From Halorientalis salina (GTDB lineage: Archaea; Halobacteriota; Halobacteria; Halobacteriales; Haloarculaceae): a DNA stretch of 64,000 bases. Where the stretch lies: NCBI RefSeq assembly GCF_005049285.1, contig NZ_SOSC01000001.1:682001-746000 (forward strand). The letters are read 5' to 3'. The notes below the pieces were generated by a model. It made no database searches. It was not told the DNA's origin and worked only from the letters and a program-made list of their open reading frames with translations. Position numbers and translations under genes: made by a program. How positions within the stretch are numbered: the first letter of the stretch is position 1; the number at the start of each line of letters is the position of its first letter. This document shows positions 1-64,000 of this stretch, one piece after another.

Positions 1-501
1 GAGACAGTTTCGCCCGCGCGTGCGAGCGAAGCGGTTCGGGAGGACGCACAGCGCGTCGCCGAAGACGTCCTCGACGTGATGGACGGACGCGGCGTCTTCG
101 GCATCGAGTTGTTCGACACCGGCGAGGAGATCCTCCTGAACGAGATCGCGCCGCGACCGCACAACTCGGGGCACTGGACCATCGAGGGGTGTCACACCTC
201 CCAGTTCGAACAGCACGTCCGGGCAGTCACCGGTCGTCCGCTCGGGTCGACCGAGCGTCGGGCACCGACCGTCTCCGCCAACATCCTGGGCGACGTCACT
301 GAGCGACAGGAGGCCATCCTCTCCGGCGAGGAGAGCGTGTTCGAGACGCCCCAGGCTCACCTCCACTGGTACGGAAAAAGAGAGGTGTACGAACTGCGGA
401 AGACGGGCCACGTCACCCTGACCGGTGAGCACGGGGCGGACCAGACGGCACTGCTCGAATCGGTACGCGAACTACGCGACGAACTCACTTTCCAGTCATG
501 A
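1..501 (+). CDS. purK: N5-carboxyaminoimidazole ribonucleotide synthase, C-terminal part (partial)
   Basis: The reading frame is open from the first base, so the gene begins upstream of the window and only about 166 C-terminal residues are seen. The segment carries the end of an ATP-grasp fold: GVFGIELF followed by NEIAPRPHNSGHWTIEGC, the PurK signature around the metal/ATP-binding Glu-Asn, and then the QFEQHVRAV helix. PurK carboxylates aminoimidazole ribonucleotide with ATP and bicarbonate in purine synthesis. Its TGA overlaps the ATG of purE in an ATGA junction, so the pair is an operon with adjacent pathway steps. Identification is from conserved motifs and gene context. Confidence 0.93.
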   Translation, partial: ETVSPARASEAVREDAQRVAEDVLDVMDGRGVFGIELFDTGEEILLNEIAPRPHNSGHWTIEGCHTSQFEQHVRAVTGRPLGSTERRAPTVSANILGDVTERQEAILSGEESVFETPQAHLHWYGKREVYELRKTGHVTLTGEHGADQTALLESVRELRDELTFQS

Positions 502-1145
502 CCGACTCAGCAAACGTCCAGTCACTCGTCGACGAGTTGGAAGCACAGGCAACACAGGAGAAAGCAGACGCCGAGACGCCCGAAATCGGGATCATCATGG
601 GGTCGGATTCGGACCTCGACGTGATGGCCGGGTCCGAGACCGGTCGGCCCGGAGCCTACGACGTGCTGACCGAGGAGTTGGGCTTCGAGGAGCAGACGGA
701 TTACGACGATCCGCCCGAGTCCCGCTTTACCTTCGAGACGTTCGTTGTCTCGGCCCACCGGACGCCCGGCCTGATGTACACGTACGCGGAGACGGCCGCC
801 GACCGCGGTCTCGACGTCATCATCGCCGGCGCGGGCGGAAAATCGGCGGATCTGCCGAACATGACCGCCTCCATCGCGTACCCGCTCCCGGTCATCGGCG
901 TCCCCGTCCAGGAGAAGTCGCTCCCGTCGGTCATCGGGATGCCACAGGGTGCACCCATCGTGGCCGTCGACGCGGGCAAGTCCTTCAACGCGGCGCTGTC
1001 GGCGGTCCAGATCCTGGCCCGCCAGCACGACGACCTGCGCGAGCGCCTGGTCGACTATCACGAGGGACTGCAGGACGACGTGGGCACCGTCTCGCGTGAC
1101 CTCCACGAACTGGGGACGCCCGGTTTCAGATCCCAACAGGACTAA
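498..1145 (+). CDS. purE: N5-carboxyaminoimidazole ribonucleotide mutase
   Basis: This 215-residue protein converts N5-CAIR to CAIR, the step after PurK. It shows MGSDSD at residues 34-39, VVSAHRTP around 83-90 and the glycine-rich AGAGG loop near 107, all parts of the PurE active site. Compared with the roughly 160-residue bacterial enzyme there is an N-terminal extension of about 28 residues and an acidic insert of roughly 20 residues between the first two motifs (about residues 45-75). I believe such inserts occur in haloarchaeal PurE. The start overlaps the purK stop by four bases, and no other ATG gives a better fit. Confidence 0.95.
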   Translation: MTDSANVQSLVDELEAQATQEKADAETPEIGIIMGSDSDLDVMAGSETGRPGAYDVLTEELGFEEQTDYDDPPESRFTFETFVVSAHRTPGLMYTYAETAADRGLDVIIAGAGGKSADLPNMTASIAYPLPVIGVPVQEKSLPSVIGMPQGAPIVAVDAGKSFNAALSAVQILARQHDDLRERLVDYHEGLQDDVGTVSRDLHELGTPGFRSQQD

Positions 1146-1294
1146 CGGACCGATTCACGGCGATCCGTCTTTTGTATCGTCGGTTCCCACGGCTCGACGG
1201 GCGGAAACGTCCGACGTTGTATTGTGTGACGAGACTCGGCGGAGCGGAGTCCCCGTCGACGATCGGCAGTGGTAGTCGTTGACACACGACAAAC

Positions 1295-1302
1295 TTTAAT
1301 AA
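1295..1302 (+). promoter_or_regulatory. TATA-like promoter of the lipoprotein gene
   Basis: The AT-rich octamer TTTAATAA lies in a GC-rich intergenic stretch, 22-29 bases before the ATG at 1324. That spacing matches a haloarchaeal leaderless transcript. Confidence 0.55.
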
Positions 1303-1323
1303 CAGATAGAATGACTGTTCAGT

Positions 1324-2037
1324 ATGTATCGACTTGCAAATCGACGAGTAGCTGGTGTCGTGTTGATGAGCTTGTTGCTCGTGTTGGCCGGCTGTAACGG
1401 TGGCGGCCAGACAACCGAAACGACGGCGGAGACGACTGGAACGGCGGCGGAGACGACAGACGGTGAAATGGAGACGGCGGACGGGGACGAGGGTGACGTC
1501 CAGGAGCCAGAACTCGGTTCGTACGAGTTCACGGAGGGCGAGTCGTACACGTACACCGAGACGCTTCTGGGGACACCGGTCCAGAAGACGTGGTCCGTCG
1601 TTTCGGTGGACGGTGACAACGTGACCGTGACCGTCACCTCGAGCGGGCCGACCGAGAACGCGACGGTTACCGCGAGTCAGGACTCCATCGTCGATCGAAT
1701 GTCGCAGGAATCGATCGGCGAGAATTTCGGGGCGGCTCGGCTTCCGCTCGCGATCGTCAGCATGGGCGATACGTCCAGCGAGGATTTCACTATCGAAAGC
1801 GATGCGCTCGGGGCGAGCGGGTCCCAACTCGAGTGGGAGACTGCTACGGTATCGCCACAGGGAGGCGATAGCGTCGCCGGGGTCGAGTGTTCCGCCTTCG
1901 AAGTCGATGCGGACGACACGGACGAGCGATACGACTTCTGTATCGCAGAGGACTACCCGTTTGCAGTGTCGTTTAGCTACGAGCAGGGCGGACAAACGGC
2001 ACTAGCGATGGAACTCACGAACGCGACCCGGCCCTGA
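1324..2037 (+). CDS. Putative secreted lipoprotein of unknown function
   Basis: This 237-residue protein starts with a lipoprotein signal: basic N-terminus MYRLANRR, a hydrophobic stretch and the lipobox LAGC ending near residue 23. A threonine/glutamate-rich linker typical of haloarchaeal lipoproteins follows (about residues 28-60). The remainder is a soluble, acidic, extracellular domain with repeated Thr/Val-rich strands (for example NVTVTVTSSGPTENATV). I recognise no catalytic motif. It stands alone between purE and the nuo cluster, with its own TATA-like element. It is probably a membrane-anchored surface protein; its role is unknown. Confidence 0.8.
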   Translation: MYRLANRRVAGVVLMSLLLVLAGCNGGGQTTETTAETTGTAAETTDGEMETADGDEGDVQEPELGSYEFTEGESYTYTETLLGTPVQKTWSVVSVDGDNVTVTVTSSGPTENATVTASQDSIVDRMSQESIGENFGAARLPLAIVSMGDTSSEDFTIESDALGASGSQLEWETATVSPQGGDSVAGVECSAFEVDADDTDERYDFCIAEDYPFAVSFSYEQGGQTALAMELTNATRP

Positions 2038-2188
2038 CCGTTGCAGGCGAGCGATTAGCGCATTTTTCTCACACCACTGCCGATAGATTCTCGCGTCGGG
2101 CAGTCGTCGTCCGCTCACTGTAAGACGAGGGGGAGCCGACACCTGACAGATCGGGGGAATGATAGCTGAAATCCACAAGAATGAACCC

Positions 2189-2196
2189 TTATATGG
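2189..2196 (+). promoter_or_regulatory. TATA-like promoter of the nuo cluster
   Basis: TTATATGG lies about 38-45 bases before the nuoA ATG at 2234, which leaves a short leader. Because this element falls inside the longer in-frame ORF that opens at 2159, it argues that 2234 is the true start. Confidence 0.5.
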
Positions 2197-2233
2197 CCCC
2201 GTTCCTAACCCGCAAAACGATAGGTGCACACGG

Positions 2234-2647
2234 ATGAGCAATCCATGGATAGCCATCGGGGCGCTGGCGCTGGTCGGTATTCTCATCCCCCTGGGGATGA
2301 TGTCGGTATCGAAACTGCTCCGGCCACGCGTGCCCGAGCAAGGTAAAACATCCACGTACGAGAGCGGTGAGATTCCCACCGGTGACACGCGGATCCGGTT
2401 CAACATCCAGTACTACATGGTCGCACTCCTGTTCGTCGTCTTCGACATCGAGACCGTCCTCATCTTCCCCTGGACGGTCATCTACCGGAGCGCGCTGGAG
2501 AACGGAGTCTCACTGATGGAGATACTGGCTCCGATGCTGGTGTTCATCGGCGTTCTCGTCGTCGGACTCGGATGGGCATGGCGCAACGGTGCAGTCAAAT
2601 GGGTCCGCTCCCCGCGGGCCGCGAGTGAACGGAGAACCAAACAATGA
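2234..2647 (+). CDS. nuoA: NADH dehydrogenase-like complex I subunit A
   Basis: NuoA is a membrane subunit at the quinone-side joint of complex I. The 137-residue product has three hydrophobic helices (roughly residues 5-28, 60-85 and 90-115). It also has the conserved loop YESGEIPTGDTRIRFNIQYY and the helix start FVVFDIETVLIFPW, which carries the Asp/Glu pair of the family. An in-frame ATG exists 75 bases upstream, but a TATA-like element lies inside that extension and MSNPW begins just before the first helix. The last codons overlap nuoB (ATGA). This is the first gene of the complex I cluster. Confidence 0.95.
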   Translation: MSNPWIAIGALALVGILIPLGMMSVSKLLRPRVPEQGKTSTYESGEIPTGDTRIRFNIQYYMVALLFVVFDIETVLIFPWTVIYRSALENGVSLMEILAPMLVFIGVLVVGLGWAWRNGAVKWVRSPRAASERRTKQ

Positions 2648-3330
2648 GCAGCAACGACAAGACGACCGATACGTTATCGACACAGGACGCCCGGATGGGG
2701 CAGGGGGCCGACGATCGCTTCAACTCCCCGCTTCGCGAGGCCTTCGGCTCCACACCCTTCATATTGACCAAGTTCGACAAGTTCATGAACTGGGTCCGGG
2801 GGTCCTCGATGTTCATGCTGCAGTTCGGGATCGCCTGTTGCAGCATCGAAATGATCCACACGTACGCGATCAAACACGACCTGGACCGGTTCGGCGCGGG
2901 CGTGCCGCGCTCCTCGCCCCGGCAGGCCGACGTGATGATCGTTCCGGGGACCATCGTCTCGAAGTTCGCGCCCCGGATGAAGCGCGTCTACGACCAGATG
3001 CCCGAACCGAAGTTCGTCGTCGGCATGGGCTCGTGTACGATTTCGGGCGGCCCGTTCCAGGAAGGGTACAACGTCATCAAGGGCGCAGAGGAGGTCATCC
3101 CGGTCGACATCCACGTCCCCGGGTGTCCGCCCCGGCCGGAAGCGCTCATCTACGGCGTCGCCAAACTCCAAGAGCGCGTCGCCAACGGTGAATCCGCGCC
3201 CGTGACGGTCAAGCCCTACGAGATGGAGCAGTTCGGTGACCTAGAACAGGACGAGATCGTCCAGAAGTTGGCCGACCAGATCGACGAGGACGACCTCGTC
3301 ATGCGGTACAACTGGACTGATTCGCCATGA
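2644..3330 (+). CDS. nuoB: Complex I subunit B (N2 cluster subunit)
   Basis: NuoB is the peripheral-arm subunit that binds the terminal 4Fe-4S cluster N2 next to the quinone site. The 228-residue protein has the expected ligands: the CC pair at residues 65-66 (GIACCSIEM), Cys131 in GSCTISGGPF and Cys161 in PGCPPRPE. The first 30 residues are an acidic/polar extension, as is usual for haloarchaeal homologues. It overlaps nuoA and nuoCD by four bases at each end, which implies translational coupling. Confidence 0.97.
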   Translation: MSSNDKTTDTLSTQDARMGQGADDRFNSPLREAFGSTPFILTKFDKFMNWVRGSSMFMLQFGIACCSIEMIHTYAIKHDLDRFGAGVPRSSPRQADVMIVPGTIVSKFAPRMKRVYDQMPEPKFVVGMGSCTISGGPFQEGYNVIKGAEEVIPVDIHVPGCPPRPEALIYGVAKLQERVANGESAPVTVKPYEMEQFGDLEQDEIVQKLADQIDEDDLVMRYNWTDSP

Positions 3331-5000
3331 GTTTGGAAGAACCACGCGACGCCAAACCGGAGATCGGCGTCACCGACGACGGCCTCGACTACGACGCCCT
3401 GGCGGCCCTGCTGGGCGATACCCTCCTCGATCGCGAGGACCACGTCACGACCGAGGGGTTCGTCGTCCGCCCCGACGACGTACAGGACGCCCTCAGAACT
3501 CTGAAACAGGAGGCCGGATTCGACCACTGCTCCTGTGTGACCGCCCAGGAGTACCAGGACCGATACGAGTCGATCTACCACCTCAAGAAGTACGACGACC
3601 CGACCCACGAACTGTCGGTCGTCGTCCCTACCAGCAGAGACGACCCGGTCAGCCAGAGCGCGAACGACGTGTATCGGACCGCCGACTGGCACGAACGGGA
3701 AGCCTACGACCTCGTCGGTATCGAGTACGAGGACCACCCGGACATGCGGCGGATCCTCCTGCCCGAAACCTGGCAGGGCCATCCCCTCGGACGGGATTAC
3801 GACCAGACACAGCCCCAGGTCGTCACGCTGCGCGAGCACGCGAACCCGCTGCAGGAAGACCACATGGCGGACGACACGGACACGATGTTCATCAACGTGG
3901 GGCCGCACCACCCCGCGACGCACGGCGTGCTCCACCTGAAGACCGTGCTCGACGGCGAGCAGGTGGCCGACGTCGAACCCGACATCGGCTACCTCCACCG
4001 CTGTGAGGAGCAACTCTGCCAGCAGTGTACCTACCGCCACCAGATCATGCCGTATCCGGACCGGTGGGACTACACGGCGAACCTCATCAACGAGTGGTCC
4101 TACGCCCGTGCAGCAGAGACGCTGGCGGACATCGACGTCCCCGAGTACGCACAGGTCCTGCGGACGATGTCGGCGGAACTGTCGCGGATGGCCGGTCACT
4201 TCCTCGCGCTGGGGACGTTCGCGCTGGACGTCTACGGCGAGTTCACGGCCATCTTCCAGTACGCCTTCCGGGATCGGGAGATCGCACAGGACATCCTCGA
4301 GGACCTCACCGGTCAGCGGATGATGCACAACTACTTCCGGCTCGGCGGGGTCGTGTGGGACCTTCCGAACCCCCGCGAGGAGTTCTTCGAGAAGACGCGT
4401 GACTTCCTCGACGACCTCCCCGCGAAACTGGACGAGTACCACGACATGATCACGAGCAACGAGATCTTCCAGGTCCGGTGTGTCAACACCGGCGTGCTCG
4501 AACCGGACGTGGCCAAGGAGTACGGCGCGACGGGACCGGTCGCCCGCGGATCGGGCATCGACTACGACCTGCGCCGCGACGACCCGTACGGCTACTACCC
4601 CGAACTCGACTGGGACGTCGTGACCGAGGACGGTTGCGACAACTACGCGCGCGTCCTCGTCCGGATGCAGGAAGTCGAGGAATCGGCGAAGATCGTCGAG
4701 CAGTGTCTCGACCTGCTCGAAGACTGGCCCGAAGACGAACGCACGCTCCAGTCGAACGTCCCCCGGACGATCAAGCCCGAACCGGACACCGAGATCTACA
4801 GCGCGATCGAGAACGCGAAGGGCGAACTGGGCATCTACATCCGCTCGGACGGGACCGACAAGCCGGCGCGGTTCAAGATCCGGAGTCCGAGCTTCAGCAA
4901 CCTGCAGGCCCTGCCCGAGATGTCCAACGGCGAGTACGTGGCTGACCTGATCGCGACGCTTGGCAGCCTCGACATCATCCTCGGCGAGGTGGATCGATGA
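3327..5000 (+). CDS. nuoCD: Complex I fused subunits C and D
   Basis: This 557-residue protein joins the 30-kDa (NuoC) and 49-kDa (NuoD) subunits. The C part (residues 1 to about 175) contains the family strand YHLKKYDDPTHELSVVVP and the motif DWHEREAYDLVGIEYEDHPD. The D part begins near residue 180 with INVGPHHPATHGVLHL, the quinone-site His/Asp region, and continues with DIGYLHRCEEQL and the hydrogenase-like large-subunit fold. It ends SLDIILGEVDR, the typical NuoD C-terminus. The fusion is common in complex I clusters that lack NuoEFG. Both ends overlap neighbours (ATGA). Confidence 0.97.
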   Translation: MSLEEPRDAKPEIGVTDDGLDYDALAALLGDTLLDREDHVTTEGFVVRPDDVQDALRTLKQEAGFDHCSCVTAQEYQDRYESIYHLKKYDDPTHELSVVVPTSRDDPVSQSANDVYRTADWHEREAYDLVGIEYEDHPDMRRILLPETWQGHPLGRDYDQTQPQVVTLREHANPLQEDHMADDTDTMFINVGPHHPATHGVLHLKTVLDGEQVADVEPDIGYLHRCEEQLCQQCTYRHQIMPYPDRWDYTANLINEWSYARAAETLADIDVPEYAQVLRTMSAELSRMAGHFLALGTFALDVYGEFTAIFQYAFRDREIAQDILEDLTGQRMMHNYFRLGGVVWDLPNPREEFFEKTRDFLDDLPAKLDEYHDMITSNEIFQVRCVNTGVLEPDVAKEYGATGPVARGSGIDYDLRRDDPYGYYPELDWDVVTEDGCDNYARVLVRMQEVEESAKIVEQCLDLLEDWPEDERTLQSNVPRTIKPEPDTEIYSAIENAKGELGIYIRSDGTDKPARFKIRSPSFSNLQALPEMSNGEYVADLIATLGSLDIILGEVDR

Positions 5001-6058
5001 CGGGGCCGCTCCAGGCGACGACGCTCCCGGAGACGCTTTCGGGGCTGCTCGGCCTGAACACGAACGATCCGCTCCAGTGGTTCCTCGCGGCGCTGATCGC
5101 GTCGGCGCTCGTGGGGACGCTGATGCTGACGAACACGGCGCTGGTCATCTGGGCCAAGCGGAAGATCACCGCCGCCTTCACGGACCGCATCGCGATCAAC
5201 CGGGTCGGTCCGTTCGGCCTGCTCATCATCGTGGCCGACGCGGTCCGCCTGCTCTCGAAGGAACTCATCGTTCCCGACGAGGTCGACCGGCCCGCGTACG
5301 ACCTGGCACCGCTGGTGCTGGCCAGTTCCGCGCTGCTCGGCTTCGCGGTGATCCCGATGGGGAACGGCATTCAGATCGCCGACCCCGAGACCGGGCTCGC
5401 GTACGTCTTCGCGGTCGCGTCGCTGGCGTCGCTCGGCCTCGTGATGGCGGGCTACGCGTCGAACAACAAGTACTCGTTCCTCGGCAGTCTGCGCGCGGTC
5501 GCCCAGAACCTCGCCTACGAGATCCCGCTCGTACTGACCGGTGTGTCCGTCGTCATCTTCGCGGGCACGCTCCGGCTGAGCGAGATCGTCGCGGCCCAAA
5601 GCGAGACGCTGTTCACGCTCGGCGGGCTCGCGATCCCGTCGTGGTACGCGTTCGTCAACCCGTTCGCGTTCGTGCTGTTCATGGCCGCGAACCTCGCGGA
5701 GGTCGGACGGAACCCGTTCGACATCCCGGAAGCGCCGAACGAGATCGTCGCCGGGTACATGACCGAGTACTCGTCGGTGTACTTCGTCCTGCTGTACCTG
5801 GGCGAGTTCATCCACGTGTTCCTCGGCGCGGCGATCGTCACGACGCTGTTCCTCGGTGGTCCGGCCGGGCCGGTCCTGCCGGGGATCGTCTGGTTCCTGA
5901 TCAAGATCTGGGCGGTGTTCCTGTTCACCCAGTGGACGCGGTCGGCAGTTCCCCGGGTGCGCATCGACCAGCTCATCGAAATCGGCTGGAAGGGCATGCT
6001 CGTGCTCTCCATCGCGAACCTGGTCCTGACGGCCGTCATCGTGGGGGTGCTCGTCTGA
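4997..6058 (+). CDS. nuoH: Complex I membrane subunit H
   Basis: NuoH lines the quinone chamber and links it to the proton-pumping arm. The 353-residue product has about eight or nine membrane segments and the family blocks VWAKRK-like IWAKRKITAAFTDRIAINRVGPFGLLI (residues about 50-76), ADAVRLLSKE and FMAANLAEVGRNPFDIPEAPNEIVAGY. The conserved FDIPEA acidic loop faces the quinone cavity. It ends with a TGA that overlaps a tiny ORF leading into nuoI. Confidence 0.97.
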   Translation: MTGPLQATTLPETLSGLLGLNTNDPLQWFLAALIASALVGTLMLTNTALVIWAKRKITAAFTDRIAINRVGPFGLLIIVADAVRLLSKELIVPDEVDRPAYDLAPLVLASSALLGFAVIPMGNGIQIADPETGLAYVFAVASLASLGLVMAGYASNNKYSFLGSLRAVAQNLAYEIPLVLTGVSVVIFAGTLRLSEIVAAQSETLFTLGGLAIPSWYAFVNPFAFVLFMAANLAEVGRNPFDIPEAPNEIVAGYMTEYSSVYFVLLYLGEFIHVFLGAAIVTTLFLGGPAGPVLPGIVWFLIKIWAVFLFTQWTRSAVPRVRIDQLIEIGWKGMLVLSIANLVLTAVIVGVLV

Positions 6059-6099
6059 TGCCCACGATTCGCTGCACGACCGGAGGTAGCTACCAATGA
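6058..6099 (+). other. 13-codon micro-ORF bridging nuoH and nuoI
   Basis: An ATG overlapping the nuoH TGA (TGATG) opens a frame that encodes MPTIRCTTGGSYQ. It ends in a TGA that overlaps the nuoI ATG (ATGA). A GGAGGT Shine-Dalgarno-like string for nuoI lies inside it, near 6081-6086. It may let ribosomes run from nuoH into nuoI, or it may be chance. No homologue can be judged from the sequence alone. Confidence 0.25.
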
Positions 6100-6557
6100 T
6101 CGGAATTCTCAAAGGCATGGCGACGACGATGAAGCACGCGCTGGACGGTGAGACGTTCACTGTCGAGTATCCCGATACCGCACCCGACGTGAGCCCGCGC
6201 TTCCGCGGCGTTCACAAGTTCAGCCAGGAGCGGTGTATCTGGTGCCGGCAGTGTGAGAACGTCTGCCCGAACGACACCATCCAGATCGTCACGGACGAAC
6301 AGCGCAACGGCGAGCAGTACAACCTCCACATCGGCCAGTGTATCTACTGCCGGCTCTGCGAGGAGGTCTGTCCCGTCGACGCCATCCTGCTGACCCAGAA
6401 CTTCGAGTTCACCGCGGACACCAAAGACGAACTCGCCTACAACAAAGAACAGCTGAAGAACGTTCCCTGGTACAAGGACATCGACCCGCTGGAGTCGCGT
6501 GAGCCCGATCGCGGCGCGTGGATCGGCGAAGGCGAAGGCGAAATCGACTATCAATAG
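6096..6557 (+). CDS. nuoI: Complex I ferredoxin-like subunit I
   Basis: NuoI carries clusters N6a and N6b in the peripheral arm. The 153-residue protein has two complete 4Fe-4S motifs: C47-x2-C50-x2-C53-x3-C57 (CIWCRQCENVCP) and C82-x2-C85-x2-C88-x3-C92 (CIYCRLCEEVCP). A strong GGAGGT lies about 10 bases before the ATG. The glycine/glutamate-rich tail (GEGEGEIDYQ) is notable because the DNA coding for the last 27 codons recurs twice downstream. A hairpin followed by a T-run sits just after the stop, which suggests that transcription ends here in part. Confidence 0.97.
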   Translation: MIGILKGMATTMKHALDGETFTVEYPDTAPDVSPRFRGVHKFSQERCIWCRQCENVCPNDTIQIVTDEQRNGEQYNLHIGQCIYCRLCEEVCPVDAILLTQNFEFTADTKDELAYNKEQLKNVPWYKDIDPLESREPDRGAWIGEGEGEIDYQ

Positions 6558-6566
6558 CCTGATTTT

Positions 6567-6597
6567 CCGAACCGAGCGAAGCGAGGTTCGGCTTTTT
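6567..6597 (+). terminator. Hairpin plus T-run after nuoI
   Basis: The arms CCGAACC (6567-6573) and GGTTCGG (6585-6591) pair perfectly around GAGCGAAGCGA. They are followed by CTTTTTC. The layout is that of an archaeal hairpin/oligo-T terminator, placed 10 bases after the nuoI stop. Confidence 0.6.
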
Positions 6598-6761
6598 CGT
6601 CCAGCTTTTTCGACGAGTGGTGACGAGCACTGCGAGTCACCCGAGGAGAAAAAGGTGGGGTCGCGAGGACATCGACCCGCTGGAGTCGCGTGAGCCCGAT
6701 CGCGGCGCGTGGATCGGCGAAGGCGAAGGCGAAATCGACTATCAATAGAGAAGCCGTTTGA

Positions 6762-6795
6762 CCGAAGCCGAGCGAAGCGAGGCTTCGGCCTTTTT
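6762..6795 (+). terminator. Second hairpin plus T-run (duplicate of the nuoI terminator)
   Basis: The arms CCGAAGCC (6762-6769) and GGCTTCGG (6781-6788) enclose the same GAGCGAAGCGA core and are followed by CCTTTTT. Arm changes relative to the first copy are compensated (AACC/GGTT became AGCC/GGCT), so pairing is kept. Confidence 0.55.
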
Positions 6796-6961
6796 CGCCC
6801 ACGTTTTTGCGACGAGTGGTGACGAGCGTAGCGAGTCACCCGAGGAGGAAAAAGGTGGGATTGCGGCGCGTGGATCGGCGAAGTCGAAGGCGAAATCGAC
6901 TATCAATAGAGAAGCCGTTTGACCGAAGCCGAGCGAAGCGAGGTTCCGTTTTTGTCCGCTA

Positions 6962-7194
6962 TCAGTAAGACGCGACTCGTACTCACACGTTTTTGCGGGG
7001 CTGACGTCTCACTCGAACCGTGAGCCGGTAGCGATAGACTGGCGGATACCCGTGGCCGGCGTCGGCGTGAGCGTGGGGTTCGGCATCTGCTGGGTCGAAA
7101 CCGGGACAGTCGGCGGCGCCGTCGCCGCCACCGTGTCGTTTCGGGGGCCTTCGTCGTGCGGTGGCTGATCGACAAGCACCTCTACGGCCTCTAG
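6962..7194 (+). pseudogene. Possible frameshifted remnant of a small membrane protein
   Basis: The rest of the 884-base nuoI-nuoJ gap has no intact gene. One plus-strand frame is open from 6962 and encodes a hydrophobic stretch (WRIPVAGVGVSVGFGICW, then TGTVGGAVAATVSF). A one-base shift near 7144 would continue it as AFVVRWLIDKHLYGL and a TAG at 7192. No start codon is evident and I cannot name a parent family. It could be chance in GC-rich DNA; the hydrophobic pattern and the natural-looking C-terminus are the only support. Bases 7195-7390 show nothing I can assign. Confidence 0.2.
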
Positions 7195-7396
7195 CTCCCA
7201 CGGCAACTAGTCTCGGCACATCGGGACGAGGGGGCAGGTAGCTTGCGGTCAGCGAAATCGGCCGGCCGGGTGTGTAGATTGGGGCCACTCGGAACCGACC
7301 CGGAAGGGTTGCCGCAGGTATTTCACACCCGACCCACAAAACAACCGGGGGTTAGTCGGGGATTACGGTGGGGTCACAGCGCACGCGCGCGAATCC

Positions 7397-7404
7397 GATA
7401 AAGA
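7397..7404 (+). promoter_or_regulatory. TATA-like element upstream of nuoJ
   Basis: GATAAAGA lies 38-45 bases before the nuoJ1 ATG, with an AAAGGAG Shine-Dalgarno-like string at about 7424-7430. It suggests that nuoJ-N has its own promoter after the long gap. A minimal start-stop pair (ATGTAA, 7435-7440) sits directly in front of the nuoJ1 ATG. Confidence 0.4.
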
Positions 7405-7441
7405 AATCTTCAAAGGCCCACCGAAAGGAGACTCATGTAAG

Positions 7442-7717
7442 ATGGCACTGTACGAAACCATAGCGTTCGGGCTGTTCGCGTTCGTGACCCTCGCGAGCGC
7501 CCTGGGCGTCGTCCTGCTACGGGACGTGTGGCACTCCGCGCTCATGCTCGGTGTCTCGCTTTTGAGCGTGGCAGTTCACTACGTGATGCTCCGAGCGGAG
7601 TTCGTCGCCGTAATGCAAATCCTGGTGTACGTGGGCGGCGTGCTCATCCTCATCACCTTCGCCGTGATGCTCACGCGGCGGGAGGACATGGACCAACCCA
7701 GCGAGGTGACGACATGA
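7442..7717 (+). CDS. nuoJ1: Complex I subunit J, N-terminal half (NuoJ1)
   Basis: NuoJ is a proton-arm membrane subunit that is split into two genes in haloarchaea. This 91-residue part has three membrane helices and the family pattern VVLLRDVWHSALMLGVSLL, followed by EFVAVMQILVYVGGVLILITFAVML, which is NuoJ's pi-bulge helix. The stop overlaps the next gene by four bases, which holds the two halves together. Confidence 0.93.
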   Translation: MALYETIAFGLFAFVTLASALGVVLLRDVWHSALMLGVSLLSVAVHYVMLRAEFVAVMQILVYVGGVLILITFAVMLTRREDMDQPSEVTT

Positions 7718-8079
7718 CCACCCGTCCGAGACTGTCGTCGGAGGTGAACTGGGTGGCGGGCCTCGCCGCAGTCGCGCTGTTCGGCGTCTTCGCAGCGGTG
7801 TTCCTCACCGCGAACTTCGCCAATCCCGCGGGGTTCCCGACCGACCAGAGCATCGTCGCGAACATCGGATACGCGATGTTCGACCTCGACTCGCAACTGG
7901 GAATCCCCTCCGAAGGGTTCCTGGTCTCCTTTATCGTGATCGCGATCGTGCTCGACGCCGCGCTGGACAGCTCGATCATGCTCGCCGAACGCGACCAGGA
8001 GGAGTCCGGAGCTGTGACCGACGGCGGTCAGCGGCTCGGAACGAACGGGACCGACGAAGAACTCGGAGGTGACGAGTAA
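7714..8079 (+). CDS. nuoJ2: Complex I subunit J, C-terminal half (NuoJ2)
   Basis: This 121-residue product completes NuoJ with two further hydrophobic helices (about residues 12-33 and 67-90) and a polar acidic tail. The ATG at 7714 forms an ATGA overlap with nuoJ1. A longer frame opening at 7528 lies wholly inside nuoJ1 and is not credible. The sequence is poorly conserved, so the call rests mainly on topology and on its fixed position between nuoJ1 and nuoK. Confidence 0.88.
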   Translation: MTTRPRLSSEVNWVAGLAAVALFGVFAAVFLTANFANPAGFPTDQSIVANIGYAMFDLDSQLGIPSEGFLVSFIVIAIVLDAALDSSIMLAERDQEESGAVTDGGQRLGTNGTDEELGGDE

Positions 8080-8080
8080 C

Positions 8081-8386
8081 ATGGCGGTCCCGGCCGAGTA
8101 CTACCTCGTCCTGTCGGCGGGGCTGTTCTGTGTCGGCCTGTTCGGTATCCTGACCCGACGGAACGCGCTGATCTTCCTGATGTCCGTCGAGTTGATGCTG
8201 AACGCAGCGAACATCAATCTCGTCGCGTTCTCGTTCCAGTGGGGCAACCTCACGGGACAGGTCTTTTCCCTGTTCACGATGGCGCTGGCGGCCGCCGAGG
8301 TGGCGGTCGGTATCGGCATCATTCTGGTGCTCTACCGGAACTTCGAGGACCTCGACGTAACCAAAGCGACGACGATGAGGTGGTAA
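8081..8386 (+). CDS. nuoK: Complex I subunit K
   Basis: NuoK is the small antiporter-like subunit (101 residues, three helices). The helix FLMSVELMLNAANINLVAF contains the conserved Glu of the proton channel, and AAEVAVGIGIILVLYRN carries the second buried Glu. The ATG at 8081 is preceded by GGAGGT at 8065-8070. The GTG at 8069 would overlap nuoJ2 and adds nothing conserved. nuoL starts one base after the stop codon. Confidence 0.96.
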   Translation: MAVPAEYYLVLSAGLFCVGLFGILTRRNALIFLMSVELMLNAANINLVAFSFQWGNLTGQVFSLFTMALAAAEVAVGIGIILVLYRNFEDLDVTKATTMRW

Positions 8387-8387
8387 G

Positions 8388-10493
8388 ATGGCAGGAGAAA
8401 CATTCACAGCTTACGCGTTGGTACCCGCGATCGCGGCGCTCCCGTTCGCCGCCTTCCTGGTCTCGCTGCTGTTCGGGCGCTACATGCCCAAGGGCGGCGC
8501 ACTGGCCGGCATCTTCGCGATGGGCGGCTCGCTCGCGATCTCGATCGCAACGTTGTTGACCGTCGCCGGGATCCTCCCCGGCGATCCCGCGTATCACGAG
8601 ACGATCTGGCAGTTCGCGACCGGCATCGACACGTTCGACCTGCATCTGGGCGTGTACATCGATCCGCTGTCGGCCCTGATGCTCGTCATCGTCTCGCTGA
8701 TATCCTTCCTCGTGTTCGTGTTCTCGCTTGGGTACATGAACGACGAAGGCGAGACGGGCCTGGCCCGGTACTACGCCTCGCTGTCGCTGTTTAGCTTCAG
8801 CATGCTCGCGTTCGTCTTCGCGGACAACATCCTGATGGCGTTCATGTTCTTCGAGCTGGTGGGCCTGTGTTCGTTCCTGCTCATCGGCTTCTGGTTCCGC
8901 GAGGACGCGCCGCCAAGCGCCGCGAAGAAGGCGTTCCTGGTCACCCGCTTCGGTGACTTCTTCTTCCTCATCGGCGTCGTCGGCATCTTCGCGACCTTCG
9001 GCACGGGCCTGTTCGCCAACGTCACGCGGGACGGCTCGACGGTCCAGAGTTTCCCGGCCCTCGCCGAACAGATGATGAACGGCCAGACGCCGGCGATGGC
9101 GAGCGACATGCTCGACATCGTCGGGATGAGCCCGCAGGCCTGGATCACGGTCCTCGGGCTGCTCGTGCTGGGCGGCGTGGTCGGCAAGTCCGCGCAGTTC
9201 CCGCTGCACACCTGGCTGCCCGACGCGATGGAGGGTCCGACGCCCGTCTCCGCGCTCATTCACGCGGCGACGATGGTCGCGGCCGGGGTCTACCTCGTCG
9301 CGCGCATGTACGGGTTCTACGCGCTCTCCCCGACGGCACTCGCGATCATCGCGCTGACGGGTGGGTTCACCGCCCTCTTCGCGGCGTCGATGGGCGTCGT
9401 CAAACAGGAGATCAAGCAGGTGCTGGCGTACTCGACCATCTCCCAGTACGGGTACATCATGCTCGCACTGGGGTCGGGCGGCTACGTCGCCGGCGTCTTC
9501 CACCTGACGACCCACGCCGTGTTCAAGGCGCTCCTGTTCCTGGGCGCGGGGTCGGTCATCATCGCGATGCACCACAACGAGAACATGTGGGACATGGGCG
9601 GTCTCAAGGACAAGATGCCCGTGACCTACTACGCGTTCCTCTCGGGGTCGCTCGCGCTCGCGGGCATCGTCCCGTTCTCGGGCTTCTGGTCGAAGGACGA
9701 AGTGCTGTTCGAGGCGCTCATCCACGGCGCGGGCGGGAACCCGCTGTTCCTGGTCGCGTGGGCGATGGGCCTGCTGGCCGTGTTCTTCACGGGCTTCTAC
9801 ACCTTCCGGATGGTGCTGCTCACGTTCCACGGTGAGCCACGGACCGAGACCGCAGAAGACCCACACGGCGTCCGCTGGAACGTCAAGTTCCCGCTCGCGG
9901 TGCTCGGGATCCTGGCAGCGACGGTCGGCTTCATCAACATGGCGCCGATCGCGAAACTCACGAACCTGCACATCGACTTCCTGCACACGTGGCTGGGCGG
10001 CTCGGAACTCGTCGCCGAGGAGTTCGGCACGGGACTGCACCACTACGAGGTCCTGCTCGAAGAGGTCGCAGGAGTCTCGGCCGCCTACCCGATCGGCGGG
10101 GAGGTCACGACGATGCTGGCCTCGGCGGCGGTGTCGCTCGGACTGGCGCTGGCCGGCGCGGGGCTGGCCTGGTCGCTGTACAGCGGCCCGGAGCCGGTCG
10201 AGCATACGAACAAGCTGGGCGGTGTCAAGACGCTACTCATGCACAACTACTACCAGGACGAGTACCAGGTCTGGCTGGCACGTGACGTGACGCTACCCCT
10301 GTCGCGCGCGGCCGACCGGTTCGACCAGGGCATCATCGACGGCATCGTCAACGGCGTCAGCAGCGTGAGCCTGCTCTCGGGCGACCGCGTGCGCCGCATC
10401 CAGACCGGTGTCGTCAGCAACTACGCCGCGCTCCTGACGCTGGGACTGACCATCCTCTTGGTCGTCTTCGGCCTCGTCGGGGGGTGGTTCTGA
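8388..10493 (+). CDS. nuoL: Complex I proton-pumping subunit L
   Basis: This is the distal antiporter-like subunit, with 701 residues and about 16 membrane segments. Family marks include VYIDPLSALMLVIVSLISFLV, FFELVGLCSFLLIGFW (buried Glu), QFPLHTWLPDAMEGPTPVSALIHAATMVAAGVYLVAR (the Lys/His channel helix pattern) and the C-terminal extension that forms the lateral helix in complex I. The stop overlaps the nuoM start (TGATG). Confidence 0.97.
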   Translation: MAGETFTAYALVPAIAALPFAAFLVSLLFGRYMPKGGALAGIFAMGGSLAISIATLLTVAGILPGDPAYHETIWQFATGIDTFDLHLGVYIDPLSALMLVIVSLISFLVFVFSLGYMNDEGETGLARYYASLSLFSFSMLAFVFADNILMAFMFFELVGLCSFLLIGFWFREDAPPSAAKKAFLVTRFGDFFFLIGVVGIFATFGTGLFANVTRDGSTVQSFPALAEQMMNGQTPAMASDMLDIVGMSPQAWITVLGLLVLGGVVGKSAQFPLHTWLPDAMEGPTPVSALIHAATMVAAGVYLVARMYGFYALSPTALAIIALTGGFTALFAASMGVVKQEIKQVLAYSTISQYGYIMLALGSGGYVAGVFHLTTHAVFKALLFLGAGSVIIAMHHNENMWDMGGLKDKMPVTYYAFLSGSLALAGIVPFSGFWSKDEVLFEALIHGAGGNPLFLVAWAMGLLAVFFTGFYTFRMVLLTFHGEPRTETAEDPHGVRWNVKFPLAVLGILAATVGFINMAPIAKLTNLHIDFLHTWLGGSELVAEEFGTGLHHYEVLLEEVAGVSAAYPIGGEVTTMLASAAVSLGLALAGAGLAWSLYSGPEPVEHTNKLGGVKTLLMHNYYQDEYQVWLARDVTLPLSRAADRFDQGIIDGIVNGVSSVSLLSGDRVRRIQTGVVSNYAALLTLGLTILLVVFGLVGGWF

Positions 10494-12034
10494 TGCTCGT
10501 CGAACTCCTCATCGTCACCGCGCTGCTCTCTTCGGTCCTCGTCATGCTGGCGCCCGACGAGTACGCCGGGCAGTTCGCGGCCGCGCTGAGCCTCGTGCCC
10601 GTCGCTGCGAGCCTCTGGATGTACAGCGTCTTCGACGGCTCGGGCAACGCGTTGCTCGCGGGCAGCCAACCTGCCTTCGAGACCGTCGCCGAGTGGATCA
10701 CGCTCGGGGCCTACACCATCAACTGGCACGTCGGTCTCGACGGCGTGAGCATGCCGCTGATCGTGCTGACGACGGTGCTGACCACGCTCGCGATCATCAG
10801 CGCGTGGACGCCCATCGACGAGCGCCAGTCCCAGTTCTACGGACTGGTCCTGTTCATGGAAGCGGCTCTCATCGGCGTCTTCGCCGCGCTGGACTTCTTC
10901 CTCTGGTTCGTCTTCTGGGAGGCCGTGCTGGTCCCGATGTATCTGCTCATCGGCGTCTGGGGCGGGCCGCGCCGGAAGTACGCCGCCATCAAGTTCTTCG
11001 TCTACACGAACGTGGCGAGCCTGGTGATGTTCGTCGGCTTCTTCGCACTGGTCTTCGGACTGGGCGACTCCATCTCGTCGCTCGGCCTGCCGGCCATCGC
11101 ACAGGCGCTCAACGCGGGTGAACTCGGCTCGCTGGCCGGCATCGACCCGCCGATGTTGAAACTGCTCGCCTTCATCGCCATGTTCGGCGGGTTCGCGGTG
11201 AAGGTTCCAGTCGTCCCCTTCCACACCTGGCTGCCCGACGCACACGTCGAGGCACCGACCCCAGTGTCGGTGCTCCTGGCGGGCGTCCTGCTGAAGATGG
11301 GGACCTACGCACTGCTGCGATTCAACTTCACGATGCTCGCGGACGTGGCGCGGGCGAACGCCGAGATCATCGCCATCTTCGCGGTCGTGAGCATCATCTA
11401 CGGGGCGCTGCTGGCGCTGGCCCAGCAGGACCTCAAACGGATCGTCGCGTATTCGTCCATCTCCTCGATGGGCTACGTCATCCTCGGCCTGGTCGCCTTC
11501 ACGCCGCACGGTCTCGGCGGGGCGACCTTCCAGATGATCAGCCACGGGCTGATCTCGGGGCTGATGTTCATGGCGGTCGGCGTCATCTACAACGAGACGC
11601 ACACGCGCATGATCGGCGACATGTCGGGCATGGCAGACCGGATGCCCGTCACCGCGGGCGTGTTCGTCGCCGCGGCCTTCGGCTACATGGGACTGCCGCT
11701 CATGTCAGGGTTCGCCGCAGAGGTGCTCGTCTTCCTCGGCTCGTTCCAGTCCGAGGTCATCCAGGCCGCGCCGCTGTTCACGTCCATCGCGATGTTCGGG
11801 ATCGTCATCGTCGCCGGCTACCTGCTGCGGGCGATGCAGAAGACGCTGTTCGGTCCCTTCCGGCTCGAAACCGACTACGAGATCGGGCGCGCGCCGTTCC
11901 AGGACATCGCGCCGCTGATCGTCCTGTTGCTGCTGGTCATCGCGCTCGGCGTCGCGCCGGACCTGTTCTACAAGATGATCCAGGACTCGATCGCGCCGAT
12001 GGTCGAACTCGGCGAACTGGGAGGTGGTGCATAG
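10493..12034 (+). CDS. nuoM: Complex I proton-pumping subunit M
   Basis: NuoM is an antiporter-like membrane subunit of 513 residues with about 14 helices. It shows FFLWFVFWEAVLVPMYLLIGVWGGPRRKYAAIKFF (buried Glu) and VPFHTWLPDAHVEAPTPVSVLLAGVLLKMGTYALLRFN, both standard for the family. I chose the ATG at 10493, which overlaps the nuoL stop. A GTG nine bases earlier would lie inside nuoL. nuoN begins directly after the TAG. Confidence 0.97.
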   Translation: MLVELLIVTALLSSVLVMLAPDEYAGQFAAALSLVPVAASLWMYSVFDGSGNALLAGSQPAFETVAEWITLGAYTINWHVGLDGVSMPLIVLTTVLTTLAIISAWTPIDERQSQFYGLVLFMEAALIGVFAALDFFLWFVFWEAVLVPMYLLIGVWGGPRRKYAAIKFFVYTNVASLVMFVGFFALVFGLGDSISSLGLPAIAQALNAGELGSLAGIDPPMLKLLAFIAMFGGFAVKVPVVPFHTWLPDAHVEAPTPVSVLLAGVLLKMGTYALLRFNFTMLADVARANAEIIAIFAVVSIIYGALLALAQQDLKRIVAYSSISSMGYVILGLVAFTPHGLGGATFQMISHGLISGLMFMAVGVIYNETHTRMIGDMSGMADRMPVTAGVFVAAAFGYMGLPLMSGFAAEVLVFLGSFQSEVIQAAPLFTSIAMFGIVIVAGYLLRAMQKTLFGPFRLETDYEIGRAPFQDIAPLIVLLLLVIALGVAPDLFYKMIQDSIAPMVELGELGGGA

Positions 12035-13552
12035 ATGATCCCGCTGCAATCCGCTGACGTGCTCCCGCAGTGGACGGCGCTCGCGCCGGCGCTCGCGCTG
12101 GCGACGACCGCGCTCGTCCTGTTCGTCATCGACTCGATCGATCCAGATTCCATGGACTCGGGGCTGCTGGCGGGCGTCTCGACGATCGGCGCGCTGGCGT
12201 CGGCCGGGATCAGCGGCTGGTTCCTCGTCGCCGGGACCGGGATGAGCCGGACCGGCGGCGCGATCGAACTGTTCGGCGGCCAGCTCGTCGTCGACGGGAT
12301 GGCCCTGTTCTTCATGTTCGTGTTCGCGAGCGTGCTCGCGCTCGTGACCGTCGCGAGCTACGACTACCTGGAGGGCCAGCCCCACCAGGCCGAGTACTAC
12401 TCGCTGATGTTGCTGGCGACGACCGGCATGGCGCTGATGGCCTCGGCCAACAGCCTGGCGACGGCGTTCGTGAGCCTCGAACTCGCGAGCCTGCCGTCCT
12501 TTGCCCTCGTCGCGTTCCTGAAGAACAACCGGGGCAGCGTCGAGGCGGGCCTGAAGTACTTCCTCATCGGCGCGCTGTCCTCGTCGGTGTTCGTCTACGG
12601 GATCAGCCTGGTGTACGCCGCAACCGGACGACTCCAGCTGGCTGCCATCGCTGACGTCATCGCGAGCGGCGAAGCGCTCGACCCCGGCGTGCTGGGCGTC
12701 GGGATCCTGATGATCGTGGGCGGGGTCGCCTACAAGACCGCCTCCGTCCCGTTCCACTTCTGGGCACCGGAGGCCTACGAGGGCGCGCCCGCGCCCGTCT
12801 CCGGGTTCCTCTCGTCGGCCTCGAAGGCCGCCGGGTTCGTGCTGGCGTTCCGCATCTTCACCGTCGCGTTCCCGCTGGACGTGATCACCGGCGTCGCCGT
12901 CGACTGGGGCGTCGCCTTCACGGCGCTGGCAGTCCTGACCATGACGCTCGGGAACTTCGCGGCTGCGACCCAGGACACGGTCAAGCGGATGCTGGCGTAC
13001 TCCTCGATCGGACACGCCGGCTACGCACTGATCGGGCTGGCCGTCCTCTCGGGGGCGGCCGACCAGAGCTTCGCGCTCGGGGCGAGCATGATGCACCTGC
13101 TCGTCTACGGCTTCATGAACACCGGCGCGTTCCTGTTCGTCGCGCTCGCGGAGTACTGGGGCGTTGGGCGCACCTTCGAGGACTACAACGGCCTCGCGAC
13201 CCAGGCACCGATCGCCTGTACCGCGATGACCGTCTTCCTCTTTAGCCTCGCGGGGCTGCCGATCGGTGGCGGCTTCTGGTCGAAGTACTTCCTGCTGGTC
13301 GCGGCCACGGGCGCGAGTGCGTGGCTGCTGGCGGCCGCGCTCATCGTCAACAGTGCGCTGTCGCTGTTCTACTACTCGCGGGTCGTCAAGGCGATGTGGA
13401 TCGAAGAGCCCGACGGGAGCTTCGAGGTCTCCTCGTACCCTACGGGGCTGTACGCGGCAGTCATCACCGCCGGCGTGATGACGTTCCTGCTGCTGGTCGG
13501 GTTCGGTCCGGTCTCCGCGACGGCGACCGACGCCGCCGCGATGCTGTTCTGA
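12035..13552 (+). CDS. nuoN: Complex I proton-pumping subunit N
   Basis: This is the third antiporter-like subunit, 505 residues with about 14 helices. Typical blocks are FVSLELASLPSFALVAF (buried Glu), VPFHFWAPEAYEGAPAPVSGFLSSASKAAGF and RMLAYSSIGHAGYALIGLA. It is the last gene of the cluster and abuts the nuoM stop. No nuoE, nuoF or nuoG is present nearby. Haloarchaeal complex I is known to lack the NADH-oxidising module, so the electron donor is probably not NADH directly. Confidence 0.97.
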   Translation: MIPLQSADVLPQWTALAPALALATTALVLFVIDSIDPDSMDSGLLAGVSTIGALASAGISGWFLVAGTGMSRTGGAIELFGGQLVVDGMALFFMFVFASVLALVTVASYDYLEGQPHQAEYYSLMLLATTGMALMASANSLATAFVSLELASLPSFALVAFLKNNRGSVEAGLKYFLIGALSSSVFVYGISLVYAATGRLQLAAIADVIASGEALDPGVLGVGILMIVGGVAYKTASVPFHFWAPEAYEGAPAPVSGFLSSASKAAGFVLAFRIFTVAFPLDVITGVAVDWGVAFTALAVLTMTLGNFAAATQDTVKRMLAYSSIGHAGYALIGLAVLSGAADQSFALGASMMHLLVYGFMNTGAFLFVALAEYWGVGRTFEDYNGLATQAPIACTAMTVFLFSLAGLPIGGGFWSKYFLLVAATGASAWLLAAALIVNSALSLFYYSRVVKAMWIEEPDGSFEVSSYPTGLYAAVITAGVMTFLLLVGFGPVSATATDAAAMLF

Positions 13553-13696
13553 CACGCCGGAGTTCGTTTTCCCGCGGTACCCACTGCGAGTCACGACCAC
13601 TGTCATCGCCACGGCGTGCGCGTCTCGCGGACCGGCGTCTCGCTTTCAAGAATCGTACTACGGGATATTTGTCGCCGAGGGAACGCCTATCTACAT

Positions 13697-14791
13697 ATGA
13701 GCGACCGAAAACCAGTCGCAGATGGTATCGTCACGCGGCGTCGACTGCTGCGTGCAAGCGCGGCCGCGACCGTCCTCGGCGTCGCCGGCTGTTCACAGCA
13801 GGGCGAGACCACGTCGACACCCAGTACGGATACGACCGAGCCAGCGACCGATACGGCAGACCAGACCACACAGGAACCGGCGGCCGATCTCTCCGAGCCG
13901 GTCGAGCCGGTGCCCGAGGAATCACGGTGTGCCGTATGTAACATGTACGCTGCCGACTACGCCGAGTGGAACGCACAGGCGACCCACGAGAACGGCGATC
14001 GCAAGTACTTCTGCTCGCCCGGCTGTCTCACGGCGTACCACGCGACCCCGGGCCACTTCGACGACGCTCACGAGGGGGCAAAGCCGGCTTACGCGTGGGC
14101 CCGGGACTACGACAGCCGCGAGTACGTCGACGCAACGAGCGCCGCGTTCGTCCTGGAAGAGACGGCAGCACACATCGACGCTCCGATGGGTGAGAACCCG
14201 GTGCCGTTCGAGTCGGAGCAGGCGGCACAGGGCTACGTCGACCAGTACGAGTCGTTGACCAGGGAAGACGTGGTGGGCCTTTCGGCGTTCGACGTGGCCC
14301 TGGCGCGTCGCTTCCGTGCGGATTCCCTCCCCGAAACCGATCAAAAAGACGTTCTCCAGCCGGTATCGGTTCCGTCGGACGCGGAGTGTACGGTCTGTAA
14401 CATGCTGCCCGCGAACTCTCCCGCGTGGAACGCACAGGCCAGCCACGAGGACGGCGAGCGGGCACACTTCTGTTCGCCCGGCTGTCTGGTGGCCTACTAC
14501 GCCGACCCCGGACACTTCATCGACGGTCGCGAACAATCCGACATCGTCGGCGTGTGGACCCACGGTCCCGAGCGCGAGGAGTTGCTGGACGCCACGATGG
14601 CGTCGTTCGTCCTCGATACGAACGCCGAGCGGACGGGCGGCCCGATGATGGGGAACCCACTGGCCTACGCCGACGAGACCGATGCAGCGTCGTACGTCGA
14701 TGAGTACGACGATCTCGGTTCCGAGGACGTCGTCCGGTTACAGGAGATCACTCGCGAAGACGCGGCCTCGTACCGCGGTAGTTTCCTCTAA
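13697..14791 (+). CDS. Tat-exported lipoprotein with two NosL-like copper domains
   Basis: This 364-residue protein starts with a twin-arginine lipoprotein signal (TRRRLLRA, then VAGC at residue 32) and a Thr-rich linker. Two homologous halves follow. Each has a C-x2-C-N-M motif (CAVCNMYAADYAEWNAQ; CTVCNMLPANSPAWNAQ), FCSPGCL and Y-A/H-x-PGHF, which matches the NosL copper-protein family in duplicate. NosL delivers copper during nitrous-oxide reductase assembly; here it may serve any extracellular CuA-type enzyme. A start at 13616 was rejected because it adds an arginine-rich, unrelated stretch before the Tat signal. Confidence 0.85.
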   Translation: MSDRKPVADGIVTRRRLLRASAAATVLGVAGCSQQGETTSTPSTDTTEPATDTADQTTQEPAADLSEPVEPVPEESRCAVCNMYAADYAEWNAQATHENGDRKYFCSPGCLTAYHATPGHFDDAHEGAKPAYAWARDYDSREYVDATSAAFVLEETAAHIDAPMGENPVPFESEQAAQGYVDQYESLTREDVVGLSAFDVALARRFRADSLPETDQKDVLQPVSVPSDAECTVCNMLPANSPAWNAQASHEDGERAHFCSPGCLVAYYADPGHFIDGREQSDIVGVWTHGPEREELLDATMASFVLDTNAERTGGPMMGNPLAYADETDAASYVDEYDDLGSEDVVRLQEITREDAASYRGSFL

Positions 14792-14844
14792 CTGCACGGC
14801 TGCGCTTCTCGCCGTCCCGTTTGGACTGTCGTCACCGAGTCCCG

Positions 14845-15525
14845 TCAGGCCGCGTTCCGAATCTCCTCTAGATCCCCAAGCAACGCTTTCGACTTCGGGT
14901 CGTCGCCGGAGTACGCGCGCTCGACGACGCCGTGCCGGTTCGCCAACAGTACAAGCCCGAGGTGGTTGAACATGTACTCGCTCTCTCCGGTCGCTTTCGT
15001 CCGCTCGAAGGTGACGCCGAACGTATCCTGAACCACGTCCGTGGCCCGATCACGGCCCTCGGGGCGGAGGAAATACCAGTTGTCAGCGTCCGTCTCGACG
15101 CGCATCGTGTCGGCGTACTCTCGGAGCCGCTGGGCGTCGTCGCGCTGTGGATCGAACGTGACCGCCAGGAACACGACGTCGTCGGCGTATCCGTCCTGGC
15201 TGGCGGTCGCCTGGACGCGCTTGAGCGAGGAGACGAGCACCGGACAGACCGTGTTACAGTGGCTATAGAAAAACGTCATGATCACGTTCCGGTTCCCGAA
15301 CTCGGTCGTCGTGACCTGGCGGTCGGCCAGTGGCGCGTCGAGCGTCGCTTCGGGGAGGTCCTGCCCGTACGCCGGGTACGGGAGGTCGGCACTCTCGACC
15401 TGTCGGCCCTCCGGCTCGTCCAGATAAGTCCGGCCGTCGTCGTCGCCGAGAACCGAGTCGATACAGCCGGCGGTGCCGACGAGGCCTGCCGTCGCGGCCG
15501 TACTGAGATAGGTGCGTCGGTGCAT
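14845..15525 (-). CDS. Sco1/SenC-type copper chaperone or thioredoxin-like lipoprotein
   Basis: This 226-residue protein has a Tat-like lipoprotein start (MHRRTYLSTA, lipobox ending TAGC near residue 21). The thioredoxin-fold Sco motif is FFYSHCNTVCPV (C-x3-C), and the distal copper-ligand His lies in MFNHLGLVLL. Sco proteins load or reduce the CuA centre of cytochrome oxidase and sometimes N2OR. It is convergent with the double NosL gene and is followed, on its own strand, by the nosY-F-D genes upstream. No alternative function fits all three ligand residues as well. Confidence 0.9.
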   Translation of the reverse strand: MHRRTYLSTAATAGLVGTAGCIDSVLGDDDGRTYLDEPEGRQVESADLPYPAYGQDLPEATLDAPLADRQVTTTEFGNRNVIMTFFYSHCNTVCPVLVSSLKRVQATASQDGYADDVVFLAVTFDPQRDDAQRLREYADTMRVETDADNWYFLRPEGRDRATDVVQDTFGVTFERTKATGESEYMFNHLGLVLLANRHGVVERAYSGDDPKSKALLGDLEEIRNAA

Positions 15526-15585
15526 TCGAAGTCGGGTAAGGGCCTGCGCACCGAAAACCCCGTAGTACGCTTCTCGAAAACCGAC

Positions 15586-16416
15586 TTACCCGCGCCAGAT
15601 CGAGCGGGTGGCGACGGCGAATCCGGCGATCAGCCAGCCGAGCAACCCGACGACGCTCGCGAGCGGCGCGGCGGCCCGAATCGACCCCGCCGTGGCGACG
15701 TCGACGACGGTCTGTAACACCAGCCCGCGATACGCACCGCTGGGAGAGATGGCGAGCACCGTCAACACGCCGTCCGCGCCGAGATAGCCGGCACCGAGTG
15801 CTTCGATCAGACCGAGATCGACGGCCGCGGTGAGCACCAGCCAGAGCCCGACAAGCGTCGCCGCGGCACTGCGAGCCCCGCTCGCGACAGCCGAGACGGC
15901 GACGGCGACAGACAGTGCCGCCAGGCCGAACAGCGTCGTCGCCGACAGCAGACGGGCGAACAGCACAATCGAGTCGGCACCGTCGTGGGTGGCGACGAGC
16001 TGTGTCGTCGGGCCGCCAAGTGCCCACACGAGCGCCATCGTGGGGAACATGGCGACGGCGACGCCGAGGGCCAGGGCGAGCCCACGGCCGACGAGCACGC
16101 TCGCGACGACGGTGGCCCGCGACACCGGAAACGTCGAGAGAACAGCGAGTTCACCGCGCAGGCGGGCGTCGAGCAGCGCGCGGTAGCCCACGGTGAAGGC
16201 GAGCAGTGGCACGAGCAGTTCGAGCGCGGGCAGGAGGTCGACGGCCGCCGGGACGTACCCGCTCGCGGCAGCACCGCTGCCCCAGACCAGGCCGGCAAGC
16301 AGGACGGCCAGCGCGGCGACGAAGAGCCCGAACGCACGGGTGGTGAGGACCGTCGTCGTCTCGCGCCGGGCGAGCACGCTCACTCGCGCCAGCGGGTGTC
16401 GGGACACGGCACTCAC
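15586..16416 (-). CDS. nosY: NosY-type ABC transporter permease
   Basis: This 276-residue membrane protein has about six helices, starting SVLARRETTTVLTTRAFGLFVAALAVLLAGLVWG. A second conserved block, PLLAFTVGYRALLDARLRGELAVLSTFPVSRATVVASVLVGR, resembles ABC-2 permeases of the NosY type. I chose the GTG at 16416 because it overlaps the nosF stop (GTGTGA); a further GTG at 16407 is possible. The frame upstream of that point overlaps nosF and is not coding. With NosF it should form the membrane part of the NosDFY complex, which transfers energy for metal-centre maturation in N2O reductase. Confidence 0.88.
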   Translation of the reverse strand: MSAVSRHPLARVSVLARRETTTVLTTRAFGLFVAALAVLLAGLVWGSGAAASGYVPAAVDLLPALELLVPLLAFTVGYRALLDARLRGELAVLSTFPVSRATVVASVLVGRGLALALGVAVAMFPTMALVWALGGPTTQLVATHDGADSIVLFARLLSATTLFGLAALSVAVAVSAVASGARSAAATLVGLWLVLTAAVDLGLIEALGAGYLGADGVLTVLAISPSGAYRGLVLQTVVDVATAGSIRAAAPLASVVGLLGWLIAGFAVATRSIWRG

Positions 16417-17171
16417 ACCCCGTGACGGACGGTCGCGCCCGTCTCGTCGGCCACAGCCGTCTCGAACGCGTCGGACAACGACCGCACCTCCAGATCGGCC
16501 AGGATGGTCTCGGCCGGCCCGCGAGCCTGCACGCTGCCGCGGTCCAGTAAGACGACCCTGTCGGCCCCGGTGCCGACGGCGTCGAGGTCGTGCGAGGCGA
16601 CGAGCACGCCCCGGCCGTCGGCCGCGAGGTCGGACAACACGTCGAACACCCGGGCGGTCATCGCCGGGTCGAGACCGCTCGTCGGTTCGTCCAGAACGAG
16701 CACCGGCGGATCGCCGACGAGGGCGATAGCGACGCCGAGCAGCCGGCGCATCCCGCCGGAGAGCGTCTCGACTCGCTCGTCGGCCACCACGTCGAGCCCG
16801 ACCGTCGACAGGACCTCGTCGGGGTCGGTCCCGCCGTCGACGAGTGCGGCGTACGTTTCGACGGTCCCGTGAACGGAGAACCCGTCCCGTGGGCGAAGTG
16901 ACTGGGGGAGGTAGCCGACGGTTCTGGGGGCGTCGAGGTCGGTCACCGTCACTTTCCCGGCCTGTGTCGCCCGGACGCCGGCGACCAGCCCCAGCAGCGT
17001 CGACTTGCCGCTGCCGTTCGGGCCGACCAGTGCCGTCACCGCCTCGCAGGGGACAGACAGCGAGATGTCGTCGAGGACGCACATCCCGTCGTAGCCGTAC
17101 GTGAGGTCGGAGACTGTCACTACGGGCGTCGATTCCGCTGGGCTGGATCGAGAGTCGTCGGTCGTAGTCAT
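16413..17171 (-). CDS. nosF: NosF-type ABC transporter ATPase
   Basis: This 252-residue ATPase shows Walker A GPNGSGKST, the Q-loop in VGYLPQSL, signature LSGGMRR, Walker B VLVLDEPTSGLD and the switch His in VASHDLD. Order and overlaps (nosD, nosF, nosY on the minus strand, each joined by four-base overlaps) support assignment as the cytoplasmic ATPase of a NosDFY complex. Taken alone, the sequence could serve another ABC-2 exporter; the neighbour NosD decides the call. Confidence 0.92.
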   Translation of the reverse strand: MTTTDDSRSSPAESTPVVTVSDLTYGYDGMCVLDDISLSVPCEAVTALVGPNGSGKSTLLGLVAGVRATQAGKVTVTDLDAPRTVGYLPQSLRPRDGFSVHGTVETYAALVDGGTDPDEVLSTVGLDVVADERVETLSGGMRRLLGVAIALVGDPPVLVLDEPTSGLDPAMTARVFDVLSDLAADGRGVLVASHDLDAVGTGADRVVLLDRGSVQARGPAETILADLEVRSLSDAFETAVADETGATVRHGV

Positions 17172-19057
17172 GCGTGTGAATCGTCCTGTATCGCGTCGGT
17201 GTAGCCCGCCTGCGCGAGGCGCGCCGTGTTCAGCGGCTCCGGTTCCGGGTGTCGGTCGACGATGCCCCGCGTTCGCATCCCGGGAACGAGTTGCCCGAGC
17301 ACGCGGCGTGCGACCTGGATCGGCGAGTGAGAGAGCGCGAGCCGCCCCGGCGCGCGCAGGGTCGCGTCGACGGGGTCGAGCGGGGCGTAGGGTGGCATCG
17401 AGCCGTCCGAGCCGACGGAGACCGTCTCGTCCCAGTAGTTCCCTCGTCGCGGCGTCGACCAGACGCGGGCCATCCCCGCGGTCGCCTCCGCCGGCCGGTC
17501 GTTGTCGAGGAAGTCGTTACCGACGACGCGGTTGGAGGCGACGTAGTTCTCGGCTCGGATGCCCACGTCGTTGCGGGCGACGACGTTGCTTACGTATCGA
17601 GTCGTCCGGGTCCCGATGGTCAACCCGACGCCGTTGTCGACGAGGACGTTGTCGGCGACGTAGGACCGTGCACCCGCCGTGACGATGCCGTGGCGACTGT
17701 CACGGACGTCGTTGCCGACGAGGGCGTTCCGCGTCGGCCGCGTCATCACGACGAGGCCCGTCTGGGTCTGTCGGGCCGTGTTGTGGGCCAGCAACGCGTC
17801 CGACGTGAACATGAGGTGGACGCCGAAGCGACTCTGGGCCATCGTCGAGTTGCGAACGACGATCCCGTCCGCGCGATGAGCGTACACGCCGTCGAGGCCG
17901 CCGCGAAACGTCGAGTCCTCGACGACGACCGGACTCCCCATCGCCATCACGCCCATGTACCCCTGGTTCGGCTCGGGGTCGCCCCGGACGGTGACATCGT
18001 CGACGACCGCCCGGGAGCTGTTGCGGTAGAGCAGGCCGTTCGACGGCGTCTCGACCGTCACAGAGCGGACGAGCGTTCGATCGCCGCCGACCACGGCGAC
18101 GGCGGCATCACCGCGGCCGTACGTCTGTTCGACCTTGCTGTCCCAGTCGCGGGTACGGTCGTCGTCATCGCTCAGATTGATGCGCGTCGTCCCGACACCC
18201 GAGACGTGGAGGTCGGTGATAGCCACGTCCGAGGCTGCCACGGTGACGACGGTCCCGTTTCCACCGCCTTCGAGGCGCGACGCCGACCCGGCCCCGCTGA
18301 GCGAGAGCGGTTTGGAGATTCGTACCCGTTCCTCGTACGTGCCGGGTGGCACGTGGACGGTCGTGTTCGGCGGGGCCTGCCGGACCGCCGCCTGTATCGT
18401 CGGGGCGTCTTCCCCGACCACGGTCGATACCGGTCGGTCGACCAGCGGGGAGACGGCGGCGACCGTGTCGTTCGCACGGTCCCCACGTCGGGTCGGCCAC
18501 TCGGGGCGGGTGTCAGAGCGTCGCTCGTCGAACCGGTCACGGACCGTCTGCCACGAGCGGACCCGGCCGTCGTAGCGGTCGGCGAACGACCGTGCCGTCT
18601 CGGTGTCGGTAAAGGGGACGATTGCCGTTCGGGTCGCGGTCGGGACGACCGCGTAGTGGGCGGTGTCGGCGCGAACCCACGCCGGGCGCGTCCCGACGGA
18701 CGCGTTCACGAACCCGTCGGGCGACACCCGCGGGATCGCGTCGGTGAACGCGGTCACGTAGATGGCGACCGGCGGGCCGAACCGGCGGGCGCGCCCGTCA
18801 CGCGTGGCCGACCGTGCGAACGACTGCACGCCGTAGTAGCCGACGACGAACTCGGACTGGGCGTAGAACACCTGGACTTTCGGGATGGTGTGGCCGTTGG
18901 CCTGTGCGGTCCGCACCGTCTCACTCGACAGTCCCGTCTGGATGGTCTCGCCGAACCGAACCGGCTCGGGCGTCGTCCCGCCGGGGCCGACCACGAACGG
19001 AACCAGATACAGTCCCAGGAGGACGACGCCGGCGACGACGAGGGTTCGACTGCGCAC
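17168..19057 (-). CDS. nosD: NosD-like periplasmic beta-helix copper-processing protein
   Basis: This protein of about 629 residues has an N-terminal membrane anchor (SRTLVVAGVVLLGLYLVPFVV). A NosL/CASH-type beta-helix follows from about residue 190, with repeated parallel-strand units (DVAITDLHVSGVGTT, VVEDSTFRGGLDGVYAHRAD, MVLVGNDVRDSRHGI-like rungs). NosD interacts with apo-N2OR and with copper chaperones. The GTG at 19057 is chosen because GGAGGT lies six bases before it; a longer form starting at 19114 lacks such support. An additional domain of about 150 residues sits between the anchor and the helix. Confidence 0.9.
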   Translation of the reverse strand: MRSRTLVVAGVVLLGLYLVPFVVGPGGTTPEPVRFGETIQTGLSSETVRTAQANGHTIPKVQVFYAQSEFVVGYYGVQSFARSATRDGRARRFGPPVAIYVTAFTDAIPRVSPDGFVNASVGTRPAWVRADTAHYAVVPTATRTAIVPFTDTETARSFADRYDGRVRSWQTVRDRFDERRSDTRPEWPTRRGDRANDTVAAVSPLVDRPVSTVVGEDAPTIQAAVRQAPPNTTVHVPPGTYEERVRISKPLSLSGAGSASRLEGGGNGTVVTVAASDVAITDLHVSGVGTTRINLSDDDDRTRDWDSKVEQTYGRGDAAVAVVGGDRTLVRSVTVETPSNGLLYRNSSRAVVDDVTVRGDPEPNQGYMGVMAMGSPVVVEDSTFRGGLDGVYAHRADGIVVRNSTMAQSRFGVHLMFTSDALLAHNTARQTQTGLVVMTRPTRNALVGNDVRDSRHGIVTAGARSYVADNVLVDNGVGLTIGTRTTRYVSNVVARNDVGIRAENYVASNRVVGNDFLDNDRPAEATAGMARVWSTPRRGNYWDETVSVGSDGSMPPYAPLDPVDATLRAPGRLALSHSPIQVARRVLGQLVPGMRTRGIVDRHPEPEPLNTARLAQAGYTDAIQDDSHA

Positions 19058-19223
19058 GTCACCACCTCCGGGGACTGCCGGTGACAGCCAGACGATGATT
19101 GCGGACGACGCCACGGCGCGGGCAAATTCCGGTCACGGTTCGGTTCGTCGTTCGTGACTCGGGCACTGGGTCACCTTCAGTCCTGTAGTACGATGGTCGA
19201 ACGTGAGAACTGGACGCCGGCTC

Positions 19224-19244
19224 CGTTGCTCGATTCGAGCAACG
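19224..19244. promoter_or_regulatory. Perfect palindrome upstream of the nosL-like gene (candidate operator)
   Basis: Two 10-base arms, CGTTGCTCGA (19224-19233) and TCGAGCAACG (19235-19244), pair perfectly around a single T. The element lies 40 bases before the ATG at 19284, just before an AT-rich string (ATTTCATA, 19253-19260) that could be the TATA box. It is also in the divergent region shared with nosD. Confidence 0.5.
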
Positions 19245-19283
19245 TACTACCCATTTCATACGTGGAGACGCCCCAGCGACGAT

Positions 19284-19916
19284 ATGGACGAAACGGAGTG
19301 TGGGTGTCCGGGCTGTCCAGCACACGGCGGGTCCGACTACCACCTCACGCGACGGCGACTCGTTGCCGGCGCGGCGGCCGGCGTGGGCGCGGTGGCTGGC
19401 TGTACCGAGCTATCCTCGGAGTCGACGCCGAGCGAACCGCTGCCGGACCCGGTCACGATGACGACCGACGACGCCTGTGAGGCGTGTGGCATGATCATCC
19501 CGAACCATCCCGGGCCGACTACCGAGGTGTTCTACCCCGAGCACACCCCGTCAGGACACGCCAATCCGGCGCGCTTTTGTAGTACCTGGGAGGCGTTCCA
19601 CTACGACTTCCAGCGCCAGGACCGGGGCTGGGACCGGTCGGTCATGTACGTCACCGATTACTCGGCCGTCGACTACCGGCTCATGTCCGAGCGCGGCGAG
19701 ACGCTCATCTCGACACACGTTGACGCCGAGGCGTTCGTCGACGCTCGCGAGGTCGTCTTCCTCGCCGGGTCTGCCATCAAGGGCGCGATGGGGCGGGACC
19801 TGCTCGCGTTCTCCGACCGGGCCGACGCAGACGACCTCGAATCCGAGTACGGCGGCGAACTCGTCGAACTCGACGAAGTGACACCGCAACTCATCTCACA
19901 ACTAAGCAACCAGTAA
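19284..19916 (+). CDS. nosL: NosL family copper-binding Tat lipoprotein
   Basis: This 210-residue protein begins with a short Cys-rich leader (CGCPGCPAH), then a twin-arginine lipoprotein signal (TRRRLVAGAAAG...VAGC, residues 24-43). The mature part has the NosL motif CEACGM (around residue 70) and later an FCS motif, with a conserved Tyr/Asp-rich C-terminal half. The start was set at 19284 because the upstream in-frame stretch is arginine-rich and non-conserved. It is divergent from nosD, with a large palindrome in between. The unusual N-terminal CxCPxCP leader resembles small metal-binding tags. Confidence 0.85.
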   Translation: MDETECGCPGCPAHGGSDYHLTRRRLVAGAAAGVGAVAGCTELSSESTPSEPLPDPVTMTTDDACEACGMIIPNHPGPTTEVFYPEHTPSGHANPARFCSTWEAFHYDFQRQDRGWDRSVMYVTDYSAVDYRLMSERGETLISTHVDAEAFVDAREVVFLAGSAIKGAMGRDLLAFSDRADADDLESEYGGELVELDEVTPQLISQLSNQ

Positions 19917-19959
19917 CTGACGCGGGGGTTCGACCGGGAACACGTTGCGACCGCCGGCG

Positions 19960-20181
19960 TCAGGTTTCCGCCGCCCGCTGTTGCTCGACGGACAGCTTCA
20001 GGATCTGTGGCGTGACGATCACGTCGAGCAGTGCCATCCCGTACACGAGCAGTTGCATCGTTCCCTCGAGGAAGAAGTAGCCGACGAGGACGAGGACCAG
20101 GGCACCGCTGAACCCGAGGCCGTGACGAACGGCCGGGTTCGCGAGCGGGTTCCGTTCAGGGGCGTCGTTCGTCTGGGCCAT
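19960..20181 (-). CDS. Small membrane protein of unknown function
   Basis: This 73-residue protein has two hydrophobic helices (about residues 20-41 and 43-62), a polar N-terminus and a charged C-terminus. No family is recognised. A TATA-like TTTTATCG sits at about 20207-20214 on the minus strand, 26-33 bases before the ATG, so it probably has its own leaderless transcript. Its place beside nosL suggests, but does not show, a role in the same envelope process. Confidence 0.7.
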   Translation of the reverse strand: MAQTNDAPERNPLANPAVRHGLGFSGALVLVLVGYFFLEGTMQLLVYGMALLDVIVTPQILKLSVEQQRAAET

Positions 20182-20331
20182 TGCACGTCAGTATCGAAAG
20201 GACGGCCCGATAAAATTCACGCAGCGAAACAGGAACCGGTCGATGGTGGCAGACGGACTGTCGCAAGTCGGTTCGGTGTCGGCCACCCGCCGTCGAGCAG
20301 TCGAACCGGCAGCCAATTACACCGATCCGTC

Positions 20332-22542
20332 TCAGTCGGTCGAGGACGCCGATTCGGCGCGCAGACGCGCCGGAATACCAGCACCGAGTCGAGAGACGAC
20401 GACCAGAACGACGCCGAGCGTCACCGTGTTGAACAGGTGGATGTCGGCGACGATGTTGGCCATCGCACCAGCACCGAGCGTCTTGGCCACGAGCGCGGCT
20501 GCGACGGCGAGCCAGACGGGTCGGAACGAGTACCGCAGGACGGCGAGCACCCGCCCGAGCGACGGTCGAACGACGGTCTCGGTTCGGGCCAGGATCCGGT
20601 CGCCGTCGAGCAGGAAGACGAAGCTCAACACGACCGACGAGAGCGGGAAGACGGCAGTCTGGAGGCCCTGTCCGAGGACGAACAGGCTGGTGGCGACGAC
20701 GCCGAGGCCGGCGGCGTAACGGGCCGGTGCCCATGCGGCGATTGGGTCGAGCGCGTTGGACAGTCGGTCCCCGCGAGGCACCGTCGAGTACTGGACGAAA
20801 GATAGCAATCCGAACACCGCGACGCTCCCGAACGCCAGCAGCGTGCCGGCGTTCGACAGCGCGAGCAGGTCGGCCGACGAGAGGACGCCGAACGCCGCCA
20901 GGACGATCCCGAGAACGGCAGTCAGGGCGGCCAGGGCGGAGTAGAGCCGCGAGCACGTCTCGGTCCACCGGCCGTCGGGGCCGCTCGCGACGAGCAACCG
21001 CCGCATCCCCTCCAGGGACAGAAGCAGGATCACGGCGAAGTGGGGCGGGACCCAGTTCCACCAGAAGTCGCTGCTGATCGGCCCGGCACCCGGGACCAGT
21101 CGAAGGAGGATCCCGAGGGGGACGACGAAGACGCCCACCGTCAGCAGCGCGAGTCCCGAGTGGAATCGGCGGGGGACCGACGTGGGGGCGACCCCGGCGG
21201 ACCAGCGACGACGCCAGGGTGACGTGACACGCCGAGCAGTCCGAGATACGGTGGTCGAAACCCTGCCGGCTATCGCACGCTCGATCTCGACGTTGAGCCA
21301 GGCGAGGGTCAGGATCAGCGCCGGAACCAACAGCACGAACCCCAGGGGGCCGAGCCACCACGGGAGCACCCAGTAGACGGTGTTGTAGACGGCCGCGGCA
21401 GCGTCTTCGAGTTCGGCGGCCGGACCGCCCACGACCCGGTCGCGGTCGTCGTCGGCCGACGCGAACGAGTCGCTTCGGGTCGCCATCGACGGCCCGCCCG
21501 GTTCGTCGCCAAGGGCGATCCGTTCGATGTCGTAGAGGTATCGAGGGATCGAGGACTCCCAGACGATTTCGCGGTCGGGCGTCACCTCGATGGCGCGGTA
21601 GCTGTCGACGATCAGCGTGTTCCCGTTCGGGAGCCGATCCGCGTCACGCGGCCAGGCCAGCGACCCCTCGTACTCCCAGACCATCGTCCAGTCGCCGTCC
21701 TCGCGGCGGTACTCGACGACGCGGTCGTTCTCGCTGTCGGCGACCAGCACGGTCGGCGGGTCCGTCGAGACCAGCGAGGGGTTGTGTTGCTGGTTGAGGA
21801 TCGTGTAGTTGTCCTCCTCGCCGAGGGTCCACTCGACCGCCTTGGTCTCCCGGTCGACCAGCATCACGCGGTCGAAGTTCCGGGGACTCAGCAGGAACTT
21901 CGAGCCGTTGTCGACGGGGACGACGTCGTTCAAGTGCGTGTAGTCGCCGCTGTAATCGGACTCGGGACCGTTGCCGGCCGAGGGTGGGTAGTGCTCCCGG
22001 AAGTCGTACGTCCAGACGACTTCCTGGCGCGTGTGGTTGTAGACGACGGCCGTGTCGTTCCCCCCGTCGAGGTACGCGTACTCGCCGTCGCCCAGGTAGT
22101 CGACGTCGTGGCTGTCGAAGGGCAGTCGGAAGAGTCGCTCTTCCTCGCCGGACTGCCAGTCGTGTTCGACTGCATAGGTCCCTCCGTCGGCCGAAATCGC
22201 AGCGTAGAGCAGTGTCGAGTTGTCCAGCGGGTCCACGTCGTAGTACGTCTCGTAGTCGTTTGCCTCCCAGACGGCCTCCCCGGTCGAGGGGTCGAAGACG
22301 AGGACCCGGGAATCGTCGTCGGAGCCGAGTTCACCACCCTGGGCGGTCACCACCGTCAGGTTCGAATCCGACGACGGCGTGGCGTTCGTGTCCGGTCCGT
22401 CGGTCGCGGACATCGGAACCGCCCCCGACAGCGCACCGCTCGCGAGCGCTGGCAGTGCCAGCAGGACGACACAGACGAACACGGCCACGCGAGTCCGTCC
22501 CGTTACCAGCGACCGGGCCGATACACCATCCCTTCCAGTCAC
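20332..22542 (-). CDS. Arylsulfotransferase-like beta-propeller fused to a multi-pass membrane domain
   Basis: This 736-residue protein has a signal/anchor helix (about 18-40) and an extracellular domain (about 60-355) with repeated propeller blades. Examples are VLVFDPSTGEAVWE, THLNDVVPVDNGSKFLLSPRNFDRVMLVDR, NQQHNPSLV and LPNGNTLIVDSYRAIEVTPDREIVWES. These match the arylsulfotransferase (ASST/PF05935-type) family, including His positions where the family has its catalytic His residues. After a linker, the C-terminal half (from about 395) has eight or more membrane helices with no recognised motif. The GTG start is preceded by a TATA-like GAGATAAACGG. The substrate is unknown. Confidence 0.8.
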   Translation of the reverse strand: MTGRDGVSARSLVTGRTRVAVFVCVVLLALPALASGALSGAVPMSATDGPDTNATPSSDSNLTVVTAQGGELGSDDDSRVLVFDPSTGEAVWEANDYETYYDVDPLDNSTLLYAAISADGGTYAVEHDWQSGEEERLFRLPFDSHDVDYLGDGEYAYLDGGNDTAVVYNHTRQEVVWTYDFREHYPPSAGNGPESDYSGDYTHLNDVVPVDNGSKFLLSPRNFDRVMLVDRETKAVEWTLGEEDNYTILNQQHNPSLVSTDPPTVLVADSENDRVVEYRREDGDWTMVWEYEGSLAWPRDADRLPNGNTLIVDSYRAIEVTPDREIVWESSIPRYLYDIERIALGDEPGGPSMATRSDSFASADDDRDRVVGGPAAELEDAAAAVYNTVYWVLPWWLGPLGFVLLVPALILTLAWLNVEIERAIAGRVSTTVSRTARRVTSPWRRRWSAGVAPTSVPRRFHSGLALLTVGVFVVPLGILLRLVPGAGPISSDFWWNWVPPHFAVILLLSLEGMRRLLVASGPDGRWTETCSRLYSALAALTAVLGIVLAAFGVLSSADLLALSNAGTLLAFGSVAVFGLLSFVQYSTVPRGDRLSNALDPIAAWAPARYAAGLGVVATSLFVLGQGLQTAVFPLSSVVLSFVFLLDGDRILARTETVVRPSLGRVLAVLRYSFRPVWLAVAAALVAKTLGAGAMANIVADIHLFNTVTLGVVLVVVSRLGAGIPARLRAESASSTD

Positions 22543-22640
22543 GGGAACCGTTTATCTCTCCTCCGTGAAATACGCATCCATCGACACGACGCTCCGGGTG
22601 GATGGAAACTGCCAAGTCAGGAGTGGCCCCATCGAGAGGT

Positions 22641-23612
22641 ATGAAAGCGACCGCGAAGGCCCATCCGATCCAGGGGTTGGTCAAGTATCACGGGATGCGC
22701 GACGAGGAGTTGCGACTCCCCTACCACGATTCCATCAGCGTCTGTACCGCACCGAGCCACTCGCTGACGACCGTCGAGTTCGACTCCGCGCTCGACGACG
22801 ACCGGTACGTCATCGACGGGGAGGAAGTCACGGGCCGGGGGAAAGAGCGTATCCGCGCGGTCGTCGATCACGTCCGGGACCTCGCGGGGATCGACCACCG
22901 CGTTCGCTTCGAGTCCGAGAACAACTTCCCGACGAACATCGGGTTCGGGTCGTCGTCGTCGGGGTTCGCCGCCGCCGCCCGCGCCCTCGTCGAGGCGGCG
23001 GGCCTCGACATGACCAAACCGGAGATCTCCGCGGTCGCCCGACGGGGTTCCTCCTCGGCCGCCCGGGCGGTCACGGGCGCGTTCTCCCATCTCCGAACGG
23101 GACTGAACGACGAGGACTGTCGCTCCGAGCGCATCGAGACGGACCTCGAAGACGACCTCCGGATCGTCGGCGCGGAGGTGCCGGCCTACAAGGAAACGGA
23201 GGAAGCCCACAAGGAGGCGGCCGACAGCCACATGTTCGAGGCGCGGATGGCCCACATCCACGGCCAGATCGCCGAGATGCGCGACGCACTCCGGGCCGGC
23301 GACTTCGACCGGACCTTCGAGCTGGCCGAACACGACTCGCTGTCGCTGGCCGCGACGACGATGACCGGGCCGGCCGGGTGGGTCTACTGGCGACCCCGAA
23401 CCCTCGAAATCTTCGACGCGGTGCGTGACCTCCGCGAGGAGGACGTGCCGGTCTACTTCTCGGTCGACACCGGCGCGAGCGTCTACGTCAACACGACGGC
23501 CGACCACGTCGACCGCGTCGAGGACGCCGTCGCCGACTGCGGCGTCGACACCCGCGTCTGGGAGGTCGGCGGCCCCTCGCGGATTCTCGACGACCGGAAA
23601 GCGCTGTTCTGA
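22641..23612 (+). CDS. mvaD: Phosphomevalonate (mevalonate-type) decarboxylase
   Basis: This 323-residue GHMP-fold enzyme decarboxylates phosphomevalonate (haloarchaeal route) or its diphosphate to give isopentenyl precursors for archaeal lipids. Visible marks are MKATAKAHPIQGLVKYHG at the start, NFPTNIGFGSSSSGFAA (the ATP-binding GHMP loop, about 95-112), RRGSSSAARAVTGAFSH and the C-terminal VYFSVDTGASVYVNT. I place the start at 22641; the in-frame ATG at 22602 adds a short, unconserved leader. It is divergent from the ASST-like gene. Haloarchaea are known to use the phosphomevalonate substrate; that is family knowledge, not visible here. Confidence 0.92.
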   Translation: MKATAKAHPIQGLVKYHGMRDEELRLPYHDSISVCTAPSHSLTTVEFDSALDDDRYVIDGEEVTGRGKERIRAVVDHVRDLAGIDHRVRFESENNFPTNIGFGSSSSGFAAAARALVEAAGLDMTKPEISAVARRGSSSAARAVTGAFSHLRTGLNDEDCRSERIETDLEDDLRIVGAEVPAYKETEEAHKEAADSHMFEARMAHIHGQIAEMRDALRAGDFDRTFELAEHDSLSLAATTMTGPAGWVYWRPRTLEIFDAVRDLREEDVPVYFSVDTGASVYVNTTADHVDRVEDAVADCGVDTRVWEVGGPSRILDDRKALF

Positions 23613-23654
23613 TCGGCGGCGGGCTTTACACGCCGGCGGCTCCAATAGTTCGGT

Positions 23655-24839
23655 ATGCGAGTCGCCGTCTTCGGAGCCGGCTACGCCGGCCTCGCCCTCG
23701 CGCGTCGCCTTGAAGCGGAGCTTCCACCCGACGTGGAGTTGGTCGTCGTCGACGAGGACGACCACCACCTCGTCCAACACGAGATCCATCGGGCGGTGCG
23801 CCGACCCCGGATCGCAGACGACCTGCGGATCCCCCTCGATACGGTGCTGGACCGCGCCGAGGTTCGCCAGTCGCGGGTCGTCGACGTCGAACCCGCGGCC
23901 GGCGTCGCGACCCTGGAGCGCGGCGACGAAATCACCTACGACGTGGGCGCGGTCTGTCTCGGTGCCGAAACCGCCTTTTACGGCCTACCCGGACTGGAGA
24001 CACACGCGACACCGCTGAAACGGCTCGAACACGCAGCGCGGATCCGGCGAGTGTTTTTCGAGACCATCGAGACGACCGAGCAAGCGCGAGTCGTTGTCGG
24101 CGGCGCGGGGCTGTCGGGCATCCAGGTCGCCGGCGAACTGGCCGCGCTCGCCCGCGAGGAAGGAGTCTCAGACGCCGTGGAGATCGAACTGCTCGAACAG
24201 GAACGGTCCGTCGCACCGACCTTCCCCGAGCGGTTCCAGTCGGCAGTGTGCGAGGCGCTGCTCGCCCGTGGTGTCGCGGTTCACACGGACGCGACCGTCA
24301 CGGGGGCCACGGAGACGAGCGTGGCACTAGCGGACGAGCCGGCCGTCGACTACGACCAGTTGATCTGGACGGGGGGCATTCGTGGACCGACGGCGCTGGA
24401 CGGCGAGCGCCCGGTCGTTCGCAGCGGGCTCCGGTTCGAGGGCGACACCCTCCTCGTCGGGGACACGGCCAGGGTGGTCGACAGTGACGGGGAGGCGGTC
24501 CCGGCGAGCGCCCAGTCGGCGGTCCGCGAGGCACGCGTCGCGGCCGAGAACATTACCCGATTAATCGAGTACAGACGGAGCGAACAGGCCGGATTCGAGC
24601 CGCGGCTGTCGCGGTTCGAGTTCGACTCGCCGGGGTGGCTGGTCTCGGTCGGGGACGGCGCGGTCGCGCAGGTCGGATCGGCCGTCCTCACTGGTCGCGC
24701 GGCGGTGGCGCTGAAGACGACCGTCGGCGCGGGCTATCTCTCGTCGGTCGGGTCCGTCCAGCAGACAGTCGACCTGGTGCGCGAGGAGTTGGATCTGACC
24801 GACGACGCCACAGACGGGTCGAACGAGCCGCCGGCGTGA
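23655..24839 (+). CDS. NDH-2-like FAD-dependent NADH:quinone oxidoreductase
   Basis: This 394-residue flavoprotein has the N-terminal FAD Rossmann motif VFGAGYAGLALARRLE (GxGxxG), a central NAD-binding motif VVVGGAGLSGIQVAGELA (about 150-168) and the flavin ribityl motif LLVGDTARV near residue 270. The arrangement is that of type-II NADH dehydrogenase rather than of a disulfide reductase, because no CxxxxC is present. It could feed electrons from NADH to quinone, complementing the NuoEFG-less complex I. The C-terminal hydrophobic tail may bind the membrane. Confidence 0.85.
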   Translation: MRVAVFGAGYAGLALARRLEAELPPDVELVVVDEDDHHLVQHEIHRAVRRPRIADDLRIPLDTVLDRAEVRQSRVVDVEPAAGVATLERGDEITYDVGAVCLGAETAFYGLPGLETHATPLKRLEHAARIRRVFFETIETTEQARVVVGGAGLSGIQVAGELAALAREEGVSDAVEIELLEQERSVAPTFPERFQSAVCEALLARGVAVHTDATVTGATETSVALADEPAVDYDQLIWTGGIRGPTALDGERPVVRSGLRFEGDTLLVGDTARVVDSDGEAVPASAQSAVREARVAAENITRLIEYRRSEQAGFEPRLSRFEFDSPGWLVSVGDGAVAQVGSAVLTGRAAVALKTTVGAGYLSSVGSVQQTVDLVREELDLTDDATDGSNEPPA

Positions 24840-24840
24840 G

Positions 24841-25281
24841 TCAGGAATCGGCGTGCCGGACGATAACGACGTCGTAGGACGTATCCGCAGCCACGCTGCT
24901 GCCGACGCTGGACAGCGAGTTGACCAGGTGTCCCGCGTTGTCGCTGCCGACGAACACCATCGTCGCGTCGAGTCGCCTCGCGGCCCGTCGGAGTTCGTTG
25001 GCCACCTTGCCGCCGGGAGCGTACTTCCCGACGATTTTGTACCGGAACTCGGCCTCGGGCGCGATACGGTGAACTTGCGATTCGAGCCGTGACGCGACCG
25101 TCTCGGGGTCGGGCACCCCCTCGAAGTCGAGCCCGGCACGTTCCGCGGCGAACTCGTAGTTGTGCTTGGGGATGACGCTCACGGCGACGACCGGCCTGTC
25201 GAACGCCGCCCGGAACTCCCCGGCGCGTGCGAGTGCTGCTGCCGCGAGGTCCGAGCCGTCGAACGGGACGACGAAGGTCAT
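24841..25281 (-). CDS. UspA family universal stress protein
   Basis: This 146-residue single-domain protein begins MTFVVPFDGSDLA, the Usp strand/loop pattern, and has FVGSDNAGHLVNSL in place of the classic ATP-binding GxHGxxG motif. It may therefore bind nucleotide weakly or not at all. The ATG at 25281 is preferred to longer readings, which run into a low-complexity stretch. It is convergent with the NDH-2 gene and separate from cheW. Confidence 0.85.
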   Translation of the reverse strand: MTFVVPFDGSDLAAAALARAGEFRAAFDRPVVAVSVIPKHNYEFAAERAGLDFEGVPDPETVASRLESQVHRIAPEAEFRYKIVGKYAPGGKVANELRRAARRLDATMVFVGSDNAGHLVNSLSSVGSSVAADTSYDVVIVRHADS

Positions 25282-25352
25282 ACGTAAACGTAGGCGCCGT
25301 GGAAACACAAAACCCACAGAGAGTTCCCGGGGGCCGAGAACGGGGGAGGAAG

Positions 25353-26453
25353 CTACGACGAGTTCAACGCGAGTTCGGGCGTCGTCCAGACGACGAAGTC
25401 GTCCTCGTCCTCGCGGTTGATGATGCCGTTGATGTACTCGGCGTCCTCGTCGGGGGAGTCGTTGACCTCCTCGTCGGCGACCGGCGTGACCTGTCGGACC
25501 TCGTCGACGACCCAACCGAGGTGGCCCTGGTCGCCGACCGCCTCGGAGTCGAAGACGATGATGAGTTCGCCGCTGGTCTCCTGATCGACTTCGAGCGCGT
25601 CCTTCGGGTTGATGATCGTCGTCACCTGTCCGCGAAGGTCGACGACGCCCTGGACGTACGACGGGGAGTTGGGGACGCGAGTCACGTTCTCCAGTTCGAC
25701 GATCTCCTCGATGTAGTCGATGTCCAGACAGAACCGCTCGTCGCCGAGTTCGAACTCCAGCACGCGCGTTCGCGACCCGGCGTGAGAGGAGCCCCGAGAC
25801 GCCGCCGCACGGGCGGCTGCGACGCTCTGTTCGGCGCTGTCGAGCGTCGTCTCGGCGTCTTCGGCCACCGTCGTCGCCTGATCGGGGATGGCGAACGTGC
25901 TCCCCGAGTTCAGGTTCCCGATCGCCGAGGACGCGTCGGTCGAACTCACCGTCTCGGCGACGCCCGACTGTGGCTCCGCCGACGCCACGTCGTCCTCACC
26001 GGCCGCGTCGACGGCCTTCTTTTCCGCTTTCTCGTCGTGGGCGGTCGTCTTCTCGCTCGAATCGTCGAACTCGAAGCCGCTCTCCTCGACGGCCTCGTCC
26101 TCGTCCCCGTTCCCCGCTCCGGTCGACGGCGACTCGACACCAGTCTCCCGGTCGTCGGCTGCCGGGGGTTCCGGCGTGTTCGACCCGCTGTCAGTGTCGG
26201 AGTCGGCAGGGCCGTCGCCGTCCGAAGTCGTCGGTTCGTCGGCCTCACTGTCCGAATCGGTCGTCGACGGGCCCTCGTCCTCGGCGGAATCGGTCGCGGA
26301 CGACTCCCCGTCGGCCGTGGACTCGTCGTCGGCCTCGGAAGTGTCGTTGTCGTCGGAGTCGCCGCGGCCCTGACGCCGGCCTTCCCGCATCTCTCGCAGT
26401 CGGTCGGCCCTGTTCATCCGGTCGTTGTCGTCGTCTGTGTCCTCCTCTGTCAT
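25353..26453 (-). CDS. cheW: CheW-type chemotaxis coupling protein with long acidic N-terminal region
   Basis: The last roughly 135 of 366 residues are a CheW domain: RVLEFELGDERFCLDIDYI, VVDLRGQVTTIINPK and VVDEVRQV. CheW couples transducers to CheA. The first 200 residues are a disordered Asp/Glu/Ser/Thr-rich tail with a coiled stretch, unlike the usual 140-residue CheW. The start overlaps the ParA stop (ATGA), so the two proteins are made together. The long tail may be a binding arm for ParA; this is inference. Confidence 0.9.
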   Translation of the reverse strand: MTEEDTDDDNDRMNRADRLREMREGRRQGRGDSDDNDTSEADDESTADGESSATDSAEDEGPSTTDSDSEADEPTTSDGDGPADSDTDSGSNTPEPPAADDRETGVESPSTGAGNGDEDEAVEESGFEFDDSSEKTTAHDEKAEKKAVDAAGEDDVASAEPQSGVAETVSSTDASSAIGNLNSGSTFAIPDQATTVAEDAETTLDSAEQSVAAARAAASRGSSHAGSRTRVLEFELGDERFCLDIDYIEEIVELENVTRVPNSPSYVQGVVDLRGQVTTIINPKDALEVDQETSGELIIVFDSEAVGDQGHLGWVVDEVRQVTPVADEEVNDSPDEDAEYINGIINREDEDDFVVWTTPELALNSS

Positions 26454-27355
26454 GCTGTCACCTCCTCGACGAAGCCGAACTGCTCGTCGAGATCTGCCGC
26501 AATCGCCAGGAACACGTCCGCCATGTCGACGCTCCCGTCGTAGGCGAACACGGACGTCCCCTGGGAGAACGCCCGTTGCAGCGCGACCCGTTTCCGGACC
26601 TGCCAGACCGGCACGTCCGAGAACACCGCCTCGAACCACTCCAGCATCTCCTCGTCCTCGTTGGTCGATTCGACCCGGTTGGCGACGACGCCCACCTCGT
26701 TGACGGTGATCCCCGTCCGGTCTTCGAGGGCCGCCACCTGGTCGAACAGCAACTCGATGGCTCGCTCGGAGGTCGCTTCGGTCAGTGCCGGGATGAGCAC
26801 GTTCCGCGTCGAGTAGATGGCGGTGTCGGTCAACTGGCCGTAGAAGGGCGGCGAGTCGACGATGACGTAGTCGTAGTCGTCGGCCACCACATCCAGCGCC
26901 TGGTCGAGCAGTTTCATCGGCTCCGAGTCCGGGATGGTCTCCGGCGTGACGACGTTCGTCAGCGCCGACAGCGCCGACGGGTCCACGTCGATGTCGGGGT
27001 CGGCCTCGATGGTCGCCATCGCGTTGGCCATCGTCAGTTCGTGTTCGGCTTCGAGCAACTCGAAGTGGCTCGGGAGCACGTCCATCTCCTCGTGGGACAC
27101 GATGAGGTCCCGGATCACGTCGCGCTGGCCGGCGTCGGTCAGCAGGTCGAACACGGTCGGCGGGTCCGTGTCGTAGGCGTCGACCAGCCCGAGGCCCTCG
27201 GTCGCGTTCCCCTGCGGGTCCAGGTCCACGAACAACACGTCGCGACCGCGCTCGTTCAGTGCACCCGCGATGTTGATGGCGATCGTCGTCTTCCCCGTCC
27301 CACCCTTCGCGTTCGTCACGCAGATCGACGCAGGACGGTCTTGCTCCCGGCTCAT
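26450..27355 (-). CDS. ParA/MinD-type ATPase linked to cheW
   Basis: This 301-residue deviant Walker ATPase has NAKGGTGKTTIAINIA (signature Lys at 17, Walker A to 24), the switch I region DLDPQGNATEG (about 43-54) and switch II YVIVDSPPFYG. It lacks a ParA DNA-binding extension and a MinD amphipathic tail that I can recognise. Its partner is cheW, not parB. In bacteria, ParC-type ATPases position chemosensory arrays; the same job is likely here. A TATA-like TTTTTATAAG lies 31-40 bases before the ATG. Confidence 0.88.
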   Translation of the reverse strand: MSREQDRPASICVTNAKGGTGKTTIAINIAGALNERGRDVLFVDLDPQGNATEGLGLVDAYDTDPPTVFDLLTDAGQRDVIRDLIVSHEEMDVLPSHFELLEAEHELTMANAMATIEADPDIDVDPSALSALTNVVTPETIPDSEPMKLLDQALDVVADDYDYVIVDSPPFYGQLTDTAIYSTRNVLIPALTEATSERAIELLFDQVAALEDRTGITVNEVGVVANRVESTNEDEEMLEWFEAVFSDVPVWQVRKRVALQRAFSQGTSVFAYDGSVDMADVFLAIAADLDEQFGFVEEVTA

Positions 27356-27385
27356 CGATAGCTACCGGTGCTCGGTCCCGCCAGC

Positions 27386-27394
27386 TTATAAAAA
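27386..27394 (-). promoter_or_regulatory. TATA-like promoter of the parA-cheW operon
   Basis: On the minus strand the string TTTTTATAAG, followed by GCTGG, lies about 31-39 bases before the parA ATG at 27355. It is the most TATA-like element in this AT-rich gap. Confidence 0.55.
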
Positions 27395-27436
27395 TAGGTT
27401 CCCGATTCTCAATTGTTGTAGCAGCGGCGAGCGGGG

Positions 27437-28918
27437 TCAGAACCGCGCGACGGGGCCGTCGTCGGTGTCCTCGACAGTGACGCCCAGCGCGTCGAGTTCG
27501 TCCCGGAGTTCGTCCGCCCGGTCGTAGTTGCCGGCCTCACGTTCGGCCTCCCTGACCGAGAGCACGAGGTTCGCCAGTTCCTCGGCGACGCGGACCTCGC
27601 CCTCGGTGTCGCCGCCGAAGGAGAGGCCGAGGACGCCCACGCCGAGGTCCTCGAACGTCTCGATGACCCGACGGAGCGCGACGTAATCGTACTCCTCGTT
27701 GTCGTCGACGTGGCGGTTGACAGCCGTCGCGAGGTCCGACAGCGCGGTCAGCGCCTCGCGCGTGTTGAAGTCGTCGTTCATCGCCGCCTCGAACTCGGTT
27801 CGAGTGCGCTCGACGGCGTCCCGGAGGGCCTCGTCGGTGACTTTCGCGTAGGCGTCGGTGCTGTCGGCGGCCTCGACGGCCCGCTGGTGACCCCGTTCGA
27901 GCCCCTCCCAGCGTTCGATAGCCTCTTCCACCGTCTCCTCGCTGTAGACGGCGCTGTTGGCGTAGGCCGTCGACAGCAGGAACGTGCGGGCGACGTTCGC
28001 GCCGTGTTCGGCGACAAAGTCCGAGACGGTGAAGAAGTTGCCTAGCGAGGAAGACATCTTCTCGCCTTTCGTCTCCAGTAAGCGGACGTGGAGCCAGTAG
28101 CGCGCGAACGTCTCGCCGGTCGCGGCCTCGCTCTGGGCGATCTCGTTTTCGTGATGCGGGAAGACGAGATCCTGGCCGCCGACGTGGATGTCGATGGTGT
28201 CGTCTAAGTGAGTCATGCTCATCGCCGAGCACTCGATGTGCCAGCCCGGTCGGCCCTCGCCCCACGGCGAGTCCCAGGTTTGCGCCGTCTCGCAGGCCTC
28301 CTCGGGGGGAGCCGCCGCCTCGTGCTGGTGGTCGGCGATGTCGGCCTCGCCCACGCCGCCGGCCTTCCAGAGCGCGAAGTCGGCGGCGTTTCGTTTCTCG
28401 GATCGCTCGTCGGGGTCGCCCTGCGCGTCGAGTTCTTCGGGGTCCTGGTTCGAGAGTTTGCCGTAGTCCTCGAAGGACGTCACGTCGAAGTAGACCGAGC
28501 CGTCGACCTCGTAGGCGTAGCCCTTCTCGATCAGCGTCTCGACGATGTCGATGATCTCGGGGACGTGCTCGGAGACGCGGGGGTAGACCTCCGTCCGGCG
28601 GAGGTTGAGCGAGCGCATGTCCCGGATGGTCTGGGCGATGTAGTGGTCGGCCACGTCGGCCTCGCTCTCGCCGTCCTCCCCGACGCGGGCGACGATCTTC
28701 TCGTTGACGTCGGTGAAGTTCTCGACGTGGCGCACGTCGTAGCCCACGTGTTCGAGCCAGCGGTGCATCACGTCGACGTGGACCCACCCGCGGGCGTGGC
28801 CGAGATGCGCCGGATCGGAGGTCGTGAGGCCACAGTAGTACAGAAGGACGGAGTCGGGGTCCTGTGGCTCGAACGGCTCGCGCTCGCCGGTGAGCGTGTT
28901 CGTCACACGAAGGGTCAT
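27437..28918 (-). CDS. cysS: Cysteinyl-tRNA synthetase
   Basis: This 493-residue class I synthetase charges tRNA-Cys. It has the zinc/HIGH region [18 protein letters not shown] (residues 28-45), WHIECSAMS and [10 protein letters not shown] as zinc ligands, and [12 protein letters not shown] as the KMSKS loop, here KMSSS. The anticodon-binding helical region follows, with the C-terminal [17 protein letters not shown] tail. The start at 28918 (MTLRVTN) is chosen because upstream MWYVV is unsupported. The neighbour downstream, on the same strand, is parA after a short gap. Confidence 0.97.
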
Positions 28919-28968
28919 TACGACGTACCACACGACGCCGGCGTTTCAACGCTACGATGACGGGGAAT

Positions 28969-29469
28969 CTACGTCCGGGACGGAGCGGTCTCGACTGCTC
29001 GCTCGACCGCCCGCACTGCGTCCGGCCCCGCTCGGCGAGAGACGGCGACGGTCAGCGACTCGCCGGCAGTCCCGGCTGCCTCCACGTCGATGTCCTCGGC
29101 GATGAGGTTGCTCAGGACGTGTCCGAGCGTCGACGCGTCCACGTCGCCGGTTACGAGAACAGCCGTCAGCGACCCGCCGCCAGAGACGAGCGCCGTGTCG
29201 CCGACCGTCAGCAACGCCCTGTCGGGGTCGGCCTCGTCGGCCCGACCGACGCCGCTTTCCATGTTCACTCTCGCGTCCCGCCCGGGACCCTCGTAGTCGG
29301 GGAGGTCCTCGGCGTAGCGACGGAGCGCGGCGACGACGGCCTCGCGATCGTCGACGCCCAGGTCGAGAAAGCGGGCGGCGGCGGTGTAGTTGACGACGCC
29401 CGCCCGGAGAGCCTCGTAGAGGAACGGGTTCGCCCGGACGGCCTCGCGTGTGCGTTCTGCCAGCGACAT
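28969..29469 (-). CDS. Haloarchaeal hypothetical protein with regulatory-like N-terminus
   Basis: This 166-residue soluble protein has an N-terminal helical region, SLAERTREAVRANPFLYEALRAGVVNYTAAARFLD. In related haloarchaeal proteins that kind of region looks like a small helix-turn-helix. A C-terminal ACT-like alpha/beta part follows (LTVGDTALVSGGGSLTAVLVTGDVD, then VAVSRRAG). I do not recognise a named function. It lies between cysS and a divergent Cys-rich micro-protein gene. The start at 29469 removes a Pro-rich, unlikely extension. Confidence 0.65.
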   Translation of the reverse strand: MSLAERTREAVRANPFLYEALRAGVVNYTAAARFLDLGVDDREAVVAALRRYAEDLPDYEGPGRDARVNMESGVGRADEADPDRALLTVGDTALVSGGGSLTAVLVTGDVDASTLGHVLSNLIAEDIDVEAAGTAGESLTVAVSRRAGPDAVRAVERAVETAPSRT

Positions 29470-29636
29470 ACCCGAGTCCGGGGGAGCCGGCGGTAAAAAC
29501 GCGCCGGGTCGTGGAAAAAAGACCGCAGTATTCGTGCAGTTCTGCAATGTGTGATACTCTCAAACACACTCGTGTGTCAGCGGGACGGCCGGGTGGGGAG
29601 ACCCGCCAGCAGGTTCGACCCCGACACCAGATAGCC

Positions 29637-29762
29637 ATGACAACGAACGAGTCCTGTACGAACTGTGCCGCCTGTGGCGGCTGTGAACCGAGCGACGAAG
29701 ACACCGAACCCGAGAACCGAGCCGAATCCGTAATCGACGACGCTGGACCACCCGAACGGTGA
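29637..29762 (+). CDS. Cysteine-rich micro-protein (CxxCxxCxxC)
   Basis: This 41-residue protein reads MTTNESCTNCAACGGCEPSD at its start, with four cysteines spaced C-x2-C-x2-C-x2-C, then an acidic tail. It could bind zinc or a 4Fe-4S cluster. The next gene is cbiX, 51 bases downstream, so it may serve cobalamin synthesis; that is inference. A longer form starting at 29547 is possible but has atypical composition before the Cys cluster. Confidence 0.6.
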   Translation: MTTNESCTNCAACGGCEPSDEDTEPENRAESVIDDAGPPER

Positions 29763-29813
29763 GAACAGTCACCAGACGAAGTCCCTAAGAGTAGCCTCTC
29801 CCTAGACAGCGGT

Positions 29814-30695
29814 ATGCAAGCACTGGTCATCGCGGCACACGGCTCACACCTCAACGCCGGGTCCGCCTCGCCGACGTTCGACCACGCGGACACCATCCGA
29901 GAGTCGGGCGCGTTCGACGAGGTCCGGGAGTGTTTCTGGAAGGAGGAACCGTCCTTCCGGGAAGTGCTCCGGACCGTCGAGAGCGAGGAGGTGTACGTCG
30001 TTCCCCTGTTCATCAGCGAGGGCTACTTCACCGAGGAGGTCATTCCCCGGGAGCTGCGCCTGGAGGAGTGGGACGTCGAGCAGTGGGATTCGGACGGGAC
30101 GTCGGCGACCCACACGACGCTGTCGGCGGCCGACACCGACCAGACGGTCCACTACTGCGGGCCGGTCGGCACCCACGACGCGATGAGCGATGTCATCGTC
30201 CAGCGCGCCGACAGCGTCACCGGGTCTCGGAGCGTCGACGACGGGGACTTCGGGCTGGCGGTCGTCGGCCACGGCACCGAGCGCAACGAGAACAGCGCCA
30301 AGGCCATCGAGTACCACGCCGACCGCATCCGCGAGCAGGGCCGCTTCGCCCAGGTCGAGGCGCTGTTCATGGACGAGGACCCCGAGGTCGACGACGTGGC
30401 CGAGTTCTTCGAGACCGACGACATCGTGGTCGTGCCGCTGTTCATCGCGGACGGCTATCACACCCAGGAGGACATCCCCGAGGACATGGGCCTGACCGAC
30501 GACTACCGGAACGGCTGGGACACCCCGACCGAGGTCGACGGCCATCGAATCTGGTACTCCGGGGCCGTCGGGACCGAACCGCTGATGGCAGACGTGGTGC
30601 TGGAGCGGGCCGCCGACGCCGGCGCGGACGTCTCCGAGGCCATCGAACGGGTCCGCGAGCGGACGCGGGACCCGCGTCCCGCAGCAGGGGACTGA
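29814..30695 (+). CDS. cbiX: Sirohydrochlorin cobaltochelatase, two CbiX domains
   Basis: CbiX inserts Co(II) into sirohydrochlorin in the anaerobic cobalamin route. The 293-residue protein has two CbiX half-domains in tandem. The first carries IAAHGSHLNAG (metal-binding His9) and YVVPLFISEGYFT; the second carries VGHGTERNENSAKAI and VVVPLFIADGYHTQEDIP. The arrangement resembles long-form CbiX, in which one chain does what two small CbiXs chains do as a dimer. Its C-terminus is Arg/Pro rich. It is preceded by a Cys-rich micro-protein and followed by a separate regulatory gene. Confidence 0.92.
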   Translation: MQALVIAAHGSHLNAGSASPTFDHADTIRESGAFDEVRECFWKEEPSFREVLRTVESEEVYVVPLFISEGYFTEEVIPRELRLEEWDVEQWDSDGTSATHTTLSAADTDQTVHYCGPVGTHDAMSDVIVQRADSVTGSRSVDDGDFGLAVVGHGTERNENSAKAIEYHADRIREQGRFAQVEALFMDEDPEVDDVAEFFETDDIVVVPLFIADGYHTQEDIPEDMGLTDDYRNGWDTPTEVDGHRIWYSGAVGTEPLMADVVLERAADAGADVSEAIERVRERTRDPRPAAGD

Positions 30696-30761
30696 AACCG
30701 GCGAACACGGGGCGAGTGTCGGCACGCGTCGGGTTTTTCAGAGTCGGAAAAGGACGCTTGG

Positions 30762-30769
30762 TTTTTAAA
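30762..30769 (+). promoter_or_regulatory. TATA-like promoter of the winged-helix gene
   Basis: TTTTTAAA lies 25-32 bases before the GTG at 30794, a distance that indicates a leaderless transcript. It is preceded by purine-rich GAAAAGGACG, which could contain a BRE. Confidence 0.6.
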
Positions 30770-30793
30770 CCGCGACCGTTCGTTGGGTGCGGT

Positions 30794-31159
30794 GTGAGTG
30801 AGGATTGGGCCCTGGACGAGGTACTCGATCTGCTTAGCGACGAGTACGCTCGCTCGATCCTCGCGGCAACGAGCGTCGAACCCATGTCTGCCAACGAGCT
30901 CAGCGAGCAATGCGATGCGTCCCTCCCGACGGTGTACCGGCGCATCGAGTGGCTCCAGGAGTACGACCTCATCGAAGCACAGACCAGAGTGGAGTTAAGC
31001 GGAAACCACCACAAGGTGTACTCGGCGACGCTCGCCGAGTTCTCGATGGAACTGGACGACGGCTCCTACGAGGGCACCATCGAGCGCACCTCCCGCGCCG
31101 ACTTCCTCGAGGAAGAAGACACGGCCGACCGCCTCACCAGGATGTGGGAGAACCTCTGA
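30794..31159 (+). CDS. ArsR-like winged-helix transcription regulator
   Basis: This 121-residue protein has an HTH: DEVLDLLSDEYARSILAATS, then SANELSEQCDASLPTVYRRIEWLQEYDLIEAQ (recognition helix ASLPTVYRRIEWL), and a wing followed by a charged helical tail. A GTG start at 30794 is used because the TATA box at 30762-30769 lies the right distance away. The next gene, a membrane protein, starts two bases after its stop codon and is likely co-expressed. No metal-binding cysteines of classic ArsR are present. Confidence 0.8.
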   Translation: MSEDWALDEVLDLLSDEYARSILAATSVEPMSANELSEQCDASLPTVYRRIEWLQEYDLIEAQTRVELSGNHHKVYSATLAEFSMELDDGSYEGTIERTSRADFLEEEDTADRLTRMWENL

Positions 31160-31161
31160 CC

Positions 31162-31473
31162 ATGGCACTGGGATACTCGGTCCTCGACTGGGCCAACGTC
31201 GCCTTCGCCTTCGGGTCGACGGTCCTTGGGACCTATATCGCCTACCAGGCCTACCGCGGGTTCCGCCGCAATCAGAGCCGGTCGATGCAGTACCTCTCGA
31301 TCGGCCTCCTGTTGCTGACGGGCGTCGCCTTCGGGACGGCGTTCGTCGGCTCCGTGCTGCTCCGGCAGGGAATCATCCCCGTACGATACCAGCAACCGCT
31401 GACGCTCCTGACCCGCGTCGTCCAGTTCCTCGGCGTCGCCTTCATCGCCTACTCGCTGCACAGACGGCCCTGA
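31162..31473 (+). CDS. Small membrane protein co-transcribed with a winged-helix regulator
   Basis: This 103-residue protein has three hydrophobic helices (about residues 8-26, 44-66 and 79-97) with an Arg-rich loop YRGFRRNQSRS between the first two. Haloarchaea often pair such a protein with an HTH gene; the function is unknown. It starts two bases after the regulator stop codon and shares its promoter. The pair may form a membrane-linked sensing unit, but no evidence in the sequence settles this. Confidence 0.75.
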   Translation: MALGYSVLDWANVAFAFGSTVLGTYIAYQAYRGFRRNQSRSMQYLSIGLLLLTGVAFGTAFVGSVLLRQGIIPVRYQQPLTLLTRVVQFLGVAFIAYSLHRRP

Positions 31474-31496
31474 CCTCGACGCTCATCCGACCTTCC

Positions 31497-32717
31497 TCAC
31501 TCACACTCGACGGATTCGCCGATCTGTACCAGCAGCGCCTTGCTGACGCCGCTGCCCGAGACGGAATAGCGGTACTCGCCGCAGTCCCAGGAAACGATTC
31601 CGTTCGTCCCGATCGACTGGTAGGTCGCCTCTCGGTCCCCGACGCGGACGGTCGTGGCGTCGTCTCTCCCGTCGAAGTGCATGTCGTTTTTCGAGACGGT
31701 GACCTGCGAGGTCGCGTTCGCGTACCTGAGAGAAACCGAATGCCACTCACCGGTGGCGCGGGTCGCCCCGGTCAACTCGAAGGAGTCGGGGAGGTCGGGG
31801 TCAGGAACGGACATGCTCGCGTCCGCTCGCAGGGCGTCTGCGGAGTCGTACCTGTCTACCTCCGGCAGCGCCGGTTCCGAGACGGTCGCGTTTGCCGGCG
31901 GGGAAAACTGGAACGTCGAGTCGTCGAGTCCGGGATCGAAGCGCACGTCCCGGTAGGTCATCGTCGTCTCGACTGGCTCGCCGTCCATCGTCCACTCGGT
32001 CTCGAATTTCAGCGGGAAGAAATACTCCGTGTCGACGTAGATGGTCTGCGTGTAGTCGCTAAAGTCACCGGATGCGTTCGATTCGTCGGGTGCGATGTGG
32101 AGGACGTACACCGACCGGCCGTCGACGGTATCCGTCCCGTTGTAGCGCACTCCGAACCGGTTCTCGTCCGAATCCCCCGGCACTACTGATGTCGTCGGCC
32201 CGCTACCGGCCGGGACGGACGGCAACGGCTCGACGCCCGGCGTCGGCTCCGCGTCCGTCGACGCCGCGTCGGCGCGGGTGATGTCGAGTCGGTTGAACAG
32301 TCGTTCGATGTGTTCGCCCTGTGCGTTCGACCGACCACCGAAAGCGGCCGTGTCGATCCTCGTCACGTTGTTCTCGTCCTCGTCGTAGAGCCACGTCACC
32401 GACCCGTTCGAGACGGTCAGTTCCGAGCCCACAACGGAGTCGGAGACGGCTCGCGACCACATCATGCCGGTCCCGGGTCGCATCTTCACCCGACGGACCG
32501 AGCGATTGGTCTCGGTCCCGCGCCGGATCGTCATCTCCACGGTCGCCGAGACGCCGTCGAGGGAAGCGAGACGCTCCGAGGCGTTGTGACCGATGTGCGA
32601 CTCGGGACTCGACGGTGCCTCGGAGGGGAGGAATCCGAATACCGCGACGGTCGCGACCGCACCCACGAGGACACACGCGAACGTCGCGCGCTGGAGGGAA
32701 CTGTCAGCGGGCGGCAT
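31497..32717 (-). CDS. LolA-like envelope protein, paralogue A
   Basis: This 406-residue secreted protein has a hydrophobic N-terminal helix (TFACVLVGAVATVAVFGFLP), then a LolA-like domain with the pattern LASLDGVSATVEMTIRRG ... YFFPLKFETEWTMDGEPV. The last 110 residues form a separate domain (SVPDPDLPDSFELTGATRATGEWHSVSLRYAN...GEYRYSVSGSG). That C-terminal domain aligns clearly with the neighbouring gene at 32980, so the two arose by duplication. There is no lipobox, unlike its paralogue. The ATG at 32717 is preferred over a TTG twelve bases upstream. Confidence 0.75.
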   Translation of the reverse strand: MPPADSSLQRATFACVLVGAVATVAVFGFLPSEAPSSPESHIGHNASERLASLDGVSATVEMTIRRGTETNRSVRRVKMRPGTGMMWSRAVSDSVVGSELTVSNGSVTWLYDEDENNVTRIDTAAFGGRSNAQGEHIERLFNRLDITRADAASTDAEPTPGVEPLPSVPAGSGPTTSVVPGDSDENRFGVRYNGTDTVDGRSVYVLHIAPDESNASGDFSDYTQTIYVDTEYFFPLKFETEWTMDGEPVETTMTYRDVRFDPGLDDSTFQFSPPANATVSEPALPEVDRYDSADALRADASMSVPDPDLPDSFELTGATRATGEWHSVSLRYANATSQVTVSKNDMHFDGRDDATTVRVGDREATYQSIGTNGIVSWDCGEYRYSVSGSGVSKALLVQIGESVECE

Positions 32718-32861
32718 CGTTCGTCCCAACTATCCTTGAACAATCGGATAACCGTTTCGGGACAACCTACGTACAGGTCTGGCAACATCGAAGACAGACG
32801 TATCAGAGACGGCAACCGGACGGTAAAAACGTTCAAACGAGAGGGGCCGCACGTGCGGAAG

Positions 32862-32953
32862 GCGTCAGCGGGCACCGACAGGGGAGGGCAGCGTCAGCGG
32901 GGACCGGCGTCGGCGGAAGGGTGCGTCAGCGGAGACCGCCGTCAGCGGGATGA
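32862..32953. repeat. Three degenerate direct repeats between LolA-like paralogues
   Basis: The string GCGTCAGCGG recurs at 32862, 32891 and 32923 as the start of units of 29 to 32 bases. Each unit continues with ACCG-type sequence and a related CGTCGGCGG or CGTCAGCGG half-site. It occupies most of the otherwise empty gap between two paralogous genes on the minus strand. Confidence 0.6.
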
Positions 32954-32979
32954 GCAGGCAGAGTGACGGCCTGAAGTCG

Positions 32980-34143
32980 TCAGGCGCACTCGATGGAGGC
33001 GGCGATGTCGGTCAGTTGCGTACGCGAGACGGCACCGGAGACCGAGTATCGGTACCCATCGCAGGACCAGACCACGATCCCAGTGGAACCGAACTCGTCG
33101 TACTGGCCCGTCCGATCACCGATCTGCACCGACTCGGTCCCGTTGTGGTTCGACCCGTTGGCCATCGAACGATTGGTCTTCGTCACCGAGATCCGAGCCG
33201 ACTCGTTGGCGTACTGCAGCGAGACGGACCGGAACTCGCCGCCCGTGCGACGACCCTGCTCCAGCGAGAACCCCTCAGGAACGTCCGGCTCCGGGACGGA
33301 CATGGTGGCGTCCTCCCGGAGTGCGTCGACGGAGTCGTACGTCTCGGAGTCCGGGAGGGACACGTCCGAGGTGTTGGCGTCAGCGGGGGCGTCCAGGGTG
33401 AACCGCTCGTCGGGAATCGTCGGGTTCAGTTCGACGTCCTCGTACTGGACGACCGATCTGAAGTCTCTCTCTCCCGAGTCGGAGGTCGTCTCGACTCGCA
33501 CCGGGAAGTAGGTCTCGGCGTCGAGCCAGGCGGTCACGTTCATGTCGCCGCTGGCCGCCCCGGAATCCGGTTCCAAGCGGACGCGATGGGTCCGTTCACC
33601 GTCGATGCGTTCGGTTCCGAGTTCCTCGATGGTCATCGAGTTGGCGACCGAATCGATCATCGTCATCCCGGTACCCCCAGCCCGTTCCTGCTCGACGTTC
33701 GAGCGATTGATCCGGGTGATCTCGTTCGAGTCGGGGTTGTAGGTCACGATCGTGCTCTCGTTCGAGATCGTGACTGTCCCCTCGTTGTACGGTGAGGCGA
33801 CGACTTCACGACGAACCTCGTCGGTCGTCAGCCGCGCCCAGATCTTCGTCGTCGTGTTCGTCTCGTTCTCGCCGAACGACGTCCGCATCGACATCCTGGC
33901 ACTGTAGCTGTCGAGATCCGACATGCGCGCTTCGAAGGCCTCGGCCACGTCGTCGGTCGATGCACTCGTTTCGCTGTCCGTCTCCGGCGAGACAGCGGTT
34001 TGCTCGTCGGGCGAAGTCGTCGTCTCTTCGGGCGGCGAGGTCGTCGTGTTCGTCCCGGCGTCGTTGCCGACACAGCCACTCAAGGCAACCATCCCGCCCA
34101 CCAGCATGATCAGAGCGACAGACCGAAATTTGCCTGAGACCAT
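32980..34143 (-). CDS. LolA-like lipoprotein, paralogue B
   Basis: This 387-residue lipoprotein has signal MVSGKFRSVALIMLVGGMVA and lipobox LSGC at about residue 24, then a Thr-rich linker. A LolA/outer-membrane carrier-like domain follows (MSDLDSYSARMSMRTSFGENET ... YFPVRVETTSDSGE). The C-terminal domain is shared with the gene at 31497: SVPEPDVPEGFSLEQGRRTG and GYRYSVSGAV. It probably works at the outer face of the membrane with lipids or surface proteins. The two paralogues are tandem on one strand, separated by repeats. A GGCTTATG TATA-like element lies at about 34171-34178. Confidence 0.78.
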   Translation of the reverse strand: MVSGKFRSVALIMLVGGMVALSGCVGNDAGTNTTTSPPEETTTSPDEQTAVSPETDSETSASTDDVAEAFEARMSDLDSYSARMSMRTSFGENETNTTTKIWARLTTDEVRREVVASPYNEGTVTISNESTIVTYNPDSNEITRINRSNVEQERAGGTGMTMIDSVANSMTIEELGTERIDGERTHRVRLEPDSGAASGDMNVTAWLDAETYFPVRVETTSDSGERDFRSVVQYEDVELNPTIPDERFTLDAPADANTSDVSLPDSETYDSVDALREDATMSVPEPDVPEGFSLEQGRRTGGEFRSVSLQYANESARISVTKTNRSMANGSNHNGTESVQIGDRTGQYDEFGSTGIVVWSCDGYRYSVSGAVSRTQLTDIAASIECA

Positions 34144-34188
34144 ACACGTCCCCGTACGACTGGCCCCCGCATAAGCCGCCACTCGGTG

Positions 34189-34203
34189 TTTCCGATCCGG
34201 AAA
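34189..34203. promoter_or_regulatory. Inverted repeat in the divergent promoter region
   Basis: TTTCCG (34189-34194) and CGGAAA (34198-34203) are separated by ATC. They are followed by an AT-rich island (34211-34230). The site lies between the divergent starts at 34143 and 34295 and could bind a regulator. Confidence 0.35.
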
Positions 34204-34261
34204 ACCAGCCCAAAATATAAATATTAGATTTGCAGGCGGCGGGAATCCGCGGCGAAAGGCC

Positions 34262-34269
34262 GACTTTAT
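34262..34269 (+). promoter_or_regulatory. TATA-like promoter of the DR2241-like gene
   Basis: ACTTTATT lies 26-33 bases before the ATG at 34295, fitting a leaderless transcript on the plus strand. Confidence 0.5.
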
Positions 34270-34294
34270 TCCGCTGGCGTCCCTCGATCCCAGC

Positions 34295-35407
34295 ATGATG
34301 GAGACGGCGGTCGACCACCTCATCGAAGCGGCAGACGAGGGCACCGGTGTCGAGTTCGACGGACTCCGGGCCCGGGGCACCGACGGGGAGTACACGTTCG
34401 CGACCCCGCAGACCGAGCGGACGGGGCTCTCGACCGAAGCGTTCCGCGAGACCGCCACCGACCACAGTCAGCACGTCACGAACTGGTACTTCTTCACCCG
34501 CATCGCGCCCGAAGAGCCGTCCCGACGCGCGTTCCTCCGGTGGGCCGAACACGCGGACGAACACGACGTGCCGGACCGATACGACGCGCTCGCCGACGTT
34601 CTGACCCGGAAGTGGGGCCAGCTCCGGATCACCGTCGAGCGCGACGGGAGCGGGGACCGACGGTACGAGATCCGCCACGAGGACGACGCGGACGCGTCGA
34701 GCGACGAGCTGACCGCCCACGAGGAGCCGCTGGACGCGCGGGAACTGGTCAGGCACGACGAGCGGGGCCGATACCGGCCACTGAAGACCGCGCCGACGCT
34801 CCGGAGCGGATGGGTGTTCGCCGACCTCTCGGCGTCGGATCTGGTCGAAACGGTCGATTTCGTCTACCCGGCGACGGTCGCCAACTGGTATCGCGAGCGC
34901 GAGGGGGAACTCGACGTGACCCACTGGCACGAGACCGTCGAACGCCAGACCGGTATCTACGGCGTCGTCGAGACCTGGGACCGCCAGGAGGGCCACGACC
35001 ACGTCGACTGGGTCGCCGAGGCCTGCTGTGCCGACTCCCAGTGTCTGAAACGCCGCGAGTGGGAGTACGACGAGGACACCGACCTGGACGTCGACGGCGG
35101 CGATGGCGAGTTCCCCTGTCGGGAACCCTGCTCGATGGTCATCTCGGCCGCGCGCCGATGGACGAAACTCGAAGGCGAGCAGTCTCAAACCTACGAGTTC
35201 GAACTCACGCCGAGCGAGAAAGAACAGATCGAGGAGATCATCGACGCCGTCGCGGAGGGTCGCACCGACGAGATCCGCGAGGCGGACCTCGGTGACGGGG
35301 CGAACCGCTATCGGGCGCGATTCCTGCGCGCGAAACGGTTCGACGACGACGGGAACCTCGGCGGCGTCCCGACCGATGGTGACGACGGGGACGACGGCGA
35401 CCACTGA
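34295..35407 (+). CDS. DR2241-like protein with C-terminal cysteine cluster
   Basis: This 370-residue acidic protein resembles the DR2241 family: an N-terminal alpha/beta part, a middle segment SGWVFADLSASDLVETVDFVYPATVANWY, and a cysteine-rich module EACCADSQCLKRREWEYD ... FPCREPCSMVISAARRW. In this family the module is a 4Fe-4S domain. Members are often found near CbiX genes, and a cbiX lies 4 kb upstream here. The reaction is unknown. The tail is Gly/Asp rich. Assignment rests on the motif spacing I remember and should be tested by profile search. Confidence 0.6.
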   Translation: MMETAVDHLIEAADEGTGVEFDGLRARGTDGEYTFATPQTERTGLSTEAFRETATDHSQHVTNWYFFTRIAPEEPSRRAFLRWAEHADEHDVPDRYDALADVLTRKWGQLRITVERDGSGDRRYEIRHEDDADASSDELTAHEEPLDARELVRHDERGRYRPLKTAPTLRSGWVFADLSASDLVETVDFVYPATVANWYREREGELDVTHWHETVERQTGIYGVVETWDRQEGHDHVDWVAEACCADSQCLKRREWEYDEDTDLDVDGGDGEFPCREPCSMVISAARRWTKLEGEQSQTYEFELTPSEKEQIEEIIDAVAEGRTDEIREADLGDGANRYRARFLRAKRFDDDGNLGGVPTDGDDGDDGDH

Positions 35408-35409
35408 TA

Positions 35410-35475
35410 CGGAATGCTGTAGAGCGTTCCGCATCGACCGCCCGAATGCGAGCGGTCGTAGCGGTAAACAGCTAC
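35410..35475. terminator. Three consecutive stem-loops between convergent genes
   Basis: Stem 1 is CGGAATGC/GCGTTCCG (35410-35431), stem 2 CGACCGC/GCGGTCG (35435-35458) and stem 3 GTAGC/GCTAC (35458-35475). They fill the space between two convergent stop codons and are likely transcription-end structures. Confidence 0.55.
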
Positions 35476-35503
35476 ATCAAACCGTATGACGCCGAACCGC
35501 GAG

Positions 35504-36064
35504 CTATTCGAAGAGGAGATAGCCCGCACCGATGACAGCACCGAACACGAGGAGGGCACCGAGGGCGACGAGCGCGCTGTCGAACGCCATGGCCGAACCG
35601 ACGGCGACGAGGAGGGCGAGGAGTCCCAGCCCGGCGACCGGGACGAGCGGTCGCTCTGCGAACGGTGACGCGGTACTCTCCGTCTCCGTGTCGTCGCGCG
35701 GCTGCGGTTTCGCCAGGTCCTCGTCGACCTCGACCCCTTCGTCCTCGTCGGGTTCGGTGACTTCGACGTCGATCCAGCGCGTCACGGCCCCGTACCCGGA
35801 GACGACTTTGATCTTTCCGAACACGTGGTCGGTCCCGTGGACGCTGACGGGGATCTCAGTGACCCCGTTTGCCTGGACGTAGAAGTTGGTGTCCTCGATG
35901 GACGCGATTTCGGGAAGGCCGTCGTCGAGATGGATGTGGATGCGACCCGCTTCCCCGTGGTTTCGGACCGCGATGACGAACGAGTCCGCGGTCTCGAACG
36001 ACGGCGGGACCTCCAGGGAGTGTCGCTCCTGTCGGTTGAAATGCACGGGTAGCGTGTCGGGCAC
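35504..36064 (-). CDS. Haloarchaeal protein with two C-terminal membrane helices
   Basis: This 186-residue protein has an N-terminal soluble beta-rich domain (residues 1 to about 105: LEVPPSFETADSFVIAVRNHGEAGRIHIHLDD and KIKVVSGYGAVTRWIDVEV). An acidic linker follows, then two closely spaced membrane helices (about 140-160 and 163-183). The domain looks like an Ig-like or C2-like fold on the membrane surface. No catalytic motif is visible. It is the first gene upstream, on its strand, of the triple hairpin. Confidence 0.72.
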   Translation of the reverse strand: MPDTLPVHFNRQERHSLEVPPSFETADSFVIAVRNHGEAGRIHIHLDDGLPEIASIEDTNFYVQANGVTEIPVSVHGTDHVFGKIKVVSGYGAVTRWIDVEVTEPDEDEGVEVDEDLAKPQPRDDTETESTASPFAERPLVPVAGLGLLALLVAVGSAMAFDSALVALGALLVFGAVIGAGYLLFE

Positions 36065-36102
36065 GACCGACCCTGCGCGCGGCGACGGGAAAAAGGTTCA
36101 GT

Positions 36103-36300
36103 TTACGCGGGGGACTCCTCGCGCATGTCCGGCGGCAGCAGGTTCGGAATGCCCTCCTCGATGGGGTACTCCTCGCTGCACTCGGTACACACCAGTCGTC
36201 CCTCGATGACTTCGTCGTCCTCGTCGCGCTGAATGACCTCCAGTTCCAGGTCCTGCTTGTCCAGCGGACAGCAGATGATGTCCATCAGGTCCTCCTTCAT
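36103..36300 (-). CDS. Trm112-like methyltransferase activator
   Basis: This 65-residue zinc-ribbon protein reads MKEDLMDIICCPLDKQDLEL, then CTECSEEYPIEEGIPNLLPPDM, the Trm112 pattern (C-C-P near the start, C-x2-C, and an IPNLLP-like tail). Trm112 binds and activates tRNA, rRNA and protein methyltransferases in archaea and eukaryotes. The ATG at 36300 gives the expected size. It is divergent from the truncated haemoglobin gene. Confidence 0.87.
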   Translation of the reverse strand: MKEDLMDIICCPLDKQDLELEVIQRDEDDEVIEGRLVCTECSEEYPIEEGIPNLLPPDMREESPA

Positions 36301-36375
36301 GCTCCCACGTGTGTCCGGGGCGCTCAAAAGCGTGCCGAACCGGCGCGTTCTCATCATCTGGGTACATGGGTGGCA

Positions 36376-36395
36376 GTTAAACTGTCGGCGACAGT
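36376..36395 (+). promoter_or_regulatory. Promoter and inverted repeat of the truncated haemoglobin gene
   Basis: GTTAAAC (about 36376-36382) serves as the TATA box for the ATG at 36406. Directly after it come ACTGTC (36381-36386) and GACAGT (36390-36395), separated by GGC. The repeat lies between the TATA box and the expected start of transcription, a typical repressor position. Confidence 0.45.
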
Positions 36396-36405
36396 ATGTC
36401 CGATC

Positions 36406-36786
36406 ATGACGGACGACGAGACGTTGTACGATCGGCTGGGCGGGCGCGAGGCGATCCGCGCCGTCGTGGACGACTTCTACGATCGACTCCTCGACGACGA
36501 CGAACTCGGCCCCTTCTTCGAGAACACGGACATGGAGTCGCTGAAAGAACACCAGACCGACCACCTCTGTGAGGCCGCCGGCGGCCCGGCCGAGTACACC
36601 GGGCCACCGATTCGCGAGGCGCACCTCCACGTCCCGTTCACGCTCGACCTCATCCAGCGGTCGGTCGAACACCTCGAAGCGAGCCTCGACGCGTTCGACG
36701 TGACCGGCGAGGACAGAGAGGCCGTCGTCGCGGCAGTCGCCCAGTACGAGGACGACCTGCTCGCGACGGCTGACGACTCGGAGTAA
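36406..36786 (+). CDS. Truncated haemoglobin, group I
   Basis: This 126-residue globin reads TLYDRLGGREAIRAVVDDFYDRLLDDDELGPFF near the start, with the YDRLGG and the B-C corner typical of trHbN. It continues LKEHQTDHLCEAAGGPAEYTG, where the His in the HL segment is a candidate proximal or E-helix residue, and MREAHLHVPF-like IREAHLHVPFTLDLIQRSVEHL, with the proximal His in EAHL. Such globins bind oxygen or nitric oxide. The start at 36406 is preferred to 36370, which would place the promoter inside the gene. Confidence 0.88.
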   Translation: MTDDETLYDRLGGREAIRAVVDDFYDRLLDDDELGPFFENTDMESLKEHQTDHLCEAAGGPAEYTGPPIREAHLHVPFTLDLIQRSVEHLEASLDAFDVTGEDREAVVAAVAQYEDDLLATADDSE

Positions 36787-37008
36787 GCGGTCGGTTCGGG
36801 GAGAGTCTTCTGGGAGCGCCTGTTCGAGACATCCGGCGATCGTCACAGTCGCGAGCGCCAGCCAACCCGTGGCACCGTCCGTCGCCGTCGGGGACGAGAA
36901 ACGACGTGAGACCGGTCTCTTCCCAGTAGTTCAGCGTCCGAACCGCCCGGACAGCGGAACCGTCGCCCCCCTCACACCGGTATCTGACGACTCGTGACGC
37001 AAGCCTTA

Positions 37009-37034
37009 TGTGCAAATCAGTGCGTCAATGTACA
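37009..37034 (+). promoter_or_regulatory. Putative TRP-box pair at the trpC promoter
   Basis: TGTGCA (37009-37014) and TGTACA (37029-37034) are two similar hexamers with starts 20 bases apart. They lie around the predicted TATA (CTTATG, 37005-37010) and the ATG at 37038. In methanogens the repressor TrpY recognises TGTACA, so this might be a regulator site; whether this organism has a TrpY homologue is unknown. Confidence 0.35.
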
Positions 37035-37037
37035 GTA

Positions 37038-37814
37038 ATGGACGCTAGTGAGGAAATCGCACCAGCAGTACAGTCGATCCTGGAGGCGGCGCGGGACCGC
37101 GGTGGCGGCAGCGAGCGTCTCTCCGTCGAGGCCGAGTCGCTGCCAGCGGCGTTTACGGCCGCCGAATCGGACGGGCGCGTCCCGGTCATCGCCGAGGTGA
37201 AACCGACGAGTCCGACGACCGACGGGGAACGGACGGACGATCCGGTCGCGCTCGCGGAGCAAATGGTCGCGGGCGGGGCCGCGGCGCTGTCGGTGTTGAC
37301 CGAACCCGAACACTTCGGGGGGTCGCCCGAGAACCTGCGGAAGATCCGCGAGGCCGTCGACGTGCCGGTCCTCCGGAAGGACTTCGTCCTCGACGAGGCG
37401 CAACTCGACACCGTCGAGGCGGACGTGATCTTGCTCATCGCGCGTTTCGTCGGCGACGACCTGGCGGACCTGCTCGCTGCGGCCCGCGAGCGCGGGTTCC
37501 AGGTGCTCGTCGAGGTCCACGACCGCGAGGAGTTGACCCGGGCCATCGAGGCCGGTGCGGACATCGTGGGCGTGAACAACCGCGACCTCGCGGAACTGGA
37601 GGTCGACCTGGGGACCTTCGAGGAGGTCGCGCCGCACGCGCCCGAGGACGTGACGCTGATCGCCGAGAGCGGCGTGTCGACGCCCGAGGACGTGGTGCGG
37701 ATGCGCGAGGCCGGGGCCGACGGGTTGCTCGTCGGGAGCGCCATCATGGACGGGTCGGTCCGGGAGAACACGGAAAGCCTGACACGCGCGGAGTCCGAGG
37801 AGGGAGATACATGA
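37038..37814 (+). CDS. trpC: Indole-3-glycerol-phosphate synthase
   Basis: This 258-residue (beta/alpha)8 enzyme closes the indole ring in tryptophan synthesis. It shows [12 protein letters not shown] (catalytic Lys), [20 protein letters not shown] (catalytic Lys) and IVGVNNRDL, with [26 protein letters not shown] at the end. The ATG at 37038 follows a short leader; an in-frame ATG at 37008 lies in the promoter. It is followed by trpB with a four-base overlap. Confidence 0.96.
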
Positions 37815-39106
37815 GTGACACGCACGCGGGGAAGTTCGGGCCGTACGGCGGCCAGTACGTGCCCGAGGCGCTGATGCCGGCCATCGAGGAGTTGACCGAC
37901 GCCTACGAGCGGTACGTCCTGAACAACGAGGACGGGTTCATGGACGAATTCCAGGACCGCCTCCGGGATTTCGGGGGGCGTCCGATTCCGCTCCAGTACG
38001 CCGAGCAGCTGTCGGAACGATACGACACCGACGTCTATCTCAAGCGGGAGGACCTGCTCCACGGCGGCGCACACAAACTAAACAACGCGCTCGGGCAGGT
38101 CCTGCTGGCCAAATATATGGGCAAAGAGCGCATCATCGCCGAAACCGGCGCGGGCCAGCACGGCACCGCGACGGCGATGGCGGCCGCCCACCTGGACATG
38201 CCGTGTGAGATCTACATGGGCAAGACCGACATCAACCGCCAGCGGCCCAACGTCTTCCGGATGCGGCTCAACGGGGCGGAAGTAAACCCCGTTACCGTCG
38301 GTCGGGGCACGCTCAAGGAGGCCATCAGCGAGACGATGCGCGACTGGGCGACGACGGTCGAGAACACCCACTACGTCATCGGCTCGGTCGTGGGTCCGGC
38401 GCCGTTTCCCCAGATGGTGCGTGATTTCCAGAGCGTGATCTCCGAGGAGGCCCGCCACCAGATCGAAGAGCAGGCCGGCCGCTTGCCGGACTCGGTCGTC
38501 GCCTGTGCGGGCGGCGGTTCGAACACGATGGGAGCGTTCGCGAACTTCGTCGAAGACGATGGCGCGGAACGAAGTTCCGCGGAAAAGTCGAGCGGCGACG
38601 AGCCGCGAGACAGAGTGGACCTCATCGCCGTCGAGGCCGGCGGGTCGTCGCTCGCCGTGGACGAGGAGTCGGGCGTCGCCCCCAACTCCGCGACGCTCTC
38701 GACCGGCCACGAGGGCGTCCTCCACGGCGCGCGCACGAAACTCCTGCAGGACTCGGACGGACAGATCATGGAATCGCACTCGGTGTCGGCGGGACTGGAC
38801 TACGCCGGCGTCGGGCCGGAACTGGCCCACCTCGTCGACGAAGGGCGAGTCACCCCGGCGAACGTCGACGACGACGCGGCCCTGGAAGCGTTCCACCGCC
38901 TCTCCCAGGAGGAGGGCATCATCCCCGCACTGGAGACGGCCCACGCCTTCGCCTACCTCCACGAGAACCCCGACGCGGTCGGCGATGTGACTATCGTCAA
39001 CGTCTCCGGCCGCGGCGACAAGGACCTCGAAACCGTCATCGAGGAGACCGAGAAACGAGACCTGGACGTAGACGTTGATATGAGTATATTCGAGGGGGCG
39101 ATGTAG
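37811..39106 (+). CDS. trpB: Tryptophan synthase beta subunit with an in-frame insert
   Basis: This PLP enzyme joins indole and serine. The 431-residue protein has [31 protein letters not shown] (PLP Lys), [26 protein letters not shown] (phosphate loop) and [11 protein letters not shown]. Between NFVEDD and [10 protein letters not shown] there is an insert of about 17 residues (251-267, [17 protein letters not shown]), coded by DNA that folds into two hairpins (38564-38580 and 38592-38606). Bacterial and archaeal TrpB lack it as far as I know. The reading frame is kept. It overlaps trpC and abuts trpA. Confidence 0.96.
38564..38606. repeat. Hairpin-forming insert inside trpB
   Basis: The arms GCGGAAC (38564-38570) and GTTCCGC (38574-38580) enclose GAA. 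A second stem, GCGGC (38592-38596) with GCCGC (38602-38606), follows. This segment encodes the extra residues that are absent from usual TrpB. Confidence 0.6.
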
Positions 39107-39955
39107 ATGGCCGAAAACGAACGCCTCCAGGCGGTCTTCGAGCGCGACGAACCCGCGTTCATTCCCTATCTCGCTGCGGGCGATCCAGATTACGAGGCCT
39201 CGAAGGCGTACGTCGAGGCGCTGGCCCGCGGCGGTGCGGACGTCATCGAACTCGGCTTGCCCTTCTCGGAGCCGATCGCGGAGGGGCCGACCATCCAGAA
39301 CGCCATCGTCCGCGCCCTCGAAAGCGGGATGACGCCCGACAGGTTCTTCGAGTTCGTCGAGGAACTGGACGTGGACGTGCCGCTCGTCTGTATGACCTAC
39401 TACAACCTGATCTACCAGTATGGGTCCGAAGACGGACCGCGGCCGTTCGTCGAGAAAGCAGCGGACGTCGGGCTGACGGGGCTGGTCGTCCCGGACCTGC
39501 CGGCCGAAGAAGCGGGGCCGCTCCGCGCGGCCTGCGACGAGTTCGGCCTGGACCTGGTCTTCATCGTCGCGCCGACGACTGAAGGCGAGCGCCTCGAACG
39601 AATGCGCGAGCAGGTGTCCGGATACGTCTACGTCCAGGCACGGCTCGGCACCACCGGGGCGCGAGACGACGTGAGCGACCAGACCGACGAGAGCCTGGCG
39701 CGCATCGACGACTGGGACGTGCCCAAGGCCGTCGGTTTCGGGATCAAGGAAGGCGAACACGCGGCGCGGATCGTCCGCGCGGGAGCGGACGGGATCATCG
39801 TCGGCTCGGCGCTGGTCGATATCGTCGCCGACGGGGCGAAAAGCGACGATTCCGTCGAGGCGGTTGCAGAGCGATTGGAGCGGAAGGCACGGGAGCTGAA
39901 AGACGGTGCACTCGCTGGCGCGGCCGACAGTGAGCCGCGACCGGAACGCACATAA
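39107..39955 (+). CDS. trpA: Tryptophan synthase alpha subunit
   Basis: This 282-residue TIM-barrel lyase releases indole from indole-glycerol phosphate. It has [27 protein letters not shown] (catalytic Glu in IELG and Asp/Glu nearby), [10 protein letters not shown] and [12 protein letters not shown], in which RLGTTG replaces the more usual VTGxxG glycine loop, then [14 protein letters not shown]. The ATG follows the trpB TAG with no gap. The C-terminal tail is a variable Arg/Glu-rich extension. Confidence 0.95.
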
Positions 39956-39982
39956 CCGTCACTTGCTACAGGATTTCATACC

Positions 39983-40786
39983 ATGAGTACGGGGAAACAC
40001 GCGCGCCTGGACCGCATCGGGACAGGGGGACGATACCTCGTCGTCCCGATGGACCACGGCATCACACTGGGGGCCGTCAAGGGCCTCAAAGACATCGAAT
40101 CGACCATCGACGCGATCACGCGCGGCGGCGCGGATTCGATCCTGACCCAGAAAGGGATCGCCGGGCGCGTCCACGACAACAAAAACGACGCGGGCTACAT
40201 CTGTCATCTCAACGGCTCGACGGCCATCGGCCCGGACGAGAACGACAAACGGCAGACCGGCACGGTCGAGGACGCCGTCCGGGCCGGAGCCGACGCGGTC
40301 TCGTTCCACATCAACGTCGGCAGTATCTACGAACCGGACCAGATCGAGAGCCTCGCCGAAGTCGCGACCGAGGCCGAGCGCCTGGGAATGCCAGTCCTGG
40401 CGATGACCTACGCTCGCGGCCCCGACATCGACCCCGCGGACGACGACTACAGCGAGGCCGTCGGCCACGCGGTCCGGCTGGGCGAGGAACTCGGCGCGGA
40501 CGTGGTCAAGACCGGCTACACCGGCGACGCCGAGAGTTTCCAGCACGTCGTCGAATCGACGAGTTTGCCGGTCGTCATCGCCGGCGGCAGCAGGGGCACC
40601 GACCAAGAGACCCTGGAGATGGTCCGTGGAGCGATGGACGCGGGCGCGGCCGGCGTCTCGATGGGCCGGTCGATCTTCCAGCACGACGATCCCGAGGCCA
40701 TCACCACGGGTGTCGCTGCCGTCATCCACGACGACGCAACCGCCGAGGAAGCGGCGCGCGAGGCCGGACTCGCGGTCGAGGCCTGA
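39983..40786 (+). CDS. 2-amino-3,7-dideoxy-D-threo-hept-6-ulosonate synthase (ADH synthase)
   Basis: This 267-residue class I aldolase-like TIM barrel contains RYLVVPMDHGITLG, ILTQKGIAGR, VLAMTYARGPDI, ADVVKTGYTGD (Schiff-base Lys) and VVIAGGSRGTD. It is related to archaeal FBP aldolase. Together with DHQ synthase II it forms the archaeal entry to the shikimate pathway. A gap of 27 bases from trpA suggests co-transcription with trpCBA. The two partner genes of the route lie in this block, separated by a DHH gene. Confidence 0.9.
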   Translation: MSTGKHARLDRIGTGGRYLVVPMDHGITLGAVKGLKDIESTIDAITRGGADSILTQKGIAGRVHDNKNDAGYICHLNGSTAIGPDENDKRQTGTVEDAVRAGADAVSFHINVGSIYEPDQIESLAEVATEAERLGMPVLAMTYARGPDIDPADDDYSEAVGHAVRLGEELGADVVKTGYTGDAESFQHVVESTSLPVVIAGGSRGTDQETLEMVRGAMDAGAAGVSMGRSIFQHDDPEAITTGVAAVIHDDATAEEAAREAGLAVEA

Positions 40787-40957
40787 GACCCTCGGACCCG
40801 TCACCGACGGGGCCATCTCGTACCCGACCGGTAACTACCCCGCGAAGACGCTTTTTCTGCCGAGACTGCATTTCGATACCATGGGCTGTGCGATCACACC
40901 GACCGATCGGAACCGTATCCGCCGAAAAACGAGTCGTCCGGACGCAAACAGGTAGCG

Positions 40958-41968
40958 ATGACGCGACTCGACGACCTCGCGACGTGCCTCTCGGACACGC
41001 GGTCGCTGGGCATCGTCTGTCACGACAACCCGGACCCGGACTCCATCGCGAGTGCGCTCGCACTGGAACTGCTCGCGTCGGCCTGGGACGTCCCGGAGAT
41101 CGAAATCGTCTACGCCGGGTCGATCACCCACCAGCAAAACCGGGCGTTCGTCAACCTCCTCGATCTCGACTTGCAACACCTCGAGGACGTCGATCTCGAC
41201 GAGTTCGACCGTATCGCGTTCGTCGATCATTCGACGCCCGGCGTCAACAACAGCGTTCCGACGGAGGCGACGGTCGACATCGTCATCGACCACCACGATA
41301 ACGCCGAGCCCGCCGACGCGCAGTACGCGGACATTCGCGAGCAGTGTGGCGCGACCGCCTCCATCCTCGTGGGGTATCTCGAAGGGAGCGACGTTCCGAT
41401 CTCTGAATCGGTCGCCTCGGCCCTGCTGTTCGCGCTGCATCGCGAGCGTCTGGACTACGTCCGGCACCCGACTATCGACGAGTACAAGGCGGCGCTGACA
41501 GTGTTCCAGCGGGCGGACGTTCCGCTCGTCGAGGAGATGTACGGCTCGTCGTTTACGCCGGCGATGCTGGACGCGATCGGGACCGCCATCAAGAGCCGCG
41601 ACGTCCGTGGGTCGAGTCTGGTAGCGACCATCGGGCGGACGAACGAGAGCGGCGCGATCCCGCAGGCGGCCGACTACCTCCTGAACCTCGAAGGGGTCAA
41701 GACGGTGCTCGTGTTCGGCCTCGTCGAGGACAGCGTCCGCCTGAGCGCGCGGTCGATCGACACGCGAGTCGACATCGGCAACGCGCTCACGGAGGCCTTC
41801 GAGGACGTGGGGGAGGTCGGCGGCCACAGCGACATGGCCGGCGGGCAGATCTCGCTCGGGTTGTTCGGGGACCGAGGCGAGGACGAGCCGAAACTGTTAC
41901 CGCTGGTGTCCCGTCGCATCACCAGCCGCTTTTTCGATACCATGCACCTGAACGAGGCCGAAGGGTGA
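40958..41968 (+). CDS. DHH/DHHA1 family phosphoesterase
   Basis: This 336-residue protein has motif I VCHDNPDPDSIASA, motif II FVDHSTPG, motif III IVIDHHDNAEP (the DHH) and the DHHA1 C-terminal GGHSDMAGG. Such enzymes hydrolyse short RNA, pAp or cyclic dinucleotides with Mn2+. It has no transmembrane or CBS part. It sits between the two shikimate-entry genes without an obvious functional link. The start ATG follows a 24-codon ORF (40881-40955) whose value is unclear. Confidence 0.9.
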   Translation: MTRLDDLATCLSDTRSLGIVCHDNPDPDSIASALALELLASAWDVPEIEIVYAGSITHQQNRAFVNLLDLDLQHLEDVDLDEFDRIAFVDHSTPGVNNSVPTEATVDIVIDHHDNAEPADAQYADIREQCGATASILVGYLEGSDVPISESVASALLFALHRERLDYVRHPTIDEYKAALTVFQRADVPLVEEMYGSSFTPAMLDAIGTAIKSRDVRGSSLVATIGRTNESGAIPQAADYLLNLEGVKTVLVFGLVEDSVRLSARSIDTRVDIGNALTEAFEDVGEVGGHSDMAGGQISLGLFGDRGEDEPKLLPLVSRRITSRFFDTMHLNEAEG

Positions 41969-42022
41969 TGGCGAAACCGAGAATCCGCCATGTTCAAGCC
42001 GGGTGGCCGCAACGGTTGGCAC

Positions 42023-43189
42023 ATGACACGCTCCGTGTGGTTGAAGGCCGACGACGAGGTCGGCGACTGGGAGGCTCGCAAGCGGCGCATCACCGCCGGC
42101 CTGGAAGCCGGCGTCGACTGGGTGCTGGTCGACGACGACGACGTCGACCGCGTCCGCGAACTCGGCGAGGTCAACGTCGCCGCCTTCTCGAACGGCGACG
42201 TCCACGTCATGGAAGCCGAAGAGGGCGACAGCGACACCGACGCGGTCATCGTCGGCAAGGACGGCGAAGGCGACGGCACCGTCGATCTCCCCTCGGATTT
42301 CTCCGGCTCTGCGGACCTCTCGACGCTGCGAACGGATGGCGACGGCCTGCAGGGCGGCTACGTCCACATCCGGAACAAGAACTACGAGAGCTTCGCCGAG
42401 GAAGTCGCCGCCGAGGCCGACTTCACCATCGTCATCGGCGAGGACTGGAAGATCATCCCGCTGGAGAACCTCATCGCCCGCATCGGCGAGGAGACCGACC
42501 TCATCGCCGGCGTCCAGAACGCCACGGAGGCCCGTACCGCCTTCGAGACGCTGGAACTCGGTGCCGACGGCGTCCTGCTGGACACCGACGACCCCGACGA
42601 GATCCGAAAGACCGTCGAGGTCCGCGACGAGGTCCAGCGCGAGAACCTCGATCTGACGTGGGCCGAGGTCACCGACGTCGAACAGACCGGCTCGGCCGAC
42701 CGCGTCTGCATCGACACGGGCAATCTCATGGACCACGACGAGGGGATGCTCATCGGCTCGATGGCTCGCGGTCTCTTTTTCGTCCACGCCGAGACCGCCG
42801 AATCCCCCTACGTCGCCTCCCGACCCTTCCGCGTGAACGCCGGCGCAGTCCACGCCTACGTCCGCACGCCCGGCGGCGAGACGAAGTACCTCTCGGAGCT
42901 GTCGAGCGGCGACGAGGTCCAGGTCGTGGACCTCGATGGCAACACCCGCGAAGCCATCGTCGGCCGGGTCAAAATCGAGAAGCGGCCGATGTTCCGGGTC
43001 CAGGCCGAAACCGACGAGGGCGACCGCATCGAGACGCTGCTGCAGAACGCCGAAACGATCAAAGTCCCGACCAAGGACGGCCGGAAAGCCATCACCGACC
43101 TGGAAGCCGGCGACGAGATGAAGGTCTACTACGAGAACACTGCCCGCCACTTCGGCGAAGCCGTCGAGGAATCGATCATCGAGAAGTAA
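42023..43189 (+). CDS. aroB: 3-dehydroquinate synthase II
   Basis: This 388-residue enzyme, unrelated to bacterial AroB, oxidises and cyclises ADH to 3-dehydroquinate with NAD. It shows TRSVWLKADDEVGDWEARKRR, FTIVIGEDWKIIPLENLIA, AGVQNATEARTAFETLELGADG, RVCIDTGNLMDHDEGMLIGSMARG and FRVNAGAVHAYVRTPGG, all family blocks. The start at 42023 (MTRSVW) is preferred to the in-frame ATG at 41990, which overlaps no motif. A gap of 54 bases separates it from the DHH gene. Confidence 0.93.
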   Translation: MTRSVWLKADDEVGDWEARKRRITAGLEAGVDWVLVDDDDVDRVRELGEVNVAAFSNGDVHVMEAEEGDSDTDAVIVGKDGEGDGTVDLPSDFSGSADLSTLRTDGDGLQGGYVHIRNKNYESFAEEVAAEADFTIVIGEDWKIIPLENLIARIGEETDLIAGVQNATEARTAFETLELGADGVLLDTDDPDEIRKTVEVRDEVQRENLDLTWAEVTDVEQTGSADRVCIDTGNLMDHDEGMLIGSMARGLFFVHAETAESPYVASRPFRVNAGAVHAYVRTPGGETKYLSELSSGDEVQVVDLDGNTREAIVGRVKIEKRPMFRVQAETDEGDRIETLLQNAETIKVPTKDGRKAITDLEAGDEMKVYYENTARHFGEAVEESIIEK

Positions 43190-43289
43190 CTGATTCCGGT
43201 TTCGTAAATTCTCACATACGTCTGTATAGTGTCCTATTTTGGTTACCGCTACCTGCAGCTTTTTCCCTTCGCTTTGCCATTGGTAAGCT

Positions 43290-44789
43290 ATGTCGAAGCA
43301 GACTGAACGGTCGACGCGCTCGGCACCGGACATCGCAGTCGATGCGGACTGGAACGGGCTTCTCGTGGGTGGGAACTGGCAGCCAGCGGGGGATCGGGAC
43401 ACCATCCCGGTGAGCGATCCCTCGAAGCAGGAAGAGTGGGCCGAGGTCCCCGCCGGCACCGTCGATGACGTGGACGCCGCCTTCGAGGCGGCGACGCGGA
43501 AACAACAGGGATGGGCCGAGAAGGACCCGAAACAGCGGGCGGGGGTCATCGACGGCGTGCTCGATGCCATCGACGAGCATCGGGAAATCATCATGGACCT
43601 GCTCAAGACCGAGTCGGGCAGCGGCCACATGAAAGCCCAGATGGAGATCGACACGGCCGAGGGCATCATCGCGGAGGCCCGGAGCTTCCCCAACCGGATG
43701 GGCGGCGACGTCAAGGACTCCTTCATCGAGGGCAAGGAGAACCTCGTCAAACAGGAGCCGGCGGGCGTCGTGTCGGTCATCCCGCCGTGGAACTTCCCGT
43801 TCCACCTGTCGATGCGTGCAGTCGCGCCGGCGATCGCGCTTGGCAACGCCGTCGTGCTCAAACCCGCCTCCGACACGCCGGTGACGAGCGGGCTGCTCGT
43901 CGCCAGACTGTTCGAGGAGGCCGGACTGCCGCCCGGACTCATCAACGTCGTCCCCGGCCACGGCTCGGAGATCGGCGACCGCGTCGCGGGCCATCCCGAC
44001 ACGGACGTCGTGGCCTTCACGGGATCGACGGAGGTCGGGAAGCACGTCGCCAAACAGGCCGTCGACTCGCTTGCCTTCCCCGCGCTCGAACTCGGCGGGA
44101 ACGGCCCGCAGGTCGTCCTCGAAGACGCCGACGTGGAAAACGCCGCCTCCGCCGGGGCCTTCGGTACCTTCGCACATCAGGGCCAGGTGTGTATCTCCAT
44201 CAACCGCCACCTGGTCCACGAGTCCATCTACGACGAGTACGTCGAGGCGCTGGTCGAGAAGGCCGAGATCGTCCCGACCGGGAGCGCCCACGACATGAGC
44301 ACCATCGTCGGCCCGATCATCAACGAGGACCAGCGCGACCAGATACTCGAGTACATCGAGGAGACCGTCGAGCAGGGCGCCACGCTCGAAACCGGCGGCG
44401 ACCACGACGGCCTCGTCGTCGAGCCGACGGTCCTCTCGGACGCGACCAACGACATGACCGCGGCGTGTAACGAACACTTCGGCCCCGTCGCGCCGGTAGT
44501 CCCGTTCTCGGACGACGAGGAAGCGATCGAACTGGCCAACGCCACGGAGTTCGGCCTCTCGGCGTCGGTGTTCTCGGCGGACCGCAACCGCGCGGAGGAC
44601 GCCGCCGACGCCATCGACGCGGGGATGGTCCACATCAACGACCAGCCGATCAACGACGAGGGACACGTGCCCTTCGGCGGCATGAAATCCTCGGGAATGG
44701 GTCGCTACAACGGCGAGTACATCATGCGGGAGATGACCGAGACGAAGTGGATCTCGGTCCAGCGCGAGCCGCGAACGTTCCCGCTGTAA
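43290..44789 (+). CDS. Aldehyde dehydrogenase (NAD(P)-dependent)
   Basis: This 499-residue class 3-fold enzyme has VVSVIPPWNFPFHLSMR (catalytic Asn in PWN), the Rossmann FTGSTEVGKHVAK, general-base Glu in LELGGNGPQ and nucleophile Cys in GQVCISINR. It ends with FGGMKSSGMGRYNGE. The sequence looks close to benzaldehyde/vanillin-type or succinate-semialdehyde-type dehydrogenases, but I cannot choose the substrate. It is flanked downstream by three large hairpins. Confidence 0.93.
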   Translation: MSKQTERSTRSAPDIAVDADWNGLLVGGNWQPAGDRDTIPVSDPSKQEEWAEVPAGTVDDVDAAFEAATRKQQGWAEKDPKQRAGVIDGVLDAIDEHREIIMDLLKTESGSGHMKAQMEIDTAEGIIAEARSFPNRMGGDVKDSFIEGKENLVKQEPAGVVSVIPPWNFPFHLSMRAVAPAIALGNAVVLKPASDTPVTSGLLVARLFEEAGLPPGLINVVPGHGSEIGDRVAGHPDTDVVAFTGSTEVGKHVAKQAVDSLAFPALELGGNGPQVVLEDADVENAASAGAFGTFAHQGQVCISINRHLVHESIYDEYVEALVEKAEIVPTGSAHDMSTIVGPIINEDQRDQILEYIEETVEQGATLETGGDHDGLVVEPTVLSDATNDMTAACNEHFGPVAPVVPFSDDEEAIELANATEFGLSASVFSADRNRAEDAADAIDAGMVHINDQPINDEGHVPFGGMKSSGMGRYNGEYIMREMTETKWISVQREPRTFPL

Positions 44790-44795
44790 ACCTAC

Positions 44796-44928
44796 TTTTT
44801 TACTGCGGGGGTTTCCTCGCGCGCTTTGCGCGCTGCGGGAACCCCCGTTGTAAAAACCTGGACTAAAAACAGCCGGACGCTCGTTATACTCGCGTCCGGG
44901 GAACCGCCTCGCGCTTCGCGCTCGGCGG
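44796..44928. repeat. Run of three long hairpins after the aldehyde dehydrogenase gene
   Basis: Hairpin 1 (44806-44847) has arms CGGGGGTTTCC and GGGAACCCCCG plus an inner GCGCGC stem, flanked by TTTTTAC and GTAAAAA. Hairpin 2 (44873-44899) pairs CCGGACG with CGTCCGG. Hairpin 3 (44904-44928) pairs CCGCC with GGCGG around CGCGCTTCGCG. The whole 279-base gap to the next gene has no coding frame that I trust. Confidence 0.75.
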
Positions 44929-45068
44929 ATGCTGGCTTACTCACTACAGCACCGGGACTAAGTAGTTCTGGTAATCTCCCTAGACACTTTTGACGCTGGA
45001 CTGACTGAAGTTGCTGTTAGACATCCGTTGTGAACTCGCCCAAATCACGCTAGAGTTTCGTGCGGTCA

Positions 45069-45407
45069 CTACGGCCGCATATAGGCGTATCCTTCTGTTT
45101 CCAATCGCGTTACTTCCACAGCGCCCTCCGGGACGGTCTCAACGCCCTCAACAAGGTCTGATTCGTCGAGATCCATCATATCGAGTGTGTTGCTGCAGGC
45201 CTTGAACGAGACACCGTCGTCCATCAGGGCTCGGACTTGCTCCTCGCTCTCCTGGCCGGTTTTGATCGCCTTCATTCCATCCGCCTGAACGACGACCGCA
45301 ACATCGTCGATATCACCAGTTTCATCGTCCAAGAGGTTTCTGGCAATAGCCAGTGACGTTTCCTGTTCGGTCCCGTCTCCCGAAAGGAGATGAATAACGG
45401 TTTGCAT
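45069..45407 (-). CDS. DsrE/YchN-like small sulfur-relay type protein
   Basis: This 112-residue protein begins MQTVIHLLSGDGTEQETSLAIARNLLDD and contains DVAVVVQADGMKAI and VSFKACSNTLDMM, where the single Cys resembles the active Cys of DsrE-fold proteins. Its codon use includes many A/T third positions (for example in the first 20 codons), unlike neighbouring genes, so it may be acquired. A longer reading to 45551 would add a low-complexity stretch. It is located just after a hairpin-rich gap, and its upstream neighbour is a zinc-ribbon membrane protein. Its partner proteins are not in the window. Confidence 0.72.
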   Translation of the reverse strand: MQTVIHLLSGDGTEQETSLAIARNLLDDETGDIDDVAVVVQADGMKAIKTGQESEEQVRALMDDGVSFKACSNTLDMMDLDESDLVEGVETVPEGAVEVTRLETEGYAYMRP

Positions 45408-45659
45408 GCACCGCAGAGAAGGCGAGCACGCTCTACTGGCTGTTGCCTGCAAATAAAAGGGAGCCGAAGAAGGATGCGATTCAGAAGACGAACCGGATAA
45501 CGAGGCCCTCGAAGTCGATACTTCGTCCAGGTTCAGTTGCGACCGAAACACCGCCTCCCCCGCGGCAAATATGCGCTATCTATTCAGCAGACGATTCCGA
45601 GTAACATCGGATTCTGAGGAGATTGCCGGGTACTACGTGATCGCGTTCCATCGACGCAC

Positions 45660-46091
45660 TCACGCCCGACTTGGTTCGTCCGCACCGTCGGTTTCGTCGG
45701 CGTCGAGTTGGGTCGTACACCAGTGGCAGAAATCGAGGTCCTCGTCGACGTCGCGACCGCAGTTGGGACAGCGCACGCCTTCCACGGTCTCCTGGCGCTG
45801 TTCGTTGCGCCGGTTGGCGATCCAGTAGGCGTCGACCATGCTCATGATCGTGATGGTGGCCAACCCGAGGACGGCCTCCAGCGGGAGCGCCTCGGACATT
45901 TGCCTGATCGATTCCACGCTGATCGTCTCGGGGACGATCCCCTCGGGGACCAGAAACGAGGCCGTCGTCAGGACGAGTCCGAACCACAGGAGCGCGCGTA
46001 GCCACTCGCGCAGATACACGTGTCCGAGCCCGGGATGAACGAACGCCAGTAGCGCGGCCAACCACGGTCGTTTGCGCACAGACCCTTGCAC
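45660..46091 (-). CDS. Membrane protein with C-terminal zinc ribbon
   Basis: This 143-residue protein starts with a helical stretch, RKRPWLAALLAFVHPGLGHVYLREWLRALLWFGLVLTTASFL, then a second membrane helix and a C-terminal ribbon VRCPNCGRDVDEDLDFCHWCTTQL (C-x2-C, C-x2-C). The GTG at 46091 is chosen because GCTTAACAA lies the right distance upstream; a GTG at 46079 is the alternative. Families of this type are often called TM2-like or zinc-ribbon membrane proteins. The function is unknown. Confidence 0.72.
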   Translation of the reverse strand: MQGSVRKRPWLAALLAFVHPGLGHVYLREWLRALLWFGLVLTTASFLVPEGIVPETISVESIRQMSEALPLEAVLGLATITIMSMVDAYWIANRRNEQRQETVEGVRCPNCGRDVDEDLDFCHWCTTQLDADETDGADEPSRA

Positions 46092-46182
46092 CGTGCCCCG
46101 AAATCGGTGTCGAGCCGTTGTTAAGCTTCCGTCTTCGCGAGAGAGGCCGTCGATGCGCTCCGAGAGAGCGCCCCGACGCTCG

Positions 46183-46878
46183 TCAGTCGTCGGCCTGGTC
46201 CGATCCCGAAGACAGTTGCGTGACGAGTTGGCGCAGCGTCGCCAGGTCGTACTGGCCGGGTGCGGTGGCGTCCTCGGGCTCGACGGGCGCGTAGCCGATC
46301 TTCGACCCGTAGAGCGGCGCGACGGCCCGGGAGTGTCGACCCGCCTCGCCCATCGCCATCGTGGCGACCCTGTCGTCGCCGACAGTCGAGGCCCGCGTCG
46401 CTGCCAGCAGTTCAAGTACGTCGTCGGGCGACTCAGCCGTCACCGCCAGTTTTCCTACGTCGCCGTGTTTGCTGGCCTGATCGAGCAACCGGCGAAGTTC
46501 CGGCGGGTCGGGCGTCGTCTCGAAGTCGTGGGTCGAAGCGATGACGCTGGCCCCGTTCTCGTGGGCGAAGTTGACGACGTACCCGGCGTCGCCCTCGACG
46601 AGCGCTTCGAGTTCCACGTCGACGGCCTCGACCGCGTCGTGTTCGGCGGCGGTACACAGCGCTTCCAACCGGGCTTCGTCGTCGGCGGCCTCGCCGCCCT
46701 CCCACTCGACGCGGTTGGTGGCGATGATCGGGAGTTCCCCGTCGTACTCGGAGAGGGCCGAGAGCGGCTCCTCGGCGAGATCCATCCGGAACTCGACGGC
46801 GTCCCCGTGTTCGCGTGCGGCTGGCTCGTCACGCAGGTCGGCCGTCGACGCGGCCAACACGAACGACTCGAAGTCCAT
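46183..46878 (-). CDS. aroD: 3-dehydroquinate dehydratase, type I
   Basis: This 231-residue type I enzyme forms 3-dehydroshikimate through a Schiff base. It has VEFRMDLAEE, IIATNRVEWEGG, VNFAHENGASVIASTHDFETTP (catalytic His in STHDF), GKLAVTAES (Schiff-base Lys) and MAMGEAGRHSRAVAPLYGSKIGYAP. It completes the block with DHQ synthase II, 3 kb away. A TATA-like TTTTATAACG on the minus strand lies at 46898-46907, 20 bases before the ATG. Confidence 0.95.
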   Translation of the reverse strand: MDFESFVLAASTADLRDEPAAREHGDAVEFRMDLAEEPLSALSEYDGELPIIATNRVEWEGGEAADDEARLEALCTAAEHDAVEAVDVELEALVEGDAGYVVNFAHENGASVIASTHDFETTPDPPELRRLLDQASKHGDVGKLAVTAESPDDVLELLAATRASTVGDDRVATMAMGEAGRHSRAVAPLYGSKIGYAPVEPEDATAPGQYDLATLRQLVTQLSSGSDQADD

Positions 46879-46897
46879 ATTGCCGCTTTCACCGAGC

Positions 46898-46907
46898 GTT
46901 ATAAAAG
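46898..46907 (-). promoter_or_regulatory. TATA-like promoter of aroD
   Basis: On the minus strand CTTTTATAAC precedes the aroD ATG at 46878 by about 20-29 bases, consistent with a leaderless transcript. Confidence 0.6.
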
Positions 46908-46939
46908 TATGTCCGTCTCGTCGGCAGTACTGGGACCGA

Positions 46940-47842
46940 TCAGACCGTGTCTTCGCGGAGTTCCTCGACGATGCGCTTGAGTTCCTCGACGCGCTCGACC
47001 TGTTCGTCGTTGGTATCGGAGATGTTGTCGATCTCCGTCGCGACGCGTTCGGCGCTCTCGGCCACCTCGTCGATCATGCTCGCGACCTCCTCGGTGGAGG
47101 CGGCCTGTTCGTCGGTCGCGTCGGCGACCTCCTGGGCACCCTGGGCGGCCTCCTGGACCGCGTCGTCGATGAGTTTGAGCGTGTTGACGGCGCCTTCGAC
47201 CTGTTCGATCCCGGTGTCGACCTGGTCGTTGGCCTCGTCGATGCTCTCGACGGTGTTTTCGGTGTCGGCCTTGATCTCAGCGACCATCTGCTCGATCTCG
47301 GCGGCGTTCTCCCGGGACTCCTCGGCGAGGGCCTTGACCTCGTCGGCGACGACGGCGAAGCCTTCGCCGGCTTCTCCGGCACGGGCGGCCTCGATCGAGG
47401 CGTTCAGCGCCAGCAGATTGGTCTGATCGGCGATCTCGTTGATGACCTCGACGATCTCGTCGATCTCGTCGATCCGGCCCCGGAGCTGGTCGACGTCGTC
47501 CGCGACTTCCGTGGTGGCGTCGTCGACGCTCTCCATCGCCCGGATGGCGTCGTCGGCGGACTCGCGCCCCTCGTCGGCGAGTTCCCGGGCCTGGTCGCTG
47601 ACGGCCTTGACCTCGCTCGCGCTCGACGCGACCTCCTCGACGGTGGCCGAGAGGTTCGAGACCTCGCTGGACACGTCTCGCATGCGGTCCGACTGGTCTT
47701 TTGCCAGCGAACTGATCTCGTCGGAACTGTTCGAGACGGATTCGGTCGCCGACAGCAACTCGTCGATGGCCGCGCCGAGTTCCTCGGCGGTGTACTCGCC
47801 CGCAGACGCGGCGAGTCCGGTATCGCCCGTTCCTGAAGCCAT
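46940..47842 (-). CDS. Soluble methyl-accepting chemotaxis transducer (HTR type)
   Basis: This 300-residue protein consists almost entirely of the MCP signalling coiled coil. The hairpin tip EIADQTNLLALNASIEAARAGEAGEGFAVVADEVKALAEES is intact and Gln/Glu-rich methylation-like segments lie on both sides. There is no transmembrane helix, HAMP or recognised sensor domain; the first 45 residues are a short polar leader. It could read a cytoplasmic cue or couple to a separate sensor. The start at 47842 (MASGTG) excludes an arginine-rich, unlikely extension. Confidence 0.92.
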   Translation of the reverse strand: MASGTGDTGLAASAGEYTAEELGAAIDELLSATESVSNSSDEISSLAKDQSDRMRDVSSEVSNLSATVEEVASSASEVKAVSDQARELADEGRESADDAIRAMESVDDATTEVADDVDQLRGRIDEIDEIVEVINEIADQTNLLALNASIEAARAGEAGEGFAVVADEVKALAEESRENAAEIEQMVAEIKADTENTVESIDEANDQVDTGIEQVEGAVNTLKLIDDAVQEAAQGAQEVADATDEQAASTEEVASMIDEVAESAERVATEIDNISDTNDEQVERVEELKRIVEELREDTV

Positions 47843-47995
47843 TGTTATCCCCACAGGCGACTGCTCGTGAATTAAGGCTACCCCCGCAATTCTCAAAAGC
47901 GATTTTCGACGGGCGGAGACCGGGTCGTCGATCGATCTCTCCGAGCGCGAAAACGGAATCACACCACGCTACGACGGACCCCTTCGAGCCGACGA

Positions 47996-48958
47996 TCAGG
48001 CCATCGGGAGGTCCTGCTCGGCTTCCAGCAGTTCGTGGTAGCGGTTGCGGATGGTGACTTCGCTGATGTCCGCGACCTCGCTGACGGCTGCCTGCGTGGT
48101 CTTCTCGTTGGTCAACAGCGCGGCGGCGTAGACGGCGGCCGCGGCCAGCCCGACCGGCGATTTCCCGCTGTGGACGCCCTGTTCTTTCGCGTTCTGGAGG
48201 AGTTGCCGGGCACGGTGTTCGGCCTCGTCGGACAGCTCCAGCGAGGAGGCAAAGCGCGGGACGTAGCTCTCGGGGTCGGCCGGCTTCACTTCGAGGCCGA
48301 GTTCGCGGACGACGTAGCGGTACGTGCGAGCGATCTCGCTTTTCTCGACGCGGGAGACGTCGGTGATCTCGTCGAGGCTCCGGGGGACGCCCGCCTGGCG
48401 TGCGGCGGCGTACACCGACGACGTGGCGACGCCCTCGATGGACCGTCCGGGAAGGAGGTCCTCGTCCAGCGCCCGGCGGTAGATGACGCTGGCGGTCTCG
48501 CGGACGTTTTCGGGCAGGCCCAGTGCCGAGGCCATGCGGTCGATCTCGCCCAGCGCCTGTTTCAGGTTGCGCTCTTTCGAGTCCCGGGTGCGGAACCGCT
48601 CGTTCCACTTTCGAAGCCGCTGCATCTTCTGGCGCTGGCGGCTCCCCAGCGAGTTGCCGTAGGCGTCCTTGTCGCGCCAGTCGATGTTGGTCGAGAGCCC
48701 CTTGTCGTGCATCATGTTGGTCGTCGGGGCGCCGACGCGGCTCTTCTCGTCTTTCTCGGAGGCGTCGAACGCGCGCCACTCCGGCCCGCGGTCGATCTCG
48801 TTTTCGTCGACGACCAGGCCGCAGTCCTCACAGACCGTCTCGCCGTGCTCGTTGTCCATGACGAGGCTGCCACCGCACTCCGGGCAGTCGATCTGCTCTT
48901 CTTCTTGTTCGTCGGTCTCTTCCGTCGTACGCGTGCGTGTTCTCTGGTTCTCGCTCAT
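47996..48958 (-). CDS. tfb: Transcription initiation factor TFB
   Basis: This 320-residue general factor recruits RNA polymerase to TBP-bound promoters. An acidic N-terminus precedes the zinc ribbon CPECGGSLVMDNEHGETVCEDCG (residues about 25-47), the B-reader/linker region WRAFDASEKDEKSRVGAPTTNMMHDKGLSTNIDWRDKD, and two cyclin folds ending in a BRE-binding HTH (AAVSEVADISEVTIRNRYHE). Haloarchaea carry several tfb paralogues, so which one this is cannot be decided. The promoter is AT-rich (near 49041-49056 on the minus strand) with a leader of about 60 bases. Confidence 0.95.
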   Translation of the reverse strand: MSENQRTRTRTTEETDEQEEEQIDCPECGGSLVMDNEHGETVCEDCGLVVDENEIDRGPEWRAFDASEKDEKSRVGAPTTNMMHDKGLSTNIDWRDKDAYGNSLGSRQRQKMQRLRKWNERFRTRDSKERNLKQALGEIDRMASALGLPENVRETASVIYRRALDEDLLPGRSIEGVATSSVYAAARQAGVPRSLDEITDVSRVEKSEIARTYRYVVRELGLEVKPADPESYVPRFASSLELSDEAEHRARQLLQNAKEQGVHSGKSPVGLAAAAVYAAALLTNEKTTQAAVSEVADISEVTIRNRYHELLEAEQDLPMA

Positions 48959-49178
48959 TGTGCGAAGGCGAATGCTATCCGGGCAGGAGAGTCCTGAAAA
49001 TCCCCGGACGGTTGTCGGTAAAAAACTGGTTGGAGCGAAAGTTATTTAAATATTTCGTCTCGGGTTGGAGTGCGACGTTCAAACCCGCTAAATCGCCGGT
49101 TTCGCGACGGAGTAGTGATTGATTAATATAGTGTTACTCGATGACAAACCACAAGTCTAGGTCGGGTTATCGTGAAAT

Positions 49179-49748
49179 ATGCACGTTGCGATCGGGAGCG
49201 AGAACCCGGTGAAGGTCGCGGCCACCGAACGAGCGCTGGCGGGGGACGCCGAGGCGAGCGTCGAACCGGTCGCCGTCGACTCGGAGGTGTCCGAACAACC
49301 GCGGGGCCACGCCGAGACCATCGCGGGCGCACAGAACCGTGCGGAGAGCGCTATCGCGTTCGGCCCGGCGGTCGATCTCGGGGTCGGCATCGAGGGCGGC
49401 GTCGCACAGCTCCGGCGTGACGGGACCGGCGATCGACAGTGGAGCCACGAGGTCGCGCCCATCGCGGACTCGTCGGACCTGTATCTCGTCATGTGGGCGG
49501 CGGCCTCCGACGGCGCTCGCACCACCCGCGGCAGCGGCCCGAGCGTGGTGTTGCCCGACCGAATCGCGTCTCAGATCCGGGACGGGGCGGAACTCGGGCC
49601 GGTGCTCGACGACCTGCTGGGAACCGAGGGCGTCGGGGCCGACCAGGGCGCGGCCGGCGTCCTCACCGATGGCATCATCGACCGCGAGTCGGCACTGGTC
49701 CACGCCGTCGCGGCCGCGCTCGGCCCGTTCGTTTCCGACCTGTACTAA
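49179..49748 (+). CDS. DUF84-family non-canonical purine NTP phosphatase
   Basis: This 189-residue protein opens MHVAIGSENPVKVAATERAL, the family P-loop-like start, followed by GVGIEGGVAQL and GSGPSVVLPDRIA. The fold resembles HAM1/YjjX inosine and xanthosine triphosphatases that remove damaged nucleotides. Its stop codon overlaps the stop codon of the convergent gene at 49745. No signal sequence is present. Confidence 0.88.
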   Translation: MHVAIGSENPVKVAATERALAGDAEASVEPVAVDSEVSEQPRGHAETIAGAQNRAESAIAFGPAVDLGVGIEGGVAQLRRDGTGDRQWSHEVAPIADSSDLYLVMWAAASDGARTTRGSGPSVVLPDRIASQIRDGAELGPVLDDLLGTEGVGADQGAAGVLTDGIIDRESALVHAVAAALGPFVSDLY

Positions 49749-51571
49749 TCCGAGTCCACAGTGGCGTCGGCCTCGCCGTCGACTTCGCTGCTCTCTTCGA
49801 CGGCCGTCGTCAGCGAGACGTTCAGCCACCCCATCGAGACGACCCCGCCGGCGATGGTGACGACGTTCTTGACCGCGTGGTCGACGATGGCCGCCCCGAG
49901 CGCGACGCTCCAGGTCACGGGCGTCAGCGCGACCACGAGCAACGAGAACGCGCCTTCGTAGAGGCCGATGCCACCGGGCGACAGCGGCAGGACCTTCGCG
50001 AGGTTGCCGACGCTGACGGCGAAAAAGCCGACCGCGAGCAGCGTCCCGGTCGAGAGCCCGACCTCGAAGGCGGCGAACACCAGGACGGCGGTGACCACGT
50101 CGAGCGTCCAGATGACGAGACTGCTCACGCCGATCCTGGCGAAGGCGGCGGGGCGACTGGCCACCCGCTGGACGTCACCGGTGAACGTTTCGAGGACGCC
50201 GGCCACGTAGTCCGCATACGAATCGTTCGAGAGTCGGCCGACGGCTTCGCGGACGAAGTTACGGTCGCTCCTGGCGCTGGCGACGATGAGTGCCGTGACC
50301 CCGATCGCCGCCATCCCGACCGCGATAGCGACGTAGACAGCGACGCGACCGCTCTCGCGTGCGCCAGTCACCTCCGTGGCCAGCGTCGAGAGGCTCGACG
50401 GGTCGAAGAGGGCGTAGCCGACGAGGACGGCGCCAGCCAGCGCGGTGATCGTCAGCAGGTCGAACACGCGTTCGACCGCCAGCGACGCGAACCCGGAGGG
50501 ATAGGGGATCCCGCGGCGGGCCTTCACCACGTAGGCCCGGACGGCGTCGCCCGCCCGCGCCGGGAACACGAGGTTCCCCGTCTGGCTGATGAACACCGCC
50601 CCCGTGAGGAAGCCGATCCGTTCCGTGTAGCCCAGTTCGGCCAGGATATCCCGGTAGCGTGCACCCCGAAGCGGCCACGAGAGGACGTACACGAACGCCG
50701 CCGCGACGACCAGCGCGGGGTTCTGGTCCCAGGCCGCCCCCATCTCGTCGATGACGGCCGTCGGATCGAGGTAGATGGTCATCAGCGCCACGGCGACGAC
50801 CACCAGCGCGGTCCCCGCGGTCAGCGTCACCCGGCGAGTGATCCGGGGGCTGACCATCAGCTGCCACCAGGTCCGCAGAATCTGGCTGCCCATCCCGAAC
50901 ACGTCCCGGACGAGATCGACCTTCGAGTCGCCCTTTGGCGTCCACTCGACGGGGAACTCCTTGACGCGATAGCCGGCCTTCTGGGCGCGGACCAGCACTT
51001 CCGTGTCCCAGAACCAGTGTTCGTCCTCCACGTCGTCGACGACGTCGAAGAGCGCCTCGCGGTCGAACGCCTTGAATCCGCACTGGTGGTCCAGCAGGTC
51101 CGAGCGCAGCAGCAGGCGAACGAGGCCGTTGAAGCCCCGACTCGGAACGCCCCGTTTGGCGGGGCGGTCGGCCTGCTGGCCCGGGATCCACCGGGACCCG
51201 GTCGCGAAGTCGTACTCGTCCGAGCGGATGCTCTCGACGAGTTCCTCCAGGTGTTTCATGTCCGTCGCGAGGTCGGTGTCGAAGTACACCAGCGTCTCCC
51301 CGCGGGCCTGTTCGAACGCGTACTCCAGTGCGCCGCCGCGGCCGAGGCGGTCGTCGCTGTGGACGTGCCTGACGCGGTCGTCCTCGTCTGCCATCCGGCT
51401 GGCGATCTCGGGCGTTCGGTCCGCGCAACCGTCCTCGGCGACGATGACTTCGAAGCTACCGGCGGGGAGGAACTCGGCGAGCGTCTCCAGGGTGACCGTA
51501 ACGGTCTCCTCGATGGTATCGGCCTCGTTGTAGGCCGGGAGGACGACGCTCACCTCGACGCCCTGGGTCAT
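49745..51571 (-). CDS. aglD: AglD-like glycosyltransferase fused to a multi-pass flippase-type domain
   Basis: This 608-residue protein has an N-terminal GT-A domain: VSVVLPAYNEADTIEETV, VIVAEDGCADRTPEIA, LVYFDTDLATD (the DxD motif) and ATGSRWIPGQQADR. A C-terminal LPG-synthase-like domain of eight or more membrane helices follows (from about residue 265; it includes ISQTGNLVFPARAGDAVRAYVVKARRG). This layout matches haloferax AglD, which acts on a dolichol-linked sugar late in S-layer N-glycosylation. No other agl genes are in the window. The start was set at MTQGVE. Confidence 0.82.
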   Translation of the reverse strand: MTQGVEVSVVLPAYNEADTIEETVTVTLETLAEFLPAGSFEVIVAEDGCADRTPEIASRMADEDDRVRHVHSDDRLGRGGALEYAFEQARGETLVYFDTDLATDMKHLEELVESIRSDEYDFATGSRWIPGQQADRPAKRGVPSRGFNGLVRLLLRSDLLDHQCGFKAFDREALFDVVDDVEDEHWFWDTEVLVRAQKAGYRVKEFPVEWTPKGDSKVDLVRDVFGMGSQILRTWWQLMVSPRITRRVTLTAGTALVVVAVALMTIYLDPTAVIDEMGAAWDQNPALVVAAAFVYVLSWPLRGARYRDILAELGYTERIGFLTGAVFISQTGNLVFPARAGDAVRAYVVKARRGIPYPSGFASLAVERVFDLLTITALAGAVLVGYALFDPSSLSTLATEVTGARESGRVAVYVAIAVGMAAIGVTALIVASARSDRNFVREAVGRLSNDSYADYVAGVLETFTGDVQRVASRPAAFARIGVSSLVIWTLDVVTAVLVFAAFEVGLSTGTLLAVGFFAVSVGNLAKVLPLSPGGIGLYEGAFSLLVVALTPVTWSVALGAAIVDHAVKNVVTIAGGVVSMGWLNVSLTTAVEESSEVDGEADATVDSD

Positions 51572-51676
51572 TGCCCGACCCTTTCGGCAGGGCCTAAAAG
51601 TACCTTCTGTTCCCACAAGCGGTTCTTTGACTGACGCTCGTCGGAGGCTCCGTCGGGCCGGCAGGGCTCGCCGTGT

Positions 51677-52114
51677 TCAGTCCCGGTCGCCGATGTTCTT
51701 GACCAGCACCGAGTGGTCGGACTCCCGGAGGACGTTCTCGGTGACGCTGCCGAGCAACACGCGGTCGATCCCGCGCTCGCCGTGCGTGCCCATGACGATC
51801 AGGTCGATGCCTTTCGCGTCCGCGTAGTCGAGGATCTCTTCGTGTGGCGTGCCGTACCTGACGGTCGTCACGGCCGAGAGCCCGGCGTCGGCCGCCCGGT
51901 TGGTGATCTTCGTGACTGCCTGCTGTCCCTCCTGTTCGAGCGCGTCCTCGATAGTGGTCCACTTCGCATCGGGAAGCGTCGAGAAGTTCCCGGTATCGAC
52001 CACGTACAGCGCGTGGACGGTCGCGTCCGTCAGGCTCGCCAGTTCGATGGCCTCGTCGATGGCCTGCTGTGCCCCCTCGCTCCCGTCGGTCGGAATCAGG
52101 ATGTCGTCGTACAT
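51677..52114 (-). CDS. UspA family universal stress protein with ATP-binding motif
   Basis: This 145-residue protein starts MYDDILIPTDGSEGAQQAID and ends with VMGTHGERGIDRVLLGSVTENVLRESDHSVLVK, the G-x2-G-x9-G-S/T nucleotide-binding signature. It is thus an ATP-binding type, unlike the one at 24841. ATG 52114 gives the normal N-terminus. It is divergent from a zinc-ribbon micro-protein. Confidence 0.92.
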   Translation of the reverse strand: MYDDILIPTDGSEGAQQAIDEAIELASLTDATVHALYVVDTGNFSTLPDAKWTTIEDALEQEGQQAVTKITNRAADAGLSAVTTVRYGTPHEEILDYADAKGIDLIVMGTHGERGIDRVLLGSVTENVLRESDHSVLVKNIGDRD

Positions 52115-52214
52115 ACCGGGCCGTACTCGCGGCGCTGATTTATAACATGGCCACTGGTCGCCGCCGCCGGGAACCGCCAAAGGGTTTTCACCCCTGGGCG
52201 GCGGATTCAGATGT

Positions 52215-52397
52215 ATGAACGAGGCGTTCGTTCAACTGTCCTGTCCCGCGTGTTCGAAAGACTGGGAAGCAAAGCCCATGGACCTGCCACAGCGCACCGA
52301 ACCGTTCACCTGCCCCGACTGCGACGAACAGCGCCCCACCGCCGAGTTCATGCGCACCGACCGCGACCTCGAAGTCCTCAAGGACATCCAGGAGTAG
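52215..52397 (+). CDS. Zinc-ribbon micro-protein
   Basis: This 60-residue protein reads MNEAFVQLSCPACSKDWEAK and later FTCPDCDEQRPTAEF, with two C-P-x-C pairs spaced for a zinc ribbon and a charged helical tail. It is conserved in style with many haloarchaeal single-domain zinc proteins. It is convergent with the radical SAM gene, two bases away. The role is unknown; possibilities include RNA or protein binding. Confidence 0.85.
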   Translation: MNEAFVQLSCPACSKDWEAKPMDLPQRTEPFTCPDCDEQRPTAEFMRTDRDLEVLKDIQE

Positions 52398-52398
52398 G

Positions 52399-54168
52399 TC
52401 AGTCGGCACCCTCTGACTGACGGACCGTCGCGAACTCGCTGACGTCGACATCGCCGACCTCGCTCACCGAGTCGTAGGGCCGGTCGACGACGATGTTGCC
52501 GGCGGTCTGTTTCCCGATCCCCGGAATCGCCTGGAGTTCGGAAAGCGACGCCGCGTTGATATCGAGGGGGTACGGGACGCCCGAGACCGACCGGTAGCCG
52601 TGGCCGGTCACGGCCGCGTCGATCGTCTGCCCGAGTTCGTGTTCCCCCGGAATCCCGACGAGCAGCGGGTAGGTGCCGAGTTGCCGCCCGAACGTCTTCC
52701 CGTCCTGATGGTATTCGAGGTGCACGTCCGGGAGCACAGTACCGGACGGGGCCAGCCGCTTGAGCATCGGGTTGTCGATCGTCTCGCGGATCTCGCGTTT
52801 GTAGGGTTTGAACTGCTGTTTGTGTTCCTTGGCGATGTCCGCGCCCGTGTCGCTCATGTCCGTCCCGGCGAAGGCCATCACCTGGCGGATGTTCACCCGC
52901 CGGAGCATCAGCCCCTCGTCGTACACCCGCTGGAGGAACTGTTTGTTGTGCTCGTACGTCTCGGGTCGCTCGCCCATCAGCCCGTGGACGAGGTTGATGC
53001 CGGGCAGGATCTTCGGGAGCCTGTTCGCGGCGTCGTCGCCGAAGTTGGGTGCTGTCTCTTTCCGGCGCTCGCGGCTCGCGCCGCTCGCGCGTCCGGAGGC
53101 CCTCCCGTCGGTCGGGCCTCCCGGCCGCCACCCGCCTTCCTCGTTGACGATCTTGACCGCCCGGAAACACTCCTCGGCGCTCACGTTGAGATTGTTCTCC
53201 TCCTGAACGACCGGGTCGGCCGATTCCAGGCCGAACGCGGCCGTATCGCCCGGCGTGTTGTGCTCGGCGATGATCCGGATCCCCTCCCGGGACAGCTCCG
53301 GCCACTCGACGATGGTGATGGGGTTCATGTTGTCGAGGTGGAGCGTCTCCAGATCGGGCGCGACCTCGCGGATGCCGCCGTAGAGGTCCCGCAGCGCGTC
53401 GGGGTTCGGTTTCTCGCCGTCGCCGCCGTAGGCGAGGATGTCGGCCTGCCGGCCCAGGCGGAAGTGTCGAACGCCCCGCTCGTAGAGGGCCTCGACCTCG
53501 CCGACGACCGTCTCGGTCGGCCGGAAATCCGGGTTTCCGTAGAGGGGTTCCGTGCAGAACGAACAGCCGTACGGACAGCCCCGGGAGGTCTCCATCTCGC
53601 AGATGAGGTAGTCGGGGTGGTTGGGGTGTTGTTCGATGACGAATGCGCCCTGCTGGGCCCAGCGCGCGATCTCCTCGTTGTCGCGCATCCGGTTGCCGAA
53701 GCCTTCCATGCCGCCGTGGACGAGGTCGTAGGCCGCGGCCTCGATGTCGCCTTTCGCGACGAAGTCGTAGTCCAAATCGTCCCGTTCCATGTCCTGTGCG
53801 CCGGCGTTTTCGTCGCCGACGCCGAAGCGGACGGGACCGCCCATCAGCGAGGTGCCATCGGCGGTCCAGGCCATTTTCCGGACCTCGTCGGGTTCGGCGG
53901 GCGTTCCGCCGACGTAGCTCCCGGGAACGGTCATCCCGCCGACGTAGACGAACAGGTCCGCCTCCTCGACGTCCCGCCAGCGCTGGTTGTCCTCGCGGAG
54001 CGCGTCGATGGTGTGATAGGTGATCTGCTCGGGTGGGACGCCGGCGTCGACGAGTGCGCCCGCCGTGTATCGCGGATACGTCGAGATGTAGGGCGGCACG
54101 CCGAAGTGGGCCGGCTCGTCGACGTAGCCGTCCACGATGGTCACGTCGAGGGTCGCCGGGTCTGTCAT
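52399..54168 (-). CDS. Radical SAM protein (UPF0313/YgiQ-like) with C-terminal helix-hairpin-helix
   Basis: This 589-residue protein has the 4Fe-4S motif CEMETSRGCPYGCSFCTEP (C-x3-C-x2-C, about residues 190-208). Family blocks are LGRQADILAYGGDGEKPNPDA and LHLDNMNPITIVEWPE, and the C-terminal DNA-binding-like LSELQAIPGIGKQTAGNIV. An insert of about 30 residues with Arg/Gly/Ser composition (about residues 345-372, in GGPTDGRASGRASGASRERR) interrupts the usual NRLPKILPG region. It is coded by hairpin-rich DNA (53064-53124). Substrate unknown. Confidence 0.88.
   Translation of the reverse strand: MTDPATLDVTIVDGYVDEPAHFGVPPYISTYPRYTAGALVDAGVPPEQITYHTIDALREDNQRWRDVEEADLFVYVGGMTVPGSYVGGTPAEPDEVRKMAWTADGTSLMGGPVRFGVGDENAGAQDMERDDLDYDFVAKGDIEAAAYDLVHGGMEGFGNRMRDNEEIARWAQQGAFVIEQHPNHPDYLICEMETSRGCPYGCSFCTEPLYGNPDFRPTETVVGEVEALYERGVRHFRLGRQADILAYGGDGEKPNPDALRDLYGGIREVAPDLETLHLDNMNPITIVEWPELSREGIRIIAEHNTPGDTAAFGLESADPVVQEENNLNVSAEECFRAVKIVNEEGGWRPGGPTDGRASGRASGASRERRKETAPNFGDDAANRLPKILPGINLVHGLMGERPETYEHNKQFLQRVYDEGLMLRRVNIRQVMAFAGTDMSDTGADIAKEHKQQFKPYKREIRETIDNPMLKRLAPSGTVLPDVHLEYHQDGKTFGRQLGTYPLLVGIPGEHELGQTIDAAVTGHGYRSVSGVPYPLDINAASLSELQAIPGIGKQTAGNIVVDRPYDSVSEVGDVDVSEFATVRQSEGAD
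53064..53124. repeat. Hairpin-forming insert inside the radical SAM gene
   Basis: GGAGGCCC (53095-53102) pairs with GGGCCTCC (53114-53121). A second stem, GGCGC (53064-53068) with GCGCC (53078-53082), lies just before it. The segment encodes extra residues that look absent from relatives. Confidence 0.55.
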
Positions 54169-54276
54169 GCCCCCTGGTACTCGCTCGACTCCTAAAACGG
54201 TGTCTCACTGGCATCGCGGCCGTCCTGACCCCTCAGTGACACCAGACTCATACCGGACGGGGCTGAAGGTCCGGTG

Positions 54277-55101
54277 ATGGCCGAGTCCGTCTCGTGGGAG
54301 TACGACTACACCACCGAGCCGTGGCTCCGCTGGCTGGTCCGGGCCGGCGCGGCCAGCGTCGTCGGCGCGTACTTCGGCATGCTCGCGATGGGTGGATTAT
54401 CGGTTCTCGTCCTCCTGATCGGCGGGGACCCGGCACTCAAGTTACTGGTCGTCGTGCTGGCACTCGTCGGCGGCCCCTTTTCCCTGCTGTACCTCTGGCC
54501 CATGCTTCGCGACGCGGACCAGCGACCGGCACCCTTCAGCGGTCGCGAGCGGCGAACCCCGCTGCGGGAGTGGCTCGTCGCCGGCGTGGTCGGGTTTGCT
54601 GTGCTGGCCGGCGCGATGACGGTCGAGCCGTTGCTCGCCGGGGCACTGTTCGTCTGTGGACTCGTGGCCGGCGTCGTCGGCGTCGTCTGTTCGACGCGTG
54701 GCACCATCGACCCGGAGGCGGCGACGATGGAGCGCAGCCACCGGGAGTGGGACCTCTCTCGCGTGACCGGCTACGGCACGCGCCGGGTGGGGCCGCTGGT
54801 CGTGGTCTCCCTCGACGCGAGCGGTCCCGGGAGTTTCGGGACGGTCCCCGCTCGTATCGCCGTCCCAGCGACCGTCGCCGGCGACGTGACTGCCGCCCTC
54901 GATGCCATCCTCGAGACCGACCGCGAGACCGAAGGGCGCGACCCGAACGCGGCGGTCCGAGTCGTCGCGGTTCTGTTCGCGCTCACGTTCGCCGGTGGCG
55001 GACTCGTCGGTGCCGTCGCCCTCGACAGGCTTGGCTGGTACGTCGGACTTATCGGCCTGCTGTTCGCCGGTATCTTCCTGCTGGTCGCCCGCGAGGGGTG
55101 A
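54277..55101 (+). CDS. Membrane protein of unknown function with a beta-rich middle
   Basis: This 274-residue protein has about six hydrophobic segments. Two lie near residues 27-70, two in 95-145 and a pair at the C-terminus (about 225-270). In between comes a soluble stretch, DLSRVTGYGTRRVGPLVVVSLDASGPGSFGTVPARIAVP, which resembles a PH-like or photosynthesis-repair type domain. No motif is diagnostic. The start at 54277 follows a GTG codon that might also serve. Confidence 0.65.
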   Translation: MAESVSWEYDYTTEPWLRWLVRAGAASVVGAYFGMLAMGGLSVLVLLIGGDPALKLLVVVLALVGGPFSLLYLWPMLRDADQRPAPFSGRERRTPLREWLVAGVVGFAVLAGAMTVEPLLAGALFVCGLVAGVVGVVCSTRGTIDPEAATMERSHREWDLSRVTGYGTRRVGPLVVVSLDASGPGSFGTVPARIAVPATVAGDVTAALDAILETDRETEGRDPNAAVRVVAVLFALTFAGGGLVGAVALDRLGWYVGLIGLLFAGIFLLVAREG

Positions 55102-55165
55102 GAACATCGTGTGTATCGGGAACGTACCACTATGAGACACACCACCGTTAGCGTGGTACGGTTTC

Positions 55166-55810
55166 ATGGCAATCGACATCGCGTGTGGCATGGAAGTCGA
55201 CCCCGACGACCCGGCAGCGGTCACCGAAATCGACGGCGTGGAGTACTACTTCTGTTCGGAGGGCTGTAAGCAACAGTTCGAGTCCGACCCCCAGACGTAT
55301 CTGTCCGCCGAGTTCCCCTTCCTCAGCGAGATCGAGGGGATGGAAACCCCGCGGCTCCCCTACGGCGGGACCGAAGGCGAGTTCGAACTGTCCGTCGCCG
55401 ACCCGAACCAGCTGGACGTAGGCGACGAGGTGTCGTTGACCCGGTCGCTCACCGACGAGGAGGTCCGTCAGTTCGCACGCATCACGAGCGACACCAACGC
55501 CCTGCACCTCAACGACGAGTTCGCCGAACACACCAGGTTCGGCCGCCGAATCGTGCACGGGACGCTCGTCGCGGGCCTCATCAGCGCCGCGCTCGCGGCG
55601 TTCCCGGGCATGACGATCTACCTCAGCCAGGAACTGGAGTTCGTCGCGCCCGCCGACATCGGCGACACGTTCACGGCCCGGTGTCGCATCGTCGATATCC
55701 TCGCTAACGACCGGTACCGGATCGCGACACACGTCGAGAACCAGGACGAGGACATCGTCATCCAGGGCACGGCGACCGTCGTCATCGACGACATGCCGCG
55801 CACCGACTGA
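55166..55810 (+). CDS. YHS-MaoC fusion protein
   Basis: Residues 1-45 form a YHS domain, with IACGMEVDPDDPAAVTEIDGVEYYFCSEGCKQQF (CGM and C-x3-C metal ligands). A MaoC-like hot-dog domain (about 65-214) follows with EVRQFARITSDTNALHLNDEFAE (catalytic Asp and His) and VHGTLVAGLISAAL. MaoC-type enzymes hydrate enoyl-CoA. The metal-binding tag may sense or store copper, or may guide the protein; the joint function is unknown. The fusion is notable but I cannot say that it is unique. Confidence 0.88.
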   Translation: MAIDIACGMEVDPDDPAAVTEIDGVEYYFCSEGCKQQFESDPQTYLSAEFPFLSEIEGMETPRLPYGGTEGEFELSVADPNQLDVGDEVSLTRSLTDEEVRQFARITSDTNALHLNDEFAEHTRFGRRIVHGTLVAGLISAALAAFPGMTIYLSQELEFVAPADIGDTFTARCRIVDILANDRYRIATHVENQDEDIVIQGTATVVIDDMPRTD

Positions 55811-55823
55811 GCCGCGGCCGGCT

Positions 55824-56633
55824 TCAGACGTAGATGTGGCCCTCGGTAGGGTCGTACTCCCGGTCGGGTTCGAAGTCGGCGCGCCTGGCCCGATCGGTCG
55901 CCAGCGCCGCGACGACCGCGTCGAGTGCGTCGCCGCCCGCGTCGTCGATCAGTTGCCCGCGCACGCTGTCGGTGAGTTCGATCCGGGTCCCCGATTCCAG
56001 TCCGTCGACGATTTCGGCCCGCCGTTCGCGTGCGGGACCGTCGTCGTCCTTGTACTCGCGAGCAGGCAGCGAACAGGTCGCCAGCGTCGCCGCCGGATAC
56101 ACCTCACAGAGCTGAGTCGCGCCACTGCCCCCCTCGTCGGCCTGCATCGGCCGGACACGGACGTCGTCGGTGCGGGCAAGGGGTGCCAGCACGTCCCTGA
56201 TTCCGTAGAAGGTCTGGCTGGCGACGAGCCAGTGGTACGGGGATTTCGCCCCGACGGGGCCGTCCGTCTCCCGGAGCAGGTACGTCCGGTCGGTTCCCGC
56301 ATCCTCAGCCCGGGAGACACAGGCCTCCTCGAACCCGTCGACGTCGGTGGCGACCGTGGCGACCCACTCCAGGGAATTTACCCAGGAGTCACAGCCGTGA
56401 ACCGCGGCCGGGACGCCGAAGGGAAAGTCCATGCCGACGACCTCGGCGTCGCGGAGGAACTCACGAAGCGAGCCGAGACAGGGCGCGCGTTCGGCGACGC
56501 CGAAGCGGTCGGCAGCGGACGCACAGCCCTCGATGTGGAGACTGTCGCCGTCGACGACCGCCTCGGCGATCCAGATGCCGTGGCCGGCCTGGCGAGCGCC
56601 GCTGAAGTCGATGCCGTGGAGGGTTCGGGTCAT
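55824..56633 (-). CDS. DUF429 family RNase H-like protein
   Basis: This 269-residue protein begins TRTLHGIDFSGARQAGHGIWIAE (the DFSGA motif), then EVVGMDFPFGVPAAV and EVYPAATLATCSL, typical of the DUF429/RNase H-like fold. Acidic residues Asp10, Asp in VVGMD and Glu in EVYPA could bind metal. The start at 56633 excludes an Arg/Pro-rich stretch. It is divergent from a zinc-ribbon micro-protein. Confidence 0.85.
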   Translation of the reverse strand: MTRTLHGIDFSGARQAGHGIWIAEAVVDGDSLHIEGCASAADRFGVAERAPCLGSLREFLRDAEVVGMDFPFGVPAAVHGCDSWVNSLEWVATVATDVDGFEEACVSRAEDAGTDRTYLLRETDGPVGAKSPYHWLVASQTFYGIRDVLAPLARTDDVRVRPMQADEGGSGATQLCEVYPAATLATCSLPAREYKDDDGPARERRAEIVDGLESGTRIELTDSVRGQLIDDAGGDALDAVVAALATDRARRADFEPDREYDPTEGHIYV

Positions 56634-56701
56634 GGGGACGAGTGGGCGAGCGTCGGCAAAAAGCCGGGGCATTCTTGGTGTCCGCGGACGTACAACTGCG
56701 T

Positions 56702-56860
56702 ATGCCAAAGACCGAGGAAATCAAGTGTACTTCTCAGCGGTGCGAACTCGACATGTTCGAGAACCACTACACGTACGACATCGACGACGACCTCTCGATC
56801 TCGGACCTGCAGTGCCCGATGTGTGGCGGCACTGACTGTCTCGAAGCCGTCGAGCTATGA
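56702..56860 (+). CDS. Zinc-ribbon micro-protein
   Basis: This 52-residue protein reads MPKTEEIKCTSQRCELDMFEN and later LQCPMCGGTDCLEAVEL, with C-x4-C and C-P-x-C pairs. It overlaps hsp20 by four bases (ATGA), so the two are co-translated. Perhaps it aids folding or binds RNA; unknown. Confidence 0.8.
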   Translation: MPKTEEIKCTSQRCELDMFENHYTYDIDDDLSISDLQCPMCGGTDCLEAVEL

Positions 56861-57321
56861 TTCGTGAACTCGGCCGTTCCATCGGCGACGCCGTGATGGA
56901 GACCGTCGGTCGCGCGTCGAGTCGCGTCCAGGAACGCCGACCGCTCCCGGTCGACTTACTGGAGAGCGACGACGCCTACCTCGCCGTCTTCGACGCGCCG
57001 GGATCGACCAGCAGCGACGTGCAGGTCAGGTTCGAGAACAATACCATCGAGGTCCGTCTCGACCGCTTCCGCGACTTCCACGAAGGGTTCGAGATGCTAC
57101 TGCCCGGCCGCGGGCTCTCGCTCGACGGGCAGATCACCCTGCCTCCCGACGCCGACGTGGATCCCGACTCGGCGGACGCGACCCTCCGGACGAACGGCAC
57201 CCTGGAGATCCGGATTCCCAAAAGCGAGTCCGCACAGGAGATGTCCGTCACCGAGGAAACCGAGACCGACGAGGTGACCACCGAAGTCGAGACCGACGAA
57301 GAAACCGACTCGGACGCCTGA
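56857..57321 (+). CDS. Hsp20/alpha-crystallin family small heat-shock protein
   Basis: This 154-residue protein has an alpha-crystallin domain (about 33-115): DDAYLAVFDAPGSTSSDVQVRFENNTIEVRL and RTNGTLEIRIPKSE, where NGTLEIRIP replaces the classic GxLxxxxP motif. The C-terminal tail is a strongly acidic Thr/Glu repeat. Some haloarchaeal members act in gas-vesicle assembly (GvpH-like), but no gvp genes are seen here. Its stop is directly next to that of the convergent gene. Confidence 0.85.
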   Translation: MIRELGRSIGDAVMETVGRASSRVQERRPLPVDLLESDDAYLAVFDAPGSTSSDVQVRFENNTIEVRLDRFRDFHEGFEMLLPGRGLSLDGQITLPPDADVDPDSADATLRTNGTLEIRIPKSESAQEMSVTEETETDEVTTEVETDEETDSDA

Positions 57322-58476
57322 TCAGTCTACGGTCATCCCTTCGACGACCGAGAACGCCTCGTCCCCGTCGAACCGCGATGGGTCGAACGCATCGAGGGCC
57401 TCGTCGATCCAGTCGTCGGCCCCGTCTTCTCCCTCCCGTATCTCTCTCGCGACCGCCTCGCCCAGCGCCGGGGCTCGCATGAACCCGTGGCCGTGCCAGC
57501 CGACCGCGACGAACAGGTCGGGCGCGACCGACCCCACGAGCGGATCGCGGTCCGGCGTGGCCGTACAGAGCCCGGCCCACGAGCGATCGACCGGCGGCAC
57601 GTCGGTATCCGGAACGAGCGCCGCGGCCAGGCGCTCCATCGCGGACGCCTCGAACGCCTCGTCGGCCGTCCGGTCGTACCCGTCGGGGTCGAAATCCCGT
57701 TCCTCCGTGCCGTCGCCGACGAGGAACCCGCCGTCGCGCGGCCGACAGTAGAAGCCGGCCGTCGCGTCGTAGCAGATCGGCGTTTCGCCACTGGCCGGCG
57801 TCGCCTCGGTCACGAGCGCCTGGACGCGATAGGCCTTGACCGGCACCGCAACGCCGACCTCGGCCAGCAACGGGCGCGTGTGTGCCCCGGCAGCGACGAG
57901 GACCGCATCGAACTCCCGGACAGCGGACGGTGTCCTGACAGCGTTCGTGCTTTCGAGGGAAACCGTCGTCCCAGTCTCGATGTCGGCCCCGGCCGCTCGC
58001 GCCTGCTCGGCAACGATTTCGGCGTAGGCCGCCGGGTCGGTGTAGGCGGCGTCGTGTGCGATGGCGGCCACCGCGATATCGTCGGTCCGGAGCGACAGGA
58101 ACCGGTCCTGGAGGGACTCGGAGTCGACGATCGCTACGTCACGGTCCCGGGCCTGCATCCGTGGCACCTGCTCGCGGATGGCATCGGCACGGACCTCGTC
58201 GCCCTCGCGGGCGAACCAGACGTACGGGTGCTCGGTGAACGAGAAGTCCGTCTCGGACGCCAGCGTTCGGAACCGGCTCATCGCGCGTTCGGCGACTGCC
58301 GCGTCGATCCGGTCGGCGACGGCGTCGTAGCAAATGCCCGCCGCACGGCCCGTACTCTCCGCCGCGATAGCACCGCGCTCGAACAGCGTCACGGCAGCGC
58401 CGGCCCGTGCGAGGTCCCGCGCCGCAGTCACGCCCACGGCACCGCCGCCGACGACGGCGACACGTTGGCCCGTCAT
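57322..58476 (-). CDS. DAO-type FAD-dependent oxidoreductase
   Basis: This 384-residue flavoprotein starts VAVVGGGAVGVTAARDLARAGAAVTLFERG (GxGxxG and a terminal Glu for the ribose). It has GDGTEERDFDPDGYD and ends with LFVAVGWHGHGFMRAPALGEAVARE, the DAO/ThiO pattern. It probably oxidises an amine or amino acid. It overlaps the next gene upstream (58473) by four bases, so they form an operon. Confidence 0.88.
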   Translation of the reverse strand: MTGQRVAVVGGGAVGVTAARDLARAGAAVTLFERGAIAAESTGRAAGICYDAVADRIDAAVAERAMSRFRTLASETDFSFTEHPYVWFAREGDEVRADAIREQVPRMQARDRDVAIVDSESLQDRFLSLRTDDIAVAAIAHDAAYTDPAAYAEIVAEQARAAGADIETGTTVSLESTNAVRTPSAVREFDAVLVAAGAHTRPLLAEVGVAVPVKAYRVQALVTEATPASGETPICYDATAGFYCRPRDGGFLVGDGTEERDFDPDGYDRTADEAFEASAMERLAAALVPDTDVPPVDRSWAGLCTATPDRDPLVGSVAPDLFVAVGWHGHGFMRAPALGEAVAREIREGEDGADDWIDEALDAFDPSRFDGDEAFSVVEGMTVD

Positions 58477-59252
58477 TCTACGAACGGCTCGATGCCGCGA
58501 GCGGGGTAGCCGACGACGGTGTCGGCACCGGCTTCTCTGAGGGTCTCGACCTGGGACCTGACGCTCGTCCCGTCGCCCACCAGCGCGTAGTCCCGGACGG
58601 CCGCCGAGAGGACTTCCCGTGCCCGTCCCTCCGCGTTCGCGTCCGTATCGGCGTCGTCGGGCAGCGCCTCACGGACGGGTTGCCGGCGAGCCGCGTAGGC
58701 ACCGACGGCGTCCAAGATGGCGTCTTCGTCCTCGGACAGCACCGTCGGCGCGTAGACGGCGACCGAGCCGTCGAATCCGGCCGCCCGCAGCGCGTGGAGG
58801 TCGCGCTCGGTCGACCGCGAGAGCAACTCGAACTGGGTGCCGCCCACGGCGAGCGCGACACGCTCGATGCTCTCGGTCCCGACCCAGGCGTCGGGCGCGC
58901 GTCTCCTGGCAGCCTCCAGCCGCGGCGCGACCGACCGCTCGCGCTCGGCCTCTGTCAGATACGCCGGATGTCCGGCCACGAGGACTCGCCCGACGGCCTC
59001 GGGAAGCCGGTCCCACAGTTCGTCGTCGCCGAGCGGATCGAACCCGTCGGCCCGGACCGGCGTCGTGACTCGGACCGTCTTCGCCTCGGCCAGCGCGGTC
59101 AGCGTCTCGGTATCGGGGAGTTCCTCCCGCCCCTCGTAGTCGATGGTGATCGTCTCGACCGCGAGGTCGGCGGCCCGGGAGACGTCACACTCCGTCGGTT
59201 TCACCGCGACCGCATCGATGCCCGCCGTCGCCAGTACGTCCTCGGTTAGCAT
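58473..59252 (-). CDS. LLM/TIM-barrel-like protein coupled to a FAD oxidoreductase
   Basis: This 259-residue protein has an alternating alpha/beta pattern. The C-terminal part DYALVGDGTSVRSQVETLREAGADTVVGYPARG resembles the end of F420-dependent luciferase-like (LLM) enzymes. It is shorter than normal LLM proteins (about 330 residues) and lacks a recognisable N-terminal cofactor motif. It starts with MLTEDVLATAG. The four-base overlap with the DAO-type gene suggests a joint pathway. Confidence 0.6.
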   Translation of the reverse strand: MLTEDVLATAGIDAVAVKPTECDVSRAADLAVETITIDYEGREELPDTETLTALAEAKTVRVTTPVRADGFDPLGDDELWDRLPEAVGRVLVAGHPAYLTEAERERSVAPRLEAARRRAPDAWVGTESIERVALAVGGTQFELLSRSTERDLHALRAAGFDGSVAVYAPTVLSEDEDAILDAVGAYAARRQPVREALPDDADTDANAEGRAREVLSAAVRDYALVGDGTSVRSQVETLREAGADTVVGYPARGIEPFVE

Positions 59253-59393
59253 TCCTGTCTCCTCCGGTCGCGCGTGACTGGACACCGCGCCCGCCACACC
59301 CGCGAGTTACAGGGTATCCCGGTCGCTCGCGGCAAAACGGTGTCGTTTTCGGCAGCCAGGATCAGGTGGTCCGAACAAAGGGCCGGACGGTGG

Positions 59394-59735
59394 CTACGCG
59401 CTCGCGTCGACGGGCCGGACAGCGCGCTCGAAGTCGTCCATCGTGAGTGTCACCCGTCCGGTGGTGTTCCGAGCGTCGTCATCGGTCGACACTGGGTCGA
59501 ACGTCAGGTCATACTCGTGCCAGTCACCGAATCGGGCGGTCTCGTCGAGAATATCCGCTTCACTGAACCCCGCGTCCGACTCGGCGACGACGACCGTCCG
59601 GGACCGCGACGACGCTCTGGACTCCAGTTTCAGGTCGTAGAGGTGCCAGTCTCCAAACCGTGCGGTCACGTCCAGAACGTCACCCTCTTCGAACCCCGCG
59701 ACCGGTTCGGTCAGTTCGTATCTACTCGCACTCAT
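59394..59735 (-). CDS. Small protein with an internal duplication
   Basis: This 113-residue protein has two copies of a 25-residue motif, AGFEEGDVLDVTARFGDWHLYDL (residues 13-35) and AGFSEADILDETARFGDWHEYDL (55-77). The rest is polar. No family is known to me. It lies alone between two genes of the same orientation, with an AT-rich upstream region. Confidence 0.72.
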   Translation of the reverse strand: MSASRYELTEPVAGFEEGDVLDVTARFGDWHLYDLKLESRASSRSRTVVVAESDAGFSEADILDETARFGDWHEYDLTFDPVSTDDDARNTTGRVTLTMDDFERAVRPVDASA

Positions 59736-59894
59736 ACACTCGTACGTACGGTTTCGTGCCGTAAAAACCTGTTTTAAGATTAACTTTCGTCGTAGTTACT
59801 GAACGAACGTTTTGGATTCCGATAGTCTGTCGAAATAGTCCACCAGTTTCGACCGCGTCCGCCGAGCGTCACTCACCGTTCGCCGTCGAACCGG

Positions 59895-60494
59895 TTACAC
59901 CGGGAAATCGGCGTCCGGGTCCACCGTTCGATCGACTTCCTCGGGCATCTGCCAATCGGTAGACAGTTCGAGTAGTTGCACGAGGATGCGCGCGGTCGCC
60001 CCCCAGACGGTGTAGCCGTCGACGTGGAAGAAGTGCAGGCGGATGTCGCCGTAGTGGGGGTGGTCGCGGCGTTCGGACTCGTAGTTGTCCAGGTCTGTGA
60101 GATCGCCGATGTCGAGGACGGCGATCTCCGCGACCTCTCGCTCGTCGGGGACGTACTCGCGGTCGGGAACGTGGCCGACGAACGGTCGGACGGAGTAGCT
60201 CGTGACGGTCCGGATGTCGTCGAGTCGACCGACGATGTCCGCTTCGGCGGGCCGGAGGCCGATCTCCTCGTTTGCCTCCCTGAGCGCGGTCGCTTCGAGC
60301 CCGTCGTCGCTCGGCTCGCGGCCGCCGCCGGGAAAGCTCATCTGGCCAGGGTGTTCGCCCAGGTGGTCCGCTCGCTTGGTAAACAGGAGGGAATGGTCGT
60401 CGTTACGGGTGATGACTGGCGCGAGAACGGCGGCCTCGCGCTCCTCGTCAGAGATGCCCACAGCGTCGTGTGCAACCACCCGCTCCAGGTCCAT
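59895..60494 (-). CDS. NUDIX hydrolase, CoA pyrophosphatase-like
   Basis: This 199-residue enzyme contains the Nudix box GGGREPSDDGLEATALREANEEIGL (about residues 57-81) preceded by GQMSFPGGG, typical of NudL/CoAse proteins. Such enzymes cleave coenzyme A derivatives or NADH-like diphosphates. The gene lies 160 bases after the stop of an unknown gene on its strand, with a long inverted repeat between them. Confidence 0.9.
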   Translation of the reverse strand: MDLERVVAHDAVGISDEEREAAVLAPVITRNDDHSLLFTKRADHLGEHPGQMSFPGGGREPSDDGLEATALREANEEIGLRPAEADIVGRLDDIRTVTSYSVRPFVGHVPDREYVPDEREVAEIAVLDIGDLTDLDNYESERRDHPHYGDIRLHFFHVDGYTVWGATARILVQLLELSTDWQMPEEVDRTVDPDADFPV

Positions 60495-60547
60495 AGGACA
60501 AACGTCGGTCCGGGCGCTCTTAATTGACCCGGGAACGGTTTGGGCTA

Positions 60548-60665
60548 TGCTATCGTAGTCACCAGACGTCGTTGCGCACTGTATACTCGAACGGGGCGGT
60601 TCGTGCCAGAGAGCTAGCCCGCTGACGCTCCTGGACGGTGAAAATTGCTGCTGACTACGATAGCA
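60548..60665. repeat. 118-base element bounded by 14-base inverted repeats
   Basis: TGCTATCGTAGTCA (60548-60561) and TGACTACGATAGCA (60652-60665) are exact inverse copies that enclose 90 bases. Inside are the hairpins CGAAC/GTTCG (near 60588-60603) and CCAG-GAGC/GCTC-CTGG (near 60605-60634). The right arm covers the last codons and stop of the gene at 60655. No open frame is present. Confidence 0.6.
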
Positions 60666-61125
60666 CGTTGTCCAACCGGTCGCGCTCCTCGGCCACCTCG
60701 ACCGGTGCCCACACTTCGAGTTCGTAGCTCACGTCCAGCAGTTGCTCGATGCGATCGGCATCCCCCGCCTCGACTGCCTCTGTCGTGTCTCGCCGGAACT
60801 GCACCTCGGCCGCTTCGCCCAATCGCTCTCGGTCGATCGACCGCTGTTCGACGTCCATGATATGGGGGAGGTCGGTCGCGTCCTCGACCAGTTCCGGAAA
60901 GGCGACGGGGCCCGGGAAGAGCCAGTCTTCGTCGGGATCTGTGCGTTCGACGGCGACGAGGTGGTAGGTATCGAGCGCGTCGTCGATCTCAGCATCGAAC
61001 GCCGACGGCTCACGGTCCTCGCCCCGCTTGAACGCCAGTTCCACCAGCGCTTGCCCGAGTTCCTCGCGGGAGAGCGCGCCGAACAGGTCGACGACGCCCG
61101 CCAGTTCGTCGCCGGTCAGGTCCAT
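60655..61125 (-). CDS. Haloarchaeal hypothetical protein
   Basis: This 156-residue acidic protein has an N-terminal helix MDLTGDELAGVVDLFGALSREELGQALVELAFKRGE, which resembles a small HTH, and a Trp/Pro-rich segment DEDWLFPGPVAFPELVED. No motif is diagnostic. I chose the ATG at 61125; a longer frame extends upstream into the glycosyltransferase gene. Confidence 0.7.
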   Translation of the reverse strand: MDLTGDELAGVVDLFGALSREELGQALVELAFKRGEDREPSAFDAEIDDALDTYHLVAVERTDPDEDWLFPGPVAFPELVEDATDLPHIMDVEQRSIDRERLGEAAEVQFRRDTTEAVEAGDADRIEQLLDVSYELEVWAPVEVAEERDRLDNVLS

Positions 61126-61190
61126 GCCCCGACGAGCGGTCGGCGTCCTCTTGAGGCTTCTGTCCGGTAGCCCTCCGTGGTCGGCTCCGG

Positions 61191-62288
61191 CTACCGGTCG
61201 ACGATCCCATCCAGCCCGGCCTCCGAGGCCGCACGAACCGCTGCCGGTTCCAGATCCGTGTCGCGCCAGGCGGGCAACCGCGTGTCCTCGCCCGGGGACT
61301 CGATCGCGTCGGCGTAGGTCTCGACCTGTTGGCGCTCGCCGGCGGCGTCGAAGTCGAGCCCGTTGAACACCGCGTCCGTCTCGTACTGACGGACGAGTTG
61401 ATCGGCCGCGTCCCGGTACCCCTCCCGGAGTCGCTCGTAGTCCGGATCGAGACCGGCGTCCTCGACGACCTGAAACAGCGCCCGGCCGACCTCGCTGCAC
61501 ATGTCACCCAGCCCCTGCGGGCCACCGACGGCGCGGTGGTCGTGTTCGTGCTGTCCGAGGTCGACCTGAGCGGTGCCGTCGAATCCGGTTCCTTCGAAGG
61601 CATCGCCAAGCGTCCCGACTTCGAGCCCCCAACCGCGCTGTGCGCGCAGGGAGCGGACGAGGTCGCTGGTCGCGGCGAACTCCCCGGCCAGCGCGTAGCG
61701 GAAACTGGCGAGGTAGTCGACGATGTCGTCCTCGTGAGCGTCGTCGAGCGCGCGGACCAGCGGCGTGTAGAACAGGCGAAAGAGGCGGCCGTAGAGGCGG
61801 TCGTTCTCGACGCGAGCGTAGTAGCCCTTCGAGAAGTCGTAGCCCTGTGCCAGCGGAAAGAGCAGGCGCGGAACGTGGGCGCGGGAGTAGGTCGCCGTGT
61901 CGGCGTCGTGAACGACGACGTACTCCTCCTGTGCGGCGAGGCCGAGCGCGAGCCACACGTCCCGTCCCTTCCCGGCGGGGCCGTTCAGTCCGGCTTCCGC
62001 GAGGCGGTCCCGGACCTCCGGCGCGTTACACCACAGCACATCTGGGCCGAGTTCGAACGAATCGAGCCATCGGGTGACGGTGCCGACGGAGTCTTCACTG
62101 GCGCGCAGGGCGACGATGACGCGGGCCGGATCGACCCGTTCGAGCGTCGTGAGCACGCGCTCGGCAGCGAGGCTGGCGTGTTCACGCTCCGTGAGCGGCA
62201 CGACGACGGCGGCGCTCTCCGTGGGCGCGTCGGGCACCCGGTCGGAGAACGCGTGGAGCGTCGCCACGCGCTCCTGGACGTATTCCAT
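61191..62288 (-). CDS. GpgS-like family 2 glycosyltransferase
   Basis: This 365-residue protein has GPAGKGRDVWLALGLAAQEEYVVVHDADTATYS (DxD-like HDAD) and FSKGYYARVENDRLYGRLFRLFYTPLVRAL, family blocks of glucosyl-3-phosphoglycerate synthase, which makes a compatible-solute precursor. It also has LRAQRGWGLEVGTLGDAF and LGQHEHDH. The exact acceptor is unknown. The start at MEYVQE (62288) removes a Pro/Arg-rich leader. It is preceded by an MFS gene on the same strand. Confidence 0.8.
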   Translation of the reverse strand: MEYVQERVATLHAFSDRVPDAPTESAAVVVPLTEREHASLAAERVLTTLERVDPARVIVALRASEDSVGTVTRWLDSFELGPDVLWCNAPEVRDRLAEAGLNGPAGKGRDVWLALGLAAQEEYVVVHDADTATYSRAHVPRLLFPLAQGYDFSKGYYARVENDRLYGRLFRLFYTPLVRALDDAHEDDIVDYLASFRYALAGEFAATSDLVRSLRAQRGWGLEVGTLGDAFEGTGFDGTAQVDLGQHEHDHRAVGGPQGLGDMCSEVGRALFQVVEDAGLDPDYERLREGYRDAADQLVRQYETDAVFNGLDFDAAGERQQVETYADAIESPGEDTRLPAWRDTDLEPAAVRAASEAGLDGIVDR

Positions 62289-62337
62289 CGGGCGTTCGTT
62301 AGGCTGCTCCCCGAAAAAGTCCGCCGTTCTCGACCCG

Positions 62338-63513
62338 TCACGCCCGGGCGGCTGACGGGAACCAGCCAAGTCGGTGGACGGCCACGAGGACGACCACGAG
62401 ACAGAGCAGGGCGGCGGCGAACGCCCGGAAGACGAGATCGAAGGCGAAGCCGGCGTCGGTCAGCGCGCCGACCGCGGAGCTACCGGTCGCCTGAACGATC
62501 ATCATGCTCCCGCTGTAGGTGGCGTAGGCGCTGGCGCGGTGACGGTCCGGCAGCGACCCGAGCAGGAGCGTGTCGACCGCGGGAAAGACGCCGTGGATCA
62601 CGTAGCCGACGAGGGCGCTGACGACCGCCAGCGCGAGCAGTCCCGACGTGATCGTCAACAGAAGGACCGCACCGCTAAAGCCCACCAGAATGGCGAAGAG
62701 GTAGGGAGCGAGCGGCAGTCGGTCGGCGAGGTGACCGGAGACGAAGAACGCGGGGACACCGGCGGCGAAGACGACGGTCAGCAGGTTCCTGGCCATCGAT
62801 TCGCCGACAGCCTTGGTCGTCGTGAGGTAGGTGACGTAGAAGTTGAACAGCCCGTTCCAGACGAAGCCGGCGAACCCGAGGACGGCGACGCCGGCCAGGA
62901 TGATGGGGTACTGGTGGCGAACGGCCGCGAGCAGGTCGCGGTCGGCGGTGCCGGCCTTCGGGAGATCGGCGTTCCGACTCGCCAAGAAGAATCCCGCGGT
63001 CGCCAGCGCGGCGACGATCGCGATGCCCTGGAAGGTCGTCCGCCAGTCGCCGACGACGAGCGCGGCGGTCACGAACAGCGGCGCGCCCGCGGCTGCGAGT
63101 TGCGACGCCATGCCGTGGATGCCGAGGCGGCGGCCGACGCGGTCGGGGTAGAGTTCGCTGACGAGCGGGTTGGCCGCGATGAAGTACGCGCCGCTGGCCA
63201 GCCCCATCAGGAAGGCCCCGACCATGAGGACCGGGTTCGACTGCGCGGCGGCGGTAAAGAGCGCTGCGGCCGTGAGAATCCCACCGGTCGCGAGGACGAC
63301 GTGCTGTCGGGGCACTCTCGTCAGCAGGTAGCCGGTGGGAACCCGTGGCAGCGCGCTGCCGAGCCAGGCCAGCGTCGCCAGCAGTCCCAGCGTCGTCCCG
63401 CTGGCACCGAAGGCGCTCCGGAGCGGTTCCAGCAGGGGCGCGAAGACCACGCGGCCGAGGTTGACGAGGAAGACGAGCGAACACAGCGACCCGAAGACCT
63501 CTCGTCGATCCAC
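62338..63513 (-). CDS. Major facilitator superfamily transporter
   Basis: This 391-residue protein has 12 predicted membrane helices, the loop between helices 2 and 3 (GSALPRVPTGYLLTRVPRQHV, a variant of the MFS signature), and a central charged loop (RNADLPKAGTADRD). The substrate cannot be inferred from sequence. It precedes the GpgS-like gene by 49 bases, perhaps as one transcript. Confidence 0.88.
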   Translation of the reverse strand: MDRREVFGSLCSLVFLVNLGRVVFAPLLEPLRSAFGASGTTLGLLATLAWLGSALPRVPTGYLLTRVPRQHVVLATGGILTAAALFTAAAQSNPVLMVGAFLMGLASGAYFIAANPLVSELYPDRVGRRLGIHGMASQLAAAGAPLFVTAALVVGDWRTTFQGIAIVAALATAGFFLASRNADLPKAGTADRDLLAAVRHQYPIILAGVAVLGFAGFVWNGLFNFYVTYLTTTKAVGESMARNLLTVVFAAGVPAFFVSGHLADRLPLAPYLFAILVGFSGAVLLLTITSGLLALAVVSALVGYVIHGVFPAVDTLLLGSLPDRHRASAYATYSGSMMIVQATGSSAVGALTDAGFAFDLVFRAFAAALLCLVVVLVAVHRLGWFPSAARA

Positions 63514-63606
63514 GTCGACCCGTTCCCCCGCCGCCGAGTCAAACCTTCCGACACGCGATATCGAAATCCCGCTTCATCGAACACCTGTCAGACGCCCGGC
63601 ACGGAG

Positions 63607-63613
63607 TTTATAA
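63607..63613 (+). promoter_or_regulatory. TATA-like promoter of the final zinc-ribbon gene
   Basis: TTTATAA lies 24-30 bases before the ATG at 63637, which suggests a leaderless transcript. Confidence 0.6.
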
Positions 63614-63636
63614 CCGGCCCGTGTGAACGGTCTGCT

Positions 63637-63807
63637 ATGGAATCCGTTCGCAAGGGAATGCGCTCCGGTGCTATCGAGAAGGACACCTACGAGCGGCTCA
63701 ACTGCGCGGAATGTGACACGGAACTCGGGACCAAAAACGACCCCGACGCGATGGGGACCGTCCGGTTCTGTCCCGAGTGCGGTCGCGAGTGGCAACGAAT
63801 CGGCTAG
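63637..63807 (+). CDS. Zinc-ribbon micro-protein
   Basis: This 56-residue protein reads MESVRKGMRSGAIEKDTYER, then LNCAECDTELGTKND and VRFCPECGREWQRIG, with two C-x2-C pairs. Its start is set by the TATA element at 63607-63613. The longer frame running from 62374 lies across the MFS gene and is not real. The function is unknown. Confidence 0.82.
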   Translation: MESVRKGMRSGAIEKDTYERLNCAECDTELGTKNDPDAMGTVRFCPECGREWQRIG

Positions 63808-63808
63808 G

Positions 63809-64000
63809 TTACTCGAAGACGGTGTCGAACGCGTCGGCACCGAGCGGTTCGAAAGTGCCGGCATCGACGTTCTCCGCGACGTGGTCCGGCGACCCCATCC
63901 CGACGAGCGAACTCGTCACCCCCGGCGCGCTCCGGGCGAAGTTGATGGCGCGCTGTGCCCGGGTATCGCCGTCCAGTTTCGCTTCTACCTCGCCCGGCAT
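63809..64000 (-). CDS. Aldo/keto reductase, C-terminal end (partial)
   Basis: The last 63 residues of a longer protein run off the window edge. The segment RAINFARSAPGVTSSLVGMGSPDHVAENV has the Aldo/keto reductase C-terminal pattern (FxxSxPGV.. LVGMxSxxHVxEN). The Met at the edge is probably internal. It is convergent with the zinc-ribbon gene with one base between. Confidence 0.8.
   Translation of the reverse strand: MPGEVEAKLDGDTRAQRAINFARSAPGVTSSLVGMGSPDHVAENVDAGTFEPLGADAFDTVFE

Follow-up and report, generated by a model that had tools for sequence, protein, structure and literature searches.

The parA gene and the second cheW gene of Halorientalis salina probably encode a cargo-positioning unit in which CheW would act as the cargo adaptor of the ATPase: a short N-terminal tip would dock on ParA and activate it, an acidic linker would tether, and the CheW domain would hold chemosensory arrays. 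We base this reading on sequence comparison and on analogy with known systems. Both genes lie on the minus strand of the 64,000-nt stretch of DNA that was analyzed (hereafter the window), with the following features:

26450..27355, minus strand: parA, Soj-type ParA ATPase, 301 aa (PF13614, E = 1.1e-35)
25353..26453, minus strand: cheW (the second CheW), tip plus acidic linker plus CheW domain, 366 aa (PF01584, E = 7.5e-23)
26450..26453, minus strand: ATGA overlap of the parA stop and the cheW start (sequence)
26379..26423, minus strand: N-terminal tip, residues 11-25, DRMNRADRLREMREG, proposed ParA-docking/activating peptide (tip conservation)
25764..26378, minus strand: acidic low-complexity linker, residues 26-230, proposed tether (composition)
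25353..25763, minus strand: CheW domain including the stop codon (PF01584 at residues 231-351)
27385-27396 and 27400-27412, minus strand: promoter-like TATTTTTATAAG and conserved upstream element TTGAGAATCGGGA, respectively, 5′ of parA (inspection)

As the original prediction had it, a ParA-type ATPase is coupled to CheW by a four-base overlap, the ATGA being shared by both ORFs, and ParB is absent: PF02195 (ParB_N) had no match in the whole window genome, and 10 of 14 control genomes were matched. Given the lack of a ParB_N match genome-wide, a canonical ParABS system was rejected. By inspection, the two elements just ahead of the parA start are similar in five Halorientalis loci, and the related sequences GATAAT(C)GGGA and TTTTTAT precede parA in Haloarcula sebkhae (L137) and others, not in L107.

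By sequence profile and predicted fold, the window ATPase is of the Soj/ParA kind. Its nearest PDB entries by profile were Soj/ParA proteins, and a structural model (mean pLDDT 91.0) matched Soj/ParA structures with Z scores of 33.6 (Soj), 33.3 (M. xanthus ParA) and 32.7. The best MinD match reached Z = 26.0; with both profile and fold nearer to Soj/ParA (Z about 33 versus about 26), MinD identity is less likely. Inspection for a MinD-type C-terminal membrane-targeting amphipathic helix revealed that the protein ends shortly past its last predicted helix (residues 277-292). The deviant Walker A motif with its signature lysine was fully conserved, K17 and K22 being present in 32 of 32 aligned relatives.

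The parA-cheW pair is real and conserved. Places matching the window ParA at E ≤ 1e-110 numbered 34 among 194 genomes of the class; they came from 32 of the 41 genomes that represent the Haloarculaceae, to which the window belongs, and from two genomes of another family. In the genome survey of parA-cheW pairs that had been proposed as a check, cheW lay immediately 3′ of parA in all 32 orthologues examined (the count leaves out two of the 34 places, G154:C8 and G188:C1), and 29 of these 32 pairs had the four-base overlap. A separate scan of named genomes yielded 80 loci picked by ParA alone, of which 74 had the four-base overlap. Their partners were CheW-domain proteins (50 loci) or small proteins (26 loci), the remaining four being affected by a contig end or a broken frame. 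Some of the Haloarculaceae set are MAGs with names only to order level. The CheW-domain loci include five of the Natrialbaceae type (Natrarchaeobius, Natrialba, Halopiger and a MAG), the ParA of which lacks an insertion of ∼35 residues present in the Haloarculaceae type. Twelve Natrialbaceae-type loci (L063-L074) count for anatomy and not for frequency, because they were chosen for the proximity of their parA and cheW matches; L063/L177 and L067/L182 are duplicates. Loci of this type (L064-L074, L174, L180 and L182) mostly carry a second, short CheW gene a few kb from the ParA-linked long one. In Haloarcula rara (L145; 8866-9691 and 9550), the tip and the CheW domain are encoded in separate frames, owing to a frameshift or a sequencing error.

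The original prediction had assigned the first 200 residues of CheW to an acidic tail and proposed this tail as the docking arm. The long acidic, disordered-looking arm is indeed there: the window linker (205 residues from tip to CheW domain) holds 55 D/E, 12 K/R and 15 large hydrophobic residues. Residues 11-25, however, are Arg-rich and nearly invariant, in contrast to the remaining tail. Across 44 Haloarculaceae-type proteins (L112, L113, L119, L145, L147 and L149 were omitted as cut, broken or of another type), the 15 residues near the N-terminus follow the consensus [DE]-R-M-[DE]-R-A-x-R-I-R-x-M-R-E-G (in short, xRMxRAxRIRxMREG), with six columns invariant in 44 of 44: Arg at positions −3, 0, 3 and 8, Ala at 1 and Gly at 10. 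Over 300 random pairs of these proteins, the tip averaged 80% identity, the CheW domain 67% and the linker 42%, as against 36% for shuffled linkers. The linker was net acidic in all 44 proteins and varied in length from 75 to 265 residues. Lack of conservation of the tail, which had been named as speaking against the prediction, was thus found for the acidic linker and not for the basic tip. The acidic tail was therefore rejected as the docking element, a role that it most likely does not have, its sequence being hardly conserved; with an identity near the shuffled level and a variable length, it would rather be a tether of little sequence content. What the comparison shows to be conserved is the Arg-rich tip, the probable docking element. 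Its M, A, I and M residues recur at three-residue steps and would make one helix face. In a small partner, the tip (residues 4-22) was predicted as a helix by AlphaFold2 with moderate confidence (block means 69-71).

Two further features of the arm were observed. A second short, [LI]PD-like linker motif precedes the CheW domain at about 25850-25910 (AIPDQATTVAED in the window; ELPDQELIEEAM and PLPDTDTLEAAL in others); a loose pattern found it in 34 of the 44 proteins, and it may bind something else. The arms of L056 and L113 seemingly carry two or three tip-like repeats (e.g. RADRIRRRR, RAERLR and RADRISRARSGRR), from which the number of tips per arm may vary.

Using a strict core derived from the tips of the CheW proteins (R[AS].R[ILVM][RK] within the first 60 residues), we detected the tip in 76 of the 80 ParA-linked partners; L134, L157, L164 and L166 lacked it, and a loose core, the same pattern minus its last position, was present in all 80. 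By class, the strict core occurred in 45/46 Haloarculaceae CheW-type, 6/6 Natrialbaceae, 2/2 third-type and 23/26 small partners. Shuffling of the N-termini gave an expectation of about 0.1 tip cores in 80 partners, and only 3 of 805 other putative genes (ORFs) of the same loci had one. These 80 loci represent far fewer independent events, because related genes inherit their N-termini. The tip is thus common to two separate CheW-coupled ParA clades and to the small partners of related, often plasmid-borne ParAs; judged from these distributions, it goes with the ParA and not with the CheW body. Of six plasmid pairs at greater distance, one had the strict core and three had the loose core, and of the plasmid-type loci L077-L082 the tip was not found in L079 and L080. 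The tip therefore fades with ParA divergence, as one member of a co-evolving pair would.

Genome-wide searches gave the same association. The only tip match in the window genome was the window cheW (E = 1.1e-9); the next-best place had E = 0.26. A tip profile run on 20 relatives returned nine strong places (E ≤ 1.9e-5; next match E = 0.16), six of which directly follow parA, with the other three in genomes outside the ParA search. In G110, a genome of the same genus as the window's, neither the tip nor this ParA was found. The window genome also encodes four other ParA-family genes (L083, L085, L088 and L089) with overlapping small partners that bear acidic stretches; inspection of these partners found no tip, and other ParA clades may have other tip types.

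An Arg-rich peptide could also be a direct binder of DNA, or of another partner, with ParA merely a neighbor kept for co-expression. There is a precedent in the FrzCD receptor of Myxococcus, which is reported to bind the nucleoid via a positively charged N-terminal tail (PMC5716589). We consider this explanation improbable here: the net charge of the tip is just +2 in the median (range 0 to 4), which is weak for DNA binding in haloarchaeal salt, and the tip recurs on the small partners that accompany related ParAs, was not found elsewhere in the genome, away from this ParA, and was missing from the partners of the four other ParA-family genes.

Docking of the tip on ParA, by comparison, would have a plausible receiving site. 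In M. xanthus, a ParB arginine is reported to meet ParA residues Y81, E82, D110 and E117 (PMC12462528), which align with F69, D70, E99 and E106 of the window ParA. Across the 32 aligned ParAs, F69 is conserved in 27, D70 in 32, D/E99 in 32 and E106 in 28; the four without E106 are the Natrialbaceae ones, which counts against the docking reading there. Since D70 and D/E99 are kept and E106 is missing in the Natrialbaceae, the Haloarculaceae type plausibly has an arginine-receiving site, for which the case is weaker in the Natrialbaceae type. The basic residues R254 and R256 are invariant (32/32), but the column of the DNA-binding R238 of M. xanthus, as given in the same source, holds alanine in the window, so that ParA, as an ATP dimer, would be only a putative nucleoid binder. 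At the other end of the unit, the residues described for the receptor groove of T. maritima CheW (L14, V27, I30 and V33; PMC5706961) align with L232, I245, I248 and I251 of the window CheW, all four of them hydrophobic, and the groove-matching residues are conserved.

CheW domains were found at three places in the genome: the window cheW, a short CheW, and a long frame that we take to be CheA, the latter two on contig C17. The genome also has 22 MCPsignal and seven archaellin places above the cut-offs, and four of the archaellin places are no more than about 13 kb away from the short CheW; motility and chemotaxis are therefore probable. The soluble transducer noted ∼20 kb away also proved to be present, as an MCP signal domain at 47057-47602 (minus strand) within an open frame at 46940-47968 that shows no clear membrane-spanning segment (19-residue Kyte-Doolittle means of 0.96 at most). 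As one of 22 MCP places, its spacing tells little by itself, and we found no support for a tie between this transducer and the parA-cheW pair.

The other genomes with the pair, like the window genome, also have a short CheW and CheA, a setting in which ParA docking could be real and yet have a different output: ParA would sequester or release the second CheW, which would compete with CheW1 and so tune which receptors reach CheA. H. salinarum CheW2, a possible orthologue of the window CheW, is described as binding receptors, favoring three cytosolic ones, and as not fishing CheA, and its competition with CheW1 is a proposal of the authors of that work (PMC3579733). We nonetheless regard such an output as unlikely, because the clearest relatives of the window ParA adjoin plasmid-type partners, which points to segregation.

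These relatives are frequent on plasmids. In PLSDB, 27 plasmid records (E ≤ 1e-30) carry related ParAs (<60% identity), and 32 carry the small-partner body; on the six plasmids inspected closely, including PHS4 of Halobacterium salinarum, parA overlaps a 'hypothetical protein' gene by four bases. A C-terminal body centered on EKNRHFYPLVV..GL is common to the small partners (L154-L181 and plasmid loci L200-L203) and probably represents an unnamed plasmid-partition family. No family, DNA-binding ones included, scored above the cut-offs in nine of these proteins searched against Pfam or in five searched against NCBIfam, and a Foldseek search with one model gave no match at E ≤ 0.001, an absence that is not proof of a new fold. 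To the eye, the sequences look ribbon-helix-helix-like, an impression that we did not count as evidence.

On a quick, unrooted ParA tree, built after near-copies had been dropped, the CheW and small-partner states require two changes, and forcing the CheW-linked ParAs into one clade was rejected (AU test, p = 0.004; L078-L080 dropped beforehand). In a CheW tree of 132 columns, the long CheW domains of the Natrialbaceae group together (100/100), separate from those of the Haloarculaceae; with a branch length of 3.9, a long-branch warning and so few columns, this tree serves only as agreement. Together, the AU test, the two changes and the CheW-tree split make two separate gains of CheW the simplest reading, and CheW seems to have replaced the small cargo domain of plasmid-type partition pairs at least twice. 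A plasmid-first order is presumed, the ParA tree being unrooted.

These results also bear on the most ordinary explanation, a gene neighborhood without special meaning and an unimportant N-terminus kept by shared ancestry alone. All of the loci are related, and the whole ParA clade has overlapping partners, which speaks for it. A passively inherited tip would nevertheless hardly exceed the folded CheW domain in conservation next to a linker that has diverged nearly to the shuffled level, and the CheW-coupled ParAs fall into two clades that do not group as one; we therefore consider this explanation very improbable.

L119 (Halococcus thailandensis) has a CheW-type ParA, 67% identical to that of the window, yet a small-partner body. 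Its tip scored 60.8 against the CheW tips and 31.2 against the small-partner tips, and that of L152 scored 51.9 and 27.5; by these scores, the tip of either locus follows the type of ParA and not that of the cargo. There was no such agreement with ParA type for L162 (36.9 versus 38.0) or L149 (29.5 versus 40.1). L119, L152 and L162 fall near the base of the Haloarculaceae-type ParA clade with supports ≤92, L152 and L162 being long branches. It is tempting, if still tentative, to go further and propose a ParA family that reads the 15-residue Arg-rich tip on any body. Such a tag would originally have belonged to plasmid partition and would have been transferred to CheW on at least two independent occasions, in the Haloarculaceae and the Natrialbaceae, and L119-like loci, with a CheW-type ParA and tip on a plasmid-type body, would keep the stage before the change. 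If so, chemosensory arrays would be partitioned like plasmids.

For the window pair, we propose the following mechanism. The Soj-type ParA would sit on the nucleoid as an ATP dimer, and the second CheW would fill the role that ParB has in plasmid partition. Its Arg-rich, helical tip would dock on the ParA dimer and speed ATP hydrolysis, the long acidic linker would be a flexible tether, and the CheW domain would bind chemoreceptor tips, so that the receptor array becomes the cargo. As the tip repeatedly docks and lets go, arrays would be spread or positioned across the nucleoid and divided among the daughter cells. The unit itself would descend from a plasmid-type partition pair whose small cargo domain was swapped for CheW. 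By analogy, array placement is most likely the job of the ATPase, as the original prediction had supposed. The presence of the same tip on partners of related plasmid ParAs suggests that salt-loving archaea may position some of their sensory apparatus in much the same way as plasmids.

The principle behind such a unit is already known, since the bacterial ParC/ParP and PpfA/TlpT systems apply a basic N-terminus to chemosensory arrays. More generally, partners of ParA/MinD ATPases are described as using a short, positively charged N-terminus as an activator on otherwise unrelated bodies (PMC7993993, PMC10241942). In Vibrio, ParC is a ParA-like ATPase with a partner, ParP, whose N-terminus meets the ATPase, a contact that for the window pair would follow from the tip, and which enters the arrays through a C-terminal SH3-like domain resembling CheW and CheA-P5 (PMC5706961). 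The window pair fits this arrangement in gene order and domain architecture. The ParP domain is nearer to CheA-P5 than to CheW, whereas that of the window protein is a Pfam CheW domain; furthermore, ParC sits at a polar anchor (PMC5706961), and the closest ParAs that we found to the window ParA are haloarchaeal, many of them on plasmids. The window pair would work like ParC/ParP and have an apparently separate, haloarchaeal origin. In Rhodobacter sphaeroides, the ParA-like PpfA spreads cytoplasmic receptor clusters over the nucleoid, and its partner TlpT likewise has a positively charged N-terminus (PMC5706961, PMC7993993). TlpT is described as a receptor, unlike the window partner, which is a CheW adaptor, has a long acidic arm and gives a sole Pfam match, to the CheW domain. 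The ParG/ParB-type partners of plasmid ParAs, which the window protein would resemble, have a short, basic N-terminus that acts as activator and is attached to an unrelated body (PMC7993993), and the small ParG-type partner gene also adjoins its parA, but the body in the window is CheW instead.

Among archaea, the prior work that we found on the placement or inheritance of arrays concerns MinD proteins in Haloferax. In Haloferax volcanii, MinD2 and MinD4 are needed for chemosensory foci and affect array placement (PMC11588486), so haloarchaea have other placement routes. Both are, like the window ParA, ATPases of the ParA/MinD superfamily in a haloarchaeon; they are MinD proteins, for which the accessible part of that report mentions no adjacent CheW partner gene, whereas the window ATPase is nearer to Soj. 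The parA-cheW pair would be a further route, separate from MinD2/MinD4. Among the matches listed in the open-access literature, we found no paper on a haloarchaeal parA-cheW pair or its tip. As far as this search reaches, three things are new: an archaeal instance in which a Pfam CheW would serve as the cargo adaptor, the haloarchaeal tip of 15 residues, and the occurrence of this tip on partners of both the plasmid type and the chemosensory type. If our reading is true, the pair would be an archaeal ParA system whose cargo adaptor is identified and bears a 15-residue tag, and the one tip on bodies of both types would cleanly record the turn of a DNA-segregation ATPase toward protein cargo.
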